Assembly (NCBI GenBank): GCA_947594425.1 | Contig: CANQED010000003.1 | Coordinates: forward strand, 62,001-126,000 | DNA length: 64,000 nucleotides | Source of the DNA: an uncultured Ruminiclostridium sp. | Lineage (GTDB): Bacteria > Bacillota > Clostridia > Oscillospirales > Ruminococcaceae | Direction of reading: 5' to 3' | Part shown: positions 1-64,000 of the stretch, in pieces | Numbering within the stretch: the stretch's first letter is position 1 | How the letters are laid out: the number at the start of each line of letters is the position of its first letter | Position numbers and translations under genes: made by a program | Notes under the pieces: generated by a model | Database searches by the model: none | Told to the model about the DNA's origin: nothing | Seen by the model: the letters and a program-made list of their open reading frames with translations, nothing else

Positions 1-396
1 CGCCAAGGTAGGCGCATAAAATACGAACGTGAATATCGTCTTTAACGCGCGGGGCATCTCGTTTATCAGCCACGCGAGCAAGAAGCACATTACATAGCTG
101 AGCGGTCCTGTGATTATCGCGAATACCAGAGTATTTTGTATCGCCTTAAGAAATACCTCGTCCTCGAGTATCAGCGAGTAGAAATTGTCAAGTCCGACAA
201 ATTGCGGAAATTGCACCATATTAAAGTTGGTAAATCCTACCGGGAGCGATATGATTACCGGCAATATGGTAAAGATCGTAAAGAGAATGAAGAACGGAGC
301 AAGCAGTATATAAACGCTGGCGTTTCTTCTCATCTCACGCAGTGTATATCTGACCTTGCTGTCTTCGATATACTGCGATTTTTCTTTTTTAGCCAA
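1..396 (-). CDS. Sugar ABC transporter permease (MalF/UgpA type), C-terminus cut by window edge
   Basis: This is the N-terminal 132 residues of a binding-protein-dependent sugar permease; the rest lies beyond position 1. A charged cytoplasmic start is followed by a membrane segment with LLAPFFILFTIF and then FVGLDNFYSL and NTLVFAIITGPLSY, the usual MalF/UgpA opening. I chose a TTG start at 396 because AAGGAGG lies just upstream and no ATG is available in frame there. It follows the large solute-binding protein gene by 42 bases and is probably co-transcribed with it. It would form half of the membrane channel for an oligosaccharide importer. The family is clear; the substrate is unknown. Confidence 0.85.
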   Translation of the reverse strand, partial: MAKKEKSQYIEDSKVRYTLREMRRNASVYILLAPFFILFTIFTILPVIISLPVGFTNFNMVQFPQFVGLDNFYSLILEDEVFLKAIQNTLVFAIITGPLSYVMCFLLAWLINEMPRALKTIFTFVFYAPTLA

Positions 397-438
397 ATCT
401 ATAACCTCCTTATCCGGCTGCAAGGCAAACAGTCAGCG

Positions 439-3400
439 TCAGCTGTTGTTCGCTCCCGAAAGCTCCTGATATTTTCTTACTATCTCCGACTTTATCTGGT
501 CGTTGTAGCTCATAAGCGTGTATCTCGGCTCGTCTGCGTCGTTAACGACCATTCTGAACGCGTTGTTGATGTGTCTTGTAACTGCGTAGGAGGACGGGAT
601 TATCGGTATCTCGCGCAGCTGACTCATCTGCTCGCTTATCTTATTGTACTCATCGGTCGACCACGGGAGCTGCTCGAGTGCCGCAAGGTTAGCGGTATCA
701 AAACGTCCCATCGGTCCCATAAGAGCCTCTATCTGCTTGCCGTAGTCGGTCTGTACCTCGTTGCTGGTGAACCATTTTACAAAGTCCCAAGCGGCGGACT
801 GATTGGACACCTTAGTAAAGATGACCGCGCCCGCGCTGACGGAGTTAGCGGCGTGATTTATGGTGCCGTCCTCACGTCTTGTGCCGGGTACATGGGTGAA
901 GTCCCACAGACCCTTTATCTCGGGAGCCGCAACGGAAAGCTGATTGTAGAAGGTGTAGTTTTGTATCAGTATCGGCATCTCACCTGTTCTGAAACGTGAG
1001 AATGCGTCGTACGTCTGCTCAAAGCTGTATACGGTGTAATAATCCGTCCACTGCTCGAACACCTCGATAGCCTCGTTGGTCATAAAGTTGGTGAGCGAGA
1101 GGTTCTTGATGTCCTCGGTCTTTATGTTGCCGTAATCCGTCGAATAAAGGTCGTCGGCGTATATATCCAGACCTCTTTGCAGCAGCAGCATTATAAAGGT
1201 GTTGCCCGCGTCAAAAATGTTGGAGGAGATGTTCTGCGGGAGTATAAGACCTACGTCGAGGTATTTTCTCTGTAAGGTCGGCAGCATGGTCTTTAGATCG
1301 TCCCATGTCTCGGGAGGACCCTCAAACCCGAGCTCGTCGAGCACGTCGGTGCGGTAGAACATCATCGGGAATGTCTGCGATACCGGCAAGCCGTAAACGC
1401 CGAGCTTGTTTCCGTCATAATACTCATATATAGTCATTACGTCGTCCGCAAAGCGCTTAGTAACGTCCTCGTAGTCCTTAAACTGAGTAACGTCTACGAG
1501 CAGACCTCTTGCGGCAAGCTGTATCGGGAAGTCGCCGCCTATAAACAGCGCTATTTCGGGTCCCTTGCCCGCGAGGGTAGCCTCGAGTATCGAGCCCTGT
1601 ACGAGGTTAATGGACGCCTGAACGCCGTCGTTTTGATAGTTAAAGCCGTTGTCGACAAGGTTCTTTACAACGGTAGCCTGGTCACGTGCGAGAGATACCC
1701 ACACGTTTAGCGAGGTAGCTGTACGGTCGGACATCGAGGTGTAGTCCTCAAAGAACGAGCCGATAAACGAATTAAATCCGAATAAGAATTCGCTGAAGAA
1801 GTTGCCGTTTACGGGGGCAAACTCCTCATGTACCGTGCCTATCTCGATATAGTCGAGCTCGAGCGGCTGGTCGCGGTAGTCACGCATCCACGCGGATACC
1901 GACGAGATGCTGTCCTTTATGCTCGACGCCATTATCGGGATATCGCCGGGGTGCTCTATACATCTTTCGAGGTATATCGCCATAGTTTCGAGAGCGGCCG
2001 CCTCGGAGCCCGCCTTGGTCAGCTCTTCTATGCCCTGCTTTTCTGCGCGCAGGCTGTCTACTATTCTTCTGAATGAGGGGAGGATATCCGGTATCTTTCT
2101 TTCAACGAAATAATCGTTAAATTCGTCGGGTGACGGACCGGTTATCATCAATATTCTTCTGTAGTACTGGTTGAGCTCGAGCACTAAGTCGTCAAGACGC
2201 TGCATTACCGCGCCTATCGAGCCCGGGATAGCCTCTAAGGTTATCGTGTGCTCTTCGCCCGCCGTTATATAAAGGTATATATCGTTGCCGTCTGCGTCCT
2301 TGGGTGTCACATCGTACCAGTCGGACGAGTAGATGAACTGGATATCGTCGAGCTCTTTGCAGGGCACCTTGCCGTCGAGGTACATTCTTCTGTTGGAGAA
2401 GAAACCTCTCATCTGGTTCTGCCTTGCCTTAAAGCTAAAGCGATAATAGCCGTCGTTCTCTACCTTAAACGCGTAGGTTATAGCCTGCGTAGCCTTATTC
2501 CATGTAGCCTGACCTATCGTATTATAGCGCTGCTTGGTCGGATGCGCGGGGCTGGTCATATATGTTGTCCTGTCATATGTAGCATATAGAGTGGACGCGG
2601 TCTTGTAAAGAGGTGTTTCAGCCTGCAGGAATATCGTGTTGGTATTAAGCTCCTCGTTGGTGGCAGTCAGAGCGGGAGTGTTCTGTATCTGCTCATCGGT
2701 AGGCTTTATCGAGCTGTAGTCGGGCAGCTCGTCATAATTCTTGAATGTAAACGAATGGAACACGGCATATGTCTTTACGCCGTCAAATTCGAGGGTATGC
2801 TCGCCCTTTTCGAGATAGAAGAAGTAAGGCTCGTTGTAAAGACCCTCTTTATCCTTGATAGGATAATCTACCCAGCAGTCATAAGTGACCTGACCGGGTC
2901 TGAGGTCGTTATCCTTAGAGTCTCTCTTTATCTCGGACTCGTCTTTCCAGTAACGGTCGAGCACAAGGTCCTTAGCCGCCATAAACGGATTTTCTCCGTC
3001 GAGCTTTAGCCCTATCTCGATGACGGTATTTTGGGTCTCGTCGCCCTCGATGGGATAATAGATAGCCTCGAGGTTATAAAGTCCCGTTTCTTCTACGTTA
3101 AACTTATAGGTCAGCGTCAGGCCGTCGCTCTTCCATTTGATGGTCTTAAGGTTGTCGGTCTCAAGCTCGGTCTTTTCCTTTAAAAAGCTGCTGAGCTGCT
3201 GATAACCCTCCGAGCCGCCGTCGATCTTCTCGAGAGCCTCCTCGGGCGGGGTGTCCGACCCCTTGAACTCTTGCCCGTCAAAAGTTCCGCTGTCGTACTC
3301 GTCCGCGTAGATAGTGATCTGCTTGTCGGGCTTAGATACACCTTTATCGAGATAGCTGTTGTAGTAGGTGCTGTACTTGCCCTCCATTCCTGTGATAACA

Positions 3401-3561
3401 ATGCCGCTTACGCTGCTGCCTGTTTCCTCGCTCGTGCTGTCAGCATTCTCTTCCTCCGCCGAAACGGGGAAAGCTGTCAAGCTTAGCGACGAAGCCAAAA
3501 AAGCGGCTGACAATAAACCGGCAACTGTTCTTTTGTTTACCGTACGTTGCTTTATCGTCAC
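439..3561 (-). CDS. Very large extracellular solute-binding protein with N-terminal carbohydrate-binding-like domains
   Basis: A 1040-residue secreted protein, more than twice the usual length of a family 1 sugar-binding protein. A signal peptide ends near SAEEE (about residue 40). Two beta-rich regions follow (about 75-285 and 310-470) that resemble galactose-binding/CBM6-like modules, for example YNLEAIYYPIEGDE and YRFSFKARQNQ. A helical linker (about 480-620) leads to the solute-binding fold (about 640-1040; LNVWVSLARDQ, PEIALFIGGDFPIQLAARG). The mature protein lacks a lipobox cysteine, so its attachment is unclear. A GTG at 3561 is preferred over an in-frame GTG at 3573 because the latter sits inside the AGAAAGGTGG ribosome binding site. 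It is followed by a sugar permease gene and probably captures a complex glycan. The CBM-like assignment is inferred. Confidence 0.8.
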   Translation of the reverse strand: MTIKQRTVNKRTVAGLLSAAFLASSLSLTAFPVSAEEENADSTSEETGSSVSGIVITGMEGKYSTYYNSYLDKGVSKPDKQITIYADEYDSGTFDGQEFKGSDTPPEEALEKIDGGSEGYQQLSSFLKEKTELETDNLKTIKWKSDGLTLTYKFNVEETGLYNLEAIYYPIEGDETQNTVIEIGLKLDGENPFMAAKDLVLDRYWKDESEIKRDSKDNDLRPGQVTYDCWVDYPIKDKEGLYNEPYFFYLEKGEHTLEFDGVKTYAVFHSFTFKNYDELPDYSSIKPTDEQIQNTPALTATNEELNTNTIFLQAETPLYKTASTLYATYDRTTYMTSPAHPTKQRYNTIGQATWNKATQAITYAFKVENDGYYRFSFKARQNQMRGFFSNRRMYLDGKVPCKELDDIQFIYSSDWYDVTPKDADGNDIYLYITAGEEHTITLEAIPGSIGAVMQRLDDLVLELNQYYRRILMITGPSPDEFNDYFVERKIPDILPSFRRIVDSLRAEKQGIEELTKAGSEAAALETMAIYLERCIEHPGDIPIMASSIKDSISSVSAWMRDYRDQPLELDYIEIGTVHEEFAPVNGNFFSEFLFGFNSFIGSFFEDYTSMSDRTATSLNVWVSLARDQATVVKNLVDNGFNYQNDGVQASINLVQGSILEATLAGKGPEIALFIGGDFPIQLAARGLLVDVTQFKDYEDVTKRFADDVMTIYEYYDGNKLGVYGLPVSQTFPMMFYRTDVLDELGFEGPPETWDDLKTMLPTLQRKYLDVGLILPQNISSNIFDAGNTFIMLLLQRGLDIYADDLYSTDYGNIKTEDIKNLSLTNFMTNEAIEVFEQWTDYYTVYSFEQTYDAFSRFRTGEMPILIQNYTFYNQLSVAAPEIKGLWDFTHVPGTRREDGTINHAANSVSAGAVIFTKVSNQSAAWDFVKWFTSNEVQTDYGKQIEALMGPMGRFDTANLAALEQLPWSTDEYNKISEQMSQLREIPIIPSSYAVTRHINNAFRMVVNDADEPRYTLMSYNDQIKSEIVRKYQELSGANNS

Positions 3562-3650
3562 AGTTAAATCCACCTTTCTGAAATGTTTCTTTTTATGCTA
3601 TCGGCCGACACGGACGCCGAGCCGACTTGTTAAGGAAATTTAACAAGGTG

Positions 3651-4604
3651 TCAATTATTGTCCGAGCTGTACACGGATATGCGTCCGTCCTCGAGCTCTA
3701 CTCTCACCTTGTCGCCGCCGTGTATACCGAGAGCCTCCAGATATTCCTTAGGTATCTGGAGCCGTCCCGCACGGTCAAGCACCACAAGCTCCTCACGCTC
3801 ACTCTCACGGCGCATGAGCCTTTCGTGCTCCTCGCGCTGCTGCTCGCTCATCTTATCGAGCTCGTCAAACGACAGCAAAGGCACTTTCTTGCGGATCATC
3901 TCGGTAGAGGTGCGTCCGTCTCGTATCGCCACCACGCGGTCGATAGACTTAGACAGGTTAGTGTCGTGAGTTACTATTATAATGGTTACTCCCGTCTGAC
4001 GGTTAAGATCTCTGAACACGTCGAGCACCATAGCCGCGGTCTTAGTATCCACGGCTCCCGTGGGTTCGTCCGCAAGCAAAAGGCTGGGATTGTTAGCGAG
4101 CGCTATCGCGATAGCTACGCGCTGCTGTTCGCCGCCCGAAAGCTGTCCGAGCAAAGAATTTCGCCGCTCGGAAAGCCCGACCATCTCGAGCAGCTCCTTT
4201 GCCCGCTCGCTGCGGTTCTTTCTCCCCGACAGCAGCATGGGCATCTCGACGTTCTGCGAGGCGGTCAGATAGGGTATTAGGTTTCTGGCGTTGTTTTGCC
4301 AGACAAATCCGACCGTTTCTCGCTTATATTTTATGAGATCTTTCTCATCAAACTTTAGCAGATCCTTTCCGTCAACGAACAGGCTGCCCGCCGACGGCTT
4401 ATCCAGCGCTCCGAGCATATTGAGCAGGGTAGACTTGCCGCTGCCCGACGCGCCGACTATTCCCATCAGCTCGCCGCGCTCGACCGTAAGGTCAAGCCCC
4501 TGAAGCGCCATTACCTCCACCTCGGAGGTCTTGTATATCTTAACTAAATTATCGCACCGCACCATTACGTTCTCGGGGGGCGCCAACATTACTCTTTGCG
4601 GCAT
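3651..4604 (-). CDS. MacB/LolD-type ABC ATPase fused to a C-terminal AbrB/SpoVT-like domain
   Basis: A 317-residue ABC ATPase. It has Walker A GASGSGKST (51-59), signature LSGGEQ (155-160), Walker B LLLADE (175-180) and the D-loop GAVDTK. An acidic/basic helical linker (about 235-270) precedes a terminal segment, about 273-310, containing VVLDRAGRLQIPKE and GGDKVRVELEDGRI. That segment matches the swapped-hairpin AbrB/MazE fold normally used to bind DNA. The start overlaps the stop of the preceding ATPase gene in TAATG, so the two are translationally coupled and probably form a heterodimer. MacB/LolD ATPases normally partner an FtsX-like permease. None is visible here, so it may lie beyond position 1. 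The ATPase call is firm; the role of the AbrB-like tail is unknown. Confidence 0.85.
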   Translation of the reverse strand: MPQRVMLAPPENVMVRCDNLVKIYKTSEVEVMALQGLDLTVERGELMGIVGASGSGKSTLLNMLGALDKPSAGSLFVDGKDLLKFDEKDLIKYKRETVGFVWQNNARNLIPYLTASQNVEMPMLLSGRKNRSERAKELLEMVGLSERRNSLLGQLSGGEQQRVAIAIALANNPSLLLADEPTGAVDTKTAAMVLDVFRDLNRQTGVTIIIVTHDTNLSKSIDRVVAIRDGRTSTEMIRKKVPLLSFDELDKMSEQQREEHERLMRRESEREELVVLDRAGRLQIPKEYLEALGIHGGDKVRVELEDGRISVYSSDNN

Positions 4605-5314
4605 TAGTCCTCCTTTTGCGTAAAGGTGTTCTCGGCGGTGTCGGTTATCTCGCCGTCCTCAAGCGTGTATACGGTATCGCACATCTCCATCATAGCGGTG
4701 TCGTGCGTGGTCATTACTATCGTCAGTCCGTCCTCGTGCGCAAGCTCTCTGAACAAGTTCATCACCGCAAGCCCCGTCGGCATATCCAGCGCCGCCGTCG
4801 GCTCGTCAGCAAATATCAGCTTTGGTCTGTGGGCTATCGCGCGGGCAATCGCCACACGCTGCTGCTCGCCGCCCGAGAGCTCACCGGGTCTGTGGTGCAT
4901 ACGCTTTTCGAGGCCTACACGTATAAGGCATTCTTTAGCCCGCTTTGAGCGCTCGGAAATAGGCGCGCCCACCAGCCTCATGGCAAACTCGACGTTCTCG
5001 TACGCTGTCATAGTCGGGATTAGCGCCACCGACTGAAATACGAAAGACATATCGTACCGCCGCACCTTGTCGGCGTCCGAGTCGGAAAGCTTAGTGATGT
5101 CCTTTCCGTCGAACCAGACCTCGCCGCCCGTCGGCTTATCGAGCGCGCCGAGGATATTTATAAGAGTAGTCTTGCCCGAGCCGCTGCGGCCTCTGAGCAC
5201 CGACAGCGTGTTTGGCTTGATATCGAGGTCTATGCGCTTAAGCGCGTGTACCTCGGTCTTATCGTTTATCTTAAACGTCCGTGAGACGTTTACAGCTTTT
5301 AACATTGGCTCCAT
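4604..5314 (-). CDS. MacB/LolD-type ABC transporter ATP-binding protein
   Basis: A 236-residue stand-alone ABC ATPase of normal family length. Walker A is GRSGSGKT (about 41-48), the signature is [14 protein letters not shown], and Walker B is LIFADEPT followed by AALDM. The [18 protein letters not shown]-loop region is typical of the LolD/MacB/FtsE group. It is the first gene after a consensus promoter at 5430-5458 and overlaps the next ATPase by one base. Two coupled but different ATPases suggest an asymmetric pair. No matching permease is seen upstream, where the neighbour is an unrelated ABC-F gene. Confidence 0.88.
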
Positions 5315-5429
5315 ACGCGATTACCTTTCCGTTTTCTGCGCCGAATATGCCGAAAAGCGCGGAGCCGAACAGCCGTTGCGCTCTTGTCACAGATAAAAAA
5401 TCCATCTTACTATCTTTTTTATCATAGTA

Positions 5430-5458
5430 ATTATAGCAAATTTTCATTCAACTGTCAA
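5430..5458 (-). promoter_or_regulatory. Consensus sigma-70/A promoter for the twin-ATPase operon
   Basis: Read on the minus strand there is TTGACA (5458-5453), a 17-base spacer and TATAAT (5435-5430), a perfect match to consensus. It lies about 115 bases upstream of the start at 5314. Confidence 0.8.
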
Positions 5459-5771
5459 GGTGCATAAAAAATATTTCACTTTGCACTAATTTTTTTGGGA
5501 GTGTTTACTACAAATTTTGCGATTGTACTTTTTCAACAAATTTTATGTCGAAATTTTGTACGATATAACGGCAATAATTTTTTCTTCCTTGACAAATCCT
5601 TAATTTTTAGAAAAATTTTTCAATTTTTTAGGTTAAACGTTTACATATCTTAATTTTCGACAAAAATTTTTTCGGGGGCGAAAATTTTGTCGAAAAATTT
5701 TTTGTTAGATTTGCACAATATTTTTTGGCGAATTTTTTTACTTAATTTTAAGACAAAAATAGAAATTTAAT
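5459..5771. other. AT-rich non-coding stretch rich in AAAATTTT-type palindromes
   Basis: No gene is visible here. The sequence is very AT-rich and repeats short CGAAAATTTT / AAATTTTTTCG words. A strong inverted repeat at 5654-5696 has arms TTTTCGACAAAAATTTTTTCG-like and CGAAAATTTTGTCGAAAA around a GGGGG centre. On the minus strand it lies downstream of the ABC-F gene and may act as its terminator. Confidence 0.5.
5654..5696 (-). terminator. Possible terminator hairpin of the pheST-ABC-F transcription unit
   Basis: A near-perfect inverted repeat (TTTTCGACAAAA against TTTTGTCGAAAA) with a G/C loop, about 75-120 bases after the ABC-F stop. U-rich runs flank both sides. It is palindromic enough to act in either direction. 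Confidence 0.4.
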
Positions 5772-7670
<1,899 letters not shown>

Positions 7671-7751
7671 ACGTCCTCCAGAATTTAGTAAAAAAAGGGG
7701 CAAAACCCCAAAGCCTAACGCATTGAGATCTTGCCCTTAATATTCTTATTA

Positions 7752-9200
7752 TCAGCCCATAGCCTTAGCTTGCTTATCTATTACGGTCTGGGCGTCATAC
7801 GCCGAGATGGCGCTGTCGTTAAGCTGAACGTTAAAATTAGCCGCGGCCTCGTTGAGTAACTTCTCAAAGTCCTCGTCCTTCATAAGGTGGAGGATATCCG
7901 AGCGGGCGTTGTCGTACCAGTCCTCGCGGTCGAGCAGGGGTCTGCGCACCACCGCATAGTACACGGTCTCGTCCTTATATACTCCGCCTTCGTCCTCGCC
8001 GAGCTTAAATGCCCACTCGACAAACTCTTCGCTCGGGCTGGTGCTCTCCTTGCTTAACAGTGTCTCGTGATCTTCTTCTTCCTCTTCTGTGTCGGAAGAA
8101 TTATCTTCTGAGCTATCGTCAGAAGATGTATCATCCGAGCTTGTGTCCTCGGAGCTGTCGTCAGAAGAAGTATCGTCGGAGCTTGTGTCCTCGGAGCTAT
8201 CGTCAGAAGATGTATCGTCGGAGCTCTCATCGGAAGCAGTGTCTGCCGACCTTGTCATAGACGAGCTGTCGGAGCTCTCATCGGAAGCAGTGTCTGCCGA
8301 CCTTGTCATAGACGAACTGTCGGAGCTCTCATCGGAAGAATTATCTTCCGAGCTCTCGTCGGAAGATGTATCGTCCGAGCTCTCGTCGTCGGAAGAAGTA
8401 TCCTCGTCTTTCTCCGCCTGCTCTTTTTGCTCGGCTACATAGTCCTCATACTCGTGGTAGACGGTCTCAAAGTCCTCGCCGCCCTTTATCCTGTCGACAT
8501 AGTCGTTAGCCATCTTTTCCATCTCGGCCTTGCCCTCGTCGGTCTCGATAGCCGAGCCGTCGCCCTCGGTCAGCGACACCTCGATTATCTGGAATCTGCC
8601 GTAGTTGTCGTTAAAATAGGTCTTGATGTCATTTTCATCGGTAGCGGTTATGCCGTTTTCGTCATAATATTTGTCAAAAAGCTTGTTGGACATCATCGAA
8701 TTGAGCTCGACCTCTTGATAAGAAGAACGGCTTATGCCCATATTCTTATAATAGTCCCCATAGGTTATGCCGAGGCTGTAGCCGTAGTAGTTCATCTCGG
8801 AGTTCCACATATCGGCTATCTCTTCTTTTTCGGTGCTGACCTCGGTGTCGGTGAGCTCGAGCCCGAGCTCCTCAAAGCGCTTTTGTACGGCGATATGCTG
8901 CTTAGTAAGCTCTATAGCGCGATCCTTGACGTACTCCTTGTACGGCTTTTCTTGTACGTTGTAATTAAGGTAGCTGAAATTCTCGATATCCGACGCGCTT
9001 TGTCCCGCCTCGGAGAGCTGCTGGTCTATCTCGTTATCAGCCTCGCTGATAGCCTGCATAACATACCTGATATACACGCCCGCGGCTATATTCTCGCCCT
9101 CAATGGTGCCGACGGTGGAAATATCCGCGCAGCCTGCCGTCGATACAGCCACTGCCGCAGCCGTCAAAACTGCCGCCGTTGTCCTTGCTAACCTGTTCAT
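7752..9200 (-). CDS. Foldase-like lipoprotein (PrsA/SurA-type) with a Ser/Asp-rich insert
   Basis: A 482-residue lipoprotein with a signal peptide ending in lipobox STAGC (Cys24). The N-terminal part (about 25-250) has SurA/PrsA-like helices, such as GENIAAGVYIRYVMQAI and a KRFEELGLELTDTEVSTE segment. A low-complexity block of about 115 residues made of D, S, E and T (about 265-380) interrupts the protein. A conserved-looking C-terminal segment (TLLSKESTSPSEEFVEWAF and VYYAVVRRPLLDRED) resembles the end of a parvulin-type domain. No complete canonical rotamase domain can be seen, so catalytic activity is uncertain. AAAGGAGG precedes the ATG. The gene lies 15 bases after pheT and probably belongs to the same transcript. 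Confidence 0.7.
   Translation of the reverse strand: MNRLARTTAAVLTAAAVAVSTAGCADISTVGTIEGENIAAGVYIRYVMQAISEADNEIDQQLSEAGQSASDIENFSYLNYNVQEKPYKEYVKDRAIELTKQHIAVQKRFEELGLELTDTEVSTEKEEIADMWNSEMNYYGYSLGITYGDYYKNMGISRSSYQEVELNSMMSNKLFDKYYDENGITATDENDIKTYFNDNYGRFQIIEVSLTEGDGSAIETDEGKAEMEKMANDYVDRIKGGEDFETVYHEYEDYVAEQKEQAEKDEDTSSDDESSDDTSSDESSEDNSSDESSDSSSMTRSADTASDESSDSSSMTRSADTASDESSDDTSSDDSSEDTSSDDTSSDDSSEDTSSDDTSSDDSSEDNSSDTEEEEEDHETLLSKESTSPSEEFVEWAFKLGEDEGGVYKDETVYYAVVRRPLLDREDWYDNARSDILHLMKDEDFEKLLNEAAANFNVQLNDSAISAYDAQTVIDKQAKAMG
8221..8339. repeat. 51-bp tandem repeat inside the foldase-like gene
   Basis: Two nearly identical 51-base units start at 8221 and 8272, and a partial third starts at 8323. 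They encode repeated SSDSSSMTRSADTASDE segments in the acidic insert. Such in-frame repeats can change copy number by slippage. Confidence 0.8.
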
Positions 9201-9215
9201 AATGCTCCTCCTTTG

Positions 9216-11603
9216 TTAACGCAATGTCATGCCTATCTCGGCGAGCGCCTTAAGCACCTTTGCCACCGACGCGTCCGCTTCTTCGTCGGTCAGCGTCGCG
9301 TCCTTTTTCCTAAAGGTGAGGGTGTACGAGAGGCTCTTTTTGCCGCTCGGCACCTGCTCGCCCTTATATATATCAAACAATCTGACATCTTCAAGATGCT
9401 TTGCGTTTTTCTTTATTATCGCCGTTATCTCGCCGTTTGTGACCTCTTCATCGCATATAAGGCTGAGATCTCTTGACGCGGCGGGGAATTTCGGCAAAGA
9501 TACGTATTTTACTTCTTCGCCGACGCATTCTCTTAAGATATCGGTATCTATCACCGCGCAGTAGACGGGTACGCCTATATCAAACGCCGCGGCGGCTCTC
9601 GGGTGTATCTGACCGAGCATACCGAGCCTCTTGCCGTCCATTGTCACCTCGGCGCATCTGCCGGGGTGATATACGGGGTCGTCGCTTACGGCGGAAAACT
9701 CCGCATTGTCTGCGCCGAGCTTAGCAAGCATTTCTTCTATCGCGCCCTTTACGGTGAAAAAGTCCTCGCCCTCGCCGTACATACCAAAGCACAGATAATC
9801 TTTCTCGTCGGGCAGTTCGTCCCTGCCCTTGGGGAAATACGCCCGCGCCGTCTCAAAGAACCTCGCCGCAAGGCTGCGGTTATTATAATTGCGCCTTATT
9901 ACCTCCATCATAGAAGTCAAGGGGCTTGTGCGCATGACCGAGGTATCCTCGCCGAGCGGGTTGCGTATAACTACGCTCTGCCTGTCCTCCTGCCTCATTC
10001 CGAGCAGCTCATAATCCTTAGGTGAAATAAAGCTGTATGTCATTATCTCATAAAAACCGAGGGACAAAGCGAGCTGGGTCATCTTGTCCTCTATCTTCTG
10101 CTTTTCGGTGCGCTTTCCTTGTGAAGAAAGCTTGGGGATAGTAGAGGGGATATTATTGTAGCCGTATATCCGCGCTACCTCCTCGGCTATGTCGCATTGC
10201 AGGTGCATATCTATCCTTGTCGGCGGGACGATTATCTCGTCGCCGTCTATCTCAAAGCCGAGCCTTTTAAGTATCGCCTGCTGTTCGTCCTTAGATATAT
10301 CCGAACCGAGCAGCTCGTTAACTCTGTCATAGTCGGGGGTAAGCCTTTCGGGGGGATAGTCGCCCTTTCCGACGTCTATTATGCCGTCGACTATCTCGCC
10401 GCAGCCGAGCATATCTATCAGCTCGAGCGCACGCTTAAGTGCCTGTTCGGCGTTTACGGGGTTTAGCCCCTTTTCAAAGCGGGAGCTTGCCTCCGTCCTC
10501 TCGCCGACCTTTTTCGCGGTGCGCCTTACCGACACGCCGTCAAAGCATGCCGCCTCGAATACCACCGTCGTGGTGTCGTCCATAATTCCGCTGTGCTCGC
10601 CGCCCATAACTCCCGCTATGGCTATCGGCTTTTTGCCGTCGGCTATTATCAACATCTCGGGAGAAAGCTGCACCGGCTGCGCCATCTCGTCGAGCAGCTT
10701 CAGCGTCTCGCCCTGTCTTGCATTGCGCACGGTTATCGTATTGTCCTCGACATAGCGCAGATCGAAAGCGTGCATAGGGTGACCGTATTCGAGCATAACG
10801 AAATTAGTGATATCGACAAGATTATTTATCGGTCTAACGCCGCTCGCTCTTAATCTGCGCGCCATCCACCTCGGAGAGGGGGCGATCTTGACGTTCTTTA
10901 CCATAGCCGCCATATAGCGCGAGCAAAGCTCGGTGTTCTCGACCGTGACTTTAAGCTCTTTATTTATATCCCCTCCCGCAGTCTTATATTCGGGCGCGCG
11001 CTTATTCATGGGCGTATCGAATACCGCCGACGCCTCTTGTGCAAGACCGAGCACCGACAAGCAGTCGGGGCGGTTGTTGGTTATCTCAAACTCGACTATC
11101 GTATCGTCTATCTCGAGAGCCTTGCATATATCGGTGCCTATCGGCATTTTGTCAAGGTCGGGGTCGTCGTTTAATATAAGTATGCCGTCGTCGGCAACGG
11201 GATAAGAAAAGTCCCCCGCCGTAAGTCCGAGCTCGGCGTACGAGCACATCATACCGTTGCTCTCCACCCCGCGCAATTTGCCCTTTGTTATCTTAGTGCC
11301 GTCGGCGATAACGCTGTTGTGCAGGCATACGGGGACTATTGCCCCCTCGAAAAGATTTTGCGCCGCAGTGACTATCTGAATGGGCGCGTCCTTTCCTACG
11401 TCGAGCATACATATCCACAGCTTTTCGCTGTCCTTGTGGCGCTCTAGGCTTATCACCTTTCCGACAACGATATTAGAAAGCGGCTCGCTCATATTGTGAT
11501 AGGTCTCTACCTTAGAGCCGCCCATTGTCATCTTGTCGGCAAATTCTTTTATCGGCATATCGGCTTTAACATAATCGTTCAGCCATTTCATAGACAGATC
11601 CAC
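9216..11603 (-). CDS. pheT: Phenylalanine-tRNA ligase beta subunit
   Basis: A 795-residue PheT of normal length for bacteria. It charges tRNA-Phe as an alpha2-beta2 enzyme with PheS. The N-terminal OB/tRNA-binding domain (about 40-150; VVGKVISLERHKDSEKLWICMLD, split here by recognition only), the B3/B4 editing region (ITNNRPDCLSV, RWMARRLRASGVRPINNLVD), the B5 domain and the C-terminal anticodon-binding domain (KFPAASRDLSLI) can all be recognised. The GTG start at 11603 is preceded by AGGAG at nine bases. It begins 14 bases after pheS. Confidence 0.97.
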   Translation of the reverse strand: MDLSMKWLNDYVKADMPIKEFADKMTMGGSKVETYHNMSEPLSNIVVGKVISLERHKDSEKLWICMLDVGKDAPIQIVTAAQNLFEGAIVPVCLHNSVIADGTKITKGKLRGVESNGMMCSYAELGLTAGDFSYPVADDGILILNDDPDLDKMPIGTDICKALEIDDTIVEFEITNNRPDCLSVLGLAQEASAVFDTPMNKRAPEYKTAGGDINKELKVTVENTELCSRYMAAMVKNVKIAPSPRWMARRLRASGVRPINNLVDITNFVMLEYGHPMHAFDLRYVEDNTITVRNARQGETLKLLDEMAQPVQLSPEMLIIADGKKPIAIAGVMGGEHSGIMDDTTTVVFEAACFDGVSVRRTAKKVGERTEASSRFEKGLNPVNAEQALKRALELIDMLGCGEIVDGIIDVGKGDYPPERLTPDYDRVNELLGSDISKDEQQAILKRLGFEIDGDEIIVPPTRIDMHLQCDIAEEVARIYGYNNIPSTIPKLSSQGKRTEKQKIEDKMTQLALSLGFYEIMTYSFISPKDYELLGMRQEDRQSVVIRNPLGEDTSVMRTSPLTSMMEVIRRNYNNRSLAARFFETARAYFPKGRDELPDEKDYLCFGMYGEGEDFFTVKGAIEEMLAKLGADNAEFSAVSDDPVYHPGRCAEVTMDGKRLGMLGQIHPRAAAAFDIGVPVYCAVIDTDILRECVGEEVKYVSLPKFPAASRDLSLICDEEVTNGEITAIIKKNAKHLEDVRLFDIYKGEQVPSGKKSLSYTLTFRKKDATLTDEEADASVAKVLKALAEIGMTLR

Positions 11604-11617
11604 TGTTATTATCTCCT

Positions 11618-12640
11618 TTATCTGAACTGACTCAAAAATCTAATATCATTCTCGTACAGCAATCGCATATCGTCTATGTTGTACCTCATCATCGCGATAC
11701 GCTCAAGCCCTATGCCGAACGCAAAGCCGCTGTATTCTTCGGGGTCGATACCGCAGTTAATAAGTACCTGCGGGTGGACGAGCCCGCTTCCGAGCATTTC
11801 TATCCAGCCCTCGCCCTTGCACAGCGGACAGCCCGCGCCGTGACACTTAAAGCATTGCAGGTCTACCTCGGCGGACGGCTCGGTATAAGGAAAATGGTGC
11901 GGGCGGAACCTAAGCTTGATGTCCTCGCCGTACAGCCTTTTTGCAAATATCTCGAGCGTGCCCTTAAGGTCGCCGAATGTTATCTTTTTATCTATGACAA
12001 GTCCCTCGCACTGGTGGAATATCGGGCTGTGGGTAGCGTCCACCGCGTCCGAGCGGTACACGCGCCCGGGGCTTATTATCGCTATCGGGGGCTTGTGCGC
12101 GAGCATCTCGCGTATCTGTACCGATGAGGTCTGCGTTCTAAGTAGGATGGTATCGGTGATATAAAAGGTGTCCTGTTCGTCCCTCGCGGGGTGTCCCTCA
12201 TCGGTGTTCAGCATATCGAACACATACTTGGTCTCTTCTACCTCGGGGCCGTCTACAACGGTATAGCCCATGCCCCTGAATATCTCCTTAAGCTCGTCGA
12301 GCACTATATTCAGCGGGTGGCGCGAGCCGAGCGGGCGGGTCTTGCCGGGCAGGGTGACGTCTACCTTTTCTGCCGCGAGCTTTGCGTCGAGCGCGGCGGT
12401 CTTAAGCTTGTCCCCTTTATCGGAGATGGCCTCGTCGAGCGTCTGGCGCACAGAGTTCGCAAGCTGACCTATTATCGGGCGCTCCTCGGCGGACAGCCCT
12501 CCCATAGATTTAAGTATCGCGGTAAGCTCGCCCTTTTTGCCGAGGTATTTTACCCTCAGAGCGTCGAGCTCTTTAACGTCGCCGCAGGCGGATATAGCGT
12601 CCATAGCCTCGCGGCGTATATTTTCCAGTTGTTCTTTCAT
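11618..12640 (-). CDS. pheS: Phenylalanine-tRNA ligase alpha subunit
   Basis: A 340-residue PheS, the catalytic subunit partnering PheT. Class II motif regions are present: FRGMGYTVVDGPEVEE, TDEGHPARDEQDTFY, RTQTSSVQ, FHQCEGLVID and GFAFGIGLERIAM. I chose the ATG at 12640 (MKEQLENIRRE), which gives the usual family length; the longer upstream frame would place the promoter inside the gene. The leader is only about 65 bases, and no T-box structure is visible, unlike many Firmicute pheST operons. Confidence 0.96.
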   Translation of the reverse strand: MKEQLENIRREAMDAISACGDVKELDALRVKYLGKKGELTAILKSMGGLSAEERPIIGQLANSVRQTLDEAISDKGDKLKTAALDAKLAAEKVDVTLPGKTRPLGSRHPLNIVLDELKEIFRGMGYTVVDGPEVEETKYVFDMLNTDEGHPARDEQDTFYITDTILLRTQTSSVQIREMLAHKPPIAIISPGRVYRSDAVDATHSPIFHQCEGLVIDKKITFGDLKGTLEIFAKRLYGEDIKLRFRPHHFPYTEPSAEVDLQCFKCHGAGCPLCKGEGWIEMLGSGLVHPQVLINCGIDPEEYSGFAFGIGLERIAMMRYNIDDMRLLYENDIRFLSQFR

Positions 12641-12713
12641 TTTACTTACCCTTGTCAAAGAATTTTTCGGGTCTAAAGCGCGATAAACGCCGCTAAAGCC
12701 CATATACTTATTT

Positions 12714-12742
12714 ATTATAGCAGAATTTAACCGCTTTTGCAA
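12714..12742 (-). promoter_or_regulatory. Promoter of the pheST operon
   Basis: On the minus strand, TTGCAA (12742-12737), a 17-base spacer and TATAAT (12719-12714) precede pheS. Transcription would start near 12707. Confidence 0.7.
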
Positions 12743-12796
12743 GTCCTATTTGCAATTTTGCGTTAATTTTTGCTTGTAGAATTATTTAGGCATAGC

Positions 12797-12835
12797 AAAA
12801 AACCGAATTGCCTGATATAAAATCAAACAATTCGG
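12797..12835 (-). terminator. Rho-independent terminator of the sensor kinase gene
   Basis: On the minus strand, CCGAATTG (12835-12828) and CAATTCGG (12810-12803) form the stem, followed by a run of six T. It lies just past the stop of the hybrid kinase. Confidence 0.75.
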
Positions 12836-12846
12836 CTTATAATGCG

Positions 12847-15501
12847 TCAATCCTTAATGTACTTCTTCATCACTCTGTACAGCTGGTCTATCTGGAAAGG
12901 CTTAGCGAGGTGGTCGTTCATACCCGCGTCTAACGCCGCCGCCCTGTCCTCCTCAAAGGCGTTAGCCGTCATTGCGACAATTGGGATATCAGCAAGGACG
13001 GGGTCGCTAAGCGCCCTTATCTCGCGGGTCGCCTGATAGCCGTCCATAACCGGCATCATCACGTCCATAAGCACAAGGCTGATATCGCCCGCGCTGTTTT
13101 TGACCGCGTCTACGGCCTCTTTGCCGTTTATCGCAGTCTCGACGGTAACTCCCGCCTCTTCGAGTATAGCGACCGCTATCTCGCGGTTGAGCTCAATATC
13201 GTCGACAAGCAGTACCTTTTTGCCCGCAAATTCTTCGGGAGCTATCTCCTGCTCGATATTATCCGAGGAATTGTCGCTCGCTCTCTGCAAAATATTATAC
13301 AGCTCGGACAAGAAGAGTGGCTTTGCACAAAATGCCGTCACTCCCGCCTCTCTCGCCTCGCTCTCGATATCCGTCCAGTCATAAGCGGTGAGTATGATAA
13401 TGGTCGCGGTATCGCCGACCTCCTGCCGTATCCTGCGCACTACCTCTATGCCGTTCATATCGGGCATAAGCCAGTCGATAATGTACACCTGAAAAGGCTC
13501 GTTTTGCTCATACGCATACTTTGCGCGGTAGACAGCCTCTTTGCCCGAGGTCGTCCACTCGGGCATTAACCCGATGACGCGCAGCATTTTCTCCACACTG
13601 GTGCAGCTGTCCATATTGTCGTCGGCTATCAGCGCACGGAAGCCCTCGAGGTTCTTTATCACCGTCACCTTTTGCTCGCTTCCGCTTACGCCAAATCTTA
13701 CCGATACGGTAAACTCCGAGCCCTCGCCGGGCTTGCTCTTTACCTCGATAGTGCCGTTCATCATATCGACGATATTCTTGGTTATCGCCATTCCGAGCCC
13801 CGTGCCTTGAATGCCGCTTACCGTCGAATTCGATTCTCTCGTAAACGGGTCGAATATTTTCTCGATAAAGTCCTCGCTGATACCTATACCCGTATCCCGC
13901 ACTATAAATTGATAGTCGGCGTAGCCCTCGGGCGCGTTGGGCTTTTCTACTACGCGCAGAGCGACAGTGCCGCCCGCCTTAGTAAATTTTATAGCGTTAG
14001 ACATTAAATTTATGAGTATCTGATTTAATCGCAGCTTGTCGCAGATTATATTCTCGTGCTCTACGTCGACAGTATCTATGTAAAAGTTCAGCCGCTTTGC
14101 CTTGATATCCGACTGTAGGATATTTCTCAGGTCGTGAAGTATCGTCGGCAGCGAGCACTCTTTCTCCTCTATCTTGACCTTTCCGCTCTCTATGCGGCTC
14201 ATATCGAGCACGTCGTTTATCAGCGAGAGCAGATGCTCGCTGGACACCATAATTTTGGACAGATAATTCTTTACCGAGTCCTTGTCGTCGATATGCGCGG
14301 CCGCAAGCGAGGTAAAGCCTATAATGGCGTTCATGGGCGTTCTTATATCGTGGGACATATTGTTTAAGAATGCCGTCTTGGCGTGGCTCGCCCGCTGAGA
14401 TACAAGATATGCCTGCTCAGCCTCGTACTTAGCCTGCTCTAATTGCTTATTCATCTCTTGCAGCTTTTCGCTCGACTCATACTCGGCTCTGAGCAGTCCC
14501 CTTGTGTGCAGTGCCTTTGACATACACAGCATAATGATTATCACGGCGACAAGGAAAAACACCCCCGTAACTATCGCCGTCCTAAGCGCAGAGCTTACTA
14601 CCTGCGCGGTGCCCTGAGCCACCTCCTGCGCGGGATTGATATACATAACTATCCAGTCGTTGTCCTGTATTTTACGCATAGCGTAAAAGCACTCGGTGCC
14701 CTCTATTTTGACATGAGAAAGCACCTGACCCTCGGTGTCGAGCTTTTTTAACTGCTCGTCAAAGTTTATATTCTCTTCCTCGCTCGCCTTTTTCATAACG
14801 TTAAAGACGTTGTACCCCGGCACGAGATTTTTGTACTTTGTCTCGTCTACGTACAGCTTTGTGCCGTCGCGGCTTAAGATATATGTGCTATTGTTGCCGT
14901 TATAGGTAGGGCTTCTGAAGATAGAGCCTATCGTCTCCATACCTATGCATATTCCCACAAAATATATATCTTTCTCGGTGTCGGATATTTCTATGGGGTC
15001 GGTAAGCTTATAGACGAATACGATATCGTTCTCGACATTCATGGTATTGTATTTGATAAAGCTTACGCGCTCGGTGCAATTAGCTAAGGGGTCTGTGTCG
15101 CTGATTATGCCGTTATCGCCGTCGGGCGAGTACATTCTCCCGTCCTCGTCGATAACTATCGGCACAGCGGCCTCTTCCTCATACCCGCCAAGCTGATTTT
15201 CTTTATTTAAAAAAGTGCTCAGCTCCGATAAATTATGCGGCTTTGCGTCGACTAGGCGGCGGTTAGCCACATTGGCCTCGTTCCAGTATTGCACTATCTT
15301 CCTCTCGGTGCTGTCGAATAGCTGGACCGTGACCTCGGAGAGCTGACTTACTCTCTCATTGTAGACTGTATTATTAAGCGATGAGCTCATTTGTTGTATG
15401 ACGAAAAAGCCGCATACCGCCGCAATAATAGTTACGGCGGCGGCGATTATAAATATCCCGCGATATTTTTTATCTACACGGATCTTTTTCATCTCACTCA
15501 T
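12847..15501 (-). CDS. Hybrid sensor histidine kinase with two receiver domains
   Basis: An 884-residue membrane kinase. It has one membrane segment near 13-33, an extracytoplasmic Cache-like sensor region (about 35-305), and a second membrane segment near 310-333 (FFLVAVIIIMLCM). A coiled coil precedes HisKA with the phospho-acceptor in NNMSHDIRTPMNAIIGF (about 383). The ATPase domain has NLMSNAIKFT, DTGIGIS and GTGLGMAI. Receiver 1 (ALIADDN, YIIDWLMPDMNG) and receiver 2 (VLLVDDIELNRE, VLMDVMMPVMDG) both keep their aspartates. No DNA-binding output domain is present. The start overlaps the end of the binding-protein gene by eight bases, which suggests the two form one sensory unit. Confidence 0.93.
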   Translation of the reverse strand: MSEMKKIRVDKKYRGIFIIAAAVTIIAAVCGFFVIQQMSSSLNNTVYNERVSQLSEVTVQLFDSTERKIVQYWNEANVANRRLVDAKPHNLSELSTFLNKENQLGGYEEEAAVPIVIDEDGRMYSPDGDNGIISDTDPLANCTERVSFIKYNTMNVENDIVFVYKLTDPIEISDTEKDIYFVGICIGMETIGSIFRSPTYNGNNSTYILSRDGTKLYVDETKYKNLVPGYNVFNVMKKASEEENINFDEQLKKLDTEGQVLSHVKIEGTECFYAMRKIQDNDWIVMYINPAQEVAQGTAQVVSSALRTAIVTGVFFLVAVIIIMLCMSKALHTRGLLRAEYESSEKLQEMNKQLEQAKYEAEQAYLVSQRASHAKTAFLNNMSHDIRTPMNAIIGFTSLAAAHIDDKDSVKNYLSKIMVSSEHLLSLINDVLDMSRIESGKVKIEEKECSLPTILHDLRNILQSDIKAKRLNFYIDTVDVEHENIICDKLRLNQILINLMSNAIKFTKAGGTVALRVVEKPNAPEGYADYQFIVRDTGIGISEDFIEKIFDPFTRESNSTVSGIQGTGLGMAITKNIVDMMNGTIEVKSKPGEGSEFTVSVRFGVSGSEQKVTVIKNLEGFRALIADDNMDSCTSVEKMLRVIGLMPEWTTSGKEAVYRAKYAYEQNEPFQVYIIDWLMPDMNGIEVVRRIRQEVGDTATIIILTAYDWTDIESEAREAGVTAFCAKPLFLSELYNILQRASDNSSDNIEQEIAPEEFAGKKVLLVDDIELNREIAVAILEEAGVTVETAINGKEAVDAVKNSAGDISLVLMDVMMPVMDGYQATREIRALSDPVLADIPIVAMTANAFEEDRAAALDAGMNDHLAKPFQIDQLYRVMKKYIKD

Positions 15502-17287
15502 TCCATTTCAATAATTCCTCGGACAATGGCGGGTTGCCGTTGTTATTGAAAAAGTCCTTAAACGCCTGCAAGCCCTGTATGCCGCTGTCCTTGATATTGC
15601 CCGCGGTTTTAAGCTCCTCATCCGCGCCGCATACCACCACGGTGTATTCGGTATCGTCGGACAATTCTTTTCCGCCCTTTACGATAAGCTCATAGGGGAA
15701 CACCGCCGATTTGCCGCCTGACTCTATCTTATAACCCTTTTGTGCAAATTCTTTTATCTGACTGCCCTTTAGCGTCAGGGTCTGTATGTTGCCGTTCCAC
15801 CCGGTGGGGAGAATAGACACTATCCTCTCGTCGGTGAGCGGGAGCGGCATAATAAATCCGTTAATGCCGTCTGCATTTTGTATCGCGCAATTGTCTATAG
15901 CGGCATTCATTGACATAAGCGCGCAGTCCGCGCCGACGGTCTCGCCGAATATCTTGGCGACAAGCTGTGCGGTTTCTTTCTGGTCGTACTTTCTGTCCAC
16001 CTCGGAATAAACATAAGCACCCTGCGACAGCCACTCGTCGCGAAGCGTGTCCATACTCTGCAATACTTCTTCTTTAGTGTACTCGCCGTTTAGATAGTCG
16101 AGGACGTTCTCTCCGACCTTAGCGAGGATACCCTCCCAGCCTGTATAGATAAGCGGGGCGGTATGCCCGTTTCTCATGTCGTCTAAATAATCCGCATAGG
16201 GGCTGGCGGGGTCTATCTCCCAGTCGCGCAAGGAAGAAATATAGGTCGTGTTGGCGTTGTAGAACGAGTTTTGCCCCTCTACGGTAGAAAGTACCTCTAT
16301 AACGTGTAGCGCGTCCTCGAGCTTTTGCTCGTTGCCCGGTTCGGTAAGCTTTTTGCTTAGTCCGAAATTCTTAGACTGGGTGGTAATAAACATATTCTTA
16401 GAGCCGTCGCGCGAGAGATAGGGCATGGGCTCGTACTGATCGCCGGTGCCGTCCCCATTTTGCGTCCAGTGGTCTACCCCGCCTACCGCAAAGGCGGTAT
16501 TGCCCTCGGAAAATACCTCGAAAGAGGTCTTGCCGTCTAAGGTGTTGCTCCCCTGCATAAAGCCTAAGTCCACCCACTCCTGCATATAATCCATAGCCTC
16601 GCCGAAGCCTTCTTTAGCGTCGGCCTTTCCGCTCAAGAAATCTCTCTGCCACTGTACGCCCTTTATAGACGAAAGGTCAAAGGTGTCGGCGAGATTGCAC
16701 ACATACTGAAATCCCTGCCCCGCATTGAATGTATTAGTGACAGCAAGGCGCACGCCCGCCTCTTTTATCTTAGGGGCAAGCTCCTTTAGCTCTTCAAAGC
16801 TCTCGGGCGCTTTCCATCCGTGCTTATCAAATAATGTCTTATTGTATGCGCAGACATAGACCGAATATCTCGAGGGCAGCAGATAAACCCCTCCGTCGAG
16901 CTCTTGCTGTGATAAAAGCGTCGGGTCATAATTATCGGTAAAGGAATACGCGGACAGATCTATAAGATTTGCTTTCATCTCCTCGGGATAATTAGTCCAC
17001 GCGTAGGTGGTGGTATATATGTCAGGCATATCGCCCGTTATCATCTGGTCGCAGGTAAAGCGCGACCAGTTTCTGCCGTTGTAGGGGATAAGCTCGAGGA
17101 CTATCTCGGGATACTTTTCGTGTACGATCTCCTTAAGCCTATCTACATCCGAAGAGTTAAGTATGGTGATAGGCTCGTGTTCGCCGTCGGCGGGCTTAGT
17201 GTCCGAGCCCTCGCTGACGCCAGTGCTGCACCCGCACGCCAAAACCGCGCATAATAATACAGCGGCGGTACATTTGATAAGCTTCAT
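15494..17287 (-). CDS. Lipoprotein solute-binding protein with a 5'-nucleotidase-C-like tail, partner of a hybrid kinase
   Basis: A 597-residue lipoprotein (lipobox LACGC) with a family 1 solute-binding fold (about 40-440; DMPDIYTTTYAWTNYPEE, GGVYLLPSRYSVYVCAYNK). Its C-terminal 150 residues (ADCALMSMNAAIDN, LTDERIVSILPTGWNG, IQTLTLKGSQIKEFA, YTVVVCGADEE) resemble the 5'-nucleotidase C-terminal domain (PF02872), without a metallophosphatase domain. I chose the ATG at 17287 because AGGAGA precedes it. No permease follows. It overlaps a hybrid histidine kinase, as in binding-protein/kinase pairs such as LuxP-LuxQ, so it is probably a sensor rather than an importer. The tail assignment is inferred. 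Confidence 0.82.
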   Translation of the reverse strand: MKLIKCTAAVLLCAVLACGCSTGVSEGSDTKPADGEHEPITILNSSDVDRLKEIVHEKYPEIVLELIPYNGRNWSRFTCDQMITGDMPDIYTTTYAWTNYPEEMKANLIDLSAYSFTDNYDPTLLSQQELDGGVYLLPSRYSVYVCAYNKTLFDKHGWKAPESFEELKELAPKIKEAGVRLAVTNTFNAGQGFQYVCNLADTFDLSSIKGVQWQRDFLSGKADAKEGFGEAMDYMQEWVDLGFMQGSNTLDGKTSFEVFSEGNTAFAVGGVDHWTQNGDGTGDQYEPMPYLSRDGSKNMFITTQSKNFGLSKKLTEPGNEQKLEDALHVIEVLSTVEGQNSFYNANTTYISSLRDWEIDPASPYADYLDDMRNGHTAPLIYTGWEGILAKVGENVLDYLNGEYTKEEVLQSMDTLRDEWLSQGAYVYSEVDRKYDQKETAQLVAKIFGETVGADCALMSMNAAIDNCAIQNADGINGFIMPLPLTDERIVSILPTGWNGNIQTLTLKGSQIKEFAQKGYKIESGGKSAVFPYELIVKGGKELSDDTEYTVVVCGADEELKTAGNIKDSGIQGLQAFKDFFNNNGNPPLSEELLKWNE

Positions 17288-17349
17288 AATTATTTCTCCT
17301 TTTTCTGTTTGAAAGTCTTTTCTTTTATATCGAATATTTGGATAATATA

Positions 17350-17378
17350 AATTTAACATATTTAATTTCATATGTCAA
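17350..17378 (-). promoter_or_regulatory. Promoter of the binding-protein/hybrid-kinase pair
   Basis: On the minus strand, TTGACA (17378-17373), a 17-base spacer and TAAATT (17355-17350) lie about 60 bases upstream of the start at 17287. Confidence 0.65.
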
Positions 17379-17408
17379 TAGAAAATATTATCGTGTCACA
17401 TTAAATGC

Positions 17409-18578
17409 TCATACCCTGCTAAGAAAATCCTCATACCCGAACCGCTTTATTATATTAATCCCACTATCCGTATTATAATAAATGCTCGGCAAAGGCATAC
17501 CGTTAAAGGTATTATTCTTGCACATAGTGTATATCGCCATATCACAAAAGGCGAGCCTGTCCCCCGCCTTAAGCGGGCGGTCGAACGAGTACGCGCCTAT
17601 AGTATCCCCCGCAAGGCAGGTGTCCCCCGCCAAGGTGTAAGAATATGCCTTTTCGTCGGGCTCCCCCGCCGCGTTCATTTTATCGTCCAAGACCACGGGG
17701 CGATACGGCATCTCGAGCACGTCGGGCATATGACAGGCGGCCGACGCGTCGAGTATCGCTATATCCCGCTCGCCGTCCGCCTTGCCGCTAATTACATCTA
17801 TCACCGACGCTATAAGAAATCCCGCGTTCAGCGCGACAGCCTCTCCCGGCTCAAGATACACCGTCAGCGAGTATTTTTGCTTAAAGTGCTCTATAGTCTT
17901 GCATAGCGTGTCTATATCGTACCCCTCTTTAGTGATATGGTGACCTCCGCCGAAATTTATCCATTTCATATGGGGCAAAAATCTGCCGAATTGCCGCTCG
18001 ACCTCTTCGGCGGTAATTTTCAGCGCGTCGGAATTTTGCTCGCAGAGCGTGTGAAAATGCAGTCCCGTTATCCCCTCAAGCCCGTACTCCTCCGCCTCTT
18101 GCTCAAAAGCCGCTATCGTCTGACCGAGCCGCGAGCCCTTAGCGCAGGGGTCGTATATTTCGTGCCCACTTTGAGTAGAATACCGCGGGTTTACCCTTAT
18201 CCCGCAGACCTTGTCCTTGACAATATCGCGGTGCTTATTATACTGCCCTATCGAGTTAAATACAAAGTGATCCGCATACTTAATAAGCTCTCTTATATCT
18301 TCGTCCTTATATGCGGGAGAATATACGTGCGTCTCCCCGCCAAAGCGCTCTCGCCCGAGCCGCGCCTCGTACAGCCCGCTCGCCGCCGTCCCCGCAAGGT
18401 AAAGGCTTAGCAGCGGGTAAGTCTCGTACATAGAAAACGCCTTTTGCGCGAGGAGTATCTTGCACCCCGTAATGTCCGACACGCTTTTCAGCAGCTCGGC
18501 GTTTTGCTTAAGATATTTTTCCTCTATGACATAGCACGGAGTATTGACCCCGTATATGTCGAATGTCGGCAGGTTCAT
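17409..18578 (-). CDS. nspC: Carboxynorspermidine decarboxylase
   Basis: A 389-residue PLP enzyme of the alanine-racemase-fold decarboxylase group. It decarboxylates carboxynorspermidine or carboxyspermidine in the alternative polyamine pathway. The PLP lysine lies in LLAQKAFSMYE near residue 46. GLHFHTLCEQN, WINFGGGHHITKEGYD, YLEPGEAV and LAGDTCLAGDTIG are family signatures. It overlaps the preceding radical SAM gene by four bases (ATGA), so the two are co-translated. The usual partner, carboxynorspermidine dehydrogenase, is not in the window. Confidence 0.93.
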   Translation of the reverse strand: MNLPTFDIYGVNTPCYVIEEKYLKQNAELLKSVSDITGCKILLAQKAFSMYETYPLLSLYLAGTAASGLYEARLGRERFGGETHVYSPAYKDEDIRELIKYADHFVFNSIGQYNKHRDIVKDKVCGIRVNPRYSTQSGHEIYDPCAKGSRLGQTIAAFEQEAEEYGLEGITGLHFHTLCEQNSDALKITAEEVERQFGRFLPHMKWINFGGGHHITKEGYDIDTLCKTIEHFKQKYSLTVYLEPGEAVALNAGFLIASVIDVISGKADGERDIAILDASAACHMPDVLEMPYRPVVLDDKMNAAGEPDEKAYSYTLAGDTCLAGDTIGAYSFDRPLKAGDRLAFCDMAIYTMCKNNTFNGMPLPSIYYNTDSGINIIKRFGYEDFLSRV

Positions 18579-19537
18579 ATATTCTCCCCCTCTTTCTCGG
18601 TAAAAAGCCGCCCTTGACAGGTGTCGAGCTCGGACAGGCGCTTATCTATCCCGCCGAGCACCGATATTTTATCCGCGCTCCACATAGGCGCGGCGAGCGT
18701 CCGCTTGTCTCCGTCGCCTGTTATACGCTCTATCACCGTGCTCGGCGGGAGCAGCTCGAGCTGCCTTACGACGATGTCTATATACTCGTCCTTTTCAAGA
18801 GGTACATATTCGCCGCATAGATAGCTGTCATATAGCCTCGTCCCCTTAATGACGTGCAGCAGATGTATCTTTACCGCGTCGGGCAAGAGCCACCCGAGCG
18901 TCTTCGCGGTGTACAGCATATCCTCCGCCCTCTCGTGCGGCAGACCGTCTATGATATGCACGCATACGCGCAAGCCCGCGCCTTTAAGCATATTATACCC
19001 GTACAGAAAATCCTCAAAGCTGTGACAGCGGTTGATAAGCCGCGCGGTGTCGTCGTTTGCCGTCTGTAACCCCAACTCCACAGTAAGCGGCAGCCGCGCG
19101 GCGGTACTCTTCAGCAGCTCTAATACCTCGCCGTCGACGCAGTCGGCTCTGGTGGCGAGCGCTATACCCGCCGCGCCGAAATCCTCCGCCGCCCTAACAG
19201 CGTCCATTATATCCGAAATATCGCCGTATGTATTAGAACCCGCCTGAAAATACGCGATAAGCGGCGCACCGCTGTGCTTTTTATATATCCTCTCCCTCTC
19301 AGCACACAGCTGAGAATACACCGAGCGGTACACGTCCTTCCCGCCGCCGTGCGAAAAATACCCGCTTCGCTCGTAGCAAAATACGCAGCCGCCCGTCCCT
19401 TTGCTCCCGTCGCGGTTGGGACAGCTAAACCCCGCGTCTACAGCCGCCTTAAATACCTTACAGCGGTACTTATGTATGTTATAATAGTTTAAAGTATGAT
19501 ATCGCTTATTATCGTCAGAAAACTCGAAAGCTGTCAT
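18575..19537 (-). CDS. Radical SAM protein, TIGR01212 (YhcC-like) family
   Basis: A 320-residue radical SAM protein. Its cluster-binding cysteines are in FSCPNRDGSKGTGGCVFC (about 38-55), the spaced arrangement typical of TIGR01212 rather than the classic CxxxCxxC. GYNMLKGAGLRVCVHIIDGLP and HLLHVIKGTRLYDSY are also characteristic. AAAAAGGAG precedes the ATG. The family's reaction is not established. It is co-translated with nspC, but no direct link to polyamines is known to me. Confidence 0.88.
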   Translation of the reverse strand: MTAFEFSDDNKRYHTLNYYNIHKYRCKVFKAAVDAGFSCPNRDGSKGTGGCVFCYERSGYFSHGGGKDVYRSVYSQLCAERERIYKKHSGAPLIAYFQAGSNTYGDISDIMDAVRAAEDFGAAGIALATRADCVDGEVLELLKSTAARLPLTVELGLQTANDDTARLINRCHSFEDFLYGYNMLKGAGLRVCVHIIDGLPHERAEDMLYTAKTLGWLLPDAVKIHLLHVIKGTRLYDSYLCGEYVPLEKDEYIDIVVRQLELLPPSTVIERITGDGDKRTLAAPMWSADKISVLGGIDKRLSELDTCQGRLFTEKEGENI

Positions 19538-19574
19538 TTATTCTCCTTTTTCTTAAGGGGGAATGCAAAATCTA

Positions 19575-19603
19575 TTGACATCTTAGCCAAATTTAGGTAT
19601 AAT
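19575..19603 (+). promoter_or_regulatory. Promoter of the zinc-ribbon membrane protein gene
   Basis: TTGACA (19575-19580), a 17-base spacer and TATAAT (19598-19603) form a consensus promoter about 45 bases upstream of the start at 19648. Confidence 0.8.
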
Positions 19604-19647
19604 AATATTGTCCGAATACGGATAAAAAACACACGGAGGTACTTATT

Positions 19648-20274
19648 ATGCCATTTTGTCCTAAATGTGGGGAAGAATACACAGACGGCACCAAATTCTG
19701 CGGCAAGTGCGGAGCGGATCTTGCTCCCGTGTCGGCCGCGGCGGCCTCGGTCACTCCTGTAAAAAGCGGCCCGAGCTTTATAGACAAGCTGATGAATACG
19801 AGCGACCGCACCGATACCATGGATACCGCCGATATAAATACCAATAAGATACTCGCCATACTCGCTTATTGCGCGTCATTTGTTTATATCGTGGTAGCGT
19901 GGTTCTTCGGCACGTTCTTTGCGCTTATTTTCGCGGCGGCGGTGCTTGTCGCGCCCCTTATAATCGCGAGAAAGTCCGAGTTTACCGCCTTTCATTGCTC
20001 CGAGGCGCTGACACTGCTCTTCGGTACTATGATAGTGGAGATAATAGAGAGCACTATCGCGTCTTTCTTCTTCAGCGTACTGCTCAGAGCCTTTGCGTCG
20101 TGGTCTAACTGGGACGCGGGCGTTATCCCCGGGACTATCGTAGCGTGGTTCATACACCTTATCTTTATGGCTATACCCGTTCTTCTCGGCGTGGCGGGCA
20201 TTGTCAATTCCGCTAAAGGAAAGGCAAAGGATCTGCCCCTTATCGGAAAGATAAAGGTAATATTGGATAAGTAA
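19648..20274 (+). CDS. Zinc-ribbon membrane protein, DUF4870-like
   Basis: A 208-residue protein. The N-terminus carries a zinc ribbon, MPFCPKCGEEYTDGTKFCGKCG (two CxxC knuckles, residues 4-22, named here by its ends only). A short linker leads to three or four membrane segments (about 72-180) with AFHCSEALTLLFG and IPVLLGVAGIVNSAKGK, which resemble the DUF4870 membrane fold. The ATG follows GGAGG. It is a single-gene unit with its own promoter and terminator. The function of this architecture is unknown. Confidence 0.85.
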   Translation: MPFCPKCGEEYTDGTKFCGKCGADLAPVSAAAASVTPVKSGPSFIDKLMNTSDRTDTMDTADINTNKILAILAYCASFVYIVVAWFFGTFFALIFAAAVLVAPLIIARKSEFTAFHCSEALTLLFGTMIVEIIESTIASFFFSVLLRAFASWSNWDAGVIPGTIVAWFIHLIFMAIPVLLGVAGIVNSAKGKAKDLPLIGKIKVILDK

Positions 20275-20300
20275 ACGATTTATATTTTATTTAACAATTT

Positions 20301-20326
20301 GCCCGACGAAAAACGTCGGGCTTTTG
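20301..20326. terminator. Terminator between convergent genes
   Basis: GCCCGACG, an AAAAA-type loop and CGTCGGGC (20301-20321) are followed by TTTTG on the plus strand. It serves the zinc-ribbon gene and may also stop the converging peptidase transcript. Confidence 0.8.
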
Positions 20327-20340
20327 TTATGCAATAATTA

Positions 20341-21969
20341 TCAATCCTGATACTCGGAAGTAATACCGAGGTACTCCTCTAAGGTAAGCCCGCTGTTATA
20401 TACGCTGGTGGCGATATCCTTTCCTAAATAGCGCACGTGCCACGGCTCGTACATATAGCCGGTTATCGGCTCTTTGCCCTTAGGATAGCGGATGATAAAG
20501 CCGTACTTATAGCAGTTTTCGGCAAGCCATCTACCCTCGGCCGTCTCGCCAAAGCTCTCTTCAAGCGAGTTTAGGTCAAAGGCGTATCCCGTCTGGTGCT
20601 CGGAGTGTCCCGCGCGTGCGGAATATCTGTCCGCACCCGCTACCCCGTCATAGGATACATAATTATTATAGATAGCCTGCTGGGTATAATACGAGCGATA
20701 GCCCGATATTATGTAGAGGCTTATCCCGTCGGCATAAGCGGCGTTTTGCATCTCGTAAAAGGCGTTCATAGCGTCGTCCTTAGCGCCCGGGTCGTAGCTT
20801 GCCGGCAGAGAATAGGTCTTATTCGCTATCATAATGCCGTTTACGTAGGTTATGCCGTCTACCTCGGTTATCTCGGGAGGACCGTTTACACCCATCCCCG
20901 TAGGAGGCGGGGTTTGGGTCTGAGGTGGGTCCGTGGCGGGAGGTTCGGTCTCGGGCGGGTCTGTAGCCGGAGGTTCTGTAGCAGGCGGCTCGGTCTCGGT
21001 CTGAGCCCCCGTTATGACAAACGGGTCGAGCACGACAAGCTCCATAGTCGCCTTAATGCTGTCGTCATAATAATACACCGCGCTAATCGTGCATACGCCC
21101 GCGCTGTTGGCGGTGACGATGCCGTATTCGTCCACCGAGGCTATCGAGGTATCGGTGGTGTAATATACCGCGTACTTTGCGCTTATGCTGTCGGGCTCAA
21201 ATTTAAGAACGGTCTCGTACTTGTCGCCGACCTCTAAGGTGACCGTGTCTTTGTCAAAGAGCATACTCTCCGCCGTTTCGGGAACCTCTACGGATACGTT
21301 TATATCGCGGCTTATCTCGGTTATCTTATCGGTGACGGTTATCACCGCGTCGCCGCCCGACAATGCCTTTATCACTCCGTCCTCACTGACGGTGGCAATG
21401 GCGGTATCCGAGCTCTCCCATACCATATCCTTATCCGACGCGTCGGCGGGGGTGTATGTCACCTTAACGGCGAGCTCGTCGCCCGCGGTCATATCCGCCT
21501 CGCTTATCGAGATATCAAAGCCCGAGAGCGTGTCCCTTTCGACCGTCACCTGACAGGACGCATTAAGCTCGCCGCTGTACGCGGTCACCGTGGCGGTTCC
21601 CGCCTTTAGCGCGGTAAGCTTGCCGTCCGCGTCTACCTTAACGGTCTCGTCGTCTGAGCTCGCGTAGGTTATCGCGTATTCCATATCCGACGGCTCGGTT
21701 ATTAAAGCCGTGCTTGCGCTGTGTCCCGCGCGCATAGAAAGCGACTGCTCCGCAAAGCGCAATGTAGTTATCGGCCGTCCGCTCTGCCCCATAAACAAGA
21801 ATATCCCCGTCACTATACACAATATGACAAGTATGGCAATGCCGCCGTATATCATAAGATTTGCGATAAGACGGTTGCGCTTTTTCTTCTCCTGCTCGGC
21901 AACTTCTTCCGCGTTATCGTCTTCCTCGGTATCGAGGTCTATTTCAAAATCGTCAATATACTCCTTCAA
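20341..21969 (-). CDS. Membrane-anchored D,D-carboxypeptidase (VanY-like) with bacterial Ig-like domains
   Basis: A 542-residue protein. A cytoplasmic acidic N-terminus and one membrane segment (about 32-58) are followed by about three BIG2-type Ig-like repeats (about 80-320; TALKAGTATVTAYSG, IKALSGGDAVITVTD, VTANSAGVCTISAVY). A Pro/Thr-rich linker (TEPPATEPPATDPP) leads to a VanY peptidase domain (about 385-542). Zinc ligands are visible in SEHQTGYAFDLN and EPWHVRYLG. The enzyme should trim D-alanine from peptidoglycan stems outside the membrane. The transcription unit is monocistronic. The start at 21969 follows GGAGAAG. Confidence 0.9.
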   Translation of the reverse strand: MKEYIDDFEIDLDTEEDDNAEEVAEQEKKKRNRLIANLMIYGGIAILVILCIVTGIFLFMGQSGRPITTLRFAEQSLSMRAGHSASTALITEPSDMEYAITYASSDDETVKVDADGKLTALKAGTATVTAYSGELNASCQVTVERDTLSGFDISISEADMTAGDELAVKVTYTPADASDKDMVWESSDTAIATVSEDGVIKALSGGDAVITVTDKITEISRDINVSVEVPETAESMLFDKDTVTLEVGDKYETVLKFEPDSISAKYAVYYTTDTSIASVDEYGIVTANSAGVCTISAVYYYDDSIKATMELVVLDPFVITGAQTETEPPATEPPATDPPETEPPATDPPQTQTPPPTGMGVNGPPEITEVDGITYVNGIMIANKTYSLPASYDPGAKDDAMNAFYEMQNAAYADGISLYIISGYRSYYTQQAIYNNYVSYDGVAGADRYSARAGHSEHQTGYAFDLNSLEESFGETAEGRWLAENCYKYGFIIRYPKGKEPITGYMYEPWHVRYLGKDIATSVYNSGLTLEEYLGITSEYQD

Positions 21970-22046
21970 TTGCTTCTCCTTTGCTGAAATTAAATCTTAA
22001 AGCGTCTATATACAATAATATCACATTTTATGCCGAAATGCAAGAG

Positions 22047-23831
22047 CTATACCGCCGCCTCTTCAAACCTCTGTGCCATATACAGGTGATAATAATCTCC
22101 CTTCTTGGCGAGCAATTCCTCGTGCGTCCCCGCCTCGGTAATGCCCTTATTATTGATAAACATTATCTTGTCGCAGTTCTTGATGGTAGAAAGGCGGTGC
22201 GCGATTATAAAGCTCGTGCGACCTTTGAGCATCTCGTTGAGCCCCTTTTGTAAGAGGCGCTCGGTCTTAGCGTCTATAGACGAGGTAGCCTCGTCGAGTA
22301 TCAATATCTTAGGATCGGACACGAGCGTGCGCGCAAAGGACACAAGCTGTCTCTGCCCGCCCGAAAGCTGCGAGCCGCCCTCGTACATCTCGGTCTTATA
22401 GCCGTCCTCAAGCCCGCGTATAAATTCGTCGGCGCATACCGTCTTAGCGGCGGAGGTTATCTCGTCGATGTTTGCGTCAAGCTTGCCGTAGCGGATATTG
22501 TCCTCTATCGTTCCCGAGAAGATAAAGCTGTCCTGAAGCATAATCCCCATCTGGCTGCGCAGCGAGTGCAATGTCACCTTGCTTATGTCGTGCCCGTCTA
22601 TAAGCACCTCGCCGCCGCTTAGATTATAAAAGCGGGAGATAAGATTTACTATCGTCGTCTTGCCCGCGCCGGTAGGGCCGACGAGCGCGACGCTCTCTCC
22701 CGGCTTTACCTTAAAGCTTAAGTTCTCGAGGACGTTCTTGCCCTCCTCATAAGCAAAGGTAACGTTTTTAAACTCTACCTCGCCCTTTATCTCGGGCAAT
22801 TCTTCTGCGCCCTCTATATCCTTTACGGGGACGGGCTCGTCCATAGTCTCAAATATACGTTCGAGGTACGCCACCGCGTTGATAAACTGATTATAGAGCG
22901 TTGCTATATTGATTATCGGCTGCCAAAAGCGGTTAGCGTAGTTGCTCATGGCGAGTATGCTGCCGAGCTTTACGCTCGGGTAGCCTATCAGCATAAGCCC
23001 CGTAAAGTACAGCCCCGCTTCTACTATCGCCTTTATATTGTCCACCGAAAACGCGACAAGGTTGTTTATCTTTACCGCTTTCATCCACGCGGCGCGGTAT
23101 TCTGTCGAAAGGCGGCGGAATATGCCGAGGTTCTCCTTTTCGCGGGCAAAGCTCTGGGTGACGCGTATGCAGTTTATGCTCTCCGCAAGATAAGCGGTCT
23201 GGTTAGAGTGCTTATTCGACTCCGCCTGCCAAGCGCGCCTTTGCTTATTCTTAAGCAATACGGTCACCGCAATAAACACGGGCAGCCCCGCGAATATCAC
23301 CAGCGACAGCCTTACATCCACGGCGAACATAAATATCGTGACGAATATTATATTGAATATTTCGAGCACGAAATTTATTATGCCGTTAGTCAGCATATTA
23401 GAAACGTTGTTGACATAATTTATTACGCGGACAAGTATCTTTCCCTGCGGGCGGTCGTCATAGTACTGGAAAGGCAATTCCTGCAAGTGCGCGAACAGGT
23501 CTTTTCTTATATCGTATATCATCAACTGCCCCGCGCGGGTCATTATCCGCTGACGGATATTTGCGAGGATGACGCTGACTACTACCGTCACTAAGAACAG
23601 CGCCGACAGCAGTATTATGTAATCTATCCTGCCCTCGGGGATAGCAACGTCTACCGCCTCTTTAGTAAGCAATGGCGAAAGCAGTGATACCGCCGCCGAT
23701 ATCGCCGACAATGTCAGCGCGAGTATGATACGCCCGCGGTATTTTTTAACATATACCATCGCGCGCTTAAAGTGCTTAAAGTCGAACGGCGTTTCGAGCC
23801 GCTCGTCTATATCGTATTTATTTCTTGCCAT
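22047..23831 (-). CDS. ABC exporter half-transporter with a canonical ATPase site
   Basis: A 594-residue fused membrane/ATPase protein with six membrane segments (about 25-320) and a nucleotide-binding domain (about 345-594). Walker A is GPTGAGKTT, the signature LSGGQRQ, and Walker B ILILDEATSSID keeps the catalytic glutamate, followed by IIAHRLST. It starts 15 bases after its partner at 23847-25583, whose Walker B ends in aspartate instead. This matches heterodimeric type IV exporters such as BmrCD and TM287/288, with this gene providing the catalytic subunit. The substrate cannot be told from sequence. Confidence 0.92.
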   Translation of the reverse strand: MARNKYDIDERLETPFDFKHFKRAMVYVKKYRGRIILALTLSAISAAVSLLSPLLTKEAVDVAIPEGRIDYIILLSALFLVTVVVSVILANIRQRIMTRAGQLMIYDIRKDLFAHLQELPFQYYDDRPQGKILVRVINYVNNVSNMLTNGIINFVLEIFNIIFVTIFMFAVDVRLSLVIFAGLPVFIAVTVLLKNKQRRAWQAESNKHSNQTAYLAESINCIRVTQSFAREKENLGIFRRLSTEYRAAWMKAVKINNLVAFSVDNIKAIVEAGLYFTGLMLIGYPSVKLGSILAMSNYANRFWQPIINIATLYNQFINAVAYLERIFETMDEPVPVKDIEGAEELPEIKGEVEFKNVTFAYEEGKNVLENLSFKVKPGESVALVGPTGAGKTTIVNLISRFYNLSGGEVLIDGHDISKVTLHSLRSQMGIMLQDSFIFSGTIEDNIRYGKLDANIDEITSAAKTVCADEFIRGLEDGYKTEMYEGGSQLSGGQRQLVSFARTLVSDPKILILDEATSSIDAKTERLLQKGLNEMLKGRTSFIIAHRLSTIKNCDKIMFINNKGITEAGTHEELLAKKGDYYHLYMAQRFEEAAV

Positions 23832-23846
23832 ATTCTCACCGCCCCG

Positions 23847-25583
23847 TCAACTGTTCTGCAAGGTAAATATGTCGTAATAATAACCCTTTTTCTTCATAAG
23901 CTCCTCGTGGGTGCCCATCTCCGCTATCCTGCCGTGGTCGAGTATCATTATCCTGTCGGCGTATCTTGCGGAAGAGGTCCTCTGCGCGATAATAAGCTTA
24001 GTGCAGGCAAAATCCAGCTTAGTAAGGTTATTTTGTATCTCTATCTCGGTCTCCATATCCACCGCCGAGGTGGTGTCGTCGAGTATAAGCACCGCGGGGC
24101 GTATCGCCATTGCGCGGGCGAGAGCTATCCTCTGCTTTTGCCCGCCCGAAAGTCCGACGCCGCGCTCGCCGATAATGGTATCGTAGCCGTCGGGCATCTT
24201 TTCGACAAAATCGGCTGAGGCGAGGCGGGTAAACATCTGCACCTGGTCAAAGGGCAGATCCGACTTGCCGTACGCGACGTTTCCGTCTACGGTATCGGAG
24301 AAGAGCAATACCTCCTGCGTGGTCATACCGATATTGCTGCGCAGGATATCGGGCTCGTAGTCCTTGACGTTCTTGCCGCCGACATAGACCGCGCCCTCGG
24401 TCGGGTCGTAGAAGCGCGCTATCAAATTCATCATAGAGGTCTTGCCCGAGCCCGTCGTTCCCATAATAACGATAGTCTCGCCGTCCTTTATCTCGAAGTT
24501 CAGCCCGTCGAGCACCTTTTTGCCCTCAAAGCTGAGAGACACATTCTCAAAGCGTATATCGCCGCCTATGCGCGGGCGCTCGTCGCACTTGTGCTCGTTG
24601 ACGATATCGGAGCGGTCGTAAAATACCTCGATTATCTTAGATACGCTCGCGAAGAAGCGCTGCAGGTCGTTTATCAGCATACCGATATTGCGTATCGTAT
24701 TGGAGATAGTCCACAGCAGCCCCGAGAATACCGTATACTGCGCTAAGGTTATCCGCCCGTTTATGACGAATATGCCGCCGACGAGCATTTGTATAACCCA
24801 AAGGCTCTGCGCAAGTATCTCGACGTAGGGCTGATACACAAGCCATACCATAGCCGCCTGCTGGTTGTACTCGCAGTACTCTTTATTGTACTTGTCGAAG
24901 TCCTCTTTCTCGTATTCCTCGCGGGCGAAAGCCTTTACCACGCGGTTAGCGGCAATGTTCTCCTGAGCCTTGGTGTTAAGGCGGGAGAGCTTTTCACGCA
25001 AAACAACATAGCGCGGTCCTACGCGGCGATTAAAGAGCCGTACCACAAAGAAGAGTATCGGGGTCACCGCAAGCAGGCACAATGTCAGCAGCCAGTCTAT
25101 CGATATAAAATATATCACCGTGAATATAAACAGCGAGCTGCTCTCGACCACCATCATTATTATCCACGCGAGCGAGTGGCGGATAAGCTCGAGGTCGCCC
25201 GTCAGCCTTGTGACGAGGTCGCCCTTTGTGTGGGTGTCGAAATAGTGCATATCCTGGTTTTGTATCTTCTCGAAAAGCTTGTCGCGCACGTCGCGCAGTA
25301 CCCCCTGCGACACCACCTCGTACAGCATTTTGCACAGAAAGTGCAGGCAGGTGCGCACAAAGGTAAACGCTATCAGCAGCACGCAAAGGGTTATCAGCAG
25401 GTCAGCTTGAGTTTGGATATTAGTCAATGCGTCGGGCGAGGATACGAATATGCTTACGATACGCTCGACTATCATCGGCCCTATCAGGTAAAAGACCTGC
25501 ATTATTATCGACAGGCTGAGCGCCGCGCCGTATATCGCGCGGTAGCCCTTAAGGTTCTGCCACAGCCATTTTAATTGAAACAT
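23847..25583 (-). CDS. ABC exporter half-transporter with a degenerate catalytic site
   Basis: A 578-residue membrane/ATPase protein, first of the pair. The membrane domain occupies about 15-310. The ATPase domain has GTTGSGKTS, LSGGQKQRIALARA and Walker B VLILDDTTSAVD, where aspartate replaces the catalytic glutamate. The H-loop region reads IIAQRTSSA, so the switch histidine is also replaced by glutamine. Both changes are hallmarks of the non-hydrolysing subunit of heterodimeric exporters. GGAG lies eight bases before the ATG. Confidence 0.92.
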   Translation of the reverse strand: MFQLKWLWQNLKGYRAIYGAALSLSIIMQVFYLIGPMIVERIVSIFVSSPDALTNIQTQADLLITLCVLLIAFTFVRTCLHFLCKMLYEVVSQGVLRDVRDKLFEKIQNQDMHYFDTHTKGDLVTRLTGDLELIRHSLAWIIMMVVESSSLFIFTVIYFISIDWLLTLCLLAVTPILFFVVRLFNRRVGPRYVVLREKLSRLNTKAQENIAANRVVKAFAREEYEKEDFDKYNKEYCEYNQQAAMVWLVYQPYVEILAQSLWVIQMLVGGIFVINGRITLAQYTVFSGLLWTISNTIRNIGMLINDLQRFFASVSKIIEVFYDRSDIVNEHKCDERPRIGGDIRFENVSLSFEGKKVLDGLNFEIKDGETIVIMGTTGSGKTSMMNLIARFYDPTEGAVYVGGKNVKDYEPDILRSNIGMTTQEVLLFSDTVDGNVAYGKSDLPFDQVQMFTRLASADFVEKMPDGYDTIIGERGVGLSGGQKQRIALARAMAIRPAVLILDDTTSAVDMETEIEIQNNLTKLDFACTKLIIAQRTSSARYADRIMILDHGRIAEMGTHEELMKKKGYYYDIFTLQNS

Positions 25584-25619
25584 CTCATCATCTCCAATGA
25601 AAGGATTTATGCACGGGCT

Positions 25620-25648
25620 ATTTTAGCACAAACAAAACCTAAAGTCAA
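25620..25648 (-). promoter_or_regulatory. Promoter of the heterodimeric ABC exporter operon
   Basis: On the minus strand, TTGACT (25648-25643), a 17-base spacer and TAAAAT (25625-25620) lie about 37 bases upstream of the start at 25583. Confidence 0.7.
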
Positions 25649-25707
25649 TAGGTAAAATTGATTTATTAAAATATTTCTAAAGGCAAAGAGATAATATAGG
25701 CATAAAA

Positions 25708-25735
25708 TTTGACCCCCGCAAAAGCGGGGGTCAAA
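25708..25735 (-). terminator. Terminator of the first NPGTG surface-protein gene
   Basis: TTTGACCCCCGC and GCGGGGGTCAAA form a perfect 12-bp stem with an AAAA loop, followed on the minus strand by an A/T-rich run. It lies about 35 bases past the stop. Confidence 0.8.
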
Positions 25736-25770
25736 CATGTAATTAATTCAGTTTATCGACGTATCGTCAA

Positions 25771-26466
25771 TTACTTTCTCTTGCGGATAACAACTGCTGC
25801 TGCGAGAGCGCCTGCTGCAAGTACAGCGGGAGCAACTGCTACTGCAACACCGGTACCGGGGTTGTTGTTGCCGCCGTCGTCTACAGAAGTGTTGCCATTG
25901 TCGTCGCCACCTGCGTCACCGGTGCAATCGCCGGGTGCGGGCTCGGTCTCGCCGACCTGAGGATCGTCATCTGCGGGAGCCTGGGTCTCGGGGGTCTCAA
26001 CGGGGTCGCCTGCGGTAACTATTACGAGGTTGCCGCACCAATCATTGAAGCCGCAATTATCGCCGTCAGCTTCGCCCCAAGCGATATCGATAGCAAACTC
26101 GGTGATGTCCTCAGTGATAGTGAATGTTACGCTCTGAGCGGGAGTAACATCCTCGCCGTTAGCGGTAAACATTACGTGGTCAGCAAAATCTGTCCAAGAA
26201 TTGCAAACTACTTCTACAGTGTCGCCGTTGGTTACAGGAACCTTGATAGTGCCGTTGCCGTTCTCGTCAAGAGTGCCTATCCAAGAATCTGTGCCTACAC
26301 CTGCGGTATCGGGATTTTCGTCGCCGTCAGCGTCGGTGCCCCAAGTAACTTGCTGGCCGCCGAAATCGTAGTAAGACTTCTCACCTGCTGCAAATGCACT
26401 TACTGCTACAGTGGAGCAAGCGAGTGCAGCTGCAACAACGCCTGCAAAAACTTTTTTAAGTTTCAT
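25771..26466 (-). CDS. Secreted NPGTG-anchored surface protein (231 aa)
   Basis: A signal peptide (MKLKKVFAGVVAAALAC to SAFAAG) is followed by a beta-rich acidic domain (about 28-165; WGTDADGDENPD, CNSWTDFADHVMF, AIDIAWGEADGDNCGFNDW), an acidic spacer, then NPGTG, a hydrophobic helix and RKRK. This C-terminus matches a sortase-type cell-wall sorting signal, but no sortase gene is in the window. I chose the ATG at 26466 because GGAGG lies seven bases upstream; an in-frame ATG 15 bases earlier overlaps that GGAGG. The domain is not one I recognise. The last 50 residues are nearly identical to those of its neighbour at 26704-27933. Confidence 0.85.
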   Translation of the reverse strand: MKLKKVFAGVVAAALACSTVAVSAFAAGEKSYYDFGGQQVTWGTDADGDENPDTAGVGTDSWIGTLDENGNGTIKVPVTNGDTVEVVCNSWTDFADHVMFTANGEDVTPAQSVTFTITEDITEFAIDIAWGEADGDNCGFNDWCGNLVIVTAGDPVETPETQAPADDDPQVGETEPAPGDCTGDAGGDDNGNTSVDDGGNNNPGTGVAVAVAPAVLAAGALAAAVVIRKRK

Positions 26467-26525
26467 TTGTTTGTCCTCCATAAAAAGAATCATTAACTTA
26501 AATTTGCTTTTTTTAAGCTACATAT

Positions 26526-26554
26526 ATGATACAACATTATTTTGCAAAAATCAA
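26526..26554 (-). promoter_or_regulatory. Putative promoter of the first NPGTG gene
   Basis: On the minus strand, TTGATT (26554-26549), a 17-base spacer and TATCAT (26531-26526) lie about 60 bases upstream of the start. Confidence 0.5.
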
Positions 26555-26649
26555 CTGTCATTTTTAACAAACAAATAATTTTATTTTGGTGAAACTGTGT
26601 GTTTTTGCACAGATTATCGGCATTTTTGCTAAATAGCATACAAAAATAC

Positions 26650-26673
26650 ACCCCTTACCGAATGGTAAGGGGT
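26650..26673 (-). terminator. Terminator of the second NPGTG gene
   Basis: ACCCCTTAC and GTAAGGGGT form the stem around CGAATG. On the minus strand it is followed by TGTATTTTTG, and it lies about 30 bases past the stop. Confidence 0.75.
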
Positions 26674-26703
26674 ATATAATGTAATTCAGTTTTTAACCGT
26701 TAA

Positions 26704-27933
26704 TTACTTTCTCTTCTTGAGAACGATAGTAGCGGTTGCAAGAGCGCCTGCTGCAAGAACTGCAGGAACTACTGCCAGAGCAACACCGGTGCCGGGGTTG
26801 TTGTCGCCACCGTCATCAACGGAAGTATTGCCGTTGTTGTCGTCGCTGCTGTTGTCGTCACTGCTGTTGTCATCGGGCTCGGTGCTGTCACCGGGTGTGG
26901 TGGGCTCATCGCTGGGCTCGTGACCGGGATCCTCGGGAGTGGGCTCGCTGGGCTCATCGGGCTCAACGGGAGTAACGTCTGCGTCAGCCTCCTGAACACC
27001 TACAGAAAGAACTTCGATGTTGTAAGGAAGAACAGCATCATCATCAGCTATAGCTGCGGGAGCGGTTGCATCCAAAGTACCTACAAGACCAACAAGGAAC
27101 TGATTGTCATAAGTGATAGGACCATCGAATACTACCCATACAATGTACTCGCCGTTGCCGGTGATGGTAGCTACATCATCGTCACCGGACTTAACGGTAA
27201 CGCCTACTACATCGTCTGCGTTCCATCTGTGATAGTTGTTGCCGTCTGCGGTATTAGCATTAGCGATAGCGCTTACAGCCATTGTGGGGTCGCCTGCCTG
27301 GAAGTCGGAAACCTTAAAGCGGATACCTACTGCCTTAGCGTTGTCAACGTCTGCAGCAGCGTCGCCAAGAAGGTTAACGTTGTTAGGGTTATTAATAACG
27401 TCTAACTGATATTCGCCGCTGTCGTTCTGGAATACAGAGCCGGGATCTTCAACAAGGATCTCCTGAGTAGAGATACCGCCATGAGAGAAGTCGGTAGTAC
27501 CAACATCGGGATCCTTAACCTTTACTGTCCAGTTGATGTCGTGGTCAGTGCTGTCACCGAGCGAAACTGCAAGGAACAGATAATAATCGCACACCTCGCC
27601 ATCGGGCTTCTCAAAGCTCTGCAGGCAGATGTCATCAACAGTGATAGAGCCTTCAACACCTTCGTGCTGAGACCAGTAAGGATTATCCTTAACAAAAGTA
27701 TCCGTACCGGTATTGTTGTTGTAGGCAACTGTAAACTTTACATCACTTGAGAAAGTGATAGATTCTACATCAGCAGGATCAGCGCCATCCAGTAAATCTT
27801 CCAGCGGAACATCTACAGAAGTCCACCAAGAAGGATCGTTAACGGTAATAGAACCTGCAAATGCACTTACTGCCAGCGCGCTTACTGCAACAGAAGCAGC
27901 AGCCACGCCTGCTAAAATTCTTTTTAGCTTCAT
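26704..27933 (-). CDS. Secreted NPGTG-anchored surface protein (409 aa)
   Basis: The signal peptide (MKLKRILAGVAAASVAVSAL) closely matches those of the proteins at 25771 and 34284. Two beta-rich segments follow (about 25-165 with NDPSWWTSVDVPLEDLLDG, and about 170-320 with GIRFKVSDFQAGDPT and GNGEYIVWVVFDGPI). They resemble carbohydrate-binding or adhesion folds, but I cannot name the family. A P/E/D/S-rich spacer leads to NPGTG, a hydrophobic helix and KKRK. GGAGG lies ten bases before the ATG. The same GGAGG sits in an upstream ATG that opens a six-codon frame (MEDNPK) ending on the start codon. Confidence 0.85.
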   Translation of the reverse strand: MKLKRILAGVAAASVAVSALAVSAFAGSITVNDPSWWTSVDVPLEDLLDGADPADVESITFSSDVKFTVAYNNNTGTDTFVKDNPYWSQHEGVEGSITVDDICLQSFEKPDGEVCDYYLFLAVSLGDSTDHDINWTVKVKDPDVGTTDFSHGGISTQEILVEDPGSVFQNDSGEYQLDVINNPNNVNLLGDAAADVDNAKAVGIRFKVSDFQAGDPTMAVSAIANANTADGNNYHRWNADDVVGVTVKSGDDDVATITGNGEYIVWVVFDGPITYDNQFLVGLVGTLDATAPAAIADDDAVLPYNIEVLSVGVQEADADVTPVEPDEPSEPTPEDPGHEPSDEPTTPGDSTEPDDNSSDDNSSDDNNGNTSVDDGGDNNPGTGVALAVVPAVLAAGALATATIVLKKRK

Positions 27934-27982
27934 TTTGGGTTATCCTCCATAAATTATTTTTTAGCCTTTACGGCTATCATAA

Positions 27983-28011
27983 ATTATACAACAAAACAAA
28001 GCATTTAGCAA
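27983..28011 (-). promoter_or_regulatory. Promoter of the second NPGTG gene
   Basis: On the minus strand, TTGCTA (28011-28006), a 17-base spacer and TATAAT (27988-27983) lie about 50 bases upstream of the start at 27933. Confidence 0.65.
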
Positions 28012-28136
28012 TATACAATTTTCACAAATCACACTTTGATTTTTAGTGTTGTTTTTACAAAACGCACTATGACGAGTACATATGTGGGAGGGTGGCAGAG
28101 TTGTAATCTTAACTTGTACTTTTTGTCAATAACCTC

Positions 28137-28165
28137 TTGACAGCGATAAATATTTGTGGTATAAT
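28137..28165 (+). promoter_or_regulatory. Promoter of antisense RNA A
   Basis: TTGACA (28137-28142), a 17-base spacer GCGATAAATATTTGTGG and TATAAT (28160-28165) match consensus perfectly. The same spacer recurs in the other cassettes. Confidence 0.85.
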
Positions 28166-28171
28166 GACAGT

Positions 28172-28272
28172 GACAAAGGGATGCGGATAAACGGCGCTCC
28201 CGTGTCATTGTTTGGTAATTTAAGTTAAATTAACCGCCCAAAGTTGCGAGCTGGGCGGTTATCTCTTTTTAT
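28172..28272 (+). ncRNA. Antisense RNA A of a type I toxin-antitoxin-like cassette
   Basis: A predicted RNA of about 100 nt runs from the promoter at 28137-28165 to a hairpin TAACCGCCCA / TGGGCGGTTA (28231-28260) followed by CTCTTTTT. The 5' end carries CAAAGGGATGCGGATAAACG, the family box. It faces the small peptide gene at 28259-28357 and overlaps that mRNA's 3' end across the hairpin. No ORF is seen inside. The antitoxin role is inferred from layout. Confidence 0.65.
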
Positions 28273-28357
28273 TATGTAATACGCAAATAAGTACCAAAGA
28301 TACTACATTGCATACTAACATTAGCACTTGAATAAGTTCTGTTAATGTTATGTACAT
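28259..28357 (-). CDS. Small hydrophobic peptide A (32 aa), type I toxin-like
   Basis: A 32-residue peptide starts MYITLTELIQVLML, continues through a hydrophobic CNVVSLVLICVL stretch and ends HNKKR: a single membrane helix with a basic tail, as in TxpA/BsrG/Hol_Tox-type toxins. GGGGGTG lies six bases before the ATG, inside the hairpin CTCCCGGAAACGGGGG, so initiation is probably masked in the full transcript. The start codon sits in a 14-base palindrome GTTATGTACATAAC. The stop overlaps the shared terminator hairpin. Its near-identical sister is at 48153-48251. The family is inferred; function is untested. Confidence 0.7.
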   Translation of the reverse strand: MYITLTELIQVLMLVCNVVSLVLICVLHNKKR

Positions 28358-28428
28358 AACAATCACCCCCGTTTCCGGGAGCAGGATTGCCGCCTATCCG
28401 TTTACGTGACCCCTTTGCCACCGTATCT

Positions 28429-28457
28429 ATTTTAACATAGATTGTATTTTTTGTCAA
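28429..28457 (-). promoter_or_regulatory. Promoter of peptide gene A
   Basis: On the minus strand, TTGACA (28457-28452), spacer AAAAATACAATCTATGT (17 bases) and TAAAAT (28434-28429). The same spacer is shared by the other peptide promoters. Confidence 0.8.
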
Positions 28458-28463
28458 TAGCCC

Positions 28464-28492
28464 TTGACAGCGATAAATAATTGTGGTATAAT
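28464..28492 (+). promoter_or_regulatory. Promoter of antisense RNA B
   Basis: TTGACA (28464-28469), GCGATAAATAATTGTGG and TATAAT (28487-28492), a perfect consensus with 17-base spacing. Confidence 0.85.
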
Positions 28493-28498
28493 AAACAA

Positions 28499-28585
28499 GA
28501 CAAAGGAGTCCGGATAAACGGCGCTCCCAAATGTTGGTTATGATAACCGCCTCGGTTGCTTAGTACGGGCGGTTATCCTTTTTTA
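28499..28585 (+). ncRNA. Antisense RNA B of a type I toxin-antitoxin-like cassette
   Basis: The predicted RNA begins with the family box AAAGGAGTCCGGATAAACGG and ends at the hairpin GATAACCGCC / GGGCGGTTATC followed by CTTTTTT (to about 28585). It overlaps the 3' end of peptide gene B (28573-28668), which is convergent. Confidence 0.65.
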
Positions 28586-28668
28586 TGTATAGATACGAGA
28601 AGTATCAGAGATATTATCTCGCATATAAGCAACATTATTTGTAAAAAGTCAGATAATGTTAGATACAT
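28573..28668 (-). CDS. Small hydrophobic peptide B (31 aa), type I toxin-like
   Basis: A 31-residue peptide starts MYLTLSDFLQIMLL, has the hydrophobic core CEIISLILLVS and ends IHKKG. It is the most divergent of the five peptides, yet keeps the same plan: MYLTLSDF start, central polar Cys-Glu/Asn, helix and basic end. The ribosome binding site CGGGGGCG is paired with CTCCCG in the leader hairpin. Its stop lies in the hairpin shared with antisense RNA B. Confidence 0.68.
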   Translation of the reverse strand: MYLTLSDFLQIMLLICEIISLILLVSIHKKG

Positions 28669-28736
28669 AATTATCGCCCCCGTTTCCGGGAGAGGATTTG
28701 CCGCCTATCCGCTTACGTGACTCCTTTGCGGATATT

Positions 28737-28765
28737 ATTTTAGCACACATCGTACGGTTTGTCAA
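28737..28765 (-). promoter_or_regulatory. Promoter of peptide gene B
   Basis: On the minus strand, TTGACA (28765-28760), a 17-base spacer and TAAAAT (28742-28737). The leader between it and the start at 28668 is about 65 bases. Confidence 0.8.
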
Positions 28766-28838
28766 TACTTTTGCACAAAGCGGGCTTTGCGGGAGGTGTA
28801 GTGCTACAATATCAGCGCCAAAGTTTTTTGCAAAACCC

Positions 28839-28867
28839 TTGACAGCGATAAATAATTGTGGTATAAT
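28839..28867 (+). promoter_or_regulatory. Promoter of antisense RNA C
   Basis: TTGACA (28839-28844), GCGATAAATAATTGTGG and TATAAT (28862-28867), identical to the promoter of RNA B. Confidence 0.85.
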
Positions 28868-28873
28868 AAACAA

Positions 28874-28940
28874 GACAAAGGAGTCCGGATAAACGGCGCT
28901 CCCGATAGGTTATTAAAATAACCGCCCAAGGGCTAAGTAC
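28874..28940 (+). ncRNA. Antisense RNA C, interrupted by the IS element
   Basis: The family box AAAGGAGTCCGGATAAACGG is followed by the left arm AATAACCGCCCAA of the terminator hairpin, then the insertion sequence begins at 28941. The matching right arm TTGGACGGTTATT is found beyond the IS at 30289-30301. Transcription from this promoter now enters the IS. Confidence 0.6.
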
Positions 28941-28966
28941 TGAACTGCTCCCCTTTTGTTAGACAA
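28941..28966 (+). repeat. Left terminal inverted repeat of the IS
   Basis: A 26-bp sequence beginning TGAACTGCTCCCC and ending GTTAGACAA, which matches the reversed right end at 30256-30281 over most positions. Confidence 0.8.
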
Positions 28967-29020
28967 TATGGTATAATAGAGATACACCAAAATAAAAGTC
29001 TAACGAAAGGGGGCATTTTT

Positions 29021-29368
29021 ATGCCTAAAGGTAAACCAAACAAGAGATACACGCCGGAGTTTAAGATCAAGGTAGTGGAAACGATGCAAAAGGAAAAGTT
29101 AAGCTACCATGAAACAGCCCGACAGTTTGATATCAACGATCATCATATTGTATCAAGGTGGGAGCGCATCTATCTGGAAGAAGGACCGGAAGGACTTCGC
29201 ATTGAACGCAGAGGGCGAAAGTCGACAGGTCGTCCGCCTAAGCTGAATAAAAAAGTTGAGGAAGATCTGATAGCGGAGGTTCAGCGGCTTCGCGCGGAGA
29301 ATGACTACTTAAAAAAATTGAATGCCTTGGTTTCCGAAAGGGAACGGCAAGAGAAAAAGCGCAAGTGA
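29021..29368 (+). CDS. IS3-family transposase OrfA
   Basis: A 115-residue DNA-binding subunit. It has a helix-turn-helix (about 8-60; YTPEFKIKVVETM, SYHETARQFDINDHHIVSRW), a basic stretch RRGRKSTGRPPKL, and a leucine-zipper-like helix (VEEDLIAEVQRLRAENDYLKKLNAL). It ends four bases into orfB. The -1 slippery heptamer A-AAA-AAA lies at 29311-29317, just after a TGA in the orfB frame, so an OrfAB fusion can be made by frameshifting. Confidence 0.95.
   Translation: MPKGKPNKRYTPEFKIKVVETMQKEKLSYHETARQFDINDHHIVSRWERIYLEEGPEGLRIERRGRKSTGRPPKLNKKVEEDLIAEVQRLRAENDYLKKLNALVSERERQEKKRK
29311..29317 (+). other. Programmed -1 frameshift site of the IS
   Basis: The heptamer A-AAA-AAA is in the correct register (TTA AAA AAA in the orfA frame). 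The orfB frame is open from just upstream of here to 30201, as required for an OrfAB transposase fusion in the IS3 family. Confidence 0.7.
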
Positions 29369-30201
29369 TATGGGAGCTGAGGCATAAACATAAAGTAGGA
29401 CTGCTCATTGATATTGCCGGAATTCCCCGCAGTACCTACTACTATTACAGTAAACAGTTTGAGCACCCAAAACCGGACAAATATGCTGAAATTAAATCGG
29501 AAATTCGCAGGATATATGACGAGAGCAAAGGGCGCTACGGCTATCGGCGTATAACCAAAGAATTAAGGAAAACACATCTTGTCAATCACAAGACAGTACA
29601 GCGGTTAATTCGTGAAATGGGTATATTCTGTCGTGTGCGCATGAAAAAATATCGCTCATACAAAGGAGAAGTCGGCAAAGTTGCGCCTAATCTCCTTGAG
29701 CGCGACTTTAAAGCGGAGAAACCTAATCAGAAGTGGGTAACAGACGTTACGGAATTTGCTTTGTTTGGCACAAAACTATACCTTTCGCCGATCATCGATC
29801 TTTTCAACGGTGAAGTTGTGTCCTACAACCTGAGTTATCACCCTAATTTAAACCAAGTTACAGATATGCTGAATCAAGCATTTGCGAAAATTCCCGATAA
29901 TACCAACCTTATTCTTCACTCAGATCAGGGTTGGCAATATCAGCATAAGCATTATCAGAAAATGCTCAAAGACAAGGGCATAAGGCAAAGTATGTCCAGA
30001 AAAGGCAATTGTCTTGATAATGCCTGTGCCGAGAACTTCTTTGGGCTGCTCAAGTCCGAGTTGCTCTACTTACAGAAGTTTACATCAGTAGAGCACTTCA
30101 TATCCGAGCTTGAAGCCTATATCGAATGGTACAACACAAAGCGTATCAAGCTTAAGCTTGATGGTATGTCTCCTGTCGATTATCGCTTAACTGCTGCATA
30201 G
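29365..30201 (+). CDS. IS3-family transposase OrfB (DDE catalytic part)
   Basis: A 278-residue integrase-fold transposase. An HTH_21-like region (YAEIKSEIRRIYDESKGRYG) precedes the rve core. The catalytic residues appear intact: D in QKWVTDVTEFAL, D in LILHSDQGWQYQ and E in NACAENFFGLLKSE. A weak GTG at 29365 could start it independently, but it is most likely translated by frameshift from orfA. Confidence 0.95.
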   Translation: MIWELRHKHKVGLLIDIAGIPRSTYYYYSKQFEHPKPDKYAEIKSEIRRIYDESKGRYGYRRITKELRKTHLVNHKTVQRLIREMGIFCRVRMKKYRSYKGEVGKVAPNLLERDFKAEKPNQKWVTDVTEFALFGTKLYLSPIIDLFNGEVVSYNLSYHPNLNQVTDMLNQAFAKIPDNTNLILHSDQGWQYQHKHYQKMLKDKGIRQSMSRKGNCLDNACAENFFGLLKSELLYLQKFTSVEHFISELEAYIEWYNTKRIKLKLDGMSPVDYRLTAA

Positions 30202-30255
30202 CAAAAGCGACCAAGATTTCTCTTAGTCGCTTTGCATAATTTTTCTTTTAGATTT

Positions 30256-30281
30256 TTGTCTAACTTTTTGGGGTCAGAACA
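30256..30281 (-). repeat. Right terminal inverted repeat of the IS
   Basis: The inverted end TTGTCTAAC...GGGTCAGAACA matches the left end and closes the element with the CA terminus at 30281. Confidence 0.8.
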
Positions 30282-30289
30282 TCTCGACT

Positions 30290-30357
30290 TTGGACGGTTA
30301 TTGTTTCTAATAACATTTTCAATTCGGGAGCGCCGTTTATCCGGGGCTCCTTTGTCA
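30290..30357 (-). ncRNA. Antisense RNA D-prime, cut at its hairpin by the IS
   Basis: A minus-strand family member with the box CAAAGGAGCCCCGGATAAAC and body running to AATAACCGTCCAA at 30301-30289, where the IS right end follows. It faces RNA C across the IS, so two antisense halves now converge with no peptide gene between them. Confidence 0.6.
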
Positions 30358-30362
30358 CTATC

Positions 30363-30391
30363 ATTATAGCACAATTATTTATCACTGTCAA
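30363..30391 (-). promoter_or_regulatory. Promoter of antisense RNA D-prime
   Basis: On the minus strand, TTGACA (30391-30386), a 17-base spacer GTGATAAATAATTGTGC and TATAAT (30368-30363). Confidence 0.82.
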
Positions 30392-30397
30392 GAGCTA

Positions 30398-30586
30398 TTG
30401 ACAAAAAATACAATCTTAAATCACATCAAGAAAAATTCGCCACAGGGCTCCCACAAAGCCCGCTTTGTGGGACAAAGGAGGAGCAACGCAGCGGAACGGA
30501 TATCCGCCCCGCACGGGGTGGATGGAGCGGAGCGGAGTTTGTGACGACGCGGCGGCAATCCTGCTCCCGGAAACGGGGGTGATGTT
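30398..30586 (+). other. Rearranged leader of peptide gene D with a broken promoter
   Basis: TTGACA (30398-30403) and AAAAATACAATC match the other peptide promoters, but TATGC is missing and TCACAT occupies the -10 position. About 110 bases of unrelated G/C-rich sequence follow, including the palindrome CCCACAAAGC/GCTTTGTGGG, before the leader resumes at GCGGCAATCCTGCTCCCGG (about 30550). No replacement promoter is obvious. Confidence 0.6.
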
Positions 30587-30691
30587 ATGTACTTGACGTT
30601 ATCAGATTTTATACAAACCGTGATAATGCTGTGCAATGTCATATCTCTGATATTGATATGCACTTTACATAATAGCAACAAAAGGAAATAA
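30587..30691 (+). CDS. Small hydrophobic peptide D (34 aa), type I toxin-like
   Basis: A 34-residue peptide starts MYLTLSDFIQTVIML, has the core CNVISLILICTL and ends HNSNKRK. It differs from the peptide at 47778-47882 at only a few positions. ACGGGGGTG lies seven bases before the ATG and can pair with CTCCCG. The stop is followed at once by the hairpin ACCGCC / GGCGGT. Its upstream promoter is damaged, so it may be silent. Confidence 0.66.
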   Translation: MYLTLSDFIQTVIMLCNVISLILICTLHNSNKRK

Positions 30692-30774
30692 CCGCCCACT
30701 CTCCATTTAGGCGGTTATTTCACAAAAATAACTAGTAAATTCGGGAGCGCCGTTTATCCGGGGCTCCTTTGTCA
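30685..30774 (-). ncRNA. Antisense RNA E, opposing peptide D
   Basis: The minus-strand RNA starts with the box CAAAGGAGCCCCGGATAAAC and ends at the hairpin AAATAACCGCC / GGCGGTTATTT (30687-30720), followed by CCTTTTG. It overlaps the 3' end of peptide gene D. Confidence 0.65.
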
Positions 30775-30779
30775 CTGTC

Positions 30780-30808
30780 ATTATAGCACAAATATTTATC
30801 ACTGTCAA
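30780..30808 (-). promoter_or_regulatory. Promoter of antisense RNA E
   Basis: On the minus strand, TTGACA (30808-30803), a 17-base spacer GTGATAAATATTTGTGC and TATAAT (30785-30780). Confidence 0.83.
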
Positions 30809-30839
30809 GGGTTTTGCAAAAAACTTTGGCGCTGATTTG

Positions 30840-30928
30840 AACTTTACATAAAATGGATAACCGCCCGTATTAATCACCCGGGCGGTTATATTTTTAATAG
30901 CACTGCAGCGCCGTTTATACGGAGCTAC
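30840..30928 (+). pseudogene. Remnant of a peptide/antisense cassette (F)
   Basis: ACTTTACATAAAA matches the end of the peptide genes. It is followed by the hairpin ATAACCGCCCG / CGGGCGGTTAT (30857-30889) and the antisense 5' box GCGCCGTTTATACGGAGC, but the ORF start and both promoters are gone. It ends three bases before the stop of the gene at 30932 and may now serve as that gene's terminator. Confidence 0.6.
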
Positions 30929-30931
30929 TTT

Positions 30932-32995
30932 TTATTCCACAAACATATTGTCAAAATCCATATTGTCAAAATCCATATCGTCAAAAACATCCGTGCCGCT
31001 CGAGCCTCCCTGCGTCGAAGCTATGGCGTCCATCATATTGGTGTAATAGCTTACTATGATATCGGGCTTGCTTATCTTTTGCAGGGTCCCGACAAACTTC
31101 ACCACATTCTCCATAGTCTGTGTGGAGAACTCATTCAACTCATCCTGTGTAGCGGTGTAGGTGTTTATGGAATTAGCGTCGGTAAGCTCGGGGACTTGCG
31201 GTGCGGCGTAGTCTTTATTCTTAAAAGCTGCGGTAACGTCGGCGACCTTAGAGCCGTCGGTCTCGGCTGATACGCCGAATGACATAGAAGAAGCGTCGGA
31301 GGCTATGGAGAGCGAAGCCTTATAGCTCTTGCCGTCCGAGTTTATGGTGAGGTCAACGGTACCGTTTACATAATCTCCCTTAGTAAATGAGCAGGTCGCC
31401 GAGATATACTGCTGACCGTTACCGGTATAATTTATCACAGCGTCTAACTTGTCGTTAGAGCTTGTGCCGGTCGCGGACATGGTGGCGGTGTTGCCGCTCG
31501 CGTTCATTATCACGCCGTAAGCGAAAGTGCCGTCATTGTCGACGTGGATAAGCTTTACAATTTCCTCGCCGTTTACTATAAAGGATCTGCCGACTATCTC
31601 ATTCTTGAGAGTGTAGAGCTTCATGGATAAGAATTCTTTATTCTTGTCGCCGTCCTCCATCTTCTCGAGCGCGCTTTCTATAGATTTACTGAAGTAATCA
31701 AGCTCGTTCTCGCCGATATTGAGATCCTCAAGCATGCCCATAATGGTAGAGTCGCTCTTTGCGTTGTCCATAAGGTTCTTGACAAAGTTCATAAGTCCCT
31801 CGTAAGTAAAGGTGACTGTAATGGTATCGCAGTTTACGCTTACGGAGTCGAGCGTGAGCGTTTCGCCCTTGCCCTTTTCGCCGGTAAATGTGTCAAAATA
31901 TGTCTTGGTAAGAACATCGGTAACAGCGTCGAGCTGGTCGCTGTCGATATCCTTTATCATATTTGCAAGCGACGACGCCATATTTATATAAGAACTGTAG
32001 GCGCTGCTGCCGTAAGAGTCGTAATCCGACATTGTAGGCGTTATATCGGTAGAAAGCAGGTCGCTCATGTCCGTATCGCCGTAAAGGTCATCGTTGCCGT
32101 AATCGGCGTATATATCGTCCATACCGTAAGAATACGTCGGCGAATTAAAGGTCGAAGCAAGATTGCTTACGTTAAGGCTGCTTATCGGCATAACTAAGTA
32201 CTTGCTGTAAAGCTCAGGGACATTAATTACGACATTGTCGCCGTCCCTCCACATCTCAAAGGTGAGGTACTTCTCATCGCCCGCCTTGAGATCTGCCGAC
32301 ACTTTAGCCGCGCCGTTTTGAACATCTACGTCAACGCTGCCGACAAGCTTTGTCTCCGCTAAGTCGCCGCCGGGGGCGAAGCTTACATCAAAGTCGCTGC
32401 CGTAAGGCTTCTTCACTATCTCGGTGACCTCGGATGAGGAAACGGACGCACCGACCTTGTCAAAAAAGCCGCGCTCAAGCGTCTCATAATCCGCGCCCTT
32501 GTTAAAGAACTTGAAGAACAGGAATATACCTAAGCCTATAAGCGCCGCGATAAGTACTATTACAATTATAATAACGGGCGCTTTGCTCTTTTTCTTTGCG
32601 GGCATTACCGCAAAGGACGACGCGTCATACGCGGGCAGAGCGGTAGTAGGCTGAGAGTATGAGTTGCTCGGCTGCTGTGCGTAATTAGGCTGCTGTGCGT
32701 ATGGGTTAGGCTGAGCCTGCTGAGTGTAATTAGGCTGCTGTGCGTAAGGATTAGGCTGAGCCTGCTGAGTGTAATTAGGCTGCTGTGCGTAGGGGTTAGG
32801 CTGTCCCTGCTGAGCAAAATTCGGCTGCTGCGCATAAGGGTTAGGCTGAGCCTGCTGAGGCTGAGCCATATTGGGCTGCTGAGGCTGCTGCTGTGCCATA
32901 TTAGGCTGTTGAGGCTGCTCGACCTGATCGGCTGGAGAGCCGAATTCTTGCATGACCTGCTGCCAATTTTCTATCTTGTTTTCGTTATCTTCCAT
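30932..32995 (-). CDS. Single-pass membrane protein with a Gln/Pro-rich cytoplasmic repeat tail
   Basis: A 687-residue protein. The N-terminal 120 residues are cytoplasmic repeats of the pattern QPNPYAQQPNYTQQA with many Q, P, N, Y and A. A KKKSK stop-transfer motif and one membrane helix (about 138-162; VIIIVIVLIAALIGLGIFLFF) follow. The outer region (about 165-660) is beta-rich with no cysteine pairs (KLVGSVDVDVQNGAAKV, LDAVINYTGNGQQYISATC) and ends with DDMDFDNMDFDNMFVE. I do not recognise the outer domain. An ATG at 32995 follows AAGGAAA. It has its own promoter at 33053-33081. Confidence 0.78.
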   Translation of the reverse strand: MEDNENKIENWQQVMQEFGSPADQVEQPQQPNMAQQQPQQPNMAQPQQAQPNPYAQQPNFAQQGQPNPYAQQPNYTQQAQPNPYAQQPNYTQQAQPNPYAQQPNYAQQPSNSYSQPTTALPAYDASSFAVMPAKKKSKAPVIIIVIVLIAALIGLGIFLFFKFFNKGADYETLERGFFDKVGASVSSSEVTEIVKKPYGSDFDVSFAPGGDLAETKLVGSVDVDVQNGAAKVSADLKAGDEKYLTFEMWRDGDNVVINVPELYSKYLVMPISSLNVSNLASTFNSPTYSYGMDDIYADYGNDDLYGDTDMSDLLSTDITPTMSDYDSYGSSAYSSYINMASSLANMIKDIDSDQLDAVTDVLTKTYFDTFTGEKGKGETLTLDSVSVNCDTITVTFTYEGLMNFVKNLMDNAKSDSTIMGMLEDLNIGENELDYFSKSIESALEKMEDGDKNKEFLSMKLYTLKNEIVGRSFIVNGEEIVKLIHVDNDGTFAYGVIMNASGNTATMSATGTSSNDKLDAVINYTGNGQQYISATCSFTKGDYVNGTVDLTINSDGKSYKASLSIASDASSMSFGVSAETDGSKVADVTAAFKNKDYAAPQVPELTDANSINTYTATQDELNEFSTQTMENVVKFVGTLQKISKPDIIVSYYTNMMDAIASTQGGSSGTDVFDDMDFDNMDFDNMFVE
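32640..32920. repeat. Tandem coding repeats for a Gln/Pro-rich segment
   Basis: Units of about 45 bases encoding QPNPYAQQPNYTQQA-like residues recur four to five times within the N-terminus of the membrane protein. They may vary in number between strains. Confidence 0.8.
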
Positions 32996-33052
32996 AGATA
33001 TTTCCTTTCTGTGACTGAGTGCTAAGACTAAATTGACATTTCGTCTTTTATC

Positions 33053-33081
33053 ATTTTAGCATATAAAAAAGCAAATTGCAA
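33053..33081 (-). promoter_or_regulatory. Promoter of the Gln/Pro-rich membrane protein
   Basis: On the minus strand, TTGCAA (33081-33076), a 17-base spacer and TAAAAT (33058-33053), about 60 bases upstream of the start. Confidence 0.65.
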
Positions 33082-33213
33082 TATATTTATCAAAAATCCT
33101 TAACTTTCCAACGAAAATTTAAAAAATAAGGCAATAGGACGACAAATCCCCGCCGTTTTTTGTGAAAATTAACAAATTACGCACGGGGTATTGAATAAAA
33201 TCTCATTACGAGT

Positions 33214-33306
33214 TATAATAACCTTAACAACAAATTCGCCTGCGCGAATTTCGCGCGCAGACGCGCGCGTGTCCGACCGTGGTCGGACGTTAAGAACATT
33301 GTATCA
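33214..33306. repeat. Cloverleaf palindromic element, block 1
   Basis: A closing stem CTTAAC (33223-33228) / GTTAAG (33289-33294) holds three adjacent hairpins: AAATTCGC/GCGAATTT (33232-33251), CGCGCGC/GCGCGCG (33252-33269) and GTCCGAC/GTCGGAC (33271-33288). All have four-base loops. The ends are an imperfect inverted repeat, from TATAAT to ATTGTATCAT. Block 3 is its homologue. Confidence 0.75.
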
Positions 33307-33373
33307 TAAATTTGGGCGCGTTGCGCCCGACGGCTTGCGCCGCCCGCGTCTGACAAGTCAGCCGCAATTTATG
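33305..33373. repeat. Cloverleaf palindromic element, block 2
   Basis: CATAAATT (33305-33312) and AATTTATG (33366-33373) close three hairpins: GGGCGC/GCGCCC (33314-33328), CGGC/GCCG (33331-33342) and CTGA/TCAG (33350-33361). The plan matches block 1, with unrelated sequence. Confidence 0.65.
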
Positions 33374-33466
33374 GTATAATAACCTTAACAACAAATTCGC
33401 TTACGCGAATTTCCTGCGCACGGCGCAGGTGTCCGACCGTGGTCGGACGTTAAGAACATTGTATCA
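33374..33466. repeat. Cloverleaf palindromic element, block 3
   Basis: A homologue of block 1: CTTAAC (33384-33389) / GTTAAG (33449-33454) enclose AAATTCGC/GCGAATTT, CCTGCGC/GCGCAGG (33413-33429) and GTCCGAC/GTCGGAC. The middle hairpin differs from block 1 in two base pairs, and both changes are compensated. Confidence 0.75.
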
Positions 33467-33532
33467 TATCTTTTTTTGCTTGCGCAAAATGACGCATACG
33501 CGTCACCCGCCGATTTCATCGGCGATGATATG
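33465..33532. repeat. Cloverleaf palindromic element, block 4
   Basis: CATATC (33465-33470) / GATATG (33527-33532) enclose TTTTGC/GCAAAA (33474-33489), TGACGC/GCGTCA (33490-33505) and CGCCGAT/ATCGGCG (33508-33524). A TATAAT follows at 33534, which may be the -10 of the reductase gene. Confidence 0.65.
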
Positions 33533-33566
33533 TTATAATATTAAAAAATCCATGGAGGTAAATTTT

Positions 33567-34181
33567 ATGAACGTTATCGCGATAAACGGAAGCCCTCACC
33601 CTAAAGGAAATACATACCTCGCGCTGAGCGAGGCGTGCGCCGAGCTCGATAAGGCGGGTATCTCTTCCGAGATAGTAAACGTCGGCAATCTTAAGCTTAC
33701 AGGCTGCCGTGCCTGCGGGTACTGCGCCTCGCACGGCGGCAAGTGCGTGCTCGACGACGGCCTAAACGAGATAGCCGAAAAGGTAAAGGCCGCCGACGGA
33801 CTTATCGTCGGGTCGCCCGTATACTATGCGGGGATAAACGGCACGCTTAAATGCTTTCTTGACAGGCTGTACTACACCTCATCGGGGAGCATGCGGCTAA
33901 AGCCCGCCGCCGCTCTCGTGGTACTGCGCAGAGCGGGAGGACTGGACACGGTGGAGGACATCTACCGCTTTTTCACCATATCCGAGATGATAGTTACGCC
34001 TACACGCTATTGGCCCGCCGTACACGGCAGAACTCCCGGCGAGGTGACCGAGGACGGCGAGGGCATGCAGATAGCCCGCAATATCGGTAAAAATATGGCG
34101 TACCTGCTAAAGCTAAAGGCCGCGTCGGATATACCGCTGCCCGAGCTTGAGGAGAAGATAAGCACTAATTTTATAAGGTAA
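33567..34181 (+). CDS. NADPH-dependent FMN reductase-like flavoprotein
   Basis: A 204-residue flavodoxin-fold protein. The FMN phosphate loop GSPHPKGNT is at residues 7-15. It has a cysteine cluster CRACGYC...KCVLDD (about 37-52) and the SPVYYAGINGTLKCFLDR motif (about 74-91) common to the NADPH-dependent FMN reductase/iron-sulfur flavoprotein group. I chose the ATG at 33567 because TGGAGG precedes it; the longer frame runs through the palindromic elements. It may act in redox detoxification; the substrate is unknown. Confidence 0.88.
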   Translation: MNVIAINGSPHPKGNTYLALSEACAELDKAGISSEIVNVGNLKLTGCRACGYCASHGGKCVLDDGLNEIAEKVKAADGLIVGSPVYYAGINGTLKCFLDRLYYTSSGSMRLKPAAALVVLRRAGGLDTVEDIYRFFTISEMIVTPTRYWPAVHGRTPGEVTEDGEGMQIARNIGKNMAYLLKLKAASDIPLPELEEKISTNFIR

Positions 34182-34216
34182 TAATAAGCCTTGATATCGG
34201 AAAATACAAAACATAA

Positions 34217-34245
34217 ACCCCCTGCGTTAACAGGGGGTTCGTGTT
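34217..34245. terminator. Bidirectional terminator between reductase and NPGTG gene
   Basis: AACCCCCTG and CAGGGGGTT (34217-34239) form the stem, with T-rich runs on both strands (GTGTTTTG forward, TTTATGTTTTG reverse). It serves both converging genes. Confidence 0.75.
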
Positions 34246-34283
34246 TTGTAAAATAGTTAAAACGTAACTCTAATCAGCTTAGA

Positions 34284-35069
34284 TTACTTTCTCTTGCGGA
34301 TAACTGCTGCTGCTGCGAGAGCGCCTGCTGCGAGTACAGCGGGAGCAACTGCTACTGCAACACCGGTACCGGGGTTGTCATTGCCGCCATCAACATCACC
34401 GGAGCTGCCGCCAACGGTGGGAGCCTCGGTTGCGGGAGCGTCGGTAGCCTCGGGAGCGTCGGTTGCTTCGGGCTCAGAGCCTACTGTCTCACCGGTAACA
34501 AGAGATGTGCCGTTTACAATTACATCAGCAAGAGCGAAAGTGCCGGCAGAACCGTCTGCGGTTCCGTCAGAACCCCACCACCAGCCGAACTGTGCAATAC
34601 CGTCAGTACCTGCTGCGGGAACGGGAGCGTCTGCACCCATAGGAGTGAAATCGTACTTGATGGTCAGATTGCCCTCAGCGTCAACTTCTGCATCGATGGT
34701 GTAGCCCTGTCTGGGATGCTCAAAATGAACAGACTGATCAAGAACGCCCTTGTCGATGTCTACAGCGATCTGAGGATCGGAAGGCTGGAACCACTGTCCG
34801 GTGGAGTCGTTCATACCAAATCCCCAACCGCCCTGATATAAACCGGTGTCACCAAAAGCGCCGCCGATCTTACCGGTGATCTCCATGGTCTCAATAGCCT
34901 TATCACCAAAAAGGTTGATATCCCACTGTACCATCTTAGGTGTTGTAGCCTCGCTCGCGTCAAGAGTGATGGGCTCTACCTTAGTCTCAGCTGCAAACGA
35001 ACTAACTGCAAGAGCGCTTACTGCAAAAGAAGCAGCAGCAACACCTGCTAAAACTTTCTTTAAGCTCAT
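34284..35069 (-). CDS. Secreted NPGTG-anchored protein with a carbohydrate-binding-like domain (261 aa)
   Basis: The signal peptide MSLKKVLAGVAAASFAVSAL closely matches its two paralogues at 25.8 and 26.7 kb. The mature domain (about 30-190) is rich in aromatic residues (MVQWDINLFG, GLYQGGWGFGMND, GIAQFGWWWGSDG), as expected of a carbohydrate-binding beta-sandwich, but I cannot assign a CBM family. A short repeat EATDAPEATDAPATEAP leads to NPGTG, a hydrophobic helix and RKRK. I chose the ATG at 35069; GGAGG lies seven bases upstream, inside an earlier in-frame ATG. Confidence 0.85.
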   Translation of the reverse strand: MSLKKVLAGVAAASFAVSALAVSSFAAETKVEPITLDASEATTPKMVQWDINLFGDKAIETMEITGKIGGAFGDTGLYQGGWGFGMNDSTGQWFQPSDPQIAVDIDKGVLDQSVHFEHPRQGYTIDAEVDAEGNLTIKYDFTPMGADAPVPAAGTDGIAQFGWWWGSDGTADGSAGTFALADVIVNGTSLVTGETVGSEPEATDAPEATDAPATEAPTVGGSSGDVDGGNDNPGTGVAVAVAPAVLAAGALAAAAVIRKRK

Positions 35070-35117
35070 TGGTTTGTCCTCCATAATAATTAGTGTGCCT
35101 CTTTTAGGCTATTTTTA

Positions 35118-35146
35118 ATTATACCCTAAACAAAAATAATAAGCAA
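35118..35146 (-). promoter_or_regulatory. Promoter of the third NPGTG gene
   Basis: On the minus strand, TTGCTT (35146-35141), a 17-base spacer and TATAAT (35123-35118), about 50 bases upstream of the start. Confidence 0.65.
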
Positions 35147-35375
35147 TAAGCAAATTGCACAAATAATCAAGCTAATTTCAGCATATATTTACAAAAATAG
35201 CTGAATATAGGGCAAAATGCGGGAAAATTGCGGGAAAAAGCTCATTTGCTTTTCTTATGCAGGGATATTCCCGCCGCAAGAGCCGCCGTAAAAATACGGC
35301 CGAGAGGAGCTTCTTCTTCATTATCTCTCTCCTTTTAATATTGTGCCGCATAAGGAACAAATTATTATTAATTTA

Positions 35376-35404
35376 TTGACAAAAATTAAAAAATCGGTTA
35401 TAAT
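35376..35404 (+). promoter_or_regulatory. Promoter of the type III toxin-antitoxin locus
   Basis: TTGACA (35376-35381), a 17-base A-rich spacer and TATAAT (35399-35404), about 40 bases upstream of the antitoxin repeats. Confidence 0.85.
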
Positions 35405-35444
35405 ATAATTGCAGATAAAACCTGCGGCGGTTTCCTTGCCGTTT

Positions 35445-35554
35445 TAAGTGGGAACTATAAAAGCGTGTGAACCCTACCGTTAAGTGGGAGCTATAAAAGC
35501 GTGTGGACCCTACCGTTAAGTGGGAGCTATTAAAAAGCGCGTGAACCCTACCGA
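35445..35554 (+). repeat. Tandem ToxI repeats (3 units of 36-38 nt)
   Basis: Units start at 35445, 35481 and 35517. Each begins TAAGTGGGA(A/G)CTAT and ends CCCTACCG. The third has two extra T/A bases. The sequence between successive copies differs at only a few positions. Confidence 0.92.
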
Positions 35555-35569
35555 AAACAAGGATATAAG

Positions 35570-35597
35570 AAAGGCTGATTGTCAGCCTTTTCTTTTT
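35570..35597 (+). terminator. Attenuating terminator between toxI and toxN
   Basis: AAAGGCTGA and TCAGCCTTT with a three-base loop, followed by TCTTTTT. It lies just before the toxin ribosome binding site, the usual position in type III loci. Confidence 0.85.
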
Positions 35598-35612
35598 AGG
35601 AAAGGAAAAATG

Positions 35613-36164
35613 ATGAATAAAAAATTATCTTTATATCAAGTAGATTTAAAATATAATCGAGATTTAGCTAAGTATGATGAAAATGTTTTATCGGTTTCCC
35701 CTCAGATCGGCAAGTCCGGCAGGCCGTTTATCGGAGTGTTGGTAATGGTAAACGGAAAAGAGTATTGCGCTCCTATATCCAGCCCCAAACCCAAGCACGA
35801 AACTATGCCTAAAAATTTTGATTATCTGAAAATAACCGAAAGAATTAACGGCAAAGAAAAATTAATCGCAGTTATAAATTTCAACAATATGATACCTGTA
35901 CATAAAAGTGTAATTAAAAAAATGGAAGTAAAAATTTTTAAGAACGACCCTCCAAATATTAAAACGCACAAGAGATTTTTAGCTAAAGAGTTAGACTGGT
36001 GTCAAAAAAATGCAGATGTAATTCAAAAAAATGCACAAAAAACTTATAGAATGATTACAGAGGGCAAAGCAAAACCAGGTTTAATCCGCCGCTGCTGTGA
36101 TTTTAAAAAATTAGAAGCCGTGTTGGAAAAGAGGCTTGCTGCTTTGGCAAAAACAACAGACTGA
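35613..36164 (+). CDS. toxN: Type III toxin endoribonuclease, ToxN/AbiQ family
   Basis: A 183-residue protein matching the ToxN/AbiQ plan: MNKKLSLYQVDLKYNRDLAKYD at the N-terminus (quoted here only by its ends, MNKK...KYD), then GRPFIGVLVMVNGKEYCAP, the SSPKPKHE motif, and AVINFNNMIPV. A C-terminal basic helical part follows. Family toxins cut RNA at A-rich sites and can abort phage infection. AAAGGA precedes two adjacent ATGs, 35610 and 35613; the second has better spacing. The gene is much more AT-rich than its neighbours, consistent with horizontal transfer. It is followed by a terminator at 36192-36213. Confidence 0.9.
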   Translation: MNKKLSLYQVDLKYNRDLAKYDENVLSVSPQIGKSGRPFIGVLVMVNGKEYCAPISSPKPKHETMPKNFDYLKITERINGKEKLIAVINFNNMIPVHKSVIKKMEVKIFKNDPPNIKTHKRFLAKELDWCQKNADVIQKNAQKTYRMITEGKAKPGLIRRCCDFKKLEAVLEKRLAALAKTTD

Positions 36165-36191
36165 CCGACCGACTATAATGCTATTTTTAAA

Positions 36192-36213
36192 AAGCCGAGT
36201 ATCCGCTCGGCTT
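36192..36213 (+). terminator. Terminator of toxN
   Basis: AAGCCGAG and CTCGGCTT form the stem around TATCCG, followed by ATTATACTTT. Confidence 0.7.
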
Positions 36214-36352
36214 ATTATACTTTAAGATCGCCTTACACTATTATAATACCGCCTATAATACCGCCCTCGGCGTATTTATACATCTTGCGCAAATCGGGTA
36301 GTTGGATAATATAGACAAAAAAGCGGCGTGATTTTTGTGAAAATTACCGCCC

Positions 36353-36381
36353 TTGTCAAGCTGCGATATTATTGATATAAT
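36353..36381 (+). promoter_or_regulatory. Promoter of the GH94 phosphorylase gene
   Basis: TTGTCA (36353-36358), a 17-base spacer and TATAAT (36376-36381), about 50 bases upstream of the start. Confidence 0.72.
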
Positions 36382-36429
36382 TTAGATAAGAGTTCGGCTT
36401 ATGCCAAAAATATGAAAGGAAATAAAAAT

Positions 36430-38811
36430 ATGAACTACGGACATTTTGACCTTGAAAACAAAGAGTACGTTATCACGCGTCCCGACACGCCGTCGGCGTG
36501 GGCTAATTATCTCGGCTCGCCCGAATACGGCGCTATAATCTCCAACAACGCGGGAGGCTACAGCTTTGTTAAGTCGGGCGCTAACGGACGTGTTATACGC
36601 TATCGCTTTAACAGTGTGCCTAATGACCAGCCCGGCAGATACATCTACATAAAGGACAACGACGACGGGGACTACTGGTCGGCGTCGTGGTCGCCCGTGT
36701 GCAAATCGCTTAAAGACTACAAGAGCGAGTGCCGCCACGGCACGGCTTATACCGTGATGACCTCGGAGTATAAGAAGATAAAGTCCGAGGTGACCTACTA
36801 CGTTCCTAAGGACGCTACCTACGAGGTATGGGCGGCAAAGATAACCAACACCGACAACGTACCGAGAAAGCTCTCCGTTACCGGCTACTGCGAATTTGTA
36901 AACGACAACAACTACGAGCAGGATCAGGTCAATTTACAGTACACGCTGTTTATCACCCGCACCTATTTTAAAGATAATTTCATCCTCCAAAAGCAAAACG
37001 AGATATTTAAAAACCCCAATAACGAGAGATTTCTCGGGGTGGCAAGAGCGGACGTGTCCGCCTACTGCGGCGACCGCGACGCTTTTGTCGGCTCTTACAG
37101 GAGCTACGCCAACCCCAAGGGCATAGAGGAGGGGCTCAAGGGCGATCTCAACTATAACACCAACTCCTGCGGCGCACTTCAAAGCGACATCACTCTTCAG
37201 CCCGGCGAAACAAAGGAGCTCACCTACATCCTCGGACAAAAGCCCGAAAAGACAGCAGCCGAGATAATCGCGTCCTATCAGAAAGAGGGCGTGGTAGAAA
37301 AGGAAATAGCACAGCTTAAGGAGTACTGGCACTCAAAGCTCGGCAACCTTGTGGTAAACACCCCCGACGCGGACTTTAACAATATGGTAAACGTATGGAA
37401 CGCCTACAACTGCTTTATCACCTTTATATGGTCGAGAGCGGCGTCGTTCCAGTACTGCGGACTGAGAAACGGCTTCGGCTACCGCGACACCGTGCAGGAT
37501 ATTCAGGGCATAATCCACCTTGCCCCCGAGATGGCAAAGCAGCAGATAATCTTTATGCTCTCAGCGCAGGTGACTAACGGCGCGGGACTGCCGCTTGTAA
37601 AATACACGCATAAGGCGGGCAGCGAGAACACCCCCGACGACCCCGAATACGTGAAAGAGACCGGACACCCGAGCTATCGTGCGGACGACGCGCTGTGGCT
37701 GTTCCCGACGGTATACAAGTACATTTCCGAGAGCGGCGACCACGCTTTCCTCGACGAGGAGATATTCTACGCTAATGACGGAGAAAAGGGCACTGTTTAT
37801 GACCACCTAAAGAGGGCGATAAGCTTCTCTATGAACAATCTCGGCAACCACGGCATGCCCGCGGGACTTCACGCCGACTGGAACGACTGTCTTAGACTCG
37901 GCAAAAAGGGCGAGTCCACCTTTGTGGCATTCCAGCTCGTGTACGCGGTAAAGATACTGCGTACCTATGCCGAGGAGAAGAACGACACCGAGTACATCGA
38001 GTACCTTGACGGAATAAAGGCGGACCTTGACAGAATACTCGCGCCCTGCTGGAATGAGGACAGATGGATAAGAGGTTACAAGGAGGACGGCACCGTTATC
38101 GGTCAGCGCACCGACCCCGAAGCTTCGATGTGGCTGAACCCGCAGTCGTGGTCGATAATATCGGGCTTTGCTACTAAAGAACAGGGCGAGAAGGCTATGG
38201 ACAGCGTGGACAGAGAATTAAACACCCCCTACGGTGCTATGGTAATGTACCCGCCCTATGTCGAGCACGGCTTTGAGGGCGCGCTTATGCAATGCTTTAA
38301 CAAGTGCACTAAAGAGAACGCGGGCATATTCTCTCAGCCGCAGGGCTGGCTGATACTCGCCGAGTCTAAGCTCGGTCACGGCAATCGCGCCTACAGATAC
38401 TGGAAAGAGGCAAGCCCCGCCTCCTACAACGACAACGCCGAGCACCGCGTGCTCGAGCCGTACGTATACGGACAATTTGTAGAGGGCAAGGACAGCCCGT
38501 TCGCAGGGCGCGCGCACGTACACTGGCTGACAGGTACCGCGTCCACCGTTATGGTGGGAACTACCGAGGGTATACTCGGTCTCAATCCCGAAACTAAGGG
38601 CATAGTTATCGACCCGTCCATACCCTCAGAGTGGAAAGAATACACCATGGATAAGACCTTCCGCGGCAAGAAGCTGCACGTCACGGTAAAGAACCCGAAC
38701 GGCAGCGAGCATGGTGTAAAGCAAGTCACCGTCAACGGAGAAAAGATAGACGGAAAGCTGATACTCGACAGCATATTAAAGGCTGAGAACGATATAGTTA
38801 TCGAGATGTAA
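36430..38811 (+). CDS. GH94 disaccharide phosphorylase (cellobiose phosphorylase-like)
   Basis: A 793-residue cytoplasmic phosphorylase. It splits a beta-linked disaccharide with phosphate to give a sugar 1-phosphate. The N-terminal EYVITRPDTPSAWANYLG and NNAGGYSF are GH94 signatures, and the general-acid aspartate lies in LHADWNDCLRLG. VHWLTGTAST and LGLNPETKGIVIDPSIPSEW close the domain. The sequence also resembles chitobiose and cellobionate phosphorylases, so the substrate should be regarded as probable cellobiose only because a GH5 cellulase is in the window. I chose the ATG at 36430 after AAAGGA. Its own terminator follows at 38830. Confidence 0.87.
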   Translation: MNYGHFDLENKEYVITRPDTPSAWANYLGSPEYGAIISNNAGGYSFVKSGANGRVIRYRFNSVPNDQPGRYIYIKDNDDGDYWSASWSPVCKSLKDYKSECRHGTAYTVMTSEYKKIKSEVTYYVPKDATYEVWAAKITNTDNVPRKLSVTGYCEFVNDNNYEQDQVNLQYTLFITRTYFKDNFILQKQNEIFKNPNNERFLGVARADVSAYCGDRDAFVGSYRSYANPKGIEEGLKGDLNYNTNSCGALQSDITLQPGETKELTYILGQKPEKTAAEIIASYQKEGVVEKEIAQLKEYWHSKLGNLVVNTPDADFNNMVNVWNAYNCFITFIWSRAASFQYCGLRNGFGYRDTVQDIQGIIHLAPEMAKQQIIFMLSAQVTNGAGLPLVKYTHKAGSENTPDDPEYVKETGHPSYRADDALWLFPTVYKYISESGDHAFLDEEIFYANDGEKGTVYDHLKRAISFSMNNLGNHGMPAGLHADWNDCLRLGKKGESTFVAFQLVYAVKILRTYAEEKNDTEYIEYLDGIKADLDRILAPCWNEDRWIRGYKEDGTVIGQRTDPEASMWLNPQSWSIISGFATKEQGEKAMDSVDRELNTPYGAMVMYPPYVEHGFEGALMQCFNKCTKENAGIFSQPQGWLILAESKLGHGNRAYRYWKEASPASYNDNAEHRVLEPYVYGQFVEGKDSPFAGRAHVHWLTGTASTVMVGTTEGILGLNPETKGIVIDPSIPSEWKEYTMDKTFRGKKLHVTVKNPNGSEHGVKQVTVNGEKIDGKLILDSILKAENDIVIEM

Positions 38812-38829
38812 TTACCGCTGATTATACAA

Positions 38830-38858
38830 CACGCCCCGCGAACCGTTCGCGGGGCGTG
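38830..38858. terminator. Bidirectional terminator after the GH94 gene
   Basis: CACGCCCCGCGAA and TTCGCGGGGCGTG form a 13-bp stem, followed by AATTTTATTT forward. It separates the convergent DUF389 gene. Confidence 0.85.
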
Positions 38859-38866
38859 AATTTTAT

Positions 38867-40219
38867 TTATTCTTTTTTATCGGAATTAGGGGAATTTATG
38901 TCAAGCTCTATCTTCGTAAGCCCGCTCTCGGCGGCGAGAAAATTCTTCAATGTTGTCTTTTCGTCCACGGTCAGCGGGGACTTTACGCTCCCCGTCACGA
39001 GCAGATATGTGCCGCTCTCCCCGTACATAACGCCGAGGCGTATATCTGATATCTTAGTGAACACCTGCGAGGTCTTTTCGGTCAGGGCGGCGCAGTCTAT
39101 ACGACTGTTGATATCCTCAGAGAGTGCGTCGTTTTTGTCCTTCTCCTCCTGCAACTGCTGTTCGAGCTGATTTATCGTGTTTTCCTGCACGGCGATAGTG
39201 ACCTTATCGCCGTCCGCACCCTCTATGGATTTATTCTGCGTGATATGCAAAGTATAGCCCGACAGGTTATAATCCGTCAGCTTTTGTTCGAGCTCGGATA
39301 TTCTCTCGTCGGTTATCTGCGAGCCTACGAGCGATACGGATATCACCCTGTTTTGATTGTCGGCGCTGCTCTGCACAAGCTGAGTATCGGCGAACACGAA
39401 CTCATTCTTAAGATAACTGCCGATATTCTGATCCAGCACCGACAGATATACCGTGTACGCCCCGCCGATAAGGCTCGGCAGTACGGTGACTATAACAAGC
39501 ACCCTGATTATGCGCACTATGCGCTTTTGCCGCTTAGCGTCTAACTCGTGCTTTACCGGCACGCGCAGCAGCTTTGTCACGATAAGGGCGGAGAGCGCGA
39601 TAAACAGCGTATTTATCATAAACAGATAAAACGCGCCGAAAATAAATGTCGGCTGCCCCGTGGCGATACCGTATCCCACCGTGCACAGCGGAGGCATAAG
39701 CGCCGTCGCGATAGCGACGCCCGGAATAACGTTTCCGGTCTTTTTCCTTGTATTGCCTATGCTGCCCGCAATTCCGCCGAACAGCGCTATAAGCACGTCC
39801 CATATCGTCGGGCTTGTCCGCGATATCATTTCCTCCGTCGCGGTATCGAGTGGAGAAAGCGCAAAATATATCGTCGAGGCGATAAGGCTTATGACTACCT
39901 GCGTGGCAAAGCCCATAGCCGCCTTTTTAAGCAGTGTAAGATCCCGTATCGCTATGGAATATCCCATAGCAAGTATCCCGCTCATAAGCGGGGAGATAAG
40001 CATCGCGCCGATTATCACTGCGGTGGAGTTTACGTTAAGCCCGATAGACGCGATAAGTATAGCAAGCATAAGTATCCACATATTCGCGCCGTGGATGACC
40101 GTGTTTTCTTCCATCATATCGTGCAGCTCGTCATAAGACAGCATATTGCTGCGCATATCGAGCAGCCTGTGAAAGTATTCCTTTACCGAGTGCCTCGGAG
40201 CTTTAATATCGTTAGTCAT
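38867..40219 (-). CDS. DUF389 family membrane protein
   Basis: A 450-residue protein with six or more membrane segments (about 45-255), including the signature stretches STAVIIGAMLISPLMSGILA and GVAIATALMPPLCTVGYG. A soluble C-terminal part (about 280-450) is predicted coiled coil (NTINQLEQQLQEEKDKNDAL) then a small alpha/beta domain. DUF389 (TIGR00341) has no settled function. It follows the small membrane protein gene at 40232 by 12 bases and is probably co-transcribed. Confidence 0.9.
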   Translation of the reverse strand: MTNDIKAPRHSVKEYFHRLLDMRSNMLSYDELHDMMEENTVIHGANMWILMLAILIASIGLNVNSTAVIIGAMLISPLMSGILAMGYSIAIRDLTLLKKAAMGFATQVVISLIASTIYFALSPLDTATEEMISRTSPTIWDVLIALFGGIAGSIGNTRKKTGNVIPGVAIATALMPPLCTVGYGIATGQPTFIFGAFYLFMINTLFIALSALIVTKLLRVPVKHELDAKRQKRIVRIIRVLVIVTVLPSLIGGAYTVYLSVLDQNIGSYLKNEFVFADTQLVQSSADNQNRVISVSLVGSQITDERISELEQKLTDYNLSGYTLHITQNKSIEGADGDKVTIAVQENTINQLEQQLQEEKDKNDALSEDINSRIDCAALTEKTSQVFTKISDIRLGVMYGESGTYLLVTGSVKSPLTVDEKTTLKNFLAAESGLTKIELDINSPNSDKKE

Positions 40220-40231
40220 TATTATACGTCC

Positions 40232-40714
40232 TTATTCAACATTTTGTTCAAGCACTATGCGTGTGGCGTTGAGCTTGTTTAACGTGCGCTTAGCCAGCCG
40301 CACGCGGGGATTTTCGACTATCCAGATATTAGCCGCCTCCCACACGGCGAAAGAGCCGACGATAGATATAAGCTCTACAAACACCGAGCCGATGACCCCA
40401 TCGAGCAATATTGCCGCCGCCACAAACACCACCCCTATGCAGATAAGCCATAGCTGCTTTAGGCGGTTCAGCTTTCGCTGGGCGGCATTGTGCAGCTCGC
40501 GCTCGCGTATCGACTCTTTAAAAGCCCCGCGCACCCTGTCGGCGTTCAGCTCGCCGCCGCACCTTATTCTCAGCACTATCTCGCCGTTTATCTCATTTCT
40601 GCCGTATTGCTCAGACAGATAATCCGACACCTCGGCACTAAGGGTGCGGCAGCTTTCGTCAAATGGGCTGTACAGGTCCTTTTCGGTGGGTATTCTAAGA
40701 TTTATCTCGCACAT
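40232..40714 (-). CDS. Small membrane protein with two C-terminal helices
   Basis: A 160-residue protein. A soluble N-terminal part (about 1-85; MCEINLRIPTEKDLYSPFDE, RTLSAEVSDYLSEQ, GEIVLRIRCGGELN) is followed by a basic helix and two hydrophobic segments (about 90-135) and a basic tail. I do not recognise a named family. I chose the ATG at 40714 because GGAGG lies seven bases upstream; the ATG at 40720 is too close. It is the first gene of a unit with the DUF389 gene. Its first 50 bases and promoter are duplicated upstream (see 40827-40983). Confidence 0.75.
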   Translation of the reverse strand: MCEINLRIPTEKDLYSPFDESCRTLSAEVSDYLSEQYGRNEINGEIVLRIRCGGELNADRVRGAFKESIRERELHNAAQRKLNRLKQLWLICIGVVFVAAAILLDGVIGSVFVELISIVGSFAVWEAANIWIVENPRVRLAKRTLNKLNATRIVLEQNVE

Positions 40715-40826
40715 ATACATTCCTCCGTGTATTTTTCAATGTGTAATTTTACACCCTTTAGGCTGTAAAGTCAAGAAGAATGTATATGATATAAGCCGCT
40801 ATCCCCTGCTTTTAAGTCCCTCCATG
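40665..40826. repeat. Direct repeat copy 1 (about 160 bp)
   Basis: Runs from GGGCTGTACAGGTCC to CCCTCCAT. It contains the 5' end, ribosome binding site and promoter of the gene at 40232, and a duplicated 3' end of the DUF4830 gene. It is about 95% identical to 40827-40983. Confidence 0.9.
40746..40774 (-). promoter_or_regulatory. Promoter of the small membrane protein/DUF389 unit (repeat copy 1)
   Basis: On the minus strand, TTGACT (40774-40769), a 17-base spacer TTACAGCCTAAAGGGTG and TAAAAT (40751-40746). The leader is about 30 bases. Confidence 0.75.
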
Positions 40827-40876
40827 GGGCTGTACAGGTCCTTTTCGGTGGGTATCCTAAGATTTATCTCGCACAT
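40799..40876 (-). CDS. Chimeric 25-residue mini-ORF made by the tandem duplication
   Basis: It starts with the N-terminus of the 40232 protein (MCEINLRIPTEKDLYSP) and runs straight into the C-terminus of the DUF4830 protein (MEGLKSRG) and its stop. It keeps the full GGAGG site and a copy of the promoter (40909-40937). It is probably an accident of duplication, yet it has all signals for expression. Confidence 0.5.
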   Translation of the reverse strand: MCEINLRIPTEKDLYSPMEGLKSRG

Positions 40877-40983
40877 ATACATTCCTCCGTGTATTTTTTC
40901 AATGTGTAATTTTACACCCTTTAGGCTGTAAAGTCAAGAAGAATGTATATTAAGCGCTATCCCCTGCTTTTAAGTCCCTCCAT
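40827..40983. repeat. Direct repeat copy 2 (about 160 bp)
   Basis: A near-identical copy of 40665-40826 with a few small indels. It joins the start of the 40232 gene to the true 3' end of the DUF4830 gene. The junction of the two copies is at about 40826. Confidence 0.9.
40909..40937 (-). promoter_or_regulatory. Duplicated promoter (repeat copy 2)
   Basis: On the minus strand, TTGACT (40937-40932), the same 17-base spacer and TAAAAT (40914-40909). It would drive the mini-ORF and, by read-through, the downstream genes. Confidence 0.65.
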
Positions 40984-41388
40984 AAATCCGTCGAGCTCGG
41001 CGCTGGATATATCGCCGCCTATTATTTTCCCGCCGCATACGAGGATATTGATATTTATATCCTTATAAAAGCCGCCGTTCGGGTCGGGATAGTCGGTCAG
41101 CTTGTAGGTGTAGCATGTCGCATTTTCGCCCTTATAGCGCGACAGGTCGTACCCGCACTCTTTTTGGAGCGAATTGTACTGCTCGTACACGTCGTTAAAC
41201 TCGGCGGGAATAATTATTTCCCTGCTGCTCTCGCCGTCAGCGCAATTATACCCGAGCATAGCGACAAATTCACGCCGCGCCCGCTCGCTCGACCCGTCGG
41301 GCATACTTCTCCCAGCCGCCGAAATGAAAAGCACCGCCGCTGCCGCCAAAATTAACAAGGGTATCAATATCAAAAGCCGTTTCTTCAT
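40957..41388 (-). CDS. Secreted DUF4830-like protein
   Basis: A 143-residue protein with an N-terminal membrane/signal helix (MKKRLLILIPLLILAAAAVL) and an outer domain bearing IIIPAEFNDVYEQYNSLQ, CGYDLSRYKGENATCYTY and VCGGKIIGGDISSAE, which match DUF4830. Function is unknown. AAAGGAGG precedes the ATG. The last eight codons are duplicated in the adjacent 160-bp direct repeat. Confidence 0.8.
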   Translation of the reverse strand: MKKRLLILIPLLILAAAAVLFISAAGRSMPDGSSERARREFVAMLGYNCADGESSREIIIPAEFNDVYEQYNSLQKECGYDLSRYKGENATCYTYKLTDYPDPNGGFYKDININILVCGGKIIGGDISSAELDGFMEGLKSRG

Positions 41389-41781
41389 AAGCTGTCCTCC
41401 TTTATGCTTAAATATATAGCGCGTCCGACCGAATTATTACCGCTCATAAGGCATTTTGACAGCAAAACGGCTCACAAAACCGCTGAAACCGCCATACTGC
41501 AACGCTTTATTTAATAAAACTGTACAAAATTTTAGAGGTTCAATATTGCAATAGTAACAAAAATCAGCCGCGCTCGTTCCATAAAATGGTAATTCGGGGC
41601 GATTTTTTGTATAATATGTACATAAAACCGTTTTAAAAGGGAGATTTTTTATACTGCTTGGTAATTTTGCATAACGAAAAGCGAAAATCTTTGGGTAAAT
41701 AGGTGCTACCATTTTTCCCGATAATTTGTTAAAATAATAATGCAAGGTTATACTGCATTCTATACAGGAGGTCACACATAA
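41389..41781. other. Intergenic region between divergent genes
   Basis: It holds the 5' flank of the DUF4830 gene and the promoter and leader of the ATPase at 41782. A TATAAT at about 41611 has no good -35. An ORF at 41437-41775 on the minus strand is not credible as a gene. Confidence 0.5.
41726..41754 (+). promoter_or_regulatory. Putative promoter of the MsmK/UgpC-like ATPase gene
   Basis: TTGTTA (41726-41731), a 17-base spacer and TATACT (41749-41754), followed by AGGAGGT and the start at 41782. Confidence 0.5.
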
Positions 41782-42924
41782 ATGGCAAGTTTATCATTAA
41801 GGGGTATCTACAAGCGTTACCCCGGCGGCGTTGTAGCCGTTTCGGACTTTACCATGAACATCAAGGACAAGGAATTTATAATTCTGGTCGGTCCTTCCGG
41901 CTGTGGTAAGTCCACCACGTTAAGAATGATCGCAGGTCTTGAAGAAATCTCCGAGGGCGAACTGTTCATCGGCGACAGACTTGTAAACGACGTAGCTCCT
42001 AAGGATCGTGATATCGCGATGGTGTTCCAGAACTACGCACTTTATCCTCATATGACGGTATTTGAGAATATGGCATTCGGCCTTAAGCTCAGAAAGGTAC
42101 CTAAGGATGAGATAAAGAAGCTGGTTGAAGAAGCCGCAAAGATACTCGACATCGCGCACCTGCTCGACAGAAAGCCTAAGGCTTTATCAGGCGGTCAGCG
42201 TCAGCGTGTCGCACTGGGAAGAGCTATCGTGCGTGATCCTCAGGTGTTCCTGCTTGACGAGCCTCTGTCAAACCTTGACGCTAAGCTGCGTGCACAGATG
42301 AGAACCGAGCTGTCTAAGCTTCATAAGAAGCTGGGTACTACGTTCATCTACGTAACGCATGACCAGATCGAGGCTATGACCATGGGCGACAGAATAGTTG
42401 TTATGAAGGACGGCTATATCCAGCAGATCGATTCTCCTATCAATCTGTATGAGAACCCCGTTAACAAATTCGTTGCAGGATTTATGGGATCGCCGCAGAT
42501 GAACTTCATCGACGCTAAGCTGATAATGCTCAACGGCAAATACACTATAGAATTCGGCTCCGAGGACACCAAGACCTCGAGAGGCAGAAAGTTCTATATC
42601 GAGATACCGAATGCCAAGATCGACGCAGACGCTCTTAAGTACTACGTTGATAAGGATATCATCCTCGGTATCCGTCCCGAGAACATACATGACGAAGAGA
42701 TGTTCCTCTCTAACGCTAAGACGGGTATCATAGAGGCTACCGTAGACGTAACCGAAATGATGGGCGCAGAGTCCTATCTGTACCTCACCTGCGAGGGTAT
42801 CCCGCTGACCGCAAGAGTATCGCCCAGATGCACCGCACGTCCTCAGGACGTTATCAAGCTCGCGCTTGATCCCAACAAGATCCATCTGTTCGATCCTCAG
42901 GATGAGCATTCAATTCTTCAGTAA
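41782..42924 (+). CDS. Sugar ABC transporter ATPase, MsmK/UgpC/MalK type
   Basis: A 380-residue ATPase. Walker A is GPSGCGKST (about 37-45), the signature is [14 protein letters not shown], Walker [15 protein letters not shown], and the H-loop [13 protein letters not shown]. The C-terminal MalK-type regulatory OB domain (about 240-380) contains FMGSPQMNF and [12 protein letters not shown]. There is no binding protein or permease next to it. Stand-alone ATPases of this type (MsmK, MsmX) are known to energise several sugar importers, so it is the probable motor for the importer at 1-3.6 kb. Confidence 0.93.
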
Positions 42925-42938
42925 AGAGCAAGACACTA

Positions 42939-42965
42939 AATCCCCCGTGAAAACGGGGGATTTTT
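42939..42965 (+). terminator. Terminator of the MsmK/UgpC-like ATPase gene
   Basis: AATCCCCCGT and ACGGGGGATT around GAAA, followed by TTT. Confidence 0.85.
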
Positions 42966-43059
42966 GTATGTAGGCGGAGGGCGAGATACCTTTTAAAAAG
43001 CGGCGATTTTATTCGCCGTTATTTATTCCATTAAAATTTTAAAATATATCAAAAAGCGC

Positions 43060-43088
43060 TTGCAATTCTTGCGTTTTTTTGGTAAAAT
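43060..43088 (+). promoter_or_regulatory. Promoter of the pgk gene cluster
   Basis: TTGCAA (43060-43065), a 17-base spacer and TAAAAT (43083-43088), about 55 bases upstream of pgk. Confidence 0.65.
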
Positions 43089-43144
43089 AGATAACAGATA
43101 GGCTTTAGTGGATAAAGCCGTAAAAAACGAAAGGAAAACCAGTT

Positions 43145-44365
43145 ATGAGCAAGTTAAACAAGAAAAACGTAGAAGACCTTAACGTTAAGGGCAGATATGT
43201 CCTCGTGCGCGTTGATTTCAACGTGCCGCTAAAGGACGGAAAGATCACCAACGACAACAGAATAGTTGCCGCTCTGCCCACTATCAATAAGTTAGTGGAG
43301 AACGGTGCTAAGATCGTGCTTTGTTCTCACCTCGGAAAGCCGAAAAACGGCCCGGAGGCAAAGTTCTCGCTCGCTCCCGCAGCCGAGAGGCTTGCGCAGC
43401 TTGTTAAGACGAACGTTATATTCGCTCCCGATGATACCGTAGTAGGCGAGAATGCCAAGAAGGCTGTAGCCGAAATGAAAGAGGGCGAGATAGTAGTCCT
43501 CGAAAACACCCGTTTCCGCGGCGCGGACGAGACCAAGAACGGCGAAGAGTTCTCTAAGGAGCTTGCCGCACTTGTAAACAACGACATATTTGTTATGGAC
43601 GCATTTGGCTCGGCACACAGAGCGCACGCGTCTACCGCAGGCGTTACTAAGTTTGTTAAGGAGACCGCTGTCGGCTACCTTATGAATAAGGAGATAGAGT
43701 TCCTCGGCAACGCCGTAGAGAACCCCGTCCGTCCGTTCGTCGCTATCCTCGGCGGCGCAAAGGTCGCAGACAAGCTCAACGTTATATCCAACCTGCTCGA
43801 AAAGTGCGACACGCTTATAATCGGCGGCGGTATGGCGTATACATTCCTTAAGGCTAAGGGCTGCGAGGTAGGAAAGTCGCTCGTAGACGACGAGAAGCTC
43901 GACTACTGCAAGGAGATGATAGCTAAGGCGGAGGCTAACGGCAAAAAGCTGCTGCTCCCCGTTGACACCGCGGCCGCTAAGTCATTCCCCGATCCTATCG
44001 ACGCGGCTATAGACGTTGAGATATTCGACGCAGACAATATGCCCGCAGATTATATGGGACTTGATATAGGACCTAAGACCATGGAGCTCTTTGCCGCCGA
44101 GGCTAAGAACGCTAAGACCGTGGTATGGAACGGACCTATGGGTGTATTTGAGAACCCCGTGCTCGCTAAGGGCACTATCGCGGTAGCCGAGGCTCTCGCC
44201 GAGACCGACGCTACTACCATAATCGGCGGCGGCGACAGCGCTGCGGCTGTTACACAGCTCGGATTTGCCGACAAGATGAGCCACATCTCGACAGGCGGCG
44301 GAGCGTCGCTCGAATACCTCGAGGGCAAGGTACTCCCCGGCATCGACGTAATTCAAGATAAGTAA
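43145..44365 (+). CDS. pgk: Phosphoglycerate kinase
   Basis: A 406-residue enzyme of normal length. It transfers phosphate from 1,3-bisphosphoglycerate to ADP. Signature stretches include [52 protein letters not shown] and the nucleotide-binding [15 protein letters not shown] precedes the ATG. It heads the lower-glycolysis cluster pgk-tpiA-gpmI. Confidence 0.97.
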
Positions 44366-44369
44366 AATA

Positions 44370-44401
44370 TAATTAAGGTCGGATCACTCCGACCTTAATT
44401 A
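44370..44401. terminator. Hairpin between pgk and tpiA
   Basis: TAATTAAGGTCGGA and TCCGACCTTAATTA form a perfect 14-bp stem, but no clean T run follows. It may be a partial terminator or an RNA-processing or stability element that separates pgk from tpiA expression. Confidence 0.5.
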
Positions 44402-44441
44402 AAATTCCTACCTAAATTTAAATTCCGAAAAGGAGAAAAAT

Positions 44442-45215
44442 ATGAAGAAGAATGTAAGAAAAGCCGTTATCGCGGGCAACTGGAAGATGAACAAGACAAG
44501 ACCCGAGGCTAAGGCGCTGCTGAATGAGCTTGCGCCCATGGTAGCGGACGTAAAGGACGTAGAGGTCATCGCCTGCGTGCCGTTTACTAACCTCGAGACC
44601 GCTCTTGACGCGGTCAAGGGCACAAATATAAAGATCGGCGCGCAGAACTGCCACTTTGAAAAGTCGGGCGCGTTTACCGGAGAGATATCCGCAGATATGC
44701 TCACCGAGATGGGCGTAGAATATGTAGTACTCGGTCACAGCGAGCGCAGGCAGTATTTCGGCGAGACCGACGAGACGGTGAATAAGCGCACCAAGGCGGC
44801 CCTTGCCGCAGGCTTAAAGCCGATAGTATGCGTGGGCGAGCTTTTGTGGGAGCGCGAGTGCAATATCACCGAGGAAGTTATCGCGCGCCAGATAAAGCTT
44901 GACTTTTACAGCCTCACCGCCGACGATATCAAAAAATGCATAATAGCATACGAGCCGGTTTGGGCGATAGGCACGGGCAAGACCGCCACCGCCGACCAGG
45001 CGCAGGAGGTATGCGCGTTTATACGCGGCTGCCTTGCTAAGCAGTACGGAGAGGACACAGCCGAGGCTGTCACCATTCAGTACGGCGGCTCTATGAACGC
45101 AGGGAACGCTGCCGAGCTTGTATCAAAGACCGACGTTGACGGCGGACTTATCGGCGGCGCAAGCCTTAAGGCTCCCGACTTTACCGCTATAGTAAAGGCC
45201 GCAGAAAATGGCTGA
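44442..45215 (+). CDS. tpiA: Triose-phosphate isomerase
   Basis: A 257-residue TIM-barrel enzyme. GNWKMNKT at the start carries the catalytic Asn and Lys, VLGHSERRQYFGE the catalytic His, and AYEPVWAIGTGKTA the catalytic Glu and flexible loop. QYGGSMNAGNAAEL completes the phosphate site. AAAAGGAG precedes the ATG. Its end overlaps the next gene by eight bases. Confidence 0.97.
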   Translation: MKKNVRKAVIAGNWKMNKTRPEAKALLNELAPMVADVKDVEVIACVPFTNLETALDAVKGTNIKIGAQNCHFEKSGAFTGEISADMLTEMGVEYVVLGHSERRQYFGETDETVNKRTKAALAAGLKPIVCVGELLWERECNITEEVIARQIKLDFYSLTADDIKKCIIAYEPVWAIGTGKTATADQAQEVCAFIRGCLAKQYGEDTAEAVTIQYGGSMNAGNAAELVSKTDVDGGLIGGASLKAPDFTAIVKAAENG

Positions 45216-45717
45216 TAATAAAAGAATGGACAGAACCAAGAGCACACTGCTAAATGTATCGGGCAGCCTTGTTATGCTGTATTATGTGTTATTCTTTGCA
45301 GGATACACAAATCAAAAGCTGTTTTGGGGGCTGTGGGTCAATGTCGAGCAGCCGCCCTTTAAAGACGCAGACCCGGTATACTCCCCCGCGATACTCGTGA
45401 TATGGACAATAACGCTGCTTATATATGTATTTCTCAATATAGCGCTGCGCCAAACCGACAATATGCCCGTAAAGGTGCTGTCGGCGGTGTTCGCCATAGC
45501 GGCATTCGGAGTTGACATTATCGCGGGAAAGGCGGCGGTAATAAGCACAAGCCGCGCCTCGGCGGTAAACGGAGCGGACGCAGTTGTGATAGCGGGACTG
45601 CACGGCAGCATTGTCAGCATTCTCGAAGTGCTGCTCGTATTCTTAGCCGCGGGGCTGACGCTGATGATATTAGCGGCATTTCGCCCGCAAAAACAAGAAG
45701 AAAGGAACATAATATAA
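45208..45717 (+). CDS. Four-helix membrane protein inserted in the glycolytic operon
   Basis: A 169-residue protein with four hydrophobic segments (about 17-38, 60-82, 88-110 and 132-155; LVMLYYVLFFAGYT, ILVIWTITLLIYVFLNIAL). I do not recognise the family. It overlaps tpiA by eight bases, and its stop overlaps the gpmI start in TAATG, so it is tightly coupled to both. Its presence between two glycolytic enzymes suggests a linked role or simple insertion; neither can be decided from the sequence. Confidence 0.78.
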   Translation: MADNKRMDRTKSTLLNVSGSLVMLYYVLFFAGYTNQKLFWGLWVNVEQPPFKDADPVYSPAILVIWTITLLIYVFLNIALRQTDNMPVKVLSAVFAIAAFGVDIIAGKAAVISTSRASAVNGADAVVIAGLHGSIVSILEVLLVFLAAGLTLMILAAFRPQKQEERNII

Positions 45718-47288
45718 TGGCAAAACCTGTATTACTGGTAGTAATGGACGGCGTGGGCTTTTCTAAGACGGGGCTCGGCGACGCGGTGACCTTAGCCAAC
45801 ACCCCCACGCTCGATATGCTTATGAAAACCTGCCCTATGACGAGGCTTAAGGCTCACGGCGGCGCGGTAGGACTGCCGAGCGACGACGATATGGGCAACA
45901 GCGAGGTAGGGCACAACGCACTCGGCTGCGGGCAGATATACTCGCAGGGCGCTAAGCTTGTAAACGAGTCGATAGAAAGCGGAAAGATGTACTCCTCCGA
46001 GGCGTGGAGCGAGCTTGTCGCTAACTGTAAGGCTAACGGCAGCACTCTGCACTTTATCGGGCTTTTGTCCGACGGAAACGTACACTCGAACATCTCGCAC
46101 CTTTTCAATATGCTTGAGCAGGCGAAAAAAGAGGGCGTGAAAAAGGCGAGAGTACATATTCTGCTCGACGGGCGCGACGTCCCCGCGACAAGCGCGCCGA
46201 TATATGTAGAGCAGCTCGAAAATAAGCTCGCCGAGCTTAATGACGCGGACTTTGACGGCAAGATAGCCTCGGGCGGCGGTCGTATGAAGATAACCATGGA
46301 CAGGTATCAAGCCGACTGGGGTATGGTAGAGCTCGGGTGGAAAACTCACGTCAAGGGCGAGGGCAGACAATTTAGCAGCGCTATGGACGCGATAAACACC
46401 CTAAGGCAGGAAAACGAGGGCGTTATCGACCAAGATCTCCCTCCCTTTGTAATAGGCGAGAACGGCGAGCCCGTCGGCAAGATAGTAAGCAAGGACAGCG
46501 TTATCCTCTATAATTTCAGAGGCGACCGCGCGATAGAGATATCCATGGCGTTCGACAACGACGACTTTACCTGCTTTGACAGAGGGGAGAAGCCCGACGT
46601 ATGCTTTGCGGGTATGTTACAGTACGACGGCGACCTTAAGCTGCCTAAGCGCTTTTTGGTAAATCCGCCCGAGATAACCAACACCCTTTCGGAGGTGCTC
46701 GTAGCGGCGGGACTTAATCAGTACGCGGTCAGCGAAACGCAGAAGTACGGTCACGTCACCTATTTCTGGAACGGCAACAAGAGCGAGAAGTTCAGCGAGG
46801 AGCTGGAGACATTTAAAGAAATCCCCTCCGACAAGGTGTCCTTTGACGAGCGCCCGTGGATGAAATCCGCAGAGATAACCGACGACGTTATTGAGGCGAT
46901 AAAGTCAAAGAAGTACGACTTTATCCGCTGCAATTTTCCCAACGGCGACATGGTCGGGCACACAGGCAGCCTTGACGCTACCATTATTGGTGTAGAGGCG
47001 GTAGACCTCGGGCTTGCACGGCTTATGAAGGTCTGCGACGAGTACGGCGTTACGCTGCTTGTCACCGCCGACCATGGCAACGCGGACGAAATGCTCGAGA
47101 AAAACAAAAAGGGCGAGCTTCAGGTGCGCACCGCGCATTCGCTAAACCCCGTGCCGTTTATCATCTACGACAAGGACGTTAAATACTCGATAAAGGACGG
47201 CAATTACGGCCTTGCCAACGTCGCACCCACAGTGGTAAAGATGTTCGGACTTACAGCCCCCGATTGCTGGGAAGAGAGTATGATATAA
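45717..47288 (+). CDS. gpmI: 2,3-bisphosphoglycerate-independent phosphoglycerate mutase
   Basis: A 523-residue, manganese-dependent alkaline-phosphatase-fold enzyme that interconverts 3- and 2-phosphoglycerate. The metal and nucleophile region is VMDGVGFS with DDDMGNSEVGHNALG (the serine carries the phosphate). Later metal ligands lie in NFPNGDMVGHTG and VTADHGNADEM. It is slightly longer than most family members (about 510). AAAGGA precedes the ATG. Confidence 0.96.
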   Translation: MAKPVLLVVMDGVGFSKTGLGDAVTLANTPTLDMLMKTCPMTRLKAHGGAVGLPSDDDMGNSEVGHNALGCGQIYSQGAKLVNESIESGKMYSSEAWSELVANCKANGSTLHFIGLLSDGNVHSNISHLFNMLEQAKKEGVKKARVHILLDGRDVPATSAPIYVEQLENKLAELNDADFDGKIASGGGRMKITMDRYQADWGMVELGWKTHVKGEGRQFSSAMDAINTLRQENEGVIDQDLPPFVIGENGEPVGKIVSKDSVILYNFRGDRAIEISMAFDNDDFTCFDRGEKPDVCFAGMLQYDGDLKLPKRFLVNPPEITNTLSEVLVAAGLNQYAVSETQKYGHVTYFWNGNKSEKFSEELETFKEIPSDKVSFDERPWMKSAEITDDVIEAIKSKKYDFIRCNFPNGDMVGHTGSLDATIIGVEAVDLGLARLMKVCDEYGVTLLVTADHGNADEMLEKNKKGELQVRTAHSLNPVPFIIYDKDVKYSIKDGNYGLANVAPTVVKMFGLTAPDCWEESMI

Positions 47289-47308
47289 GCTTGAGTTTAA
47301 TAACAAAT

Positions 47309-47330
47309 CAGCCCCCGGGAACGGGGGCTG
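47309..47330 (+). terminator. Hairpin after gpmI
   Basis: CAGCCCCCG and CGGGGGCTG around GGAA. It lacks a T run. An almost identical palindrome lies at 47639-47660, so the pair brackets the structured region. Confidence 0.5.
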
Positions 47331-47662
47331 CAGCTTGTCGAAAAACCCTCCCTATGGGTCGGATTTTCCGACAAGCTGCCAAAAAAATCGACCACCCGCT
47401 GTAGCGGGTTTCCTCGATTTAAAGCAATTTTTAACGCTTTAATAATTGCTTAATGACGCATCTGTGAGCGGCTTTTATCTAAACTTGAGGGTGAAAACCC
47501 TGATGGTTTTCCCCGTAGCTTATTTCTCAGATTGCAATAGAAAGCAATTTGAGAAATGAGCGTAAGCTGTCCGCCGCACGGCGGCAGCATAAACTCAACT
47601 CTTTCCTTCCGCTTTATATTGACCTTTTTCTACAGACTGCAGCCCCCGGAAACGGGGGCTGA
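47331..47662. other. Densely structured non-coding region
   Basis: No ORF with a ribosome binding site is visible. In order it holds GCAGCTTGTCG/CGACAAGCTGC (47330-47380), AATCGA/TCGATT enclosing ACCCGCT/AGCGGGT (47387-47420), AGCAATT/AATTGCT (about 47422-47453), a long stem AGCTTATTTCTCA/TGAGAAATGAGCGTAAGCT (47517-47569) and GCCGC/GCGGC (about 47571-47586). It ends at a second CAGCCCCCGG palindrome. It may be a structured RNA gene or a degenerate mobile element. Confidence 0.5.
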
Positions 47663-47679
47663 TCGTATGTATAAAAGTA

Positions 47680-47708
47680 TTGACAATAAATACAATCTAT
47701 GCTAAAAT
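47680..47708 (+). promoter_or_regulatory. Promoter of peptide gene G
   Basis: TTGACA (47680-47685), a 17-base spacer ATAAATACAATCTATGC and TAAAAT (47703-47708). Confidence 0.82.
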
Positions 47709-47777
47709 AAAATCGTGGCAAAGGAGTTAATAAACGGATAGGCGGCTAATCCTGCTCCCGGAAACGGGGGTGATATT

Positions 47778-47882
47778 ATGTACCTGACGTTATCTGATTT
47801 TATACAAATCTCGATAATGCTGTGCAATGTCATATCGTTGATATTGATATGCACTTTACATAATAACGACAAAAGGAAATAA
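47778..47882 (+). CDS. Small hydrophobic peptide G (34 aa), type I toxin-like
   Basis: A 34-residue peptide starts MYLTLSDFIQISIML, with the core CNVISLILICTL and the end HNNDKRK. It is the closest relative of peptide D at 30587-30691, 17 kb away. The leader carries the family box AAAGGAGTTAATAAACGG and the hairpin CTCCCGGAAACGGGGG, which masks the ribosome binding site. The stop abuts the shared hairpin ACCGCC / GGCGGT. Promoter and antisense partner are both intact, so this copy should be active. Confidence 0.72.
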   Translation: MYLTLSDFIQISIMLCNVISLILICTLHNNDKRK

Positions 47883-47961
47883 CCGCCCAGGCTCAATTAG
47901 GCGGTTATTTCGTAATTGAAAAACCAACGGGAGCGCCGTTTATCCACGGCTCCTTTGTCAT
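47876..47961 (-). ncRNA. Antisense RNA G, opposing peptide G
   Basis: A minus-strand RNA with the box CAAAGGAGCCGTGGATAAAC at its 5' end. It terminates at the hairpin AAATAACCGCC / GGCGGTTATTT (47878-47910), and its 3' end overlaps the peptide gene's stop. Confidence 0.67.
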
Positions 47962-47966
47962 GTTTT

Positions 47967-47995
47967 ATTATAACATAACATTCCGATATTGTCAA
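47967..47995 (-). promoter_or_regulatory. Promoter of antisense RNA G
   Basis: On the minus strand, TTGACA (47995-47990), a 17-base spacer and TATAAT (47972-47967). The spacer sequence differs from that of array 1, but both boxes are consensus. Confidence 0.82.
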
Positions 47996-48054
47996 TACCC
48001 ATCGTCTAAAATTTCGCCATAGGGCTCCCACAAAGCCCGCTTTACCCTAAAGTA

Positions 48055-48083
48055 TTGACAAAAAATACAATCTATGCTAAAAT
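48055..48083 (+). promoter_or_regulatory. Promoter of peptide gene H
   Basis: TTGACA (48055-48060), AAAAATACAATCTATGC and TAAAAT (48078-48083), almost identical to the promoter of peptide A. Confidence 0.82.
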
Positions 48084-48152
48084 AAAATCGTGGCAAAGGA
48101 GTTAATAAACGGATAGGCGGTAAATCCTCTCCCGGAAACGGGGGCGAGTGTT

Positions 48153-48251
48153 ATGTACATAACATTGACTGAACTAATTCAAGTGTTGATGTTAATATGC
48201 AATGTGGTATCTTTGATACTAATTTGTGTTTTACATAATAAAAAGAGATAG
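48153..48251 (+). CDS. Small hydrophobic peptide H (32 aa), type I toxin-like
   Basis: A 32-residue peptide starts MYITLTELIQVLMLI, with the core CNVVSLILICVL and the end HNKKR. It differs from peptide A by two conservative changes. The start codon lies in the palindrome GTTATGTACATAAC, and CGGGGGCG is paired with CTCCCG. Its stop is TAG rather than TAA because the first stem base is G. The opposite arm changes to match (see the finding on compensatory change). Confidence 0.72.
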   Translation: MYITLTELIQVLMLICNVVSLILICVLHNKKR

Positions 48252-48327
48252 CCGCCCATACATCCCTTAGGGCGGCTATCTATACGCTTTACATGGGAGC
48301 GCCGTTTATCCACGGCTCCTTTGTCAT
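48242..48327 (-). ncRNA. Antisense RNA H, opposing peptide H
   Basis: A minus-strand RNA with the box CAAAGGAGCCGTGGATAAAC. It terminates at GATAGCCGCC / GGCGGCTATC (48247-48280), followed by TCTTTTTATT. It overlaps the peptide gene's last codons. Confidence 0.67.
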
Positions 48328-48332
48328 GTTTT

Positions 48333-48361
48333 ATTATAGCATAATTTTTTAATTCTGTCAA
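48333..48361 (-). promoter_or_regulatory. Promoter of antisense RNA H
   Basis: On the minus strand, TTGACA (48361-48356), a 17-base spacer and TATAAT (48338-48333). Confidence 0.82.
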
Positions 48362-48395
48362 TACCTCTATTGACGAAAAACTTTAGTATATTTGC

Positions 48396-48488
48396 GCTTT
48401 ACATAATTAAAAGACATAACCGCCCGTACTAAGCACCTCGGGCGGTTATATATTAACTAGCATTGGGAGCGCCGTTTATTTGCGGCAC
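48396..48488 (+). pseudogene. Remnant of a peptide/antisense cassette (I)
   Basis: CTTTACATAATTAAAAGAC (end of a peptide gene), the hairpin ATAACCGCCCG / CGGGCGGTTAT and the antisense box GGGAGCGCCGTTTAT remain, without start codon or promoters. It is closely similar to remnant F at 30840-30928 and likewise lies just outside the stop of a convergent protein gene. Confidence 0.6.
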
Positions 48489-48499
48489 TTTATTTCGCC

Positions 48500-49897
48500 T
48501 TATTTATCTGACAAATACTCGTCGATACTCTTCGCTGCCTGCTTTCCTGCGCCCATAGCGAGGATAACGGTGGCAGCACCTGTTACGGCGTCGCCGCCCG
48601 CATATACGCCCTCGCGTGAGGTCTGCATGGTGTCCTCGTTTACGATAAGACAGCCGCGCTTGTTGGTCTCGAGGCCGGGGGTGGTGCTGCGGATAAGCGG
48701 ATTGGGCGAGGTGCCTATCGCCATAATTACGGTGTCGACGGGCAGCTCAAAATTGCTCCCCTGCTTTTCTATGGGTCTGCGGCGGCCGCTTGCGTCGGGC
48801 TCGCCGAGCTCCATTTCAACGCATTCTATAGCGCGCACTCTGCCGTTCTCGTCGGGGAGAATTTTGACGGGATTGCTGAGATTTTTAAAGATTATCCCCT
48901 CTTGCTGAGCGTGATGTATTTCTTCCTTACGGGCGGGCATTTCCTCCATGCCTCTGCGGTATACGATGTACACGGTTTCGGCTCCGAGCCGCTTTGCGCA
49001 ACGCGCCGCGTCCATAGCGACATTTCCGCCGCCTACGACCGCTACCGCCTTGCTGTCGATTATCGGGGTGTCATAATCGTCAAGATATGCTTTCATAAGA
49101 TTGGTACGGGTGAGATACTCGTTTGCGGAATATACGCCGATAAGCTCCTCCCCCTCTATATTCATAAAGGACGGAAGTCCCGCGCCGCTGCCGATAAAGC
49201 ATGCCTTGTACCCCATATCGAACAACTCGTCTATCGACAATACCTTTCCTATTACCATATCGGTCTTTATCTCTACGCCGAGCGCCTCGAGATTTTCTAT
49301 CTCTTTTTTAACAATGGCTTTGGGCAGTCTGAACTCGGGTATGCCGTATACCAAAACTCCGCCCGCGGTGTGGAACGCCTCGAACACCGTGACCTGATAG
49401 CCCTTTTTAGCAAGGTCGCCCGCGCAGGTAAGTCCCGAGGGCCCCGCGCCTATCACCGCGACCTTTTTGCCGTTGGACTGCGGCTTTTCGGGCTTGGCGG
49501 TGCTGTTTTTCATATGATAGTCGGCGCAAAAGCGCTCAAGCCGTCCGATAGACACGCTCTCGCCCTTAATGCCGCGAACACACTTGCCCTCGCACTGATT
49601 TTCCTGCGGGCAAACTCTGCCGCATACGGCGGGCAAGCCGTTAGTGGTGGTTATGATATCGTACGCCTCTTCAAATTCTCCCTTAGCGACCCTTTCTATA
49701 AACTCGGGGATACGCACGTTGACGGGACAGCCGCTTACGCAGGGCTTATTTTTGCAATTAAGGCAGCGGCTCGCCTCTTCCATAGCCATTTCGGCGGTAT
49801 ACCCTTTTGCTACCTCAAGAAAATTCTTGTTTCTTATATCCGGCTCCTGCTCGGGCATAGGCACCTTAGTAGGCGACATATTAGGCATTTGCTCCAC
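48500..49897 (-). CDS. nfnB: NfnB / GltD-like NADPH-dependent flavin oxidoreductase subunit
   Basis: A 465-residue iron-sulfur flavoprotein. The N-terminal cysteine sets CLNCKNKPCVSGCP and CGRVCPQENQCEGKC bind two [4Fe-4S] clusters. FAD- and NADPH-binding motifs follow (AVIGAGPSGLTCAGDLA, AVVGGGNVAMDAARCAKRLG, VIMAIGTSPNPL). It is often annotated as glutamate synthase small subunit (gltA). Adjacency to an NfnA-like partner, with no large GltB subunit, favours the electron-bifurcating NADH-dependent ferredoxin:NADP+ oxidoreductase. It overlaps nfnA by 17 bases. Confidence 0.9.
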   Translation of the reverse strand: MEQMPNMSPTKVPMPEQEPDIRNKNFLEVAKGYTAEMAMEEASRCLNCKNKPCVSGCPVNVRIPEFIERVAKGEFEEAYDIITTTNGLPAVCGRVCPQENQCEGKCVRGIKGESVSIGRLERFCADYHMKNSTAKPEKPQSNGKKVAVIGAGPSGLTCAGDLAKKGYQVTVFEAFHTAGGVLVYGIPEFRLPKAIVKKEIENLEALGVEIKTDMVIGKVLSIDELFDMGYKACFIGSGAGLPSFMNIEGEELIGVYSANEYLTRTNLMKAYLDDYDTPIIDSKAVAVVGGGNVAMDAARCAKRLGAETVYIVYRRGMEEMPARKEEIHHAQQEGIIFKNLSNPVKILPDENGRVRAIECVEMELGEPDASGRRRPIEKQGSNFELPVDTVIMAIGTSPNPLIRSTTPGLETNKRGCLIVNEDTMQTSREGVYAGGDAVTGAATVILAMGAGKQAAKSIDEYLSDK

Positions 49898-50723
49898 CTC
49901 CGTATATTCTGCAATGCTCTTTATCGTGCTGCTCTTTGGCTCTGTATGTGCCGTTGCGCTTCATAAGCTCGTCAAAATTGACCTTATGCCCGTCAAAATC
50001 GGGACCGTCCACGCAGGCAAACTTTGTCTCGCCTCCGACGGTGACGCGGCAGCCTCCGCACATTCCCGTGCCGTCTATCATAATGGGGTTCAGCGACACG
50101 AGCGTCTTTATCCCGTAGGGTCTTGTTACCTCGCAGACAAATTTCATCATCGGCACGGGGCCTATCGCTACCGCGAGGTCGTACTGATTGCCCGCCTCGA
50201 TAAGGCTCTTCAGCTTGTCGGTGACAAAGCCCTTCTCGCCGTAGCTGCCGTCGTCGGTGGTGATGTATAAATTATCGCACACCTTGCTGAATTCTTCTTC
50301 AAGAATAACAATATCCTTGCTCCTAAAGCCCGCGATAACGTCTACCTTAGCGCCCGAGGTGTATAGCTGCTTTGCCGAGGGGTACGCTATTGCGCAGCCC
50401 ACACCGCCGCCGATAACGCATACTCTTTTCGCTCCCTCAAAGTCGGTCGCCTTTCCTAGCGGTCCGACAAAGTCCGCCAAGCTGTCGCCCTCTTTCATTT
50501 GAGAGAGCAGCATGGTAGTCTGCCCCACTATCTGAAATATTATTGTGACTGTGCCCTTTTCTCTGTCGCAGTCCGCAATGGTTAGCGGCATCCTCTCGCC
50601 GCGCTCGTCGACGCGCAGTATGATAAACTGTCCCGCCAGCGCTTTTTTAGCGATAAGCGGCGCGTCGATCTCCATTAGTACGACGGTATCGTTTAGCTGC
50701 CGCCTTTTCAGTATCTTGTACAT
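49881..50723 (-). CDS. nfnA: NfnA-like FAD/NAD-binding ferredoxin reductase subunit
   Basis: A 280-residue protein of the dihydroorotate dehydrogenase electron-transfer type. An FAD-binding barrel (about 1-95; RMPLTIADCD) precedes the NAD domain (VCVIGGGVGCAIAYPSAKQL). The C-terminal GTGMCGGCRVTVGGETKFAC binds a [2Fe-2S] cluster. NfnA and NfnB together couple NADH and ferredoxin oxidation to NADP+ reduction. I chose the ATG at 50723 after AAGGAAG; the longer frame adds a non-conserved extension. No pyrD neighbour is present, which argues against the PyrK role. Confidence 0.88.
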   Translation of the reverse strand: MYKILKRRQLNDTVVLMEIDAPLIAKKALAGQFIILRVDERGERMPLTIADCDREKGTVTIIFQIVGQTTMLLSQMKEGDSLADFVGPLGKATDFEGAKRVCVIGGGVGCAIAYPSAKQLYTSGAKVDVIAGFRSKDIVILEEEFSKVCDNLYITTDDGSYGEKGFVTDKLKSLIEAGNQYDLAVAIGPVPMMKFVCEVTRPYGIKTLVSLNPIMIDGTGMCGGCRVTVGGETKFACVDGPDFDGHKVNFDELMKRNGTYRAKEQHDKEHCRIYGGGANA

Positions 50724-50804
50724 CTCTTTCTTCCTTTCACGGATCTGAATACGGTCAAATTTGACCTGTCTTAACATATAGTATAGCAGATTTTCATAAA
50801 AAAA

Positions 50805-51902
50805 TCAATATGCCGACCGCTCTGCGTCGGCGGGAATAATTTCATCTATCCTGCCGCCGCCTATCACGGTATCGCCGTCATAAATGACCGCCGACTGCCC
50901 CTTAGTCAGCGCGCGCTGAGGCTCATCAAAGATTATCTTTATCGCGTCCTTTTCGGTCTGCACCGCGACGGCGGGCTGTTCCGTCTGGCGATAGCGTGCC
51001 TTTACCTTTACTCTTATGGGCGAGCTTATCTCGTCGGTCGAGATAAGATTTATATCCCGCGCGATAAGCCCCGCCGAGTACAGCCCGCTGTTATCGGACA
51101 GCGTGACGGTGTTGTCAAGTGCGTTTACGTCCCTTACATACAGCGGATGCCCCGCCGCCACGCCCAAGCCCCGCCGCTGACCGACGGTATAGCGGATTAT
51201 CCCCTTATGCCTGCCTATTACGTTGCCGCAGGTATCCAGCATATCCCCCTCGGGATAAGTTTTTCCTGTATATAAGGTGATAAAGTCCGCGTACTTGCCG
51301 TCGGGGACAAAGCATATATCCTGACTGTCCCGCTTTTTCGCGTTGACAAAGCCGTGCCGCTCTGCAACAGCCCTGACCTCGCTCTTAGTCATACCTCCGA
51401 GCGGGAAAACTACTTTTTTGAGCTGCTCGGGGGTAAGGTGGTATAAGACGTAGCTTTGATCCTTGGACAAGTCCGCCGCCTTTTTGAGCAGCATACGCCC
51501 GTTTTTATCGGGCTCTATGCGGGCATAATGCCCCGTGACGATACAGTCGCAGTCGAGCTCTCTTGCGCGCAAGAGCAGCTTGTCGAATTTTAAGTATCTG
51601 TTGCAGTCTATGCAGGGGTTGGGGGTCTGCCCGTTCTCGTAAGCTAAAATAAATCTTCCTATAACGTCCTGCTTAAAGCGGTCGGAGAAATTGAACACAT
51701 AGTACGGTATATCCATACTCATAGCGACCCGCCTCGCGTCCTCTACGTCCGCGAGCGAGCAGCAGCCGCTTTCCGCGCCGATATCCTCGCTGTCAAACAG
51801 CTTCATGGTAGCGCCTATGCAGTCATAGCCCTTTTCTTTCATCAATAACGCCGCGACCGAGGAGTCTACTCCCCCACTCATGGCGATAAGCGCCTTTTTC
51901 AT
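50805..51902 (-). CDS. mnmA: tRNA 2-thiouridine(34) synthase MnmA
   Basis: A 365-residue enzyme that thiolates U34 of tRNA-Lys, Glu and Gln. The ATP pyrophosphatase loop SGGVDSSVA is at residues 9-17, and the catalytic Cys lies in NGQTPNPCIDCN. A second active-site cysteine is in KRDSQDICFVPDGKY, and GQRRGLGV is conserved. It starts one base after nadA, so the two share a transcript. Confidence 0.97.
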   Translation of the reverse strand: MKKALIAMSGGVDSSVAALLMKEKGYDCIGATMKLFDSEDIGAESGCCSLADVEDARRVAMSMDIPYYVFNFSDRFKQDVIGRFILAYENGQTPNPCIDCNRYLKFDKLLLRARELDCDCIVTGHYARIEPDKNGRMLLKKAADLSKDQSYVLYHLTPEQLKKVVFPLGGMTKSEVRAVAERHGFVNAKKRDSQDICFVPDGKYADFITLYTGKTYPEGDMLDTCGNVIGRHKGIIRYTVGQRRGLGVAAGHPLYVRDVNALDNTVTLSDNSGLYSAGLIARDINLISTDEISSPIRVKVKARYRQTEQPAVAVQTEKDAIKIIFDEPQRALTKGQSAVIYDGDTVIGGGRIDEIIPADAERSAY

Positions 51903-51903
51903 A

Positions 51904-52818
51904 TCAGCCTAGCTCGAGCATGCGGTCTATGCACACCCGCGCCTTAGTCATTGTGTCCTCGCTCAGCGTTATCTCCTCGCCGCCCGTGCCCTTTATCGCA
52001 CGGTATACGTCAACAAGCGAGGTCGCTTTCATGTTGGGGCAGATAAGCTCTTTAGACAGCGGGTAAAATTTCTTGTCGGGGTACATATACGACAGGTGCT
52101 GCGCTATGGCGAGCTCGGTGCCTATGATAAACTCCGTATCCTCCGACGCCCCCGCATACTCCATTATCGCCGAGGTAGAGCCGACAAAGTCCGCGTTTTC
52201 GACGACCTCGGCTATACATTCGGGATGTACGAGCAGCTTTGCCTTGGGGTGGAGCGCCTTAGCGGCGTTTACGTCCTTTAAGGTAATGCGCGCGTGTATC
52301 GGACAGCCGCCGTGCAGCAACTTGATATTCTTCTCGGGGACTTGCTTTTGCACATATGCGCCGAGATTGCAGTCGGGTATAAACAGTATATTTTCATTGG
52401 GCAGAGCTCTTACTATCTTTACCGCGGAGGACGAGGTCACGCACACGTCGCACACGGTCTTAAGGTCGGTGGTGGTGTTTATATACGCGACAACGGTATA
52501 ATCGGGATATTTTTCCTTTATGCCGCTTATAAGCTCCTTATCCATCTGCTCCGCCATAGGGCAGCCCGCCACGGGATTTGCGAGCAATACTCTTTTGTAG
52601 GGAGAGAGCAGCTTTACGGTCTCCGCCATAAAGCGCACGCCGCACATAACCACGGTGGAATTGGGCGCGCTCTTTGCCTTTACGCTTAATTGAAAAGAGT
52701 CTCCCGTAAAGTCCGCTATCTCGACGATATCCCTCGTCTGATAGCTGTGCGCGAGCACGCACACGTCCTTTTCTTTTTTCAGTCGGAGTATCTCCTGCTG
52801 TAATTCATAAACGGTCAT
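51904..52818 (-). CDS. nadA: Quinolinate synthase
   Basis: A 304-residue [4Fe-4S] enzyme that condenses iminoaspartate with dihydroxyacetone phosphate to form quinolinate for NAD. Cysteine-containing stretches include VVMCGVRFMAETVK, DVCVTSSSAVKIVR and LICPNMKATSL. LVHPECIAEV and GTELAIAQHL are conserved. nadB and nadC, its usual neighbours, are not in this window. I chose the ATG at 52818 because AAAGGAGTGG precedes it; 17 extra residues upstream are not conserved in type. No NiaR/NadR operator was recognised. Confidence 0.95.
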   Translation of the reverse strand: MTVYELQQEILRLKKEKDVCVLAHSYQTRDIVEIADFTGDSFQLSVKAKSAPNSTVVMCGVRFMAETVKLLSPYKRVLLANPVAGCPMAEQMDKELISGIKEKYPDYTVVAYINTTTDLKTVCDVCVTSSSAVKIVRALPNENILFIPDCNLGAYVQKQVPEKNIKLLHGGCPIHARITLKDVNAAKALHPKAKLLVHPECIAEVVENADFVGSTSAIMEYAGASEDTEFIIGTELAIAQHLSYMYPDKKFYPLSKELICPNMKATSLVDVYRAIKGTGGEEITLSEDTMTKARVCIDRMLELG

Positions 52819-52840
52819 AATATCCACTCCTTTGCTAATA

Positions 52841-52869
52841 AATATATCACAAAATCCGCTTGTTGTCAA
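52841..52869 (-). promoter_or_regulatory. Promoter of the nadA-mnmA unit
   Basis: On the minus strand, TTGACA (52869-52864), a 17-base spacer and TATATT (52846-52841), about 25 bases upstream of nadA. Confidence 0.7.
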
Positions 52870-52897
52870 TCAAAAACCCGTTTAGATGTAAAAAAAT

Positions 52898-52919
52898 AAC
52901 CCCCGCAAAGCGGGGGGTC
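52898..52919 (-). terminator. Terminator of the cellulase/NPGTG mini-protein unit
   Basis: On the minus strand, ACCCCCCGC and GCGGGGGTT with a TTT loop, followed by ATTTTTTT. Confidence 0.85.
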
Positions 52920-52938
52920 ATTCGGGATAAATCATCGC

Positions 52939-53169
52939 TTACTGCTCGCCGTTATTATTCTTCTTGTTGCTTTTCTTAACCACAGCGATAACGATAGATA
53001 CAACGCCCGCCGCTACGAGCACTCCTCCCGCTATCACAACGGGGATCCACGGAACGTTAACGCCCGTGCCGGGATTGCTTTCGCCTACCGTTGCCTCGGC
53101 AAAGCAGGATATACCCATAAATACGCTGACGATAGCCGCGCAAAGTGCGCTGTAAATTTTCTTTAACAT
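52939..53169 (-). CDS. NPGTG mini surface protein (76 aa)
   Basis: A 76-residue protein made of little more than a signal peptide (MLKKIYSALCAAIVSVFMG), a mature segment of about ten residues, the NPGTG motif, a hydrophobic helix (WIPVVIAGGVLVAAGVV) and a basic tail. If processed by a sortase, the anchored product would be only a short peptide. It follows the GH5 cellulase gene by 33 bases and ends at a strong terminator. AAGGAAG precedes the ATG. Function unknown. Confidence 0.75.
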   Translation of the reverse strand: MLKKIYSALCAAIVSVFMGISCFAEATVGESNPGTGVNVPWIPVVIAGGVLVAAGVVSIVIAVVKKSNKKNNNGEQ

Positions 53170-53202
53170 AATAAAACTTCCTTTCTTTTAAAATTGCTTT
53201 AT

Positions 53203-54555
53203 TTATTCCGTCGGAGCCTCGGGCGCGTCGGTGTCCGATATGCCCTTAGTCACCGCGGATATTATCTCGGGCTGGGTCTGCTCGTAAGAGTAGCGGTCGA
53301 ATACGCCCATTCCGTTTACGCCGTTAAAGCCGTTGTCCCACAGAACGGTCACTATCCCGCGCTTTGCCGCCGCGTAATTGATATATTCCGTCCAATAGGC
53401 GCGATAGGTCGTATTGCGCTCGTCAAAAGAGGATTTATCCATAGTGCCGTACTCGCCGATTATGACGGGTATGCCCTTGGATATAAACTTATCCGACAGC
53501 TTGTCAAACTGCCCGTCAACATAGTCCTCGTCGCCCCAGGTGGTCTTTTTGTTCTGCCCTTTCAGCGCAATTCCCCACCTGATTATGCCTTTAGCCTTTT
53601 CGTTTATGGTAAAATCATAGGGGTCATAATAGTGCACCGATACCATAACTCTCCCCGCGTCGTCGGTGGGGACCTTAAAGGTCTCGTTCTCGGTGGTGGC
53701 GTTGATGTCGGTATTCCACCCCGGCACAAGCAAAAAGCGCTTAGCGTTATTTCCTCCCGCCGCGCGGACGGTATCGACAAATATCTGATTGTATACGTTG
53801 ATATTCTCGTACGCCTCGTTGTTTATCGCGCCGTATGTGCCGTCAAATTCTTCGTTCATAGACTCGAAAATAAGGTGGCAGTCGTAGTCCTTGAACCTCT
53901 CGGCTATCTGCTCCCATACCGCCTTATACTTTGCGGTTATCGCGTCCTGCTCATTTGCGTCCGCGTCGCAGAACAGCCAGCCGCCCGTTATCGTATGATA
54001 GCCGTCGCCGTGCATATTGATAATGGCGTACAGCCCGTTATTTACGCACATATCCACGACCTCGGCAACTCTGTCGAGCCACTCGGCGTCTACGGTGTTG
54101 TCCTCGCCTATCTTGCTGAGATAGGATACGGGTATGCGCACGGTCTTAAAGCCCGCCGCCTTTACCGCCTTGATAAGCTCCTCGGTTATCGTCGGATTGC
54201 CCCACGCGGTCTCGCTCGGCGTTCCGCCCGAATTAGCCTCAAGCTGGTTGCCGAGGTTCCAGCCCGGCATAAGCTCTTTAGCAAAGTCAAGCGGGGCTAT
54301 ATCGTCGGGTATCGGCTCAATATCGACCGGTTCGCTGCTCTCCTCGGAAGATGTATCGGCAGAACTGTCCACTGACGTATCTGCGGAGCTTTCCACAGCC
54401 GAGACGTCCGAATGTGTCGGCGAGGAGGTCTCTTCTGATACCGTCGCGCCGCTCGACGCGCTATCGGGCGTGCTCGACGTTCCGCCCGAGCAGGCTGTAA
54501 GGCTCGTAATAAGCATAACGCCGCTTATCAGCGCAGCTAAAATCTTTTTCTTCAT
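53203..54555 (-). CDS. GH5 family cellulase, lipoprotein
   Basis: A 450-residue extracellular endoglucanase-like enzyme. A lipobox LTACSGG anchors it, and a Ser/Thr/Asp-rich linker (about 25-78) precedes the catalytic barrel (about 80-440). The barrel has MPGWNLGNQLEA, KTVRIPVSYLS, the acid/base Glu in IFESMNEEFDG and the nucleophile Glu in VIIGEYGTMD. GWNLGN is typical of the GH5 cellulase group. I chose the ATG at 54555 because AAGGAG precedes it. It is co-transcribed with the NPGTG mini-protein. Confidence 0.92.
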   Translation of the reverse strand: MKKKILAALISGVMLITSLTACSGGTSSTPDSASSGATVSEETSSPTHSDVSAVESSADTSVDSSADTSSEESSEPVDIEPIPDDIAPLDFAKELMPGWNLGNQLEANSGGTPSETAWGNPTITEELIKAVKAAGFKTVRIPVSYLSKIGEDNTVDAEWLDRVAEVVDMCVNNGLYAIINMHGDGYHTITGGWLFCDADANEQDAITAKYKAVWEQIAERFKDYDCHLIFESMNEEFDGTYGAINNEAYENINVYNQIFVDTVRAAGGNNAKRFLLVPGWNTDINATTENETFKVPTDDAGRVMVSVHYYDPYDFTINEKAKGIIRWGIALKGQNKKTTWGDEDYVDGQFDKLSDKFISKGIPVIIGEYGTMDKSSFDERNTTYRAYWTEYINYAAAKRGIVTVLWDNGFNGVNGMGVFDRYSYEQTQPEIISAVTKGISDTDAPEAPTE

Positions 54556-54595
54556 AATTACTCCTTTCACATAAGCTTAAGAAATATGCAAGTAC

Positions 54596-54624
54596 ATTTT
54601 ATATGATTTTTACATAAATGTCAA
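54596..54624 (-). promoter_or_regulatory. Promoter of the GH5 cellulase unit
   Basis: On the minus strand, TTGACA (54624-54619), a 17-base spacer and TAAAAT (54601-54596), about 40 bases upstream of the cellulase gene and just past the valS stop. Confidence 0.75.
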
Positions 54625-54644
54625 GGCTTTTGTGCAAAAGCTGA

Positions 54645-57287
54645 TTATTTCATTTTATCTATAGATATTAGTATCTTCTCCATTTGCTCCTGCGCCTTTT
54701 TCAGCTTAGCGCGCTCGTTCTCTATCTGCGCGGCGGGCGCTTTAGCTAAAAATCCGGGGTTAGACAGCTTAGCGGAGAGGAAGTCTATATCCTTTTGCAC
54801 ACTGCTGCGCTCTTTTTCGAGGCGCGCGAGCTCCTTTTGCTTATCGACAAGCTCGCCGAGGGGGATAAATATCCTCGCGTCCGAGGTGACTACCGTCACG
54901 CTGTCCGCGCTTGCTTCCGCCTTTTCGGTTACGGTAAATTCTCCCGCCCCCGCAAGTGCCGCGAAAAACGGCGCGGCGCTGTTAAACAGCTCTTTGTCCT
55001 CGGTCTCTACAAGCATAGTGACCTTCTTTGAGGGCGGCACGTTCATCTCCGAGCGCTGTACCCTTATCGCCCCGATAGCGTCCACTATCTTGCCAAAGCT
55101 CTCCTGCTCGGCGGGATAATTTAACTTTTCGTCGTACTCCGGCCATGCCGAGATCATTATGCTCTTTTCGTTTCCCTCGCCGTCGGTCGGCATAGACTGC
55201 CATATTTCCTCGGTAATAAACGGCATAAACGGGTGCAGCAGCTTAAGTATCCCCTGCATAATGTACACTAGCACATTTTGCGCGGCTAGCGCCGTCGCCC
55301 CGCCCTGCGCTATCCTCGGCTTAGTAAGCTCGATGTACCAGTCGCAGTATATATCGCGGATAAAGTCACAAAGATTTTGCACCGCAACGCCGAGCTCGTA
55401 GCTCTCGAGGTTAGCGGTGACGGTCTTTACGGTGGCGTTGTACAGCGACAACACCCACTTGTCCTCTATCGGCAGCTCGTCGGGGAGCTTAGCGCCTGCC
55501 ATATCCTCGGGGAGATTTAATAGGATATACCTTGAGGCGTTCCACAGCTTGTTGGCAAAATTGCGGGAGTTGGTGACCTTGGTCTCCGTCCAGCGCATAT
55601 CGTTTCCGGGGGCGTTGCCCGTGACAAGAGTAAGCCTCAGCGCGTCCGCGCCGAACCTGTCTATGATGTCAAGCGGGTCTACGCCGTTTCCGAGCGACTT
55701 AGACATCTTTCTGCCCTGCTCGTCGCGGACAAGCCCGTGTATCAATACGTCGGAGAACGGTTTTTTGCCCGTATGCTCGAGCCCCGAGAATATCATACGC
55801 GATACCCAGAACGTGATTATGTCGTACCCCGTCACAAGCGTTGACGTGGGGTAAAAATATTCATAGTCGGCGGTCTTTTCGGGCCAGCCGAGGGTAGAAA
55901 ACGGCCACAGCGCCGAGCTGAACCACGTATCGAGCGTGTCCTCGTCCTGCAAGACAGCCGCCCCGCACTTAGGGCATTTGTCGATATGCTCGAGGGTTAT
56001 CTCGGTATGCCCGCATTCTTTATTCTGACAATAATACGCGGGTATGCGGTGTCCCCACCATATCTGACGCGATATGCACCAGTCGCGGATATTTTCCATC
56101 CAGTATAAATACCCGTTTTCAAATCTCTGCGGGATAAATCTAAGCTCGCCGCTCTTTACAACGTCGATAGCGGGTTGTGCGAGCTCTTTCATTTTAACGA
56201 ACCATTGCAGCGACGCGGTAGGCTCTACGGTAGTGCCGCAGCGCTGACAGGTGCCGACGTTGTGCTTATGCGGCTCGGTCTTTACGAGCAGCCCCGCCGC
56301 CTCGAGATCCGCGACCATAGCCTTGCGCGCCTCGTACCTGTCCATTCCCGCGTATTTTCCGCCCACGCCCTGCTTAATGGTCGCGTCGTCATTCATCATA
56401 TGGATAACGGGCAGGTCGTGCCGCTTTCCTACCTCAAAGTCGTTGGGGTCGTGTGCGGGGGTTATCTTTACTACGCCTGTACCGAATTCCATATCAACAT
56501 ACTCGTCCGCTATTATCGGTATCTCTCGGTCGGTCAGCGGCAGCTTTACGTACTTGCCGACTATATCCTTATATCTCTCGTCGTCGGGGTGAACGGCTAT
56601 CGCGCTGTCGCCGAGCAAGGTCTCGGGTCGCGTGGTCGCTATCTCGACTGCGCCCGTGCCGTCCGCGAGCGGATAATTTATATGCCAGAAAAAGCCGTCC
56701 TGCTCCTCGTACTCGGTCTCTATATCCGATATAGAGGTCTTACAGTTAGGACACCAGTTGATAATGCGCTCGCCGCGGTAAATGAGCCCCTTTTCGTATA
56801 GGTCGATAAATACCTTTTGCACCGCCTTAGAGCAGCCCTCGTCCATAGTAAAGCGGTCGCGGCTCCAGTCACAGGAGGTGCCCATTTTGCGCTGCTGCTC
56901 CTTTATGCGCCCGCCGTATTTGTCATTCCACGCCCACGCGCGCTCCATAAAGCCATCTCGCCCGAGGTCGTACTTAGTCACGCCCTCTTCTTTCATGGCA
57001 GAAACTATCTTAGCCTCGGTAGCAAGCGCGGCGTGATCCGTCCCCGGCAGCCACAGCGCGCAGTACCCCTGCATGCGCTTAAAGCGTATAAGTATATCCT
57101 GCAGCGTGCAGTCCAGCGCGTGCCCCATATGCAATTGCCCCGTGATATTAGGCGGGGGCATAACTATCGAGTACGGCTTTTTCTTGGGGTCGATGTCCGC
57201 GTAAAAGTAGTTGTTCTCCTCCCATTCGCGGTATATCCTGTCCTCAAAATCCTTTGGGGAATATGTTTTCGCAAGTTCCTTTTTCAT
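54645..57287 (-). CDS. valS: Valine-tRNA ligase
   Basis: An 880-residue class I synthetase of normal length. The HIGH motif appears as HMGH in PPPNITGQLHMGHALD, and KMSKS is present in GRKMSKSLGNG. An editing domain with TTRPETLLGDSAIAV and a C-terminal coiled-coil arm (about 810-880) complete it. It starts 17 bases after rqcH and is the last gene of the DUF1858-trmK-nif3-rqcH-valS unit. No T-box leader is present. Confidence 0.97.
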   Translation of the reverse strand: MKKELAKTYSPKDFEDRIYREWEENNYFYADIDPKKKPYSIVMPPPNITGQLHMGHALDCTLQDILIRFKRMQGYCALWLPGTDHAALATEAKIVSAMKEEGVTKYDLGRDGFMERAWAWNDKYGGRIKEQQRKMGTSCDWSRDRFTMDEGCSKAVQKVFIDLYEKGLIYRGERIINWCPNCKTSISDIETEYEEQDGFFWHINYPLADGTGAVEIATTRPETLLGDSAIAVHPDDERYKDIVGKYVKLPLTDREIPIIADEYVDMEFGTGVVKITPAHDPNDFEVGKRHDLPVIHMMNDDATIKQGVGGKYAGMDRYEARKAMVADLEAAGLLVKTEPHKHNVGTCQRCGTTVEPTASLQWFVKMKELAQPAIDVVKSGELRFIPQRFENGYLYWMENIRDWCISRQIWWGHRIPAYYCQNKECGHTEITLEHIDKCPKCGAAVLQDEDTLDTWFSSALWPFSTLGWPEKTADYEYFYPTSTLVTGYDIITFWVSRMIFSGLEHTGKKPFSDVLIHGLVRDEQGRKMSKSLGNGVDPLDIIDRFGADALRLTLVTGNAPGNDMRWTETKVTNSRNFANKLWNASRYILLNLPEDMAGAKLPDELPIEDKWVLSLYNATVKTVTANLESYELGVAVQNLCDFIRDIYCDWYIELTKPRIAQGGATALAAQNVLVYIMQGILKLLHPFMPFITEEIWQSMPTDGEGNEKSIMISAWPEYDEKLNYPAEQESFGKIVDAIGAIRVQRSEMNVPPSKKVTMLVETEDKELFNSAAPFFAALAGAGEFTVTEKAEASADSVTVVTSDARIFIPLGELVDKQKELARLEKERSSVQKDIDFLSAKLSNPGFLAKAPAAQIENERAKLKKAQEQMEKILISIDKMK

Positions 57288-57304
57288 ATGCTTATCTCCT
57301 GTCT

Positions 57305-59059
57305 TTAATGTTCCGTTTTATTAAATAATTCCTCGTCGGGGTCTGCAAGCAGGGTGCGGTTGTTGGTGAATATCACCTTTCCCGGCCGCGCGCCGCTCGG
57401 CTTTTTGACATATCTTACCCGCGTATAATCGACGGGTATCTTACTGCCGCCGCGCCCCTTAGAGCAGTACGCCGCGAGCCGCGCCGCCTGCGCTATCGCC
57501 GCGTCGGACACCTCGCCGCTTTGCGCCTTTATTATCACGTGCGACCCGGGTATGTCCTTGGTATGCAGCCACATATCGTCGCCCCTCGCCTCTTTAAGCG
57601 TAAGGCGGTCGTTTTGCAGGTTGTTTCTGCCGATATATACGTCGTACCCGTCGTCGGTGACAAAATGTATCGGCGGGCGGGGCTTAGGCAGGCCCTTTCT
57701 CGCCGCCGCGCCCTTGATATAGCCGTTTTGCCTGAGTTCCTCGCGTATCTCGGCTATCTCCGCGTCCGAGCAGGCTCTGCTCGCCGCGTCAAACACGCTC
57801 TCTATATAGTCGAGCTCCTTTTCACCCTCGGCGATTAGCTTGGTCAGCATTCTCTCGGCATTCTCCATTCGGCGGTACTGCGCATAATACTTCTGCGCGT
57901 TCTGCGAGGGAGACAATCGCGGGTCGAGCTCTACCGTCGTCATCTCGCCGCTGTAATAATTCTCGGCCGTAAGTGAGCTCTCGCCCTTATTCATCCTATA
58001 TATATTGGCGCTTATTATATCGCCGCAGACTCGAAATTCCTCCCGCTTAAGGCAGCCCTCAAGCTCTTGCCGCTGTACCGCTAACTTGCGGGATATTCTC
58101 TCGCAGGCGTTGAGCAGCATTTTGAGCAGTGCGGCGCTTTTTTGTCTGACGCGGTCGTTTTGCGCCTTAGAGCCGTAAAAGGTATCGAGCAGCCCGTTTG
58201 CACTGTCGGCGGGCGCGCTTATAATCTGAGTTCCGTACTGCTCTATCGGGATAAAGCAATAGTCCTTTAGCTCTCCTGACGGCGTTTTCAGCACGGTGTA
58301 CCCGCCGCCGCCTTGTATATATCCCCTCGCCTTTTTTATAAAGAACATCAGGCGGTCTTCTTTATCCTTATCGAGATCATCCGCCGCCGCGTCTGTATCC
58401 CTGCACGCATAGTGGCAGCATTCTCTCGCAAAAAGCGGGGACACGCCCTCAATGCGCTCTACTATCCGCCTTGACAGCCTTTGCCCCGATACGGATAGTT
58501 CTCGGTGCAGGTCCTCGGCGGTACAGGTCAATAGGCTAAGGCGAGAAGTATCCCTCGGCGGGGGCTCGTAGGTTATCCCCGGCATTATCCTGCGCACCGC
58601 GTCTATGTCGGTTATCCTGCGCAGGCTGTCTATCACGCGGTATTCTGCCCCGTCCTTTACAGTAAGTATTATATTGGCGTATCTTCCCATAAGCTCCGCG
58701 ACAAGCCTTAGCTGTACGGTATCGCCTATCTCGTTTACCGCCTCGAAATCAAAGCCCACCGTGCGGTCAAATCCGCTCTGCGATATGCCGATAAGCTTGC
58801 CTGCGCCGATATATTTGCGCATAAGCATACAAAACATCGGGGGCGCGGACGGGTTCTCGTCACGGCGGTCGGTAAGATATATCCCCGCGCGGTCGCTTGC
58901 CGCGCTGATAACGAGCCGCACCGTCTTTCCCATACACCTTATCGCGAGGATAAGCTCGTCGTGCGAGGGCTGGTATACCTTGTCCACTCTGCCGCCGACA
59001 AGCCCCGCCTCGTTTAGCTCTCTTACTATGCAATGCAAAAACGCTCCGTCGAGCGGCAT
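57305..59059 (-). CDS. rqcH: Ribosome quality-control factor RqcH (NFACT/FbpA-like)
   Basis: A 584-residue NFACT protein. An N-terminal NFACT-N domain (about 1-175) has FMC-type MFCMLMRKYI and ELMGRYANIILT. HhH/coiled-coil parts follow (about 200-430), and an NFACT-R domain (about 455-560) has DDMWLHTKDIPGSHVIIK and KKPSGARPGKV. In Bacillus, RqcH recruits tRNA-Ala to stalled 50S subunits to add alanine tails. The earlier fibronectin-binding name is misleading. The start at 59059 has no strong Shine-Dalgarno (AGGGATACC-like only). Confidence 0.93.
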   Translation of the reverse strand: MPLDGAFLHCIVRELNEAGLVGGRVDKVYQPSHDELILAIRCMGKTVRLVISAASDRAGIYLTDRRDENPSAPPMFCMLMRKYIGAGKLIGISQSGFDRTVGFDFEAVNEIGDTVQLRLVAELMGRYANIILTVKDGAEYRVIDSLRRITDIDAVRRIMPGITYEPPPRDTSRLSLLTCTAEDLHRELSVSGQRLSRRIVERIEGVSPLFARECCHYACRDTDAAADDLDKDKEDRLMFFIKKARGYIQGGGGYTVLKTPSGELKDYCFIPIEQYGTQIISAPADSANGLLDTFYGSKAQNDRVRQKSAALLKMLLNACERISRKLAVQRQELEGCLKREEFRVCGDIISANIYRMNKGESSLTAENYYSGEMTTVELDPRLSPSQNAQKYYAQYRRMENAERMLTKLIAEGEKELDYIESVFDAASRACSDAEIAEIREELRQNGYIKGAAARKGLPKPRPPIHFVTDDGYDVYIGRNNLQNDRLTLKEARGDDMWLHTKDIPGSHVIIKAQSGEVSDAAIAQAARLAAYCSKGRGGSKIPVDYTRVRYVKKPSGARPGKVIFTNNRTLLADPDEELFNKTEH

Positions 59060-59099
59060 AAGGTATCCCTCCCTTGCTTTTTATAAGCAATTGCTTTAC

Positions 59100-59873
59100 T
59101 TATAGGACATAGCTGCACGGGTCGGCGCTGCTTTCCGCCTTAAATATCTCTATATCGGGAAATTTGCGGCACAGCGCGCCGAGCAGATAATTGCATAAAA
59201 TATTCTCGGTGTGAAAATGCCCCGCGTCTATCATACAAAAGCCCGCGTTTTGCGCGTCTATCCATATATCGTGCTTTACGTCTCCGGTGATAAGCGCGTC
59301 GCAGCCGAGCGCTATCGCTCTTTTAAGGTTGCCTGCCCCCGCGCCCGAGCACAGCCCCACGCGGATAAGCGGCTTTTCTACATCTATAAAGCGCACCGCC
59401 GTGCAGCCGAAAGCCTCCTTGCAGCTCTCGGCGAGGGCGCGCGCCGTGGTCGGTATCGGCAAAACGCATACCTTTCCGTACCCCCTGCCGTCGGGGAAAA
59501 CGGGCTCGAGCACTATATCCGACTTTTCAAAGCCCATAAGCTCGACCATAAGGTCGGTAACGCCGTTTATTGTCATATCGGCGTTGGTGTGGGCGCATAT
59601 CGCGCTGATATGGTTCTCGATAAGCTTATATACCGGCTCGCCCGGGTGCAGTTCTTTCAGCGGGTCAAATATCACGGGGTGGTGGGAAATGATAAGGTTA
59701 GCCCCGCGCTTTACGGCCTCGTCTATGACTTTATTCGTGATGTCAAGGCAAAGGCACACCGCGCTTACCTCGGCGTCCATATCCCCGACATTTAGCCCGC
59801 AGTTGTCAAAATCCCCGCATTTGTCAAACGGGGCGTATTCGTCCATAAATATGTAAAAATCTTTTACCTTCAT
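59100..59873 (-). CDS. Nif3-like dinuclear metal protein
   Basis: A 257-residue Nif3/YbgI-family protein. The metal-binding histidines lie in NLIISHHPVIFDP, AICAHTNADM and the C-terminal DAGHFHTENIL. GLNVGDMD is conserved. It is often called a GTP cyclohydrolase I type 2 homologue, but its reaction is not settled. It overlaps trmK in ATGA (59870-59873), the usual trmK-nif3 pairing of Firmicutes. Confidence 0.93.
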   Translation of the reverse strand: MKVKDFYIFMDEYAPFDKCGDFDNCGLNVGDMDAEVSAVCLCLDITNKVIDEAVKRGANLIISHHPVIFDPLKELHPGEPVYKLIENHISAICAHTNADMTINGVTDLMVELMGFEKSDIVLEPVFPDGRGYGKVCVLPIPTTARALAESCKEAFGCTAVRFIDVEKPLIRVGLCSGAGAGNLKRAIALGCDALITGDVKHDIWIDAQNAGFCMIDAGHFHTENILCNYLLGALCRKFPDIEIFKAESSADPCSYVL

Positions 59874-60562
59874 ATATTTTCTCCGTCTGATAAAATAGAC
59901 ATTATCTCCTCGGCGATGGCGCTCAGCTTTTCGGCGCGTACAGGGTCGGTATGCCCGCAGGCTGCCGCCGCCTTAAACAGTCCGTCCGCCTTATGCCGCA
60001 AAAAGCCCTCGTCGGTCGCCCCCGCCGTATAGCAAAACGTGTCGCTCGGCTCTTTCTTTATTCCCGTCCTATACGCCGAGATGATAATATACTCGTGCCC
60101 GCCCTCTCTTACTACGGTGCGGTCGGCTATACCGTACCCGACCGAGTAAAGATATTTTACCGCTATTTCGCAGCGGCTCATGGGCTGTAATATAAGATGT
60201 ACGTCCTTTTCTTCAAGCGCAAAGTCCGACAGTATCTTAACGATAAGCTCGCCGCCCATCCCCGCTATGATTATCTCCTCGGCAAAGTCCGCGCCGATAA
60301 GACCGTCTGTCTGCATAAGCCGTATGCTTTCGGGGCGGTCGGTGTATTTTTGTATATTCTCCTTAGCCGCTAAAAGCGGTCCCGCGTTTATATCCGACGC
60401 GGTCAGCCGCCGCGCGCCCCGCTGATAAAGATAGCAGGGTAACAGCGCGTGGTCGGTGCCTACGTCGATTATCTCCCTTTGCGTATCGACGTACGCCGCC
60501 GCCGCCGCAAGCCTGTCCGACAGCCTTACGGCGGGATAGCGGTGTAAGCTCTGTGCGGTCAC
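59870..60562 (-). CDS. trmK: tRNA (adenine-N1-22) methyltransferase TrmK
   Basis: A 230-residue SAM-dependent enzyme that methylates A22 of tRNA. LSDRLAAAAAYV, IIDVGTDHALLPCYL (SAM loop), ASDINAGPLLAAKENI and IIIAGMGGELIVKIL are typical. The GTG start at 60562 immediately follows the stop of the DUF1858 gene, without a good ribosome binding site, so translation is probably coupled. Confidence 0.92.
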   Translation of the reverse strand: MTAQSLHRYPAVRLSDRLAAAAAYVDTQREIIDVGTDHALLPCYLYQRGARRLTASDINAGPLLAAKENIQKYTDRPESIRLMQTDGLIGADFAEEIIIAGMGGELIVKILSDFALEEKDVHLILQPMSRCEIAVKYLYSVGYGIADRTVVREGGHEYIIISAYRTGIKKEPSDTFCYTAGATDEGFLRHKADGLFKAAAACGHTDPVRAEKLSAIAEEIMSILSDGENI

Positions 60563-60760
60563 TTAAGCTATTGCGGAGTTGAGCTTAGCGACAAATTCGT
60601 CGGCGTTAGCTCCGTGTACCGCGCACGCCTCTGCGACCGTTTCGCCCCTCGAGGCGGGGCAGCCGAGACAATGCATACCGAGCTCAAAGAATATGGGCGC
60701 GGTCTTTTCTGCGTACTCGTCAAGAATATCGCCTATAACTGTGTCTTTTGTGATAGTCAT
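60563..60760 (-). CDS. DUF1858 protein (65 aa)
   Basis: A 65-residue DUF1858 protein, with TIGDIL-like VIGDILDEYAEKTAPIFFE and the conserved cysteines in MHCLGCPASRGETVAEAC. Proteins of this type often sit beside hybrid-cluster or iron-sulfur genes; here it heads the trmK-nif3-rqcH-valS unit. AAAGGACG precedes the ATG. Confidence 0.9.
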   Translation of the reverse strand: MTITKDTVIGDILDEYAEKTAPIFFELGMHCLGCPASRGETVAEACAVHGANADEFVAKLNSAIA

Positions 60761-60819
60761 TTTTATCGTCCTTTCGTAACATAGAGCGGCAAACGTATAT
60801 TTAACGTCCGCTTTTACCT

Positions 60820-60848
60820 ATTATACACCTATCCCGACAAAAATACAA
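60820..60848 (-). promoter_or_regulatory. Promoter of the DUF1858-trmK-nif3-rqcH-valS unit
   Basis: On the minus strand, TTGTAT (60848-60843), a 17-base spacer and TATAAT (60825-60820). It lies back to back with the gatC promoter. Confidence 0.65.
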
Positions 60849-60858
60849 GGGTTTTATC

Positions 60859-60887
60859 TTGACTGAACGGGAAAAATGTGATATACT
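60859..60887 (+). promoter_or_regulatory. Promoter of the gatCAB operon
   Basis: TTGACT (60859-60864), a 17-base spacer and TATACT (60882-60887), about 40 bases upstream of gatC. Confidence 0.72.
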
Positions 60888-60924
60888 AATAACAAATTAT
60901 GTTCAAATAAAGAAAGGAACGCAT

Positions 60925-61203
60925 ATGGATATCAAGACCATCGATCACCTCTGCGAACTCAGCAAGCTTAATTACAGCGACGAAGAAAAGCAGCAGGTAA
61001 TGCGGGAAATGGGTGCGATAATAGAGCTAATGGACACGGTAAAGCAGATAGACCTTACCTATGACGACACAAAGGACTTTAACAGCATAGCGTTCTCTCA
61101 GCTCAGGCGCGACGAGGCAGCACCCTCGTTTTCGCCCGAAAAGCTGTTGAGCAACACCGACCCCGAGGACGGCTGTTATGTCGTACCGAAAATGGTAGAA
61201 TAA
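60925..61203 (+). CDS. gatC: Asp-tRNA(Asn)/Glu-tRNA(Gln) amidotransferase subunit C
   Basis: A 92-residue GatC that wraps around GatA. HLCELSKLNYSDEE, a MGAIIELMDTVKQID helix and the C-terminal EDGCYVVPKMVE match the family. I chose the ATG at 60925 after AGAAAGGA; the longer frame would run through the promoter. First gene of gatCAB. Confidence 0.94.
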   Translation: MDIKTIDHLCELSKLNYSDEEKQQVMREMGAIIELMDTVKQIDLTYDDTKDFNSIAFSQLRRDEAAPSFSPEKLLSNTDPEDGCYVVPKMVE

Positions 61204-61216
61204 GAAAGGACACCGT

Positions 61217-62674
61217 ATGGAGCTTATCAACGCTTCTTTAAAGACCCTGCGCACTATGCTCGACAATAAGGAGATAAGCGCGCGGGAGCTTGCAAAAGAA
61301 TATTACGACAGAATAAAAAAATACGACCCCGAGCTTGAGAGTTATATCACCGTCACCGACGAGCAGGCATTAAGCGACGCAGACGAGGCGCAAAAGCGCA
61401 TAGACGAGAAAAACGCCGCGCCACTAACCGGTATCCCCCTCGCGATAAAGGACAATATATGCACCGACGGCATACGCACGACCTGCGCGTCAAGGATGCT
61501 CGAAAACTTCGTGCCGCCCTATAACGCGACCGTTATCGAAAAGCTTAAGGGGCAAAATTATGTACTGCTCGGCAAAACGAGTATGGACGAGTTTGCTATG
61601 GGCGGCTCGACGCAGACCGCCGCCTTTTCTAAGACCAAAAATCCCTATGATATCACCCGCGTACCCGGAGGGTCTAGCGGCGGCAGCGCGTGCGCCGTCG
61701 GGGCAAAGCTCGCCCCCGCGGCTCTCGGCTCGGATACGGGCGGCTCTATACGTCAGCCCGCGTCCTTTTGCGGCGTAACGGGGCTAAAGCCCACCTACGG
61801 CAGAGTGTCGCGCTATGGGCTAATTGCCTTTGCAAGCTCGCTCGACCAAATAGGCCCTATCGCTAACAGCGCCGAGGACTGCGGCATACTGCTTAACGCC
61901 ATAGCGGGCGCGGACGCGCACGACGCGACGAGCTCGCCCGCCCCTGTCGAGGACTATACCGCCCTTATCGGGCAAGATATAAAGGGGCTAAAGATAGCGC
62001 TGCCCGCCGAGTTTTACAGCGACAGCACCGACGACGAGGTAAAGAGCACGGTATTATCCGCCGCCAAAGAATACGAGCGGCTCGGAGCCGAGCTTGTGCA
62101 GTGCAATATGAGCAGCCTAAAATACGCGGTCGCGGCATATTATCTGATATCGGGCGCCGAGGCGGCGAGCAACCTATCGCGCTTTGACGGGATAAAGTAC
62201 GGGCTGCGCGGCGAGGGCAAGAGCTTTGACGAGATGATAAGGGACAGCCGCAGCAAGGGCTTCGGCGCGGAGGTAAAGCGCCGCATACTTCTCGGCAACT
62301 ACGCGCTGTCGAGCGGGTACTATGACGCATATTACCGCAAGGCGCTGGCGCTAAAGCAGCTTATTATAAAAGAATACAACGATATATTTGATAAAGCGGA
62401 CGTGATACTCACCCCGACCGCGCCCACCGCGGCGTATAAAATAGGCGAGCAGGAGTCCGACCCCGTAAAGATGTACCTTGCGGATATATGCACCGTAACG
62501 GTGAATATAGCGTCATTGCCCGCGATATCGCTCCCCTGCGGGTATAACGCGGACGGTATGCCGATAGGTATGTCGCTTGTAGGAAAGCGCTTTGGCGAGG
62601 CTGTGCTGATACAGACCGCCGACGCGTACCAAAGAGGCTTTAAGTACGAGCCGAACAAATACACGGGCGCGTAA
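61217..62674 (+). CDS. gatA: Asp-tRNA(Asn)/Glu-tRNA(Gln) amidotransferase subunit A
   Basis: A 485-residue amidase-signature enzyme that releases ammonia from glutamine. The catalytic Lys lies in IPLAIKDNICTDG, the cis-Ser in GSSGGSACAVG and the nucleophile Ser in GSDTGGSIRQPASFCG. It follows gatC by 13 bases with AGAAAGGA before the ATG. Confidence 0.97.
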   Translation: MELINASLKTLRTMLDNKEISARELAKEYYDRIKKYDPELESYITVTDEQALSDADEAQKRIDEKNAAPLTGIPLAIKDNICTDGIRTTCASRMLENFVPPYNATVIEKLKGQNYVLLGKTSMDEFAMGGSTQTAAFSKTKNPYDITRVPGGSSGGSACAVGAKLAPAALGSDTGGSIRQPASFCGVTGLKPTYGRVSRYGLIAFASSLDQIGPIANSAEDCGILLNAIAGADAHDATSSPAPVEDYTALIGQDIKGLKIALPAEFYSDSTDDEVKSTVLSAAKEYERLGAELVQCNMSSLKYAVAAYYLISGAEAASNLSRFDGIKYGLRGEGKSFDEMIRDSRSKGFGAEVKRRILLGNYALSSGYYDAYYRKALALKQLIIKEYNDIFDKADVILTPTAPTAAYKIGEQESDPVKMYLADICTVTVNIASLPAISLPCGYNADGMPIGMSLVGKRFGEAVLIQTADAYQRGFKYEPNKYTGA

Positions 62675-62693
62675 ACGAAAGGAACGGCGAAAT

Positions 62694-64000
62694 ATGAAGC
62701 TATACCCTACCATAGGTCTTGAAATACACGCCGAGCTGCTTACGCAGTCAAAGGTGTTCTGCACCTGTTCGGCACAGTTCGGAGGAGAGCCGAACAGCCG
62801 CTGCTGCCCCGTATGCTCGGGACTGCCCGGCACACTGCCCGTGCTTAATGCTAAGGCGGTGGAATATATAATCAAGGCGGGATATATTATGAACTGCGAT
62901 ATTTCCCGCTTTACAAAATGGGACAGGAAAAACTACTTTTACCCCGACCTGCCCAAGGCGTACCAGATATCCCAGATGCCGCGCCCCGTCTGCTTAGGCG
63001 GATATGTGGACATCGAGAGCGAGGGCGAGACAAAGCGTATGAGGATAAACCGCATACACCTTGAAGAGGACGCGGGCAAGCTCGTCCACCAAAACCGCGT
63101 CAGCCTTGCGGACTATAACCGCTGCGGCATACCGCTGATAGAAATAGTCACCGAGCCCGATTTTCATTCGGCACAGGACGTGACGGCATTTTTCGAGAAG
63201 ATAAGGCTTATGCTGCAATACGCGGGAGTGTGCGACGGCAGGCTTGAGCAGGGCAGCATGCGCTGCGACGTTAATATTTCCCTCGCCGAAAAGGGTTCGG
63301 ATACACTCGGCACCCGCACCGAGGTCAAAAATCTCAATTCGCTGAAAGCCATTCAGCGCGCGGTGGAATATGAAATTTACCGCCAGACCGAGCTAATAGA
63401 AAACGGCGAAAGAGTGATACAGGAGACCCTGCACTTTAACGACGCTACCGGAGAAACAAGCTCGCTGCGCTCGAAAGAGGACGCGCACGACTATCGCTAT
63501 TTCCCCGACCCCGACATTCCGCCGATAATATTTACCGAGGAGGAGCTCGAGCAGATAAGGGCGGACATCCCGGAAATGCCCCAGCAAAGGTATGACAGAT
63601 ATGTCGGAGAATACGGCATATCCCCCACCGACGCGTCGGTAATAATCAATAATAAGGCGATAAGCGACCTGTTCGATAACGCCGTAAAGGCGTACAACGC
63701 GCCTAAACCGACCGCCTCGTTCATAACCGTTGAGCTTATGCGCAGAATAAATCTCGGAGAGGCAAACGCCGAGGAGCTGCCCTTTGCCGCAAAGGAGCTC
63801 GCGCGGCTGATAGAGCTTGCCGAGACGGGCAAAATATCAAAGGACAACCGCAAGGTGATACTCCGCGAAATGCTCTCGTCGGGTAAGGCTCCCGACGATG
63901 TAGCGGAAGAGCTGCAATTGTGGATAAAAGAGGACAACGCCCTGATAGAAAAGACCGTCGACGAGATACTCGCCGCAAACCCCACCCCCGTGGAGCAATA
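62694..64000 (+). CDS. gatB: Asp-tRNA(Asn)/Glu-tRNA(Gln) amidotransferase subunit B, C-terminus cut by window edge
   Basis: An open frame from ATG 62694 (GAAAGGA upstream) to the end of the window, 435 codons; a full GatB has about 475. It begins MKLYPTIGLEIHAELLTQSK and contains CTCSAQFGGEPNS and CCPVCSGLPGTLPVLN (zinc cysteines), DRKNYFYPDLPK and HLEEDAGKLVH. The C-terminal GatB/YqeY helical domain is entered but not finished. GatB provides the kinase step on mischarged tRNA. Confidence 0.95.
   Translation, partial: MKLYPTIGLEIHAELLTQSKVFCTCSAQFGGEPNSRCCPVCSGLPGTLPVLNAKAVEYIIKAGYIMNCDISRFTKWDRKNYFYPDLPKAYQISQMPRPVCLGGYVDIESEGETKRMRINRIHLEEDAGKLVHQNRVSLADYNRCGIPLIEIVTEPDFHSAQDVTAFFEKIRLMLQYAGVCDGRLEQGSMRCDVNISLAEKGSDTLGTRTEVKNLNSLKAIQRAVEYEIYRQTELIENGERVIQETLHFNDATGETSSLRSKEDAHDYRYFPDPDIPPIIFTEEELEQIRADIPEMPQQRYDRYVGEYGISPTDASVIINNKAISDLFDNAVKAYNAPKPTASFITVELMRRINLGEANAEELPFAAKELARLIELAETGKISKDNRKVILREMLSSGKAPDDVAEELQLWIKEDNALIEKTVDEILAANPTPVEQ

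Follow-up and report, generated by a model that had tools for sequence, protein, structure and literature searches.

The par(pAD1) module is described as having convergent promoters and a bidirectional terminator whose loop carries, on the toxin RNA, the U-turn motif that starts pairing; its Shine-Dalgarno sequence (SD) is hidden by a 5' stem-loop, and a second complementary region lies at the translation start (PMC7472228). For TxpA/RatA an overlap of approximately 75 nt is given, and RatA is reported without complementarity to the txpA initiation region (PMC4147584). According to the account in PMC6562991, the txpA/RatA loops lack the YUNR motif, RatA and SR5 are thought to work by degradation alone, and the overlap quoted for B. 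subtilis type I systems is 100 to 140 bp. The same source describes U-turn loops and an antitoxin effect at the SD region for bsrG/SR4, with SR4 affecting the SD indirectly, through a conformational change (PMC6562991). The type I toxins of Clostridioides difficile are reported in PMC6563280 as having no homology to those of B. subtilis.

We analyzed two arrays of small cassettes in the window (the whole stretch of 64,000 nucleotides), each of which pairs the gene of a tiny membrane peptide with an antisense RNA, the latter probably keeping that gene silent. The first-pass annotation had proposed a multi-copy array of type I toxin-antitoxin-like cassettes, and this interpretation agrees best with the feasible tests (dN/dS, the fixed offset of the stop codon and the compensatory changes in the terminator). 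A small hydrophobic peptide gene overlapped by an antisense RNA gene, as in type I systems, is found here at the level of sequence anatomy alone.

Organization of the two arrays

The features are listed below; bit scores refer to R1, an RNA model of the antitoxin of approximately 100 nt that was built without the promoter.

28137..28165 (+): antisense promoter 1, TTGACA-17-TATAAT, 12/12
28166..28274 (+): predicted antitoxin RNA 1 (5' hairpin containing the anti-SD, then a linker and the terminator), 61.5 bits, R1 training sequence
28231..28261 (both strands): bidirectional terminator palindrome of cassette 1, compensatory changes across the family
28259..28357 (-): toxin 1 reading frame, MYITLTELIQVLMLVCNVVSLVLICVLHNKKR, 32 aa, ATG at 28357
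28366..28381 (-): SD-sequestering hairpin of toxin 1, CTCCCGGAAACGGGGG, exact match
28429..28457 (-): toxin 1 promoter, TTGACA-17-TAAAAT, 11/12 in the promoter scan
28464..28492 (+): antisense promoter 2, TTGACA-17-TATAAT, 12/12
28493..28588 (+): predicted antitoxin RNA 2, 64.2 bits, R1 training sequence
28573..28668 (-): toxin 2 reading frame, MYLTLSDFLQIMLLICEIISLILLVSIHKKG, 31 aa
28677..28692 (-): SD hairpin of toxin 2, exact CTCCCGGAAACGGGGG
28737..28765 (-): toxin 2 promoter, TTGACA-17-TAAAAT, 11/12
28839..28940 (+): orphan antitoxin unit 3, with promoter (12/12), 5' hairpin and first terminator half; weak R1 match, 30.6 bits
28941..30281 (+): IS3-family element, orfA 29021-29368, orfB 29365-30201
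30282..30391 (-): orphan antitoxin unit 4, with promoter (12/12), 5' hairpin and half terminator, from the sequence
30430..30545 (both strands): GC-rich palindromic insert of approximately 115 bp, edges approximate, by eye and from own-genome matches
30564..30579 (+): SD hairpin of toxin 3, exact CTCCCGGAAACGGGGG
30587..30691 (+): toxin 3 reading frame, MYLTLSDFIQTVIMLCNVISLILICTLHNSNKRK, 34 aa
30687..30721 (both strands): bidirectional terminator palindrome of cassette 3, by eye
30779-30676 (-): predicted antitoxin RNA 5, 67.1 bits, R1 training sequence
30808-30780 (-): antitoxin 5 promoter, TTGACA-17-TATAAT, 12/12
30847..30938 (-): array 1 remnant comprising a toxin tail, a terminator and a 5' fragment of an antitoxin, 40.5 bits
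47778..47882 (+): array 2 toxin MYLTLSDFIQISIMLCNVISLILICTLHNNDKRK, with a promoter whose end lies 69 nt before the start codon
47867..47966 (-): predicted array 2 antitoxin RNA, 69.2 bits, R1 training sequence
48153..48251 (+): array 2 toxin reading frame, MYITLTELIQVLMLICNVVSLILICVLHNKKR
48236..48332 (-): predicted array 2 antitoxin RNA, 70.1 bits, R1 training sequence
48404..48500 (-): array 2 remnant with no intact toxin or promoter, 51.8 bits, best promoter 6/12

The 3 hydrophobic-peptide ORFs of 31 to 34 codons that had been annotated are present at 28259, 28573 and 30587 (32, 31 and 34 aa), each with the SD in a hairpin as claimed (CTCCCGGAAACGGGGG, exact at all 3), and the 5 near-perfect antisense promoters are all 12/12 sites, starting at 28137(+), 28464(+), 28839(+), 30391(-) and 30808(-). 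A TTGACA-17-TAAAAT promoter had been assigned to every toxin; it was found for 2 of them (28457 and 28765) but not for 30587, where an insert is located. The proposed terminator shared with a convergent antisense RNA holds for all 3 toxins, with a palindrome seen by eye between the ORF and the antisense promoter, but not for the antisense units at 28839(+) and 30391(-), which have no toxin partner and each abut the IS3-family element. The annotated extent (28130..30930) was too narrow, since it misses the remnant reaching 30938 and the second array at 47.66-48.5 kb, which holds 2 intact cassettes and 1 remnant. Allowing up to 2 mismatches, CTCCCGGAAACGGGGG occurs 7 times in the window versus 0.06 expected, and 23 promoter-like sites were detected in the scanned region versus 7.7 (sd 2.9) in shuffles. 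The SD hairpin of toxin 1 is paired in the predicted mRNA fold (whole-mRNA z -4.39).

Array 1 has been interrupted by insertions. The orphan units 3 and 4 are each cut by one end of the IS3-family element at 28941-30281, the orfB of which matches NF033516 (E 1.1e-102). The GC-rich insert occupies the expected site of the toxin 3 promoter and 5' leader; it has 5 matches in its own genome, itself counted, and an insert 99% identical to it also precedes a toxin on contig C42. We do not claim that IS elements target cassette terminators: 2 insertions lie at terminators, and other flanks look mixed. Self-transposition of the cassettes was dropped as an idea, with no test run, because the promoters lie outside the inverted motif. 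The search for cassette mobility gave no plasmid match, and phage matches of merely 32 bases (E 0.3). Among viral contigs, one cassette was found in one contig, and a second pattern found none.

The antitoxin RNA and its predicted contacts with the toxin mRNA

The cassettes very probably represent type I toxin-antitoxin modules whose antitoxin makes 2 contacts. The short mRNA would encode a hydrophobic, single-pass peptide that ends in a basic tail and is presumably toxic to the membrane, and its SD would be locked by a hairpin within its own leader. The strong convergent promoter is predicted to drive transcription of an antitoxin RNA of approximately 100 nt. Through the first contact, this RNA would pair over some 45 to 50 nt (an estimate from the terminator positions) with the 3' end of the toxin mRNA, spanning the common palindromic terminator and the last codons and probably beginning at the terminator loop. 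Through the second, a pyrimidine element near the antitoxin 5' end, complementary to the toxin SD, would exclude the ribosome. Duplex formation and the block of translation are steps that we infer; the anatomy and its recurrence, the terminator compensatory changes, SD sequestration, YUNR enrichment, SD/anti-SD covariation and low dN/dS are observed by computation.

In a model-fitted alignment of the terminator helix, 97.5% of the cells were paired and 9 of 11 pairs had changed on both sides, while pairing in slid controls was far lower. The YUNR motif was present in 127 of 137 antitoxin terminator loops versus 86.6 (sd 5.2) in shuffled loops. On the toxin side, the probability of the SD being unpaired was 0.09, versus 0.34 for composition-shuffled leaders, the native value being the lower one in 108 of 114; RNAalifold on the toxin leaders returned merely a 4-pair SD hairpin without compensatory changes. 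Complementarity between the antitoxin element and the SD had a mean z of -1.67, the cognate element beat the mean of other-genome elements at the SD (p=6e-4), and SDs with an internal A occurred together with elements that contain an internal U (Fisher p=0.0016). This contact is short and the cognate advantage small, more than half of the non-cognate elements binding better in 42 of 116 cassettes; an earlier test of the antitoxin-SD duplex gave z<-1.5 in 16 of 38. No long direct repeats of the DRa/DRb kind were seen at the translation start, where the short SD/anti-SD complementarity with covariation is located.

In many single folds the anti-SD is paired within the antitoxin's own 5' hairpin, which would therefore have to open. 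This 5' helix had 85% of cells paired in an alignment itself fitted to the helix model and thus leaning towards it. The hairpin appears in single folds, with z<-1.5 for the first 48 nt in 22 of 38 antitoxins, and was not recovered by RNAalifold on a plain MAFFT alignment, the rows of which look misaligned. Both RNAs of a cassette also carry a common same-sense 5' motif. Its permutation test (0/20000) is confounded by relatedness; in a comparison of 47 cassettes within their genomes, the cognate antitoxin alone ranked first in 24, shared the first rank in 8 and fell short of it in 15 (Wilcoxon p=8e-4). Cassette matching of this motif is real on average and often absent.

One RNA with different peptides

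A model search of related genomes, as the first-pass annotation had suggested, was made with R1: of 295 genomes in the order, 130 were matched at E<=0.01 and 83 at E<=1e-4. Among the 91 R1 matches outside the training loci, 86 had a strong promoter, 73 a convergent hydrophobic ORF with SD, and 70 both promoter and ORF; at displaced control positions, the promoter was found in 28/876 (3.2%) and the ORF with SD in 64/749 (8.5%). The toxin stop codon lies at a fixed 13-nt offset from the convergent RNA in 99 of the 108 ORFs counted, and this RNA recurs in other genera. Rfam 15 gave 0 matches in the whole window at the gathering threshold, and 6 weak ones in 28000-31000 at E<=10, none named as a type I antitoxin. 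Judging by listings, no report of such systems in this order was found in the open-access literature.

In five pairs involving window-family peptides, dN/dS was 0.05-0.30 (toxin 1 and its paralogue at 48153, 0.05; toxin 2 and its L009 relative, 0.15; toxin 3 and the array 2 toxin at 47778, 0.30), which suggests purifying selection on the peptide. The 3 array 1 peptides did not match Pfam Hol_Tox (PF16935, curated cut-off 23.3 bits) or NCBIfam, and their one match each in Pfam and PHROGs was at chance level (TMEM52, E 0.076; phrog_22002, E 0.015). A scan of the own genome with the Hol_Tox profile gave no match at E<=10. Within alignment A1, 5 of 31 members matched Hol_Tox (best E 0.0036) and 7 of 31 weakly matched PHROGs holins (best E 0.0056). 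Other peptides on the same RNA scored 29.5-32.5 bits with Hol_Tox, above its cut-off, and weakly matched NCBIfam PepG1 and ComI. When 7 window-branch peptides were aligned by hhalign with 9 cassette peptides, at least 3 of which pass Hol_Tox, the probability was 82.8% (E 9.4e-6, for one comparison with few sequences). The guess of a new peptide branch is roughly right: the window peptides have no Hol_Tox match of their own, yet appear to be joined to Hol_Tox via intermediates on the same RNA, and would form a divergent branch within the TxpA/SprG-like Hol_Tox superfamily.

In many related genomes, this RNA design recurs in combination with different peptides. Two classes, Hol_Tox-like with T-[YWL]-x-[DE]-L and MEY-LIALIVIL-like, have no detectable profile similarity to each other, and a third, FGIACFSLGYTLGKD-like, is perhaps carried by the same RNA outside the order. 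We tentatively propose, at slightly less than an even chance, that an undescribed antitoxin RNA family widespread in one order acts as an interchangeable chassis for at least 2 peptide classes, combining the two-contact design with leader-motif mimicry: the antitoxin would imitate the leader's own SD-blocking strand, and toxins could therefore be swapped with regulation kept. Exchange between the bsrG and bsrE/H loci of Bacillus is described as a precedent (PMC6562991). With these cassettes it can be tested directly whether regulation and toxin are exchangeable units that evolve separately, and whether an antisense RNA that copies the SD-blocking strand of a leader can silence that leader. Sequence searches have difficulty in finding type I modules, since their peptides are tiny and drift fast; the approximately 100-nt RNA model, with cassettes found in 83 of 295 genomes at E<=1e-4, is the better search handle.

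Alternative readings and known systems

Action in the TxpA/RatA mode, with the 3' overlap alone leading to RNase III decay and the anti-SD merely building the antitoxin 5' hairpin, would agree with an overlap that is perfect by construction, with an anti-SD often predicted to be paired inside the antitoxin and with the degradation-only action supposed for RatA and SR5 (PMC6562991). We consider it unlikely, although the strongest of the alternatives: the anti-SD element follows the SD from cassette to cassette, which argues against exclusive 3' action, the estimated overlap is shorter than both lengths quoted above (PMC4147584; PMC6562991), and the YUNR loops reported absent in txpA/RatA (PMC6562991) are enriched here. 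It is improbable that the cassettes encode bacteriocin-like antimicrobial or signalling peptides under antisense control instead of an intracellular pair, because the parts recurring across cassettes are the toxin and antisense genes, even though an accessory gene could still lie in the neighbourhood; the peptides are indeed short, hydrophobic, basic-tailed and in tandem copies, and for the PepA1 and SprG1 peptides of S. aureus an action on other cells has been reported (PMC6563280).

Remnants, the promoters lost at 30587 and on C42, and antitoxins cut by IS elements are also what a former toxin-antitoxin module would leave if, after duplication, it had become a neutral, decaying repeat family in this genome. 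The low dN/dS among window-family pairs and the toxin promoters and SD hairpins intact in 4 of the 5 window cassettes speak against such neutrality, to which we give just as small a chance as to secreted peptides. For type I modules with a two-contact antitoxin, the most likely role in the cell would be selfish or stabilising, because the copies multiply and decay.

The tail-to-tail layout for which the locus had been likened to TxpA/RatA and BsrG/SR4 is present, but RNA I-RNA II of par(pAD1)/Fst is at least as close, given the additional contact that the antitoxin probably makes with the SD. As in par(pAD1), the window cassettes have convergent promoters and a bidirectional terminator, as read from their sequence, and a predicted 5' stem-loop that sequesters the SD. 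Unlike in par(pAD1), the peptides are not Fst: the Fst/Ldr motif PXXXG(C), as described in PMC7472228, was found in the hydrophobic domain of 0 of 106 distinct peptides. The second contact would be a short SD/anti-SD pairing instead of the DRa/DRb repeats, the cassette RNAs additionally share the same-sense 5' motif, the U-turn of par(pAD1) is on the toxin RNA whereas here YUNR was counted in the loop of the antitoxin, and the antitoxin has approximately 100 nt versus approximately 40 nt given for par RNA II (PMC7472228). C. difficile, also of the Clostridia, is described as carrying several copies of type I modules that encode short membrane peptides (PMC6563280), a likeness by description only. 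With TxpA/RatA, BsrG/SR4 and SprG/SprF, the window cassettes share a short, hydrophobic, basic-tailed peptide and tail-to-tail genes with overlapping 3' ends.

Organization of the cassettes in the window

The region at ~28.1–30.9 kb (array 1) had been described in the first-pass annotation as a multi-copy array of type I toxin-antitoxin-like cassettes. This description holds: the hairpin of the toxin Shine-Dalgarno (SD) occurs 7 times in the window at ≤2 mismatches (0.06 expected) and five 12/12 promoters lie within 2.7 kb, and judged from the sequence, the cassettes are a real, multi-copy, type I toxin-antitoxin-like family. In a full cassette, read from the toxin side, a TTGACA-17-TAAAAT promoter is followed by a leader of ~70 nt, in which the hairpin CTCCCGGAAACGGGGG covers the toxin SD, and by an ORF of 31–34 codons for the predicted toxin. 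The palindromic terminator AACCGCCC...GGGCGGTT lies 3' of this ORF, and an antitoxin RNA of ~100 nt, convergent with the toxin gene, has a TTGACA-17-TATAAT promoter.

Features of array 1 and copies of the GC-rich repeat
26704–27933, minus strand: larger ORF flanking array 1
28839, plus strand: antitoxin unit joining one end of the IS3-family element
28941–30281: IS3-family element
30391, minus strand: antitoxin unit joining the other end of the IS3-family element
30430–30545: GC-rich palindromic repeat
30587: toxin ORF of cassette 3, in the orientation opposite to cassettes 1 and 2
30932–32995, minus strand: larger ORF flanking array 1
C42:2779–2884, C3:110008–110043, C11:47607–47632 and C11:47794–47839: further whole or partial repeat copies in the same genome

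Cassettes 1 and 2 contain all parts. The proposal that each toxin has its own TTGACA-17-TAAAAT promoter is thus correct for these two but not for cassette 3, in which the ORF, SD hairpin, and antitoxin are intact and a GC-rich insert of ~115 bp occupies the expected site of the toxin promoter and 5' leader. On contig C42, an insert 99% identical to this one lies before a toxin. This palindromic repeat (~115 bp, whole or partial) has 5 matches in the genome and replaces the toxin promoter in two cassettes. Cassettes 1–3 each have a predicted antisense RNA for their peptide. The antitoxin units at 28839 and 30391 each run into one end of the IS3-family element. By eye, the two flanks of this element are the first halves of antitoxin terminators from different cassettes, with no matching target duplication seen, and the genome holds 14 further partial matches to the element, at least 8 of them at a contig end. 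The junction may therefore reflect either a rearrangement caused by the IS or a join made during assembly. A second IS3-family copy, at the end of C42 (L057), lies in the terminator of another cassette at the corresponding point, and further copies occur elsewhere; at the start of contig C6 (L202) a copy of the same IS adjoins a CRISPR-like array whose repeat is ATTTCAATCCACGCTCCGCGTGAGGCGGAGCGAC.

Array 2 (47.66–48.5 kb) contains two further complete cassettes and one remnant. Upstream of it, near-copies of the SD hairpin, CCCCCGGGAACGGGGG and CCCCCGGAAACGGGGG, are present at 47312–47327 and 47643–47658, and no cassette was seen around either.

An RNA model of the antitoxin and its distribution

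A peptide search at E≤1 gave matches in 34 of 60 genomes including the own genome, many of them clearly due to chance and within long frames; by inspection, a subset of these genomes has real cassettes. From the 41 collected cassettes we removed a duplicate, a near duplicate, and one whose antitoxin carries an insert, and the 38 remaining antitoxins were aligned to build the RNA model R1 (99 positions, 15 pairs). R1 E-values are rough because the calibration was short. R1 gave 9 matches in the own genome (E≤0.01). Six have an intact toxin ORF (5 in the window, 1 on C42), and of these six, two (30587 and C42) lack a recognisable promoter for the toxin; the other three, which all lie inside the window, are remnants or cut copies. 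The search of related genomes with such a model, proposed in the first-pass annotation, found R1 at E≤0.01 in 130 of 295 genomes (own included) and 80 of 148 genera of the own order, Oscillospirales, in 83 genomes at E≤1e-4, and in 39 at E≤1e-8 (13 candidates were scored per genome, copy numbers being lower bounds). The RNA chassis therefore appears widespread across this order. When the phylum was sampled evenly, R1 matched 9 of 199 genomes at E≤1e-4; these were the own genome, one from its order, one from its class, and six more. The chassis has no Rfam match in the window, and no reports of such systems in Ruminococcus, Faecalibacterium/Ruminococcaceae, or Eubacterium siraeum were found in the open-access literature searched.

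A search of 95 sources with R1 at E≤0.01 yielded 186 matches, some of them duplicates or on the minor strand. We took on 135 (132 at ≥44.7 bits and three weaker), a validation set drawn mostly from the best-scoring matches, and detected a promoter of ≥10/12 at 129 and a hydrophobic ORF with an SD at 108 of them. In the test set of 91 matches outside the training loci (L029 closely copies a training cassette and L061 was collected with the training cassettes), 86 had the promoter, 73 the ORF (72 under a stricter ORF choice), and 70 both, while displaced positions at the same loci gave 28/876 promoters (3.2%) and 64/749 ORFs (8.5%). In 99 of 108 cases, the distance between the toxin stop codon and the RNA match is constant, so that the A-rich codons of the basic C-terminus seem to double as the template for the antitoxin U-tract. 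Locus L170, in the single-contig genome G014, carries five tandem cassettes 332–347 bp apart in one orientation with script-called GTG starts; four of their peptides are near-identical and the fifth is longer and more divergent. A predicted viral contig (IMG/VR IMGVR_UViG_3300010167_000070, L083) has a cassette with the second-class peptide MEYIIALIVILVLIDCIHNGRKGK.

The encoded peptides

From 116 cassettes we obtained 106 distinct peptides of 20–40 aa, 102 of which have at least two K/R among the last four residues and none a PXXXG motif. A large group is marked by T-x-[STE]-[DEA]-L close to the N-terminus. Of its 10 singly scanned members, three passed the cut-off (23.3 bits) of Hol_Tox (Pfam PF16935) with 32.0, 29.5, and 32.5 bits, and 18 of the 41 peptides of alignment A5 matched Hol_Tox at E≤1. 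NCBIfam matches in this group were ComI (6) and PepG1 (3), the member shown scoring below the cut-offs. The window peptides, suggested earlier to be a new branch, are indeed divergent and probably related to the Hol_Tox-like group: profile comparison with this group gave a probability of 82.8%, and intermediates include the L085 and L061 peptides, which score 19.7 and 15.7 bits against Hol_Tox. A second group, MEYLIALIVIL-like (24 aligned), had only chance-level Pfam matches (Hol_Tox E 0.15 included) and no profile similarity to either of these groups, the window branch and the Hol_Tox-like one (two comparisons, probabilities 20% and 4.5% over one column, in no stated order). At the three loci inspected outside the order (L197–L199), another short peptide frame lies beside each RNA match, with the peptide start of L199 made uncertain by a longer frame. 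G005, a genome from the same genus, carries on C57 (L084) a Hol_Tox gene at 42.4 bits, above the cut-off, with a terminator that looks different by eye.

Peptide paralogues and relatives differ mainly at silent sites. The anticipated conservation was borne out by dN/dS values of 0.05–0.30 in five pairs with window-family peptides (0.30, 0.05, 0.19, 0.27, and 0.15), each rough because the ORFs have only ~30 codons; among eight further pairs of relatives, six gave 0.05–0.23 and two had no amino-acid change.

Predicted RNA structure and contacts

In 137 distinct matches aligned with R1, 97.5% of the terminator helix was paired, with both-side changes in 9 of 11 pairs, as was 85.2% of the antitoxin 5' helix, in an alignment fitted to the R1 structure (150 of the 186 matches, duplicate loci and cut copies included); sliding the whole structure along the alignment left only 37–50% of cells paired. 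Of the 137 antitoxin terminator loops, 127 contain a YUNR motif (shuffled loops: 86.6, sd 5.2) and 69 contain TTGG (shuffled loops: 18.7, sd 3.9). The toxin SD is predicted to be sequestered, because its mean P(unpaired) is 0.09 versus 0.34 in composition-shuffled leaders and lower in 108 of 114; the predicted fold of toxin mRNA 1 has a z of -4.39.

A candidate second contact is a pyrimidine element (CTCCC, CCCCC, CTTCC, and similar) 3' of the antitoxin 5' core, complementary to the toxin SD. It was analyzed in 116 cassettes, with an ORF threshold slightly looser than for the 135 matches and a few ORFs probably wrongly chosen. Shuffled elements paired less stably with the SD than the actual ones (mean z -1.67; z<-1 in 82 cassettes, z<-2 in 45), and cognate pairing was better than the mean with other-genome elements (p=6e-4). 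On average, 39% of non-cognate elements bound the SD better than the cognate one, and over half did so in 42 of the 116. Of the SDs with an internal A and without GGGGG, 18 of 38 faced an element containing an internal U, versus 13 of 73 for all other SDs (Fisher p=0.0016, 111 distinct pairs); relatedness among cassettes is only partly removed from all of these statistics.

Toward their 5' ends, the toxin mRNA and the antitoxin also share a motif in the same sense, matching above shuffled motifs (z>2) in 94 of 116 cassettes. In three neighbouring cassettes of L078 the motifs are GGGCATACC, AGAGTATGC, and GAGAGTACAC, each fitting its own partner best; in comparisons within genomes that hold two or more distinct motifs (47 cassettes), the cognate alone ranked first in 24, shared first place in 8, and was outranked in 15. 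We read the antitoxin 5' end as a copy of the toxin leader as far as the leader's own anti-SD strand, a likeness that either selection or template switching may maintain.

Altogether, the cassettes appear to pair a divergent Hol_Tox-superfamily peptide with an RNA chassis like that of par (par(pAD1) RNA I/RNA II, Fst toxin), plus the candidate second contact. The par repeats are described in PMC7472228 as direct in DNA and thus complementary in RNA, whereas the shared 5' motif of the cassettes is inverted in DNA and thus identical in RNA.
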